From the IMG/VR virus record IMGVR_UViG_3300020172_002753, positions 1-22,985 of that record: DNA of 22,985 nucleotides, one strand, 5' to 3'. The stretch comes from a virus. Under the pieces are notes generated by a model. The model made no database searches. It had not been told where the DNA came from and saw only the letters and a list, made by a program, of their open reading frames with translations. The position numbers and the translations under genes were made by a program. This document shows positions 1-22,985 of the stretch, in pieces. Every line of letters begins with the position of its first letter. Position 1 is the stretch's first letter.

Positions 1-3000
1 GCTAAACTTGGTATAAATTATCATAATTTAACTTCAGAACAAGCTACAGAAATGCTTAAAAACAATCCTGTGCCATACAGGGGTGAACCTGCTTTCTTTT
101 ATAATGGAGCAGTATTTATTGTTGGAGATAATGTTAAACCTGGTATTCTTTTACATGAGTTTTCACATCCTTTACTTCAAGGTATAAGAAAATCCAATCC
201 TCAACTATTTAATAATTTATACAATCAATTATCTAAAACAGAAGAAGGTCTTGAAATCATAGCATATATAACAAAAGCATATCCAGAATTAGAAATAGAT
301 TCAGATTTATTTAAGGAAGAAGCATTAGCATTTGCTATGCAACTAAAATCTATGAATAAACTTGAAAATAAAATTGAAACAGAAGGGTTTGAGTCTTTTA
401 TGACCAAGTTATTAGCTTCAATAAAACAGTTATTACGTGAAATATTTGGGACTGGTGTAAACTTGAAAAACCTTAATGAATCAACATCTCTTGATGAATT
501 AGCTGAAATGCTACTTGATGACACTATGTTTGATTTTGGAGAAGTAAATCTAACAGAAGATGATTTGGTAATGTATATTAAAGATATTTTTACAGAAGCA
601 GATAAACTCACATCCAGTGTTAAAGCCAATGTTTTACAAGGAATGGTAAATGAAACTTATGCAAGTAATAAACAAACTGTAAATGAAATTAAAGAATTTA
701 AATCTGATAAAGTAACAAGAGAAATGTTAGAAAAAGCTTTAAAAAAGCAAAATACAACAAACTTATTACCTGGTGTAGATGAAATTCTTAAAGGATATCA
801 AAATATTAATAATTTATCTACAGTATTAGATGAAGATTTAGAAGATTTAGAAAAAACAAAACAAATGGCTGCGGCTTTAATTAATAGTATTGATAGGATA
901 AATACATCAAGTAATAATATAATTAAAGAAATAAACAATATAAATAAACAACCTGATTTAATTAGTAATAGAAATACAATTGCTTTATTAGGTCTTTATA
1001 AAAACACTTCTCTTTCTTGGTTAAATATAATTGGTCAAATTAATGAACTTTTAGATGAATCTGAAATAGATAAAAACAGTGAGTTTTATTCACTTATTAC
1101 TAGTATTGTTAATAATGCTACTGTAATTAATTCTAAAATTGCTCAAATTTATAAAAAAGGAAACATTCAAACTTTTATAGAAATTACTGGTTACATGAAT
1201 GAATTTGTAAATAATGAGTTAAAATCTAATTTAGGTATTGCTTTAAAGAAATCATTTTCTGAATCTGAGTTAGAAGCAGCAGTTGATGATTTATATAAAA
1301 AAGTTGTTAATCAAAAATTTACTCCTGAAGATGCTCAAGCTCTTTATGATAAAGGTGTTCCAGCAAATGTTCTTCAAGAATTTATTGACAAGTACAATAA
1401 ATATATAGTAAATGAAGATAGAATAAAAGATGCTCTTACTGGACATGCTAAAGATGTGAGTTGGTTTAATAGATGGTTAGAATCTTATAGTTCTAGTAAT
1501 GATATTATAGTAGGTCCTTTAGCTATGTTTATTCAAAACCAAAAAACTGAAGTAGAAACTAAAGTTTGGAGAATGTCTCAAGATTTTAGAGCTCAATTAG
1601 AAAAATTACTTCCACAAGTAAATTTTAGTAAACTAAATTCTACTCAAATAAGAGATATGGTTGCTGAAAAAGACCAGATATTTTATTTTAATAAAAAAAC
1701 TGGAAAATATGAATCTAAAGATGTTTATACTTTCTTAAATGAATTTGGAAATGGATGGAGATTTAAACTAGATGAATTAGAATTTTTATATGAAGAAGCT
1801 AAAAAAACTGATGATAAAGCTAACATTGCAAAAACTCTTAATGACTTAAGACAATTTAATGAAGATTATATGTGGCAAGAGTTTTCATTAGATTATTATG
1901 AAAAAGATGATCTCTTTAAAAACTCTGATATTGGAGTATTAGCATATGCAGCTAGAAGAAGTGCCTTGGAAAATTTTGTCAACTTACAAAACAGTTTGCA
2001 AAAAGAATATGAAAGATTTGAAAGACATAGTGAATTAAAAGAAGCTTTTAAAACTTATGAAAGATTGTATTCTTTACAAAATACAGATGGAACTCAAAAA
2101 GTTGATGATCCAGCAAAAGGTATTTATGATAAATCAATTGCTGAATTATTAATTAAACACAGACAAGAAACTAGTAAATTTTATGAATGGGTTCCAATTA
2201 TTAATTCTTTAGATTCAGCATATAATGAATTTGTATCTGAATTACTTACTAAAAATATTAAAAAAGATAGTAAAGAATATAATAAACTACTAAGAGATTG
2301 GCAAAAACAAAATATTAGAGTTGTTTATTCTCAAGAATATTATGATGAAAGAACTAAATTATTTGATAGATTAAATTCTATTCAATCTCAAATTAATGAA
2401 CAATTAAAAACAGATTACAATGTATCTGATGAATACAAAAAAATATTAGATTTATTGTACACATTTAAAGATGATTTTGGACAACCAGATCCTACACAAT
2501 TAGGAGAAGAAAGACTTAAAAAAATAAAAGATATACAACAAAATATAATTAATTTAAGACAAAAAATAGATAAATATACTGGTTTATCAAAAGAAGATGC
2601 AAATACACTTCATGAATTAATTATTAAATCAAGTGATGAAGAATTAACTGATGAAGAAGCTGAAGAATTAGATAGATTAATTACTGCTAAAAAAGATATT
2701 GATATTAATTTAGTTGAATCTTTGTCAGAAGTAATAGGTGAACTATCAGATATTTCTAGTAAGTATCCAACAGATTACTACATGGAAGCTTTAGAAACAC
2801 ATTTGTCAAAATATGATAACATTCCTGCTTTTACTGATGTTACAGTAGATAACTTTATTAATGGTAAATTATTTCAAGAATTACTTGATCCAGAAAGTGA
2901 TTTATATGAAAAAGAATTGTTTAATTGGTTTGATTTAAATCATGTTGAAATTAAAGTTTATGAAGATGGTGAATTAGTTACAAAATATCAGAGAACTGCA

Positions 3001-5457
3001 GCTAATTCTTATAGCAAACCAACTAACCCAAAACATTTTATTAATACTAAAATAAATGATAACCAAACTGGACAAGTTATTTCTATTATAGGTGTTCCTA
3101 ATATAAGACACTCAAGAAGAGAAGTTAAAAATGAATATAGAACAATACCAAGAGGTTCTAAAAGAACAGATTATGTTGGAAAATTTATTGATAATAAAGG
3201 AAACTTTTTACCAAGATCTTTTGACCCAAGTTCTAAAAATAGTGCAAAAAATAGTAAATATATTAGTGATAAATTTAAAAAAATAAAATCTAATCCTAAC
3301 TCTCCAGAGTATAAGTTATTAGAACTAATGAAAAATTATCATTTACAATTACAAGAAGGAGCTTCTACTTATGGTAAACTTTATTTAGATGTACCAAGAT
3401 ATGGTATTGAAAGAGGAGATTTCTATCAAGTTTTACAAAAAGGAGAATATGGAGAAAGATTTAAAGAAGTTAGAAGTAATGTACAAGAATGGTTAAAACA
3501 AACATTTGGTAAATCAGTACAAGATAATTTAGATCAATTTAATTACAATCCTGAAAACAATTTAGTAAATACAGATTTACAAGGGAATCAGATTTCCTAT
3601 ATCCCTGTAACAGGTATTTATAATTTAGATGTAAAAAATGTAGATGCTGATATATTTAATTCATTATTTAAATATGGTCTTTCAGTACAAACACAAAGTG
3701 CATTAATTAAAAGTTTACCATTAGTAAACTCAATTATGGAAACTTTAGAAGATCCTGCTAATCAACTTAAAAACTTAGACTCATTTTCAAAAAGTATTTA
3801 TAAATTAAGAAAAAAACAACAAAATCCAAATAAACCTAATTCTGTAAACAATAGAGCAAGTCAAGTAAGATCACTTATTGAAAGAGAGTATAATGGAAGA
3901 CAAGCAGTTGGTATTGAAGAAAACCATCCTGTTTTAAGTAAATGGTTAACGGCATTAACTAGTAGATCTAGTAGAGCTGCTTTAGCATTAAACATACCAT
4001 CAGATCTTAAAAATCAAGTATCTGGTTATATTCAAACTATTATTGAAGCCTCTGGAAACAGATTTATTTCTGGTAGAGATCTAGCTTTGTCTGCAACATG
4101 GACAACTAAAGCTATGTTAGAATGGACTACTAAAGGAATTTATGAAATAGGTCCTGGTGCAATTACAACACAATTAGTTCAAGTTTTTGATCCTAATTTT
4201 AAATCAACAGATGAAAATGGTACAACTATATACAGGTCTTTATATAAAGATTTAATAAATGGTGAATGGATGTATATGCACCGTAAGTTTGGTGAAATGG
4301 AAGTTGCTATGAGATTGTTTGGAGCATTTCTACATGCTGAAAAAATTGAACAAACTTATTCAGATGGTTCAAAAAGTTTAATAAATTATTCAGATGTTTG
4401 GGAAAAAAATGATTTAGGAATACTTAAGCTTAAAGAAGGTATTCATCCAGGTTGGGGTTATGAATCTGTATATCATACATATACTAAAGGTGAAAAATTA
4501 GAAGATATTGCAAAAAAATATAATGTAACAGTAGAAGAACTTAAAGCTAAAAATAGAGTTAACTCTGAAATTTTACTTAAAGATGGTCAAGAAATTGTTA
4601 TTTCTAAATCAGAATATTTTATGCAATTTAAAAATAAACTACAAGCTACATCAAGAGCACTATTTGGAGTTTATGATACATTTGGTCAACCAGAAGGTAA
4701 TAAGTTAATAATGTACCGTATGTTTTTCTTTATGAGAAAATGGTTTACACCAATGTTTGCTAATAGATTTGGAATGGATCTTTCTAAAGAAAATTTTGGA
4801 GGAGCTAGATATGATTGGGCAATGGGAAGAACTACAAAAGGTTTTTATGTAGAAGCATTTCAAGCTTTTTATAAAATAATTAAATCAAAAGGTGTAGACT
4901 ATCAATATCTTACTGATGAACAAAAAACATCACTTAAAAAAGTTAGTGCAGAAGGATTAATAATAATTGCATCTGCTTTATTAGCTTCTATGTTATTTGG
5001 ATTTGATGATGATGATCCAGAAAAATGGAAAAAACTAAAAGCTAAATCAGGAGCTTTATTTACTGATGAATTTAATACTTATGGTTTTATATCTAATCAT
5101 GCTTTGTTATTATTATTAGGTTTACAAGCTGAAACTGGTGCATTTGTACCATTACCTTCTATACACGGTTTCAATTTAGGTGCTGATGATTATGCAAAAA
5201 TGTTAACTTCAACTACAACAGCATTTGGAAATACATTGCTAACTTATATTGAAATCTTTGGGGATGTGTTAAATTTAATTACTTTTAATGATGAAGCTAT
5301 AAGATATAAAAAAGATGTAGGTCCTTATTGGTGGCAGAAAAAAGGAGAATTAAAAACTTATAAAAGAGTTTTTAATATGTTAGGTTTAACAGGTGGTATT
5401 GGAGATCCAGAAAAAGGAATACAAAACTTGAAAAAAGGTTCTACTAGAATTAGATAA
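1..5457 (+). CDS. Giant virion/cargo protein, 3' part, with zincin-like and LysM-like modules
   Basis: The frame is open from base 1, 17 codons before the first ATG at 52, so the gene is cut by the left edge and its true start lies outside. About 1818 residues are visible. Numbering from the ATG at 52, residues 35-39 read HEFSH, a zinc metalloprotease HExxH motif, with EEA at 89-91 as a plausible third ligand (gluzincin-like). A long Lys/Glu/Asn-rich, mostly helical region follows. Residues ~1474-1519 look like a LysM module (KGEKLEDIAKKYNVTVEEL...). Residues ~1634-1652 are hydrophobic, followed by an Asp run and a second hydrophobic patch near 1683-1692. Very large multi-domain proteins packaged in the capsid and probably injected are typical of crAss-like phages. 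I infer that role from size, position and strand. Proteolysis and peptidoglycan binding are possible activities, not shown. It ends at TAA, just before a bidirectional terminator. Confidence 0.72.
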   Translation, partial: AKLGINYHNLTSEQATEMLKNNPVPYRGEPAFFYNGAVFIVGDNVKPGILLHEFSHPLLQGIRKSNPQLFNNLYNQLSKTEEGLEIIAYITKAYPELEIDSDLFKEEALAFAMQLKSMNKLENKIETEGFESFMTKLLASIKQLLREIFGTGVNLKNLNESTSLDELAEMLLDDTMFDFGEVNLTEDDLVMYIKDIFTEADKLTSSVKANVLQGMVNETYASNKQTVNEIKEFKSDKVTREMLEKALKKQNTTNLLPGVDEILKGYQNINNLSTVLDEDLEDLEKTKQMAAALINSIDRINTSSNNIIKEINNINKQPDLISNRNTIALLGLYKNTSLSWLNIIGQINELLDESEIDKNSEFYSLITSIVNNATVINSKIAQIYKKGNIQTFIEITGYMNEFVNNELKSNLGIALKKSFSESELEAAVDDLYKKVVNQKFTPEDAQALYDKGVPANVLQEFIDKYNKYIVNEDRIKDALTGHAKDVSWFNRWLESYSSSNDIIVGPLAMFIQNQKTEVETKVWRMSQDFRAQLEKLLPQVNFSKLNSTQIRDMVAEKDQIFYFNKKTGKYESKDVYTFLNEFGNGWRFKLDELEFLYEEAKKTDDKANIAKTLNDLRQFNEDYMWQEFSLDYYEKDDLFKNSDIGVLAYAARRSALENFVNLQNSLQKEYERFERHSELKEAFKTYERLYSLQNTDGTQKVDDPAKGIYDKSIAELLIKHRQETSKFYEWVPIINSLDSAYNEFVSELLTKNIKKDSKEYNKLLRDWQKQNIRVVYSQEYYDERTKLFDRLNSIQSQINEQLKTDYNVSDEYKKILDLLYTFKDDFGQPDPTQLGEERLKKIKDIQQNIINLRQKIDKYTGLSKEDANTLHELIIKSSDEELTDEEAEELDRLITAKKDIDINLVESLSEVIGELSDISSKYPTDYYMEALETHLSKYDNIPAFTDVTVDNFINGKLFQELLDPESDLYEKELFNWFDLNHVEIKVYEDGELVTKYQRTAANSYSKPTNPKHFINTKINDNQTGQVISIIGVPNIRHSRREVKNEYRTIPRGSKRTDYVGKFIDNKGNFLPRSFDPSSKNSAKNSKYISDKFKKIKSNPNSPEYKLLELMKNYHLQLQEGASTYGKLYLDVPRYGIERGDFYQVLQKGEYGERFKEVRSNVQEWLKQTFGKSVQDNLDQFNYNPENNLVNTDLQGNQISYIPVTGIYNLDVKNVDADIFNSLFKYGLSVQTQSALIKSLPLVNSIMETLEDPANQLKNLDSFSKSIYKLRKKQQNPNKPNSVNNRASQVRSLIEREYNGRQAVGIEENHPVLSKWLTALTSRSSRAALALNIPSDLKNQVSGYIQTIIEASGNRFISGRDLALSATWTTKAMLEWTTKGIYEIGPGAITTQLVQVFDPNFKSTDENGTTIYRSLYKDLINGEWMYMHRKFGEMEVAMRLFGAFLHAEKIEQTYSDGSKSLINYSDVWEKNDLGILKLKEGIHPGWGYESVYHTYTKGEKLEDIAKKYNVTVEELKAKNRVNSEILLKDGQEIVISKSEYFMQFKNKLQATSRALFGVYDTFGQPEGNKLIMYRMFFFMRKWFTPMFANRFGMDLSKENFGGARYDWAMGRTTKGFYVEAFQAFYKIIKSKGVDYQYLTDEQKTSLKKVSAEGLIIIASALLASMLFGFDDDDPEKWKKLKAKSGALFTDEFNTYGFISNHALLLLLGLQAETGAFVPLPSIHGFNLGADDYAKMLTSTTTAFGNTLLTYIEIFGDVLNLITFNDEAIRYKKDVGPYWWQKKGELKTYKRVFNMLGLTGGIGDPEKGIQNLKKGSTRIR

Positions 5458-5476
5458 GATAAAAAAGAAAAAAAAA

Positions 5477-5498
5477 GGGAGAGCCCGAAAGCTCTCCC
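5477..5498. terminator. Bidirectional rho-independent terminator between converging blocks
   Basis: A perfect 8-bp stem (GGGAGAGC at 5477-5484 with GCTCTCCC at 5491-5498) closes a 6-base loop (CCGAAA). On the - strand it is followed by an almost pure T tract, the complement of 5461-5476, and it begins just beyond the stop of the MazG-like gene. On the + strand it follows the giant gene by 19 bases and runs into TAATTTTATTTA, a weaker T-rich tail. It is placed to stop both converging transcripts and is strongest for the - strand. Confidence 0.88.
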
Positions 5499-5503
5499 TA
5501 ATT

Positions 5504-5899
5504 TTATTTAATTAATTCATTATTAACAAACTGTTTCAAGTTTGGTTTAAAATAGTTAATTCCTTTAAGAATTTTACCATCTTCTCTCATGATTGCTTTA
5601 CCATCTTCTCCAACTTTACTCATGTTGCTGGAGTGAATCTCATCAAATACTTTTTCTATTATATCTTGCATACCATGTTTAAGTATAGTACCACATAAAA
5701 TATATAATTGATCACCAAGAGCATCTGCTATTTCTATTAAATCACTTTTATCACAAGCATCAAAATACTCATCATTTTCTTCAGCCATAAGCTTATGTCT
5801 TAATATCCACTCATGATGTTCTATTAATCTTGAATCTGTACCATTTTCTTGGTTGAAAGTTTCATGGAACTCTCTTACTTTATTTAATTGCTTTAACAT
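5504..5899 (-). CDS. MazG-like / PRA-PH family nucleotide pyrophosphohydrolase
   Basis: This 131-aa protein matches the all-alpha NTP pyrophosphohydrolase superfamily. The metal-binding pattern is visible as E40-E41-x-x-E44 followed by ExxD at 56-59 (EIADALGD), with D63 continuing the helix. The C-terminal part (IHSSNMSK, then MREDGKILKG and YFKP) is typical of the phosphoribosyl-ATP pyrophosphohydrolase-like proteins found in many phages. Members hydrolyse (d)NTPs or related nucleotides to monophosphates and pyrophosphate. In phages they may sanitise the nucleotide pool or lower alarmone levels; the substrate cannot be told from sequence. It is the last gene of the - strand block, 13 bases after the 61-aa gene, and ends at the bidirectional terminator. 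Family assignment is firm; the exact role is not. Confidence 0.85.
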   Translation of the reverse strand: MLKQLNKVREFHETFNQENGTDSRLIEHHEWILRHKLMAEENDEYFDACDKSDLIEIADALGDQLYILCGTILKHGMQDIIEKVFDEIHSSNMSKVGEDGKAIMREDGKILKGINYFKPNLKQFVNNELIK

Positions 5900-5912
5900 A
5901 ATTTAATTTTAT

Positions 5913-6098
5913 TTAACTTCCACAATTTAAACAACCTTCATCATCATCTTCTTCAGGATGTTTTTCAATCCTTGGATTGAGTTTTTTTTTTAATTCATAA
6001 ATTTTTTGTTGAAGTTCACCATCTTCAAAAATATTACCTGAAAGTAGATTTTTATATTGTTGAATTTCTTGTTGAATTTCTTGTTCTGTTTTTTCCAT
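5913..6098 (-). CDS. Small acidic coiled-coil protein with C-terminal CxxC
   Basis: I do not recognise this 61-aa protein. Residues 1-40 are charged and Gln-rich with heptad-like spacing (EIQQEIQQYKNLL, LQQKIYELKKKL), suggesting a short coiled coil or helical hairpin. Residues 49-54 form an acidic stretch, and the end reads GCLNCGS with Cys at 56 and 59, a possible metal or redox pair. An A/T-rich leader precedes the ATG at 6098. The gene starts 34 bases after the terminator hairpin that ends the DUF932-like gene and is probably co-transcribed with the MazG-like gene. The reading frame is compact and fits tightly between its neighbours, which supports it being real. Confidence 0.6.
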   Translation of the reverse strand: MEKTEQEIQQEIQQYKNLLSGNIFEDGELQQKIYELKKKLNPRIEKHPEEDDDEGCLNCGS

Positions 6099-6132
6099 AT
6101 TATTTTATTTTAGTTTATAACAAAGATAAAAA

Positions 6133-6154
6133 AAGAGGTAGTTTCCTACCTCTT
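6133..6154 (-). terminator. Rho-independent terminator after the DUF932-like gene
   Basis: A perfect 9-bp stem, AAGAGGTAG (6133-6141) with CTACCTCTT (6146-6154), encloses the loop TTTC. On the - strand it is followed by a T-rich run (complement of 6127-6132). It lies 21 bases beyond the stop at 6176 and only 34 bases before the next start codon at 6098. Confidence 0.85.
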
Positions 6155-6175
6155 AAAAAAATAAAAAATTAATTA

Positions 6176-7342
6176 TTAAAACAAATCAGGTATGCAATCA
6201 GAATCTTCTTCAGTTGAAGGACTAAAGTCTAATGAAAAATCTGGTTCTTCTTTAGCTTTCTCTTCATTTGGTATTCTTATTAAGATATCATCAAGTGATA
6301 ATCTTTCAATTTTTGGTTCTTCTATAGGAGTAACAAATTCATTGTGTGCTTCTATAGCTTCTAACAACGGAGCTTCAAATGTATTTCCTACAGGATCAGT
6401 ATACTGAATTAAATCATTTACATTATCTTCAACAGCAAACTCATCTTCAGTTTCAGGTTCTTCTATAGCAGCATATTTTATATCTTCATCAATTATATCA
6501 GCTTCAATATCAGCTTTTATATTATCTCTTTCAATTGCTAATTCAGATAACTCAGGTTCTTCTACTAAAGGTGTGCACACAACTATTTCTTCTTCAACAA
6601 TAGCTACTGAAGTTACAGGAACATATTTAGAAAACTTATAAATAGTATCTATAAAATAATGCAACACTCTTTGATCTTCCATCCAAGTTTTAGGATGTGA
6701 CTGTTGTAAAGCAATAGTAACATAATTATAAAAAGCCCACAAACTATCTGAGTTTGCAAAGTTTTTCATTGGTCTTTCAATATAGTTTTTTACAATATTT
6801 GCTTGTTCTGTTGTTAAAATACCATACTCTGCAAATAATATACCTAAAAGTTGAGCTTTTTTTCTGAGATCTAAACTTTTGTCAATCATCTCATTCCTAT
6901 CGGACAACAACTGATTGTAATACTGATGTGCATTTTTAATTTGCTCATCAATTGTATCTTTTGTCTCAGTATCTGCAGTACCCATATGTTTTCTAATCCA
7001 AACTCCCATATCACCAGATACCATTACAGTACTAGTAGTTTCAATATAAGCTCCAACAATACATTTAAATTTAACTTGTTTGTTGTAACTATTTGTCCAA
7101 GCAAACATCATAGATAATTCAGGATCATTGTTAAAATTTAACTTGTGAATACCTTGAGCTATTTGACCATCTGCTGTACATCTATATTCTTCATGTAACA
7201 TTCCAAACCCAGCAAGTGCTAAAGCTTGGCGAACATAATCAATCACAAATTGGTGACTGATTACTGTATATGTTGTTCCGTGTTGTGGTAACGGCACATT
7301 AATTAAATGTGCTTTGCTACATTCGCTAATTCTTTTTGGCAT
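6176..7342 (-). CDS. DUF932-like phage/plasmid protein with acidic tail ending in DLF
   Basis: This 388-aa protein resembles the DUF932 (phage/plasmid-like) family. The cues are a central TNSYNKQVKF segment (83-92) followed by a glycine-rich strand region and SGDMGVW (109-115), and a C-terminal-domain segment DSLWAFYNYVT (199-209) comparable to the LWxxYNxxT motif of that family. No enzymatic function is established for the family. Residues ~250-388 form a long Glu/Asp-rich, probably disordered tail that ends ...DSDCIPDLF. Acidic tails with a terminal aromatic residue occur in phage and bacterial ssDNA-binding proteins, so a replication-partner role is possible but is my inference. Its ATG shares one base with the polymerase stop (TAATG), so the two are probably translationally coupled. 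A terminator follows it. Confidence 0.6.
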   Translation of the reverse strand: MPKRISECSKAHLINVPLPQHGTTYTVISHQFVIDYVRQALALAGFGMLHEEYRCTADGQIAQGIHKLNFNNDPELSMMFAWTNSYNKQVKFKCIVGAYIETTSTVMVSGDMGVWIRKHMGTADTETKDTIDEQIKNAHQYYNQLLSDRNEMIDKSLDLRKKAQLLGILFAEYGILTTEQANIVKNYIERPMKNFANSDSLWAFYNYVTIALQQSHPKTWMEDQRVLHYFIDTIYKFSKYVPVTSVAIVEEEIVVCTPLVEEPELSELAIERDNIKADIEADIIDEDIKYAAIEEPETEDEFAVEDNVNDLIQYTDPVGNTFEAPLLEAIEAHNEFVTPIEEPKIERLSLDDILIRIPNEEKAKEEPDFSLDFSPSTEEDSDCIPDLF

Positions 7343-9279
7343 TATAATAAAATTAATTGTTTAGTAACTTGTTCAAGAGCATCAATCTCTTTACGGACCT
7401 TTTGAATATAATATTTTAAATTAATATTATATTCTTCAAAAGGTTTTTCTACATAATTTATAAATACAGTTTGCATCCATTGTCCTGCTTCAATTTGAAT
7501 TTCTCTATCATTAGAAAAATGTGTTTTAATAATTTTACTTCCTGAATTAGAAATATAATACCTAAGTGTATGTTGAAGTTCATTTTTAATATAATCACCT
7601 TCTTTAACACAATGTTCAACAAATTTCCAATCACCTTTGATTTTAACTCCACCACAATAATCAAATATATTTTTATTTGAGTTTATATAAGTTTCTGGAT
7701 CAATACCGTTAACAAAATAATTAAAAATAGTTTTAGCAACAATCAAGTTACTTTTATTTTTATGCAAATGAGAATATTTATGATTTTCTAAATCTTCCCA
7801 TTCAAATCTACCTTTACATTTAGCTTTACCATCTGTATAGACACTAATATAATTATTTACATCCCAAATATACATTGCTTTATAATCAGCAAATTCTAAT
7901 GTAAGTTTTGTATTAATTTCCCATTCTTTACAAATTTGTTCATATATTGGTAAATATTCTTTTTTAAATTTTAAAGTTGCACCATCTGTATTAGTTTGTA
8001 ATAATAAAGCATCAGGTATTTGAACTAATAGTTTTTCAATTAACATACTTAATAAAAGCTGACCATTAATTGTAGTCTGCATTGTATAAGAACTATCAAA
8101 TAACCATGAATATTCTGAGTTTGAATTACCATACGTAGCATTAGCAGCTTCTTTAAACCCTTCTATAATTGCAACATCTCTTTGATCTTTAGGTTTTAAT
8201 TTTTCATTAAGTCTAACATCTACAATATCATTTTTATAAACTTGAAAAAATTCTTTTCCTAAATGTGCAGGATACATTTCATTTACACAAGCAATACTAG
8301 GATATAGTGATGCTACATCAAGATCTTTTATTATAAACTCATCATCTGCTAAATATATACCTGGCTCAATACATTGATGAATACCACCCGCACCATAAAA
8401 AAACTCATTACCTTTAAATTTTAATTGGAATTTAAAATCATTTTTAGTATCCCAAATAATTTTATCATGTAATTTTTCTAAAAAGTTTTGAAAAGGAGCT
8501 GTATCAAATCTAATATATGGGAATAATATTTCAGAAATTTTAATACCATTTCTATATGTACCATTTTCTTTTACATTTTTTTTATTTTTACCTGTAGCAT
8601 CACAATATAATTTTAATAATAATTCACTACCTAACTTTGTATTAGAATAATTATAACAATTTAAATCATATTTGTTTTTAATTTTAATTCTTACATCAAT
8701 CAAAGGTTTTGATAAATGCATTATTTTTTTAGTAGACTCAACATCATTAATACAATATTTGACAATAATATCAACTTCTTCTTGAGTATTTACTTTTACA
8801 GTATGATGAATAGGCATATCTTGAAGTGTTAACCAATCCATACTAAATTGAGTCCACTTTAATGATGTTCTTTTATTAGCATTGTCCCAATGATTAATTT
8901 TAAATACATCAAGTTGTTGAATACTTAATTTCCACTCAGGATATTTAGAAAACTCATTATTTTTACTTTTTGTAATAGTTTCTTGTGCATTATCATATAA
9001 ATAAGTAACTAACTTATCAGTAGAACATTTTAAAAAGTAAGTTTTGTTTTCTAATATATATTGAATAATTTGAGAATCAAAACTTAACCCATTAAAACTA
9101 ACATGCCATTCTTTTAATTTTATATTATTTTTTAAAAATACAATTAGTTCTTTAATATCATTTCTATTAGTTTCAGGATGTATAATAAATATTTTAGTAT
9201 TATCTGTTTTAAAATCTTGGAATACTGCAACAAAAAGATTTTTCATTGTTTCTAAATCCATTACCCAATGTGTTCTCAT
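7342..9279 (-). CDS. Family B DNA polymerase with 3'-5' exonuclease domain
   Basis: The 645-aa protein carries all family B landmarks in order. Exo I is D8-x-E10, Exo II has N63 and D68 (NGLSFD), and Exo III is YCINDVEST with D179. The YxGG-type linker is YGAGG (295-299). Motif A is DVASLYPS with catalytic D321, motif B is KEAANATYG (376-384), and motif C is TNTDGA with D432. The basic KGR motif is at 489-491. In motif C the first Asp of the usual DTD is Asn, but the metal-binding Asp is kept, so activity is expected. Motifs A and B are only ~55 residues apart, leaving no room for the TPR2 insertion of phi29-like protein-primed enzymes, so RNA priming by the window's own primase is likely. 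It synthesises and proofreads phage DNA. Its stop overlaps the start of the DUF932-like gene. Confidence 0.95.
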   Translation of the reverse strand: MRTHWVMDLETMKNLFVAVFQDFKTDNTKIFIIHPETNRNDIKELIVFLKNNIKLKEWHVSFNGLSFDSQIIQYILENKTYFLKCSTDKLVTYLYDNAQETITKSKNNEFSKYPEWKLSIQQLDVFKINHWDNANKRTSLKWTQFSMDWLTLQDMPIHHTVKVNTQEEVDIIVKYCINDVESTKKIMHLSKPLIDVRIKIKNKYDLNCYNYSNTKLGSELLLKLYCDATGKNKKNVKENGTYRNGIKISEILFPYIRFDTAPFQNFLEKLHDKIIWDTKNDFKFQLKFKGNEFFYGAGGIHQCIEPGIYLADDEFIIKDLDVASLYPSIACVNEMYPAHLGKEFFQVYKNDIVDVRLNEKLKPKDQRDVAIIEGFKEAANATYGNSNSEYSWLFDSSYTMQTTINGQLLLSMLIEKLLVQIPDALLLQTNTDGATLKFKKEYLPIYEQICKEWEINTKLTLEFADYKAMYIWDVNNYISVYTDGKAKCKGRFEWEDLENHKYSHLHKNKSNLIVAKTIFNYFVNGIDPETYINSNKNIFDYCGGVKIKGDWKFVEHCVKEGDYIKNELQHTLRYYISNSGSKIIKTHFSNDREIQIEAGQWMQTVFINYVEKPFEEYNINLKYYIQKVRKEIDALEQVTKQLILL

Positions 9280-9320
9280 AATTCAATTCAGTTAAGCTGT
9301 TTCCCCGTTAAATTAAAAGA

Positions 9321-9348
9321 TACAGAGTATCACTAATGACACTCTGTA
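9321..9348 (-). terminator. Rho-independent terminator upstream of the polymerase gene
   Basis: An 8-bp stem, TACAGAGT (9321-9328) with ACTCTGTA (9341-9348), closes a 12-base loop. On the - strand it is followed by TCTTTTAATTT. It lies 7 bases after the stop of the 130-aa gene and 41 bases before the polymerase ATG. The long loop and interrupted T tract make it weaker than the other terminators here. Confidence 0.65.
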
Positions 9349-9355
9349 AAATTAT

Positions 9356-9748
9356 TTAGTTTGCTTCAGATAAAATTGGTTCTTGAACACTATTTATAAA
9401 AGCATTATAATCAAATGCAGAAGCATTAATTCCAAAAAGATTAATTAAATCTTCAATAGCAATTTTGTCTTCAACATAATACTCTTGAAAAACTTCAATT
9501 TTGTTTCTTTCTTCTTTAAAATTTCTACCATTCATTCTTTTTGTTTTAGATGCAATTGGATCACCATTTTCATCCATTTTAGGTAGCATATGTAAACTTT
9601 GTTTAGTAATTTTTGATATTATTACAAATACTTTTGTAGCTGGATCAAAAATACATTCTACATATGGACATTCCGTCACAATAGGTATTAATCTAAAAGT
9701 TTGTGTTTCATTCCAAGTTGCTTGGACAATCATCATTGAATTTTTCAT
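9356..9748 (-). CDS. Hypothetical 130-aa phage protein
   Basis: I do not recognise this family. The N-terminal half alternates hydrophobic strands (SMMIVQATWN, FRLIPIV, VFVIISKI), suggesting a small beta-rich fold. A basic patch follows (SKTKRMNGRNFKEERNKI, ~67-84), then a helical, acidic C-terminus. The mix of a beta domain and a basic loop would suit nucleic-acid or partner binding, but nothing proves it. It starts 5 bases after the stop of the 196-aa gene and ends at a terminator, so it is the last gene of the unit containing the PD-(D/E)XK nuclease. Its place beside recombination and replication genes suggests an accessory role there. Confidence 0.6.
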   Translation of the reverse strand: MKNSMMIVQATWNETQTFRLIPIVTECPYVECIFDPATKVFVIISKITKQSLHMLPKMDENGDPIASKTKRMNGRNFKEERNKIEVFQEYYVEDKIAIEDLINLFGINASAFDYNAFINSVQEPILSEAN

Positions 9749-9753
9749 TTATT

Positions 9754-10344
9754 TTAATTATTAGTTAACAAATTTATTTTATTTTTTTCAATAGATTCTA
9801 AATTAGCAATTTCTTGTTGCAACATTTCTTGCTCCAAATCAAATTTACTACATAACTCACCTACTGATTTTAGTAATTCCACATCAACATTTAAAAATTC
9901 AGCATACATACTATAAAACTTTTCAGGGTATAAATAGCTTTTAATATATTGAAAATTACCACCGTGTGGATCAAAAAAGTTTAAAATTTTTTCTTTTAAA
10001 TTCAGATTTAATTGGCTATATTTTCCATTTAAAAAATTATGCCAATCATTTGTCAAATCAGAAAAATCAAATGTAAATATGCTAATGTTAGATTCTAACT
10101 TAATGTACCCAAATAGTCTTGGGTGTTTAAGTAAAACTGATTTTACAAACATTTCAAAAAGATTGGAATCATCATTTTCATACACACATATTAATTTCAT
10201 ATCCTCAGAGGAGATCTCATTTTCTTTCCATGAAATATAAGATGCTACCGGAACATAAGCTGCTCCTCTTTTTATTCCCAAGAGCGGATAAATAAACACT
10301 TGGGATTTTTGGAAATATTTCCTATACACTGAATTTAAAGCCAT
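9754..10344 (-). CDS. Hypothetical 196-aa phage protein
   Basis: I do not recognise this protein. It has an N-terminal basic segment (YRKYFQKS), mixed alpha/beta character with aromatic-rich stretches (FGYIKLESNISIFTFDFSDL), and a C-terminal helix rich in Glu, Gln and Leu (~170-190) that could form a coiled coil. No signal peptide, membrane segment or catalytic motif is apparent. It lies 5 bases downstream of the PD-(D/E)XK nuclease and 5 bases upstream of the 130-aa gene, so all three are almost certainly one transcript. Confidence 0.62.
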   Translation of the reverse strand: MALNSVYRKYFQKSQVFIYPLLGIKRGAAYVPVASYISWKENEISSEDMKLICVYENDDSNLFEMFVKSVLLKHPRLFGYIKLESNISIFTFDFSDLTNDWHNFLNGKYSQLNLNLKEKILNFFDPHGGNFQYIKSYLYPEKFYSMYAEFLNVDVELLKSVGELCSKFDLEQEMLQQEIANLESIEKNKINLLTNN

Positions 10345-10349
10345 AATAC

Positions 10350-11369
10350 TTACAATTTTACATTATTAACAACTAATGAATATGGTAAGTCATATCTTTT
10401 ATTGTCATAATGCCACTTAACAGTTTTCACTATTTCATTAAAAGACTCCTTCCATTTTTCTAAAGTTTCTTGACTAACTTGAAATGGATAAACTAAATTA
10501 TATTTATCAATAACAATAAATGTTACTTGAAATTTCCAATCAAATTTATCTTCTTTATCAGCAAGATATTTGTTGTTTGCAAGAATAGTATAAATAACGG
10601 CTTGCATCCAATATTTATAAAATTCCACAGTTTCTGGAAAATTTTGAATTGCTTTTGATGTAGTTTTGAGATCATTAATAAATATAGTTTTAGATTCAGA
10701 ATCAACAACTATATGATCAAGAACTCCATGAAGACCAAAGTTTAATTTAGGGTTGTTATACTCTAAATGCAATTCACTTTCTACAACAAGATGATTATCT
10801 TCAGGTTGTCTATCTAATTGTAATAAAGACCTAACATCTTTATTATTTCTTAAAATTTCAACCTGAACTCTGCAGCCACTCAGAGTTTCTTGATCCACAA
10901 CAGTTTTACCCATGCTATTTTTCAAAAATTCAAAATAAGTCTTGTTTTCTTCTGTAAGAATTTTGTCAATCCTTTGCTGATCTGTTTTGAGAGTTTGGTA
11001 AAGATTAGCTGTGAGAAGTAGGTTGAGGATGTCTTGAGAGTAGTCTTCCAAAGATAATGAATTATTACTAATTGACAAGTGAATTTTAAATATATCACTA
11101 ATAATTTTTCTTTGACTATCTGTTGGTATTTTACCAGGTAATTCTAAGAAATTCTCATCAAACTTTTCTTCTTCAAATAGTAAACAATGTAGAACACGAC
11201 CTGCAACTAAGTGTGCATCTGTAGAGTCTTCCCTTTGATTAAGAACATAATGATTATAAAAAACTACAGGTGAAAATAATAACTTATTTATTCCACTATA
11301 ACTGAAGTAAAACTTCTTCCTATAGAACTTATCAAGTTCTTCATTAGAACCAATCAACATTTGACTCAT
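10350..11369 (-). CDS. PD-(D/E)XK nuclease (RecE/Cas4-like exonuclease)
   Basis: The 339-aa protein shows the core of phage PD-(D/E)XK exonucleases of the RecE/DUF3799/Cas4-like type. H61 lies in AGRVLH (56-61). E197/E199 stand before the core strand, D218 is in GVLDH (215-219), and the catalytic D-x-K is D233-L-K235 followed by TT. A helix with the QxxxY motif (Q256-AVIY) completes the site. Such enzymes resect DNA ends for recombination or process replicating DNA, so a partnership with the Sak4-like ATPase encoded in the same block is likely. The first ATG overlaps the end of the 442-aa gene by 26 bases; M4 (11360) is an alternative start that still overlaps. Nuclease family is well supported; substrate polarity is unknown. 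Confidence 0.85.
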   Translation of the reverse strand: MSQMLIGSNEELDKFYRKKFYFSYSGINKLLFSPVVFYNHYVLNQREDSTDAHLVAGRVLHCLLFEEEKFDENFLELPGKIPTDSQRKIISDIFKIHLSISNNSLSLEDYSQDILNLLLTANLYQTLKTDQQRIDKILTEENKTYFEFLKNSMGKTVVDQETLSGCRVQVEILRNNKDVRSLLQLDRQPEDNHLVVESELHLEYNNPKLNFGLHGVLDHIVVDSESKTIFINDLKTTSKAIQNFPETVEFYKYWMQAVIYTILANNKYLADKEDKFDWKFQVTFIVIDKYNLVYPFQVSQETLEKWKESFNEIVKTVKWHYDNKRYDLPYSLVVNNVKL

Positions 11370-12672
11370 CTTCTTCTTTTATTACTGGGTTGATATCTAC
11401 TTGCTCTTCTATATCTTTAATATCTTCAATTGTATTTTCTACAAAGGGTAAGACATTCTCTTCTCTTACTGTTTCTATTACTCTTACTGTTTCTTCAGAT
11501 TCATGAATAACATTTATATTTTTTAATTCAAGAGAAATATTTTCTTCTACACTTTCTATATTTAAACTTTCAATGTTTATATCTTCTACAAACACTTCTT
11601 TTTCAATTACTGGTATATAATCATTTTGTATAGAAAACACATAATTTTGATTTAATATATTATGTATTTCATCTGTAACAGTAATATTTTTTACTTGAAA
11701 ATAATCTGTATTACCACTTTGTTGAATCTCTTTACTGTAATGATTCATTAATATATCTAACTTATCTGCAGTAAGGACATTAAAAGTTTTTAAAGATTTA
11801 ATAATATCATCAATATCTGTACTATATCTATACTTTTCTTTTCCAATTAAAGAACACAAACTTTTAAAGTTTACATGATTTCTTGTATGGCTATCATAAA
11901 TATTATATGAATGATCTTTAAACAACATTTCAATAAAAAGTAAACTTTCATTAACATTTGAATTAGCCATAATTTCCATTGCCAAAACATGATTGTCTCT
12001 ATCATTACTATCAAGCATGTTTGTTAACTGACCAAACATCTCATAATCAATTATTACATTTTTAGAATTAATTGCAGATGACAATGCATTAACATTATAA
12101 ATTGTTAGTGTTTCTAAAGTTTCAATTTCATTAATATATTCATTATCAATTACTTTATATGTATTTGAATCATCAAAACTATCAATAATATTAATTTTAT
12201 TGTTATTTATAATTTCTTTTAAATTTTTTAAAGTTGAATAATTATAATAAATATTTAATTCATCATTATTTAATGCATGTGCTTCAATTATATCTTTTAC
12301 ATCTGATATATCTGTAGGATCAATTTGAAAAGCACTTGATAAATAAGGTATTAATTTATTAAATTCAGCTACTGGTAAATTATATACCCACATATTACTT
12401 GAAACAAAATATTCTTCTTGTGTTTTATCACAACCAAAAATATAATCAGCTACATTAAGATCTCTTACTGTTTTAGTACCATTATCTTCATTAAATTGTT
12501 TAACCTTTACTCTAGGGACATTAACACCAGGTAAAAGATATATTTTATCACCTTTTTTTGGTACAAAATCTAATGTTTCAATATTAAACAATTGTTCTTG
12601 TGAACCTATCATATATTTTAAATCAACATTAAAAATATTATAATCTAAATTTATTAAAATTTTTGCTTTCAT
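11344..12672 (-). CDS. Hypothetical 442-aa protein with helical repeat-like domain and acidic tail ending in DWF
   Basis: I do not recognise the full protein. The N-terminal ~100 residues look beta-rich (ILINLDYNIFNVDL, FVPKKGDKIYLLPG). Residues ~209-260 contain YEMFGQLTNMLDSNDRDNHV and continue with an A-x-E-I-x-x-x-S-N-V pattern. This closely parallels the N-termini of the two small proteins at 15261-15665 and 15662-16060, so the three share a helical domain. Residues ~355-442 are a long Glu/Ile/Asn-rich tail ending ESNVDWF, like the acidic tails with terminal aromatics found on ssDNA-binding proteins. It follows the MoxR terminator by 16 bases and overlaps the nuclease gene. Possible roles are a replication accessory factor or a partner of the MoxR/VWA complex; both are inference. 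Confidence 0.62.
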   Translation of the reverse strand: MKAKILINLDYNIFNVDLKYMIGSQEQLFNIETLDFVPKKGDKIYLLPGVNVPRVKVKQFNEDNGTKTVRDLNVADYIFGCDKTQEEYFVSSNMWVYNLPVAEFNKLIPYLSSAFQIDPTDISDVKDIIEAHALNNDELNIYYNYSTLKNLKEIINNNKINIIDSFDDSNTYKVIDNEYINEIETLETLTIYNVNALSSAINSKNVIIDYEMFGQLTNMLDSNDRDNHVLAMEIMANSNVNESLLFIEMLFKDHSYNIYDSHTRNHVNFKSLCSLIGKEKYRYSTDIDDIIKSLKTFNVLTADKLDILMNHYSKEIQQSGNTDYFQVKNITVTDEIHNILNQNYVFSIQNDYIPVIEKEVFVEDINIESLNIESVEENISLELKNINVIHESEETVRVIETVREENVLPFVENTIEDIKDIEEQVDINPVIKEEDESNVDWF

Positions 12673-12688
12673 TTTTTAAATATAAAAA

Positions 12689-12713
12689 GATAGGGATATA
12701 TATTATCCCTATC
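12689..12713 (-). terminator. Rho-independent terminator after the MoxR gene
   Basis: A perfect 10-bp stem, GATAGGGATA (12689-12698) with TATCCCTATC (12704-12713), closes the loop TATAT. On the - strand it is followed by TTTTTATATTTAAAAA. It lies about 50 bases after the MoxR stop and only 16 bases before the ATG of the 442-aa gene, so no promoter fits between hairpin and start. Confidence 0.85.
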
Positions 12714-12764
12714 AAAATTAATAATTAAGTTAACTGTTTTTTACAGGGAACTGGTTTACCTTTT

Positions 12765-13940
12765 TTATTTAACTGACATCTTTACTACATTAGCATTCAT
12801 CATCAATGGAGCAAATTTAACTTTGTTACCATTGATTAATTCTTTGATGATGTAATATTGCAAATCATCAGTAAAAGAATCACAATCTGTAGTAAGCTTA
12901 ATAATTCTTTCAATCATTGATTTATTAATAGAATTTTTTTCTGAGTAAGTCAAACTATAATTAATAATTCTTGTTGCAACTACACTAGATAAATCAGCAC
13001 GGAACTCATCATCTGTTCCTATAGAAGACTTAAGTGTGTTTAACACATACTGCTCATCTTTTTCAAAAATATCTTTAGGTGCTATAATTTTATCTAATTT
13101 ATTATTAATAAACATAGTAAACATAGTTGCAAATTCAGGACCTACTGAACCTTCACCAATCATTTGAATAAGTGGTAAAGTTTTTGAAAAATCTTCTATT
13201 GAACTAATTGATTTGAAAAAATTTACAATTGATCTTGGATTAACAGATTGAGTTACTAATTCAGGATGTAATAAAAGAAAATTAATAGTTCTGCTATCTA
13301 AATCTTTCTTTTCAGCCCATTTACCCCATACATTTGAATCAAATTTTAATTCAACTGTAATGTATCTAGTTTTTTGAGCAATATCAAGACTTGTAACATA
13401 ATAATCTCCAGTATCAGGATTTGATGTAAGAATAATTGACCATTTTTTTGGTAATTTCCAAGAAGCATATGTTTGTTGATCACACAACTCCATAACAGCT
13501 TGTTGAAATCTCATATCAGCTCTAGAAAAATCATCAATTAATAAAATACCACCTTCACCTTTACCATGAACCCATTCAGGAATAGCATGTGACATTCTTT
13601 TATTAGTCACTTTATACCCTTTTTTCATAGCAGCATCAATTTGATGCTCATTAATCCACATTTTCTTACCTTCAGAATTTTCTATTTCAAATTCTTTAAC
13701 AGGAAAACCAATTAAATCACCTAATTCTTCAAGTTGAGATAAATTAATTTTAATAAAATCTAAATTTAATTCTTCAGCTAATTGTTTTACACAAGATGTT
13801 TTACCTAAACCAGCTTCACCAATACAGTTTACAGTTACAGGAACTTCTCCTTTTTCTTGAATAACAGTATTATTCACAATCATATATTTCATAAAATTTT
13901 TAAACTCTTCTGTGTTCAATTGTACTTGTTGTGCACTCAT
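12765..13940 (-). CDS. MoxR-type AAA+ ATPase
   Basis: The 391-aa protein has a complete AAA+ core of the MoxR/AAA_5 kind. Walker A is GEAGLGKT (41-48), Walker B is ILLIDDFSRAD (132-142), sensor 1 is TSNP (172-175), a likely arginine finger is R192 (QKTRY), and an NPRS motif near 237-240 is the sensor-2 helix. The MSHAIPEW and WKLPKKW segments match the substrate-loop insertions usual in MoxR proteins. MoxR ATPases form hexamers that remodel or activate target proteins, normally with a VWA-domain partner, and the gene immediately upstream encodes such a protein (20 bases between them). In phages the target is unknown; replication-complex assembly or host interference are options. A T-rich leader precedes the ATG and a terminator follows. 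Confidence 0.9.
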   Translation of the reverse strand: MSAQQVQLNTEEFKNFMKYMIVNNTVIQEKGEVPVTVNCIGEAGLGKTSCVKQLAEELNLDFIKINLSQLEELGDLIGFPVKEFEIENSEGKKMWINEHQIDAAMKKGYKVTNKRMSHAIPEWVHGKGEGGILLIDDFSRADMRFQQAVMELCDQQTYASWKLPKKWSIILTSNPDTGDYYVTSLDIAQKTRYITVELKFDSNVWGKWAEKKDLDSRTINFLLLHPELVTQSVNPRSIVNFFKSISSIEDFSKTLPLIQMIGEGSVGPEFATMFTMFINNKLDKIIAPKDIFEKDEQYVLNTLKSSIGTDDEFRADLSSVVATRIINYSLTYSEKNSINKSMIERIIKLTTDCDSFTDDLQYYIIKELINGNKVKFAPLMMNANVVKMSVK

Positions 13941-13960
13941 CTTTTTTAATTTTTAATTTT

Positions 13961-15268
13961 TTATAACTCTAATTTAATCACTTTACCAGGAAGTGATGCA
14001 TTCATTTCTGATCTTTCAGAAATCACCCATAAAATAGGTTTTTTTGGTTTTATACTAGTATTACATTCACCATCTGTAAAATACACCAGATTTGTAAACT
14101 TTCTGTCATTAGCAATATAATATTCTAAAACAGGATCAAAACTTGTACCACCTCTACCTTTTACAGCAATTTCATTTTTACCTTTATAAGATTCAATACT
14201 ATTAATATTAGTATCACATTGAATAATTGTGATATCAACACCTGATTTATAAATATGATGAATTTCATTCATAAACTCTTTAAGTTCTTCATCACATACT
14301 GATCCAGATGTATCAATAGCCAACAACATATGTTGTTTCATTTTAATTTTAAGTCCAGGAAATTCACTAAATCTTTTATTTTCTTTTCTCCTAACTTTTT
14401 TAGTATATATTTTAGTACTGATTCCTGTAAATCTTCTAATGTAACCTCTCCAATCAAACTTAGGTGGAATAAATTCTTCAACTTTAATAAGTTCTTCTAT
14501 TTCACCAGGTATTCTACCATGTTTTTTACTAGTTTGTTTTTTAGCTTCATTAAGAATGCCAGTGATTTGTTTATCAATAAGTTTTTGCTCTGCTTCACTT
14601 ATATTTTCAAATTCACCCCATGTAGCATGTTCATCACCAGAACCCATTCCTTGTTCCATTTGATCAAGTAATTGATCTAAAGCTTCTGAACCTGAAGTAC
14701 CATTTTGTTCTTTTTCTTTTTGTCCATCCTTCAGCTTCCTATAGTAGTACTTAGTACCAGCTTTTCTTTCAAGGTTTAACTCATGATAATCATCAATCAT
14801 TATACCTCTCATAGGTAGCTTAGATTCAATTTCTTTTAATTCTTCTGGTGTAGCATTATTATCTTTTGCTTGTTTATACTCAGCCAATACAACATCTTTA
14901 AGAGCTGTATATTCATCTGTAGTATAATCACCACCAGGTAACCATGTATTATCTATATACTGGTTAATTTCCATATCCATTGCAATATTAGCCATCTTTC
15001 TATCAGCAAAACTGTGATAGACTGTTAAATGACCAAATGCAATATGTAAGAGCTCATGTTTTAATAAACCTAATCTATGTAAATCAGTTAATTCACACCA
15101 GAAAGTCTCATTAATTGCTAACTGGTAGTTTATTCCATTTTTACTTACTCCTGCTGTAGGAATATCATTTCTCCAATGTTTATTTAAATGTATTAAGAAA
15201 TACCCATAATAAGGGTCTTTAAGCATAAGGTCTTTACTAGCCCTGCTTAATAAATCTACTTTACTCAT
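13961..15268 (-). CDS. VWA-domain protein with N-terminal metallopeptidase-like domain (DUF2201-like)
   Basis: The 435-aa protein has two domains. The N-terminal part contains HELLHIAFGH (71-80), a zincin HExxH signature, followed by NIAMDMEINQ (94-103), as in DUF2201-type putative metallopeptidases. A Gln/Glu/Gly-rich linker (~180-215) follows. The C-terminal VWA domain has an intact MIDAS: DTSGS (319-323), T375 in GRGGTSF, and D399 in FTDGE. VWA proteins of this type act as adaptors for MoxR ATPases, so the protein is expected to bind substrates or metal and work with the MoxR protein encoded 20 bases downstream. Whether the HExxH site is catalytic or only structural is not known. Its start overlaps the stop of the 134-aa gene by 8 bases. 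Confidence 0.88.
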   Translation of the reverse strand: MSKVDLLSRASKDLMLKDPYYGYFLIHLNKHWRNDIPTAGVSKNGINYQLAINETFWCELTDLHRLGLLKHELLHIAFGHLTVYHSFADRKMANIAMDMEINQYIDNTWLPGGDYTTDEYTALKDVVLAEYKQAKDNNATPEELKEIESKLPMRGIMIDDYHELNLERKAGTKYYYRKLKDGQKEKEQNGTSGSEALDQLLDQMEQGMGSGDEHATWGEFENISEAEQKLIDKQITGILNEAKKQTSKKHGRIPGEIEELIKVEEFIPPKFDWRGYIRRFTGISTKIYTKKVRRKENKRFSEFPGLKIKMKQHMLLAIDTSGSVCDEELKEFMNEIHHIYKSGVDITIIQCDTNINSIESYKGKNEIAVKGRGGTSFDPVLEYYIANDRKFTNLVYFTDGECNTSIKPKKPILWVISERSEMNASLPGKVIKLEL

Positions 15269-15665
15269 AAATTTTTTTTATTTGAATTTCATTTACAAAA
15301 TCATACCCATATTCATTTAAACCTTTTTTTATATTAGAAAAATATAATTCAAAATACAATTCAATACAAGAAGATTGAAGAGAATTATTATTTAAAATAA
15401 TATATAATAATGTTAAACTTTTAGCACTATCTTTTAAAGCTATTAATAAATGATTACCAAATCTTTTATAAAGTTCATCATAACAAGTAGTATTTACCCA
15501 AAATTCTTTAGGTTTATTAGAAAAAATCATAATAATAAATGCCCATTGAATATTTTGATCAAGATTATTTGTTTCTAATAATGTTTTACCTATTTCTTGA
15601 TTACTTTCATCACTAGAGTTAATCATTGCAATCAGATTCTTACATTCATCTTTATTAAAAATCAT
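15261..15665 (-). CDS. Small helical protein, paralogue of the adjacent 132-aa protein
   Basis: This 134-aa protein is not recognised as a named family. Its N-terminus (CKNLIAMINSSDESNQEIG, then L-x-x-x-N-N-L-D) aligns with the start of the 132-aa neighbour and with residues ~211-245 of the 442-aa protein. The shared pattern is hydrophobic-xx-Met-x-x-Ser-x-Asp-x-x-Asn followed by a second helix and N-[VL]-[DN]. The C-terminus (FSNIKKGLNEYGYDF) matches the neighbour's end (VETLKKSMKSWGYP). It looks all-helical, without catalytic motifs. It overlaps the 132-aa gene by 4 bases (ATGA) and the VWA gene by 8, so it is probably translated together with the VWA/MoxR pair and may be an adaptor for it. 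That role is inference. Confidence 0.68.
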   Translation of the reverse strand: MIFNKDECKNLIAMINSSDESNQEIGKTLLETNNLDQNIQWAFIIMIFSNKPKEFWVNTTCYDELYKRFGNHLLIALKDSAKSLTLLYIILNNNSLQSSCIELYFELYFSNIKKGLNEYGYDFVNEIQIKKIYE

Positions 15666-16060
15666 TTTAATGTTATTGAATAATTTAATTTATCAGTTGG
15701 ATAACCCCAACTCTTCATACTTTTCTTTAAAGTTTCAACATGCAATTGTAAAAATAAATCTACTACATCAGTTTCAGCATTTAAATCAAGTAGTGTTGAT
15801 AAAACATTATTGATAGTAGGTTTATATTCACTATATATATTTGTGCTTTTTATAAATTTAATAACATTAGGTATTTCTTTTTCCCAATAACTATTATTTT
15901 TATTACTTTCTACATACAATAAAATTATAAATATTTTAGATTTATCAACATTACAATTATTTATTATTTCATTTGCAACTACATGATTACTAGTATCAGT
16001 TGATGCATACATATCCATTATACTTTTAACATGTTCACTTGTCAATATTACTTTTTTCAT
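15662..16060 (-). CDS. Small helical protein sharing a domain with its neighbour and the 442-aa protein
   Basis: This 132-aa protein is not a family I can name. Its first ~45 residues (VKSIMDMYASTDTSNHVVAN, then E-I-I-x-N-x-N-V-D-K-S) are very close to residues ~211-242 of the 442-aa protein, including the SxDxxNHVxAxEI core, and less close to the 134-aa protein downstream. The rest is predicted helical, ending in a ...LKKSMKSWGYP segment that the 134-aa protein shares. No membrane segment or enzymatic motif is seen. It begins 2 bases after the stop of the 31-aa gene and overlaps the next gene by ATGA. Local duplication probably created this pair. Confidence 0.68.
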   Translation of the reverse strand: MKKVILTSEHVKSIMDMYASTDTSNHVVANEIINNCNVDKSKIFIILLYVESNKNNSYWEKEIPNVIKFIKSTNIYSEYKPTINNVLSTLLDLNAETDVVDLFLQLHVETLKKSMKSWGYPTDKLNYSITLK

Positions 16061-16062
16061 AA

Positions 16063-16158
16063 TTATAATTTTGATATTACTAAATAATTTGCATATGCAT
16101 CTTCATATGTCATAGCCCAGATTCTGTAGCCATCAATCTCAAATAATTGTTTTTCCAT
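16063..16158 (-). CDS. Very short (31-aa) phage protein
   Basis: An ATG at 16158 opens a 31-codon frame ending in TAA at 16063-16065, 2 bases before the start of the 132-aa gene. The peptide includes FEIDGYRIWAMTYEDAYANY, a strand-turn-helix pattern that reads like a genuine small soluble domain of the sort common in phages of Bacteroidota rather than random A/T-rich sequence. Its start overlaps the end of the 49-aa membrane protein gene by 20 bases. Without this gene and the 49-aa gene the region 16061-16284 would be the only sizeable gap in a tightly overlapping operon. Function unknown. Confidence 0.5.
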   Translation of the reverse strand: MEKQLFEIDGYRIWAMTYEDAYANYLVISKL

Positions 16159-16288
16159 CAGTCTTCTTTTTTACTTTATTAATAAATTCAGGAAAAGCTA
16201 TAAACCAAAGAGCATATAAACCCATGCAGGTTAACAACAATAAACTTATTCCTAGTATGACCAATACTATTATTCCTATAACTTTCAT
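16139..16288 (-). CDS. 49-aa single-pass membrane protein
   Basis: An ATG at 16286-16288 overlaps the TGA stop of the 70-aa gene (ATGA), a strong sign of translational coupling. The 49-residue product starts MKVIGIIVLVILGISLLLLT and continues with a further hydrophobic run to about residue 30 (through ALWFIAF), followed by a basic, soluble C-terminus with three consecutive lysines. This gives one long or two short membrane-spanning helices with the tail probably in the cytoplasm. The stop is TGA at 16139-16141. Small membrane proteins in phage early regions often act on the host envelope, in superinfection exclusion or lysis control. Which of these applies cannot be told. Confidence 0.6.
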   Translation of the reverse strand: MKVIGIIVLVILGISLLLLTCMGLYALWFIAFPEFINKVKKKTDGKTII

Positions 16289-16497
16289 AATTCTTCTATT
16301 TTAGTATTATATAATTCTTCATGATACTTTTTCCACATGGGTATAGGTACTCTATAGTATTTAGGATCACCAGGAATTGAAACTTCACCTGAATCATAAT
16401 AGTTAAATGCAGGATTGTAATCAGGGTTTTTTTTAAACCAGATAGCAGAAGCTTCTCTAATTTTAGAATACCATTCTTCTTTTCTTACTTCTTCCAT
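16285..16497 (-). CDS. Hypothetical 70-aa protein
   Basis: I do not recognise this 70-aa protein. It is rich in aromatic and charged residues (WYSKIREASAIWFKKNPDYN; YYRVPIPMWKKYHEELYN), with a helix at each end and a proline/glycine-rich centre. No cysteine or membrane segment is present. Its ATG shares a base with the stop of the 127-aa gene (TAATG), and its TGA overlaps the ATG of the 49-aa membrane protein. These couplings on both sides support it being translated. Role unknown. Confidence 0.65.
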   Translation of the reverse strand: MEEVRKEEWYSKIREASAIWFKKNPDYNPAFNYYDSGEVSIPGDPKYYRVPIPMWKKYHEELYNTKIEEL

Positions 16498-16880
16498 TAG
16501 TCTTCTTTCTTAATAACACCATCTATGTTTATTACTTTTGGTCCAAATTTTTCTACATCAACACCTTTTACCTTTATTAAAAATTCTTTGTATTCAGCAG
16601 TAGTTATTGAATGTAAACCTTCATATAGTTCTTTAGAATCAAATATTTTTTTAACAGCTCCTAAAAGGTTTACTGTATTCATATACATTTCACCCATAAA
16701 TGAGTCATCTCTATTAAAAATAGATGGGTCTAATGCCAATGTGGTAACTTTTTCATCATTGCTATCTCTTGTAAGAGCAAACTCTAATGATAAACTTGGC
16801 TCATCAGGATTTGCTTCATTTGTGAAAACCACTTTGATTTTCTCATTTTCCAGTCTAATAATTTTTTGTTCTTCTTTCAT
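16497..16880 (-). CDS. Hypothetical 127-aa protein
   Basis: This family is not recognised. The N-terminal half reads as beta strands (KIIRLENEKIKVVFTN; PSLSLEFALTR), and the C-terminal half is helical (VNLLGAVKKIF; TAEYKEFLIKV) with a final charged strand. There are no obvious catalytic motifs. The start ATG overlaps the stop of the DUF6915-like gene (TGATG), and its own stop overlaps the ATG of the 70-aa gene (TAATG), so it is an integral member of the overlapping small-gene cassette. Open frames on the opposite strand here are shorter on motif content and break the operon logic, so I prefer this strand. Confidence 0.65.
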   Translation of the reverse strand: MKEEQKIIRLENEKIKVVFTNEANPDEPSLSLEFALTRDSNDEKVTTLALDPSIFNRDDSFMGEMYMNTVNLLGAVKKIFDSKELYEGLHSITTAEYKEFLIKVKGVDVEKFGPKVINIDGVIKKED

Positions 16881-17227
16881 CAGTCTTCAATTTTTAAAGT
16901 TTTAATTGCCCATAATTCAGGTTTTCCAGATTCTAACATCTTAACCCATTCTTTTGCACTTGGAATATATCCGTTACAATCTTCTTTTACATGAAGTTCT
17001 GCAACATATCTTGTATATACAGTTTTATTATCAGAATTTATAAAACTTATTCCAAATACTTTTTCACATTCAAATATACCTTCACTATGATGTCTAAACA
17101 TTCTGTGTTTACTATGACCTATCCAAGCCTTAGTTTCATCAAACCATTCATGAATTGCTTGATAATCAGATATTTGACCTCCAAACTTTCTAACAGATGT
17201 TTTGCAATGCATTAAAGGATGTGCCAT
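16880..17227 (-). CDS. DUF6915-like conserved protein
   Basis: This 115-aa protein matches a widespread small family of bacteria and phages that I recall as DUF6915 (the number is from memory). Signature elements are an N-terminal MAHP, RKFGG (13-17), DYQAIHEWFDETK (21-33), HRMFRHHSEGIF (41-52), INSD (63-66), and a C-terminal ELHVKED...IPSAKEW (77-94). The cluster of conserved histidines (41, 46, 47) and acidic residues suggests a metal- or nucleotide-binding site, but no activity is known. It is translationally coupled to the DUF6878-like gene before it (TAATG) and to the 127-aa gene after it (TGATG). Family resemblance is strong; function is open. Confidence 0.8.
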   Translation of the reverse strand: MAHPLMHCKTSVRKFGGQISDYQAIHEWFDETKAWIGHSKHRMFRHHSEGIFECEKVFGISFINSDNKTVYTRYVAELHVKEDCNGYIPSAKEWVKMLESGKPELWAIKTLKIED

Positions 17228-17625
17228 TATTTTTTATTTTTTTCAAATAAATTACCAATATGATTAAACTCTTCATAATCAGTTACTCTTATATTATTTT
17301 CAATTACATAAGTACCTTTTTCTACATCAATATTTACATAACCCCAACCACCATCATTATTCCACCAGTCTTCTATATCATCTAATAACATCTCTTGACA
17401 GTATTCTTCAATTAATGAATATAATTCTGAGTTATATTTTTGTAAATCATCACCTGTTTCATCATCCCAACTACGTAATTCTTCAAATTCAATATCTGAA
17501 TTTCTTGAAGTTTTTATATATTCAATAGCACCACTATCTCCACAACCTTGATAGTATACACAAACTTTTTTAACATTATGATTAATTAAACCAATCATAA
17601 TTGATTCTAATTTATTCTCATTCAT
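17227..17625 (-). CDS. DUF6878-like conserved protein
   Basis: The 132-aa protein resembles a family I recall as DUF6878. It has a strand followed by YYQGCGDSGAIEYI (24-37), a central helix (LYSLIEEYCQEM), then DWWNNDGGWGYVNIDV (86-101) and a closing strand. The YxGxGDSGxIE and WWNNDGGxG motifs are the family hallmarks. Activity is unknown. It is the first gene of the overlapping small-gene cassette: its stop overlaps the start of the DUF6915-like gene, while 54 bases separate its start from the end of the homing endonuclease upstream, so its expression may depend on read-through from there or on a promoter within the upstream gene. Confidence 0.75.
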   Translation of the reverse strand: MNENKLESIMIGLINHNVKKVCVYYQGCGDSGAIEYIKTSRNSDIEFEELRSWDDETGDDLQKYNSELYSLIEEYCQEMLLDDIEDWWNNDGGWGYVNIDVEKGTYVIENNIRVTDYEEFNHIGNLFEKNKK

Positions 17626-17657
17626 AACTATTTATTATTTAAAGGTTACTAATTTCC

Positions 17658-17674
17658 AAGTACTTATTGTACTT
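17658..17674 (-). other. Small hairpin after the homing endonuclease gene
   Basis: A 6-bp inverted repeat, AAGTAC (17658-17663) and GTACTT (17669-17674), closes a 5-base loop in the 54-base gap between the homing endonuclease stop and the DUF6878-like start. There is no T tract after it on the - strand, so it is unlikely to be an efficient terminator. It could be a chance repeat in A/T-rich sequence. Confidence 0.3.
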
Positions 17675-17679
17675 TCTAG

Positions 17680-18678
17680 TTATATATACATCCATTTATA
17701 TCCTACTGCTGTTGATTGATTCTCATTAGTTAAGCATTTATAAATTGAACCCGGAGAAACTTTCAGATAATCAGCAGCTTCCTTTACAGTTTTAAATTTT
17801 CTAAGTTCTTCTTCTGTAATTTTATCAAGCATTTTAACTCTAAAAGGAAGAGCAAGTTCATAATTTAAGTATTTAGAATAAGACCATCTGTGTTGTAAAC
17901 CACTGTTAAAGTTTATATTTTCTTTACAATGTTTAGTAATTGTTGATACTGCAACACCTGTTATTTTACTTGCTTCAATAATGCTTTTATACTCTCCAAC
18001 TAACAAACCTTCTAAGTTATACTGATAAACTTTAATATTTCTATTAGGATTATTTCTCATTTTTTCTTTAGTAAACTCAGTATGTTTAAACTTAATTTTA
18101 TTAGCTTTCATCTTTTGAATATGTTCTAAAGAATACTTTCTACCTAACATGGATAATTTAGCTTTTTCTCTACTTTTTTCAGATACTATTCTACCCTTAC
18201 TTTTTTCTGAAATTTTTAGTCTAGTTTCTTTGGTAAGTATAACTTTTTTTCCACAGTTTTTACCATGATATTTACAATAATTAGGATAATTTATTTCCTT
18301 ACCACAAGTTAAACATTTAACTAACTTACTATTTCCTTTAACAAATTTTGCTATTTCTATTTTTGAGGGGTTTCTTACAGGATGCTTTGGATCTCCAGGT
18401 TCAATATTATAACCTATAGTTCTATTAGTAAGTTTATGTAATGTTATATAAAAATGTTCTCTTTCACATAACTTATCTTTTGAGCATTCTTCAACAATAA
18501 TAAAATCAAAACTATTTTCATTGTATTTATTCCAAGCATATTGTAAATGTTTGTTTGCATGCAAGTTTCTTCTAAGTTGTGATTTATGACTATACCATCT
18601 AGCTTGTATATTAGTAGAATAACCAATATAAAATTTACCTGTGATCTTATTCAAGATCTTATAAATACCTGTTTTCAT
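17680..18678 (-). CDS. Free-standing GIY-YIG homing endonuclease with NUMOD DNA-binding modules
   Basis: The 332-aa protein begins with a GIY-YIG nuclease domain: G4-I-Y6, Y17-I-G19, catalytic R27, E74 (EREHFYI) and N91 (GYNI). A Cys/His zinc-finger-like segment follows (C122, C125, C135, H138, C142). Then come NUMOD3-type repeats (~148-190, KISEKSKGR and SMLGRKYSLEH) and two NUMOD1-like helix-turn-helix modules (~215-250 with ASKITGVAVSTI; ~295-318 with AADYLKVSPGSI). This is the classic layout of phage homing endonucleases, which cut an allele lacking the element so that repair copies it in. It is not inside an intron: it sits between complete genes and is separated from both, unlike the overlapping genes around it. 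It is therefore probably a selfish insertion in the operon. Confidence 0.92.
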   Translation of the reverse strand: MKTGIYKILNKITGKFYIGYSTNIQARWYSHKSQLRRNLHANKHLQYAWNKYNENSFDFIIVEECSKDKLCEREHFYITLHKLTNRTIGYNIEPGDPKHPVRNPSKIEIAKFVKGNSKLVKCLTCGKEINYPNYCKYHGKNCGKKVILTKETRLKISEKSKGRIVSEKSREKAKLSMLGRKYSLEHIQKMKANKIKFKHTEFTKEKMRNNPNRNIKVYQYNLEGLLVGEYKSIIEASKITGVAVSTITKHCKENINFNSGLQHRWSYSKYLNYELALPFRVKMLDKITEEELRKFKTVKEAADYLKVSPGSIYKCLTNENQSTAVGYKWMYI

Positions 18679-18694
18679 ATTAGAAACTAAATTT

Positions 18695-18722
18695 TAATGT
18701 AAAGATAAGGTGTTTTACATTA
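18695..18722 (-). promoter_or_regulatory. Hairpin in the leader of the homing endonuclease gene
   Basis: A 9-bp inverted repeat, TAATGTAAA (18695-18703) with TTTACATTA (18714-18722), encloses a 10-base loop in the gap between the small GIY-YIG gene and the homing endonuclease. Its proximal arm ends 16 bases before the ATG at 18678. No T tract follows on the - strand, so termination is doubtful. Leader hairpins that limit translation of homing endonucleases are known from phage T4 (I-TevI), and a similar role is possible here but inferred. Confidence 0.4.
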
Positions 18723-18729
18723 AAAACAA

Positions 18730-19173
18730 CTAAAACTTTATGTTTCCTCTATAAAATCTTCCTAAAATGTTAGAGTTTAAATATTTATCATCTAATATAC
18801 AATCATTACAAAATAAGTATTTGCATTCATAATAGGTAAGTTCCATACTTGAATAACATATTTTAAGTATTTCTCTTTTTATTGTCACACTTTGCTTATG
18901 TGCTTGCTTTAGTACTGTATTTGAACTGTAATAATTAAGAAAATCAGGTCTAATAACCCTAGTATACTTTTTAAGTCTTTTATCAGTACTCATAGCCAAA
19001 GCTTTCTTACCTAAAGGTCTTTTTATATTAGCAAAAAAGTTTTTCTTACCTATGTAAGAAACAGATTTACCATCTATTATAGCTGACATAAGATAGATAA
19101 ATCCTATTCCTCCTTCTGGAATGTCTAATTCTCCAAATACTTTTCCTTTGTATGTCCAAAAATCCACATTCAT
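18730..19173 (-). CDS. Small GIY-YIG-superfamily phage endonuclease
   Basis: The 147-aa protein looks like a compact phage nuclease of the GIY-YIG superfamily. The first motif is F25-I-Y27 (GFIYLM) and the second is SYIGKKNFF (39-47). A basic stretch follows, then YYECKYLF with a candidate catalytic E116, and a closing NSNILGRFYRG with N134. Similar small proteins occur in many tailed phages, where they may process DNA or act in recombination. No DNA-binding NUMOD modules are present, unlike its neighbour. Its ATG overlaps the primase stop (ATGA), so it is a fixed, coupled member of the replication operon rather than an insertion. It ends in TAG, showing that TAG is a normal stop in this genome. 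Confidence 0.7.
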   Translation of the reverse strand: MNVDFWTYKGKVFGELDIPEGGIGFIYLMSAIIDGKSVSYIGKKNFFANIKRPLGKKALAMSTDKRLKKYTRVIRPDFLNYYSSNTVLKQAHKQSVTIKREILKICYSSMELTYYECKYLFCNDCILDDKYLNSNILGRFYRGNIKF

Positions 19174-20144
19174 AATTTACTTTTTATTAGATTAAATACA
19201 ATGTTTCTTGTTTCTTCAATACCTCTGGCTTTAACAGTATCTGAAATGTCTTTCTCAAATGGTAATATTAAGTAGTCAAAACCATATCTTTTTTGATATG
19301 CTTTAGAAGCTTCAATTCCAGGTTCATCATTATCAAAAAGTACTATAATTTTAGTATATTTATCAATATACTTTTTCATTATATTTTCAGAAATAACAGT
19401 GTTTTCACTATCTGGAGCAATAACTTCAACATTACTAATACCAAAAGTTTTAAAAGACATAATATCTTTTAGAGATTTAGTAAGAATAAGATACTTAGAT
19501 TCAAAAGTAACTTGTTCAGAACCTTGAATATAATCAAAGACTTTAATAAACTTACTTACTTTGTTTTTTGGTTGATAAATTTTATATAGTGTACCATCAT
19601 TTTTAAAATAACCATATGTATAGTTATTTTCAAATCTAAGTTCTTTTACAATACCATCATTATCAGTTTTACTAAGTATAAAATATTGTAAAGGTTGAAC
19701 ATTGTGTTGACTTAACATTTTAGAACCTATTTTGTAACTCATCCAAAAATCTTGATCAAGATTATTCCAGTATCTAATTTCATAATCAGTAACTTCATAT
19801 CTACTTTCAAGTTTAAACTCTCTAGGTGTAATATTATTTTTAGATATATAATCAGAATAGTCATTCATTATTTTTCTAACAGCTATACCTCTAGATTCAA
19901 GATTATAATATAACATTACAAATTCAATTGCATCACCAGATTTACTTGAAGAAAAATCTTTAAAAGTATAATTACCTAATTTGTTACAATATATACAAAA
20001 AGATGCTGTTTTCTCATTAGTAAATACAGATCTAATTTTAATATCTTGACCAGTTAACTTTTCTGTTAAATTTAAATAAAATTCAAATATCCATTCTCTT
20101 GGTATTTGATTTAAATCACTTATAATACTAGTAGTTGAAATCAT
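19170..20144 (-). CDS. DNA primase with degenerate zinc-binding domain and Toprim domain
   Basis: The 324-aa protein follows the DnaG plan. The N-terminal part keeps the CHC2-fold sequence logic (FTNEKTASFCIY... KSGDAIEFVMLYY, 41-80), but the zinc ligands are mostly gone: only C50 and C53 remain, and the usual Cys-x-x-Cys ribbon is replaced by FKDFSSSKSG. A Toprim domain covers ~215-305, with the D271-N-D273 motif (VLFDNDEPG) and a KDISD segment (298-302). The usual Glu of the first Toprim motif (xxEGxxD) is replaced: the aligned text is LTKSLKDI. It should make or support RNA primers for the helicase and polymerase in this window. It is coupled to the small GIY-YIG gene and preceded by a terminator hairpin 21 bases upstream of its ATG. 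Confidence 0.85.
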   Translation of the reverse strand: MISTTSIISDLNQIPREWIFEFYLNLTEKLTGQDIKIRSVFTNEKTASFCIYCNKLGNYTFKDFSSSKSGDAIEFVMLYYNLESRGIAVRKIMNDYSDYISKNNITPREFKLESRYEVTDYEIRYWNNLDQDFWMSYKIGSKMLSQHNVQPLQYFILSKTDNDGIVKELRFENNYTYGYFKNDGTLYKIYQPKNKVSKFIKVFDYIQGSEQVTFESKYLILTKSLKDIMSFKTFGISNVEVIAPDSENTVISENIMKKYIDKYTKIIVLFDNDEPGIEASKAYQKRYGFDYLILPFEKDISDTVKARGIEETRNIVFNLIKSKL

Positions 20145-20165
20145 ACATAAAAAATTAAATTAAAA

Positions 20166-20186
20166 AAGGGGCTTTTTACACCCCTT
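20166..20186 (-). terminator. Rho-independent terminator between the SSB-like and primase genes
   Basis: A stem of AAGGGG (20166-20171) with CCCCTT (20181-20186) closes a 9-base loop. On the - strand it is followed by a continuous T run and T-rich sequence (complement of 20155-20167). It lies 20 bases after the stop at 20207 and 21 bases before the primase ATG at 20144. Confidence 0.82.
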
Positions 20187-20206
20187 ATTTTAAAAATTAA
20201 CAATTT

Positions 20207-20887
20207 TTAATCTAAGCTAAAATCAGAAGCATTTTTAGTTGGAATTGAAAATTCAGTGTTTTCACCAAATTCTTTTTTCTCAACTATTTCTAATTTTTTA
20301 AGGTGTTTAGCTTCATTATACTCAACAATTTTAGTTGATTCAAGATCTGCATAAGCATATTTATTTCCTTCACCTTTTGGTAAAAATAAATCATAGTTAG
20401 TATATCCAGTTTTACCCATGTATTCTTTACCAGCTACACACCATTTAAGATATTTGTCTTTAATTGGAGCATTTTCACTGAAATTTTTAACAAAATCTTC
20501 AATAAGATTAAATTTATTATCTTGAGCAATAAACCATTCATCCATATCAAGACTATGTGCTAAATTCTTTAAGAAAATCATAATAGATCTGTCTCTTTGA
20601 ATTTTGATACCAGATTTAGTTTCACCATCAGCAAATGCATATTGACTAGCTTTTACTCTACCAATTTGACCAGCATAATGACCTTTACTTTCATCATCTT
20701 TATCAACCATAAATCCTTCAAAATCATCTATAGCTGGAGTTTCTACATTTATCATCAAATGATACGCACCTGGAATAAATGAAAAATCTTCTAAATGAAT
20801 AGAATTAATTTTTAAAATTTGATTACCTGGAGATATTGTTTTAGGCATCCCAGTGCCTGTTCCTAGATCAGTTGTACTTAAACTCAT
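20207..20887 (-). CDS. Candidate phage ssDNA-binding protein
   Basis: This 226-aa protein belongs to a type I associate with crAss-like phages of Bacteroidota. It has a Gly/Thr-rich N-terminus, KTISPGNQILKINSIHLEDF (16-35), a beta-rich core (AYHLMINVETP; GQIGRVKASQYAFADG), YTNYDLFLPK (162-171), and an acidic C-terminal tail ending DFSLD. The beta-rich core would fit an OB-like fold, and the acidic tail is typical of single-stranded DNA-binding proteins. Position supports this: it lies directly after the Sak4-like ATPase gene (29 bases) in a helicase-recombinase-primase unit, where an SSB is expected. I see no definitive motif, so the function is an inference. A terminator follows it. Confidence 0.55.
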   Translation of the reverse strand: MSLSTTDLGTGTGMPKTISPGNQILKINSIHLEDFSFIPGAYHLMINVETPAIDDFEGFMVDKDDESKGHYAGQIGRVKASQYAFADGETKSGIKIQRDRSIMIFLKNLAHSLDMDEWFIAQDNKFNLIEDFVKNFSENAPIKDKYLKWCVAGKEYMGKTGYTNYDLFLPKGEGNKYAYADLESTKIVEYNEAKHLKKLEIVEKKEFGENTEFSIPTKNASDFSLD

Positions 20888-20916
20888 TTTTTTACTTTTT
20901 TTTATTTATTAAACAT

Positions 20917-21636
20917 TTATATATATACTTCATTCCAAGACACTTTTAATGTCCCATCAGTTGAATCAGCAATTACTATTTCTTTATTTCTTAAGTGTTC
21001 TGGTCTTGCACCACAAGTTACTTCATCATTAGTTTTAAAACTAAGTATAGTTTTAGTACCTTTTCGGAATAAATAACCTATTGCATCTGCATTAGCACAA
21101 ACTAAAGATTTCAGTTTACCTGACAAATCTATATTTGCTGCCATAACCATCTCACCTTTATCATCAACTTGTTTATCTTTAATATGTCCAGACAAGATTA
21201 CATGATCAGCTAATGTATCTACATAATCTAACACCTGGAAAAAAGCTTGGCGAATATACAAATAACCTGCACCATTTGGAAGAGAGGTGATATTATCACC
21301 ATCATAATTTTTACCCATACTTGTTTGTTTGTATAATTTTATAGCAAGTGGTTGAATCATTTCTTCTAATGCAGTTACAGTATCAATAGTAATATACTTG
21401 TATGGCATATTTGCTTCTCTAATTGCTTTTCCAGTATCTAAAAGCTGTTGCAAATTTGTTATTGGAACTTTAAGAGCTTCAATAAAGTCTGCACCATGTT
21501 CTAAATCAAATATCAAATTATCTTCAAGACCTGCATAACACGTTGTCTTACCAGTTTTAGGTTTAGAATAAATAACCAATCTTTTTGGGTTTACTCTTTC
21601 TGCCTTAATTTTTGAAGTTGGAAGTACTATACTCAT
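20917..21636 (-). CDS. Sak4-like RecA-family ATPase (AAA_24)
   Basis: The 239-aa protein has a RecA-like P-loop core: Walker A in YSKPKTGKTT (23-32), an FDLEHGAD segment (43-50), Walker B YITIDTVTALEE (81-92, D85), and a strand with HVILSGHIKDK acting as a sensor region. This is the plan of phage Sak4/AAA_24 proteins, single-strand annealing or recombinase-type ATPases that work with an SSB. The first Gly of the P-loop is Ser24, but the K-x-G-K-T core is intact. Its start overlaps the stop of the 229-aa gene (ATGA), and the candidate SSB follows 29 bases downstream. It probably mediates phage recombination or recombination-dependent replication, with the PD-(D/E)XK nuclease making the single strands. 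Confidence 0.85.
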   Translation of the reverse strand: MSIVLPTSKIKAERVNPKRLVIYSKPKTGKTTCYAGLEDNLIFDLEHGADFIEALKVPITNLQQLLDTGKAIREANMPYKYITIDTVTALEEMIQPLAIKLYKQTSMGKNYDGDNITSLPNGAGYLYIRQAFFQVLDYVDTLADHVILSGHIKDKQVDDKGEMVMAANIDLSGKLKSLVCANADAIGYLFRKGTKTILSFKTNDEVTCGARPEHLRNKEIVIADSTDGTLKVSWNEVYI

Positions 21637-22322
21637 GATTTTGTAATTAAATCATTTAACCATTGATTGTTACTTACAGGCTTTTTCCACATAATTGCAG
21701 CAAAATCTTGAATAGTCATTTCACTCATCAAAGGATCTTTGTGAGTCATAACTAAACTTTCTTCTGGTGTAGCAGGTTTTGTTAATAAACCTTCTGTAAA
21801 ATCTGGAAAATCATTATTATTAACTAAAGAATTTTGAAGTCTTGGTAATTCTATATCAAAATCACCACCTTTCTTTTTTTCTTCAATCTCAGCAAGTCTT
21901 TTTTCAAATAAACCAAAACTTAATGTAGATCCATCAGGATTAATAGCTACTAATTCTTGCAATGGAACAGTGAATAAAGAATATTCAGCTCCTGAAGAAG
22001 ATACACCACTTTTTTTATCATACTCTTCTGAGTAAAATGGATTATATCTATATTTAAACAATTGCCTGTGTTTATAAAATGGTGTGACATCTAAAATTGC
22101 TCCAGATTGATCAGTTACATTATCATAAAACTCAATATACAAATCATTACCTTTACTTAATTCAGATTCAAAAAATTGAACTTGTCTACCATATTTACCT
22201 TTTTGAAAAAAGGCTGTTTTAATCAAAAATATAGGATCAGACTCATCTATATTTTTAAAAGTTTCTATATGTTTCATATAAAACTCTTTTTCTCTTGTTT
22301 TTCTTACTGTTGTTACACTCAT
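21633..22322 (-). CDS. Hypothetical 229-aa protein between the helicase and Sak4 genes
   Basis: I do not recognise this protein. It starts with a basic segment (TTVRKTREKEFYMKHI), followed by a beta-rich half with many aromatics (YGRQVQFFE; LYIEFYDNV; FKYRYNPFYSEEY), a charged helix near residue 140 (FEKRLAEIEEKKKGG), and an acidic, Pro-rich C-terminal part. No enzymatic motif is seen. It overlaps the helicase gene (ATGA) upstream and the Sak4 gene (ATGA) downstream, so the three are co-translated. It could be a helicase loader or replisome accessory factor, by position only. Confidence 0.65.
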   Translation of the reverse strand: MSVTTVRKTREKEFYMKHIETFKNIDESDPIFLIKTAFFQKGKYGRQVQFFESELSKGNDLYIEFYDNVTDQSGAILDVTPFYKHRQLFKYRYNPFYSEEYDKKSGVSSSGAEYSLFTVPLQELVAINPDGSTLSFGLFEKRLAEIEEKKKGGDFDIELPRLQNSLVNNNDFPDFTEGLLTKPATPEESLVMTHKDPLMSEMTIQDFAAIMWKKPVSNNQWLNDLITKS

Positions 22323-22985
22323 ATTGTTGAAATTTTTGGTTTAGCTGCTGTTGGTGGTGTTGGTATTTCTACAATCCTCATTGTTGTTCTATCAAGTTTA
22401 AAAAAACTTATTCTTGTAGTACCATTTCTTGATTTAAGAAAGTGAAATACTAGTATATCTTCATCTTGAATTATAAATTTTTCAGGACCATATATTCTAA
22501 TCTTTCTTACAGAAGGTTTATTAATACCCATAACCACATCAGCATGTTGTAATAAAGCATCAGACCCGTATATATCAGAATCTAACACATAATTTCCATA
22601 AACACCTTCTTCTTGTCTTTTAGGATCATCTATGTTTCTATTAAGTTGACTTAAAACAATAAATGCTATAGGATATTTCTTTTTCATCATTGTGAGGGCT
22701 TCACCTAAGCTTCCTAGCATATCAAATTTGTCTTTTTGTCCTTTACCAACTTTAAATAAAGCTGAGTGATCTATAGCAACTAACATATTGATATAAGTAC
22801 CGTCATCATTTTTGTACTTATCCATTTCATAGTGTATAGTTGCACACATCTCATCTATTGTACATGCATCATAGACAACATTAATTCTGTCCATTGACTG
22901 CATATTTTGGTAATAATTAATACATTCATCATAGATTTTCTTATCTACAAGTTTTCCATCTTTACTCATTAATGTGTTGTAATCA
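22319..22985 (-). CDS. DnaB-type replicative helicase, C-terminal part
   Basis: The frame stays open through the right edge (no stop upstream of the ATG at 22969), so this is the 3' part of a longer gene and that ATG is internal. Numbering from it, the RecA-like helicase core shows Walker B as NMLVAIDHSAL (61-71, D67), the FIVLSQLNR motif (103-111) with the DnaB-type Gln108, DIYGSDALLQHADVVM (132-147), and a conserved FHFLKSRNGTT segment near the end that corresponds to the LxKNRxG motif of DnaB. Walker A would lie outside the window. It is expected to unwind the replication fork as a ring on the lagging strand with the primase. The C-terminal PTPPTAAKPK tail is flexible. It is coupled to the 229-aa gene by ATGA. 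Confidence 0.88.
   Translation of the reverse strand, partial: DYNTLMSKDGKLVDKKIYDECINYYQNMQSMDRINVVYDACTIDEMCATIHYEMDKYKNDDGTYINMLVAIDHSALFKVGKGQKDKFDMLGSLGEALTMMKKKYPIAFIVLSQLNRNIDDPKRQEEGVYGNYVLDSDIYGSDALLQHADVVMGINKPSVRKIRIYGPEKFIIQDEDILVFHFLKSRNGTTRISFFKLDRTTMRIVEIPTPPTAAKPKISTI

Follow-up and report, generated by a model that had tools for sequence, protein, structure and literature searches.

A MoxR ATPase, a metallopeptidase-VWA protein and a constantly linked third protein, P442, form a gene core beside the replication genes of an uncultivated phage group

The genes for a metallopeptidase-VWA protein, a MoxR-class ATPase and a third protein, P442, form an invariant core, in this order, in a clade of uncultivated phages, and the gene of a small protein, S, usually precedes them. 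The clade was recognized from one 22,985-base IMG/VR virus record, IMGVR_UViG_3300020172_002753, which was analysed at its full length and is referred to as the window. The features of the window that are relevant to this study are as follows.

19170..20144, minus strand: DNA primase, in the same block; it adjoins or overlaps the VWA gene in the sublineage lacking S
15662..16060, minus strand: S132, a second, diverged S copy that is extra in this window
15261..15665, minus strand: S134, the orthologue of the single S of close relatives; its gene shares 8 bases with the VWA gene
13961..15268, minus strand: zincin-like metallopeptidase (HELLH) fused to a VWA domain with a complete MIDAS, 435 aa (phrog_1314, 8.3e-68)
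12765..13940, minus strand: MoxR-class AAA+ ATPase, 391 aa (phrog_1297, 3.3e-35)
12689..12713, minus strand: terminator-like hairpin (10-bp stem and T run) between MoxR and P442, just upstream of the P442 start
11344..12672, minus strand: P442, the invariant component beyond the terminator, 3' of MoxR
10350..11369, minus strand: PD-(D/E)XK nuclease, exonuclease VIII-like; the beginning of its gene and the end of P442 share 26 bases

An initial annotation of this DNA had described two small helical proteins, the VWA protein and MoxR as one four-gene unit closed by a terminator and lying inside a phage replication block. The four ORFs on the minus strand, the 4-base overlap of the S132 and S134 genes, the 8-base overlap with the VWA gene and the hairpin after MoxR (12713-12689) were all confirmed. 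The neighbours in the window are a DnaB-type helicase fragment, an AAA_24 ATPase, the primase, the PD-(D/E)XK exonuclease and a phage DNA polymerase, so the term "replication block" was correct. However, the composition of the unit did not survive comparison with relatives, which carry one S gene or, in some cases, none; P442 had been left out, and S132 is an extra.

Searches of IMG/VR starting from the VWA protein and from MoxR returned at least 596 and at least 514 related stretches, respectively, and the best 80 of each were inspected. ORFs in 150 loci, partly non-independent as some lie on one contig, were labelled by BLAST against the window proteins. The recurrent order in these loci is S, VWA, MoxR, P442, exonuclease, P196, P130 and DNA polymerase, with a primase and a SegE-like ORF upstream. 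P442 directly follows MoxR in all 71 loci that extend more than 5 kb downstream, showing that it is a component of the unit that had been missed. S was found before VWA in 140 of 146 loci by the first labelling and in about 143 of 146 after correction, as an S ORF that had been overlooked is present in L103, L105 and L123, half of the six apparent exceptions. The co-occurrence of the small gene with the pair, which the initial annotation had suggested checking in relatives, is thus a regular feature. Reverse searches from P442 and from S recovered the S-VWA-MoxR-P442 order in most loci, and the loci that these searches found without VWA and MoxR were contig-end truncations only.

A divergent sublineage (L042, L046 and L080) has no S gene before VWA. 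In L042 and L046 the primase and VWA genes share 8 bases, and in L080 an unrelated 128-aa ORF separates the two. In all three loci P442 starts 6-7 bases past MoxR, leaving no space for a hairpin. In two longer records of this sublineage, the sole S-type domain detected was the one within P442. As the sublineage lacking S still keeps VWA, MoxR and P442, these three genes constitute the core and S is accessory to it.

The two S proteins of the window are paralogous, as had been claimed (BLASTP 8e-7), and their description as helical held for S132, whose AF2 model is all-helical (pLDDT 91) and had no significant match among PDB folds (best E 0.79). A single S lies ahead of VWA in 127 loci and two S genes in only 2. 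In a tree of S proteins, S134 falls among those of close relatives (support 0.99), whereas S132 is distant; together with the presence of one S per relative, this identifies S134 as the orthologue and S132 as the extra copy. S proteins are diverse, with about 18-32% identity to S132. Short S-like motifs were also seen in further proteins of the genome, one of them near the terminase, so sharing of the motif is a weaker sign of a common partner, and it has become less likely that S denotes a surface reserved for one partner. S134 had no tblastn match among 50,697 phage records.

P442 consists of an alpha/beta N-terminal region, a helical domain homologous to S (residues ~205-316) and an acidic tail (358-442; 26 D/E vs 6 K/R). 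The AF2 model has a mean pLDDT near 90 over residues 1-350, and the tail is disordered. The helical domain common to P442 and S was detected by BLASTP (2.7e-7) and by hhalign (probability 95.7%, E 9.5e-9). Of 76 long distinct P442 sequences, 72 end in WF. P442 matched no Pfam family, no GTDB genome and, by tblastn, none of the 50,697 phage records, and neither it nor S134 had a Pfam or PADLOC match beyond chance. The N-terminus is perhaps, and weakly, BRCT-like: one of 10 members matched BRCT PF00533 below the cut-off (0.009), and Foldseek gave a PARP BRCT at probability 0.57 over 46 columns (E 1.3), but a profile search of PDB sequences found no BRCT. Foldseek also aligned P442 with A0A6J5LXR8, A0A8S5TL70 and A0A8S5QMV2 at probability 1.00 over 329-366 columns, although identities are 12-16% and TM-scores 0.30-0.45. 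All three are uncharacterised viral proteins, and A0A8S5QMV2 comes from a CrAss-like virus.

The position of the hairpin ahead of P442 is kept in most relatives, where the stems differ in sequence yet remain complementary. A stem of at least 7 pairs with at least 4 G/C occurs in 69% of 61 distinct MoxR-P442 gaps vs 0% of mononucleotide shuffles, and the hairpin usually ends 13-17 bases ahead of the P442 start. The hairpin may set the dosage of P442 through read-through. An alternative pairing, possibly an antiterminator, was noticed by eye in the gap of some relatives and is not universal.

The initial annotation had considered both enzymes to be intact and likely active. For the VWA protein, the HELLH zinc site and the MIDAS are indeed intact, as H71, E72 and H75 of the former and D319, S321, S323, T375 and D399 of the latter are invariant in 72 of 72 sequences; the protein matches DUF2201 (1.1e-19) and the DUF2201_N metallopeptidase family (2e-15), both above the curated cut-off. 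The label "HNH endonuclease", which is widespread in databases for this VWA partner, looks wrong. For MoxR the claim stood in part. The protein matches general AAA models, with the AAA_3 Pfam model slightly under its cut-off, and carries Walker A (GEAGLGKTS), Walker B (LLIDD), sensor 1 (TSNP), an Arg-finger candidate (KTR) and sensor 2 (NPR). Walker A, sensor 1, the Arg-finger candidate and sensor 2 are kept across 83 aligned homologues, none of which deviates at the Walker A Lys, N174, R192 or R236. Walker B, however, is D136 D137, with Asp in place of the catalytic Glu in 83 of 83 homologues, whereas MoxR of N4, AR9, S-TIM54, SBP1, nACB1 and phiFa has DE. For NorQ, it is the replacement of the corresponding Glu by Gln that defines the Walker B variant (PMC9976466). 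The Asp-Asp motif could mean slow or absent hydrolysis. With most AAA+ residues kept and this one substituted, ATPase activity of the phage MoxR is plausible from its sequence.

Where the core lies bears on what it might do. It is on the replication strand, between the primase and helicase genes on one side and the exonuclease and DNA polymerase genes on the other, and in 69 of 70 cases among relatives the end of P442 and the beginning of the exonuclease gene share 23-29 bases. This location points to replication or recombination rather than to virion assembly, although the neighbours of a gene are no proof of what its product acts on. Our tentative reading, to which we give slightly less than an even chance, is that the phage MoxR-VWA pair is a remodelling machine serving the replication/recombination apparatus, and that P442 would be its dedicated adaptor or client. 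By analogy with NorQ-NorD and CbbQ-CbbO, MoxR would form a hexamer with the VWA protein plugging its pore; the VWA MIDAS would grip an acidic residue of the target; and ATP turnover would pull on the target, which the zincin domain may clip. P442 might deliver a replication or recombination protein to this machine, with the acidic tail of P442 as a candidate ligand of the MIDAS; S might be a VWA-coupled accessory engaging the same surface as the helical domain of P442. A more specific form of this reading, in which a MoxR-VWA system with an Asp-Asp Walker B is dedicated to replisome or recombination remodelling and is targeted by P442, an adaptor with the helical domain of S and an SSB-tail-like acidic C-terminus that ends in WF, is possible but doubtful. 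If true, a DNA replication complex would here be acted on by a MoxR-VWA system, for which there is no example to our knowledge.

Virion assembly, in which MoxR-VWA would remodel structural proteins and the zincin domain would process them, is the foremost alternative, and we consider it unlikely for this clade. It has been proposed for the homologous pair of group 2.2 jumbo phages (PMC7824862) and reported for a two-tailed archaeal virus; in a Staphylococcus jumbo phage, a single peptide of a MoxR-like ATPase was detected in the virion proteome (PMC10638138); the pair of cyanophage S-TIM54 lies near a virion structural gene; and virion genes are close to the gp24/gp25 homologues of some N4-like phages (PMC4193335). 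The module of the clade, however, is on the replication strand and, in a 116-kb relative, apart from the terminase and capsid genes. Its tight coupling to primase or exonuclease genes also argues against assembly, as do the middle transcription of gp24 and gp25 in N4 (PMC4193335), the annotated early promoter that precedes the pair in AR9 and the synteny of the Schitoviridae pair with helicase and DNA polymerase genes.

Still less probable is a host-directed role, in which the pair would remodel or cleave a host protein, either to take over the cell or to counter its defences, and S and P442 would be the subunits that recognise the target. The diversity of S, the extra S copy and the variants lacking S would fit such a role, and ternary systems of MoxR, a vWA protein and a third protein, VMAP or another one, act with an effector in bacterial conflict (PMC7159879). 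An anti-defence function, one of the possibilities raised by the initial annotation, found no backing, since the PADLOC matches were weak P-loop ones and none was specific to a defence family, and since the module, unlike patchy anti-defence genes, is near-universal in the clade and always includes P442. Its location among replication genes also speaks against a host-directed role. PD-(D/E)XK nucleases normally acquire Mg2+ unaided, which counts against a NorQD-like insertion of metal into a phage enzyme of the block, for example the nuclease, as does the lack of any metallocofactor enzyme identified within the block, and this role is very improbable even though one MoxR-VWA pair is firmly known to insert metal (PMC13036017) and a PD-(D/E)XK nuclease commonly follows P442.

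The initial annotation had regarded the unit as the best candidate for an undescribed system. This does not apply to the ATPase/VWA pair, which is a known theme in phages, both N4-like and jumbo (PMC4193335, PMC7650795, PMC7824862). The genes described here belong to this class of phage MoxR/metallopeptidase-VWA pairs, being adjacent or near-adjacent and matching phrog_1297 and phrog_1314. N4 gp24 (AAA+ ATPase) and gp25 (vWFA) are core genes of the Schitoviridae (PMC4193335, PMC7650795), where the syntenic order is MoxR, VWA, helicase and DNA polymerase. Like them, the clade has its pair next to replication genes; in N4, however, the MoxR gene comes first, and the proteins share about 25-29% identity with those of the clade. 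The searches made found no homologue of S or P442 in that group. A small gene between MoxR and VWA in nACB1, phCDa and SBP1 was considered as a Schitoviridae counterpart of S and dropped, because the S-profile search of nACB1 was empty and the SBP1 gene is annotated as an HNH endonuclease.

In group 2.2 jumbo phages, MoxR and the metallopeptidase-vWA protein are regarded as a chaperone-cochaperone pair with a proposed role in virion assembly; the two-protein domain composition is identical to that of the clade, and the passage on the pair mentions no P442 or S partner (PMC7824862). A two-subunit MoxR-type chaperonin had already been named in Bacillus phage 0305phi8-36 (PMC2147016). The working model adopted here, a MoxR hexamer with a MIDAS-bearing VWA partner, is that of NorQ-NorD and CbbQ-CbbO: in NorQ-NorD, a finger of the VWA protein inserts into the pore of MoxR, acidic target residues are the proposed ligands of the MIDAS, and a linker is twisted and stretched as ATP is turned over (PMC9976466, PMC13036017). 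The N-terminal domain of NorD, however, is unrelated to the DUF2201_N zincin, and the targets differ. The pair is not of the RavA-ViaA type, as its VWA partner consists of a DUF2201_N zincin plus DUF2201 whereas the ViaA type has no zincin, and NCBIfam matches included no RavA or ViaA family.

The original proposal was supported in that a MoxR/VWA machine is accompanied by co-conserved partner genes within a replication block. The P442/S partnership, the variant lacking S, the Asp-Asp Walker B and the constant place of P442 by replication genes are undescribed in the literature searched, which lay largely outside the subscription journals. Besides being a core element of N4-like phages, the pair is also present in jumbo phages and cyanophages; to this the clade adds an always-linked third protein and a location favouring replication over virion assembly, and P442 offers a bait for asking directly what the target of the pair is.

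We call the phage group uncultivated and distantly crAss-like. Polymerase and terminase searches placed it only loosely near crAss-like and Flavobacterium phages (the terminase of one relative is 23-25% identical to theirs), and the capsid protein of this relative is 27% identical to that of Leptolyngbya phage Lbo-JY46, the nearest phage by this protein, whose first 100 kb contain no homologue of the module. Three gut records matching the pair (L316-L318) were set aside, as their ORFs read as bacterial chromosome rather than phage. GIY-YIG ORFs with group I introns split MoxR genes in relatives, where VWA genes are split by ORFs of other kinds; interruption by such ORFs is a common fate of conserved phage genes.

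Homologues of the metallopeptidase-VWA protein (window 13961-15268) carry the label 'HNH endonuclease' in RefSeq phage records and in phrog_1314. This label seems mistaken; what the sequence has instead is a zincin plus a VWA domain.

In two related viral loci, L018 and L064, the gene for the AAA+ ATPase, MoxR, is split by GIY-YIG ORFs, and group I introns (RF00028) are present in both loci:
L018, 6225-6515 and 7611-7838
L064, 2613-2905 and 3998-4227
In other relatives, ORFs of 235-279 aa interrupt the VWA genes. GIY-YIG genes are also found in the window, where the SegE-like protein has a place behind the primase that is kept in most relatives:
17680-18678, (-), free-standing GIY-YIG/NUMOD1 homing endonuclease
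18730-19173, (-), SegE-like GIY-YIG protein

Two adjoining genes encode proteins with C-terminal ends of note:
7342-9279, (-), DNA polymerase
6176-7342, (-), 388-aa protein adjoining the polymerase
The DNA polymerases of relatives end in QLSLF or QLKLF, the consensus for binding the bacterial sliding clamp, and the window's own polymerase ends in QLILL. The 388-aa protein has an acidic C-terminal tail, which ends in IPDLF or IPDFF in relatives and resembles both the tail of P442 (the protein with an S-like helical domain) and SSB-type tips.

Further proteins of these phages contain short helix motifs like those of S, the small helical protein encoded before VWA. One such protein is encoded directly upstream of the terminase gene:
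L169, G003:45284-45706, (-), short S-like helix motif
L170, G003:75087-75428, (+), short S-like helix motif

The strand opposite the replication genes carries a giant ORF with an HEFSH motif and a LysM domain; giant ORFs reach 4207 aa in one relative:
1-5457, (+), giant ORF, 1818 aa or longer
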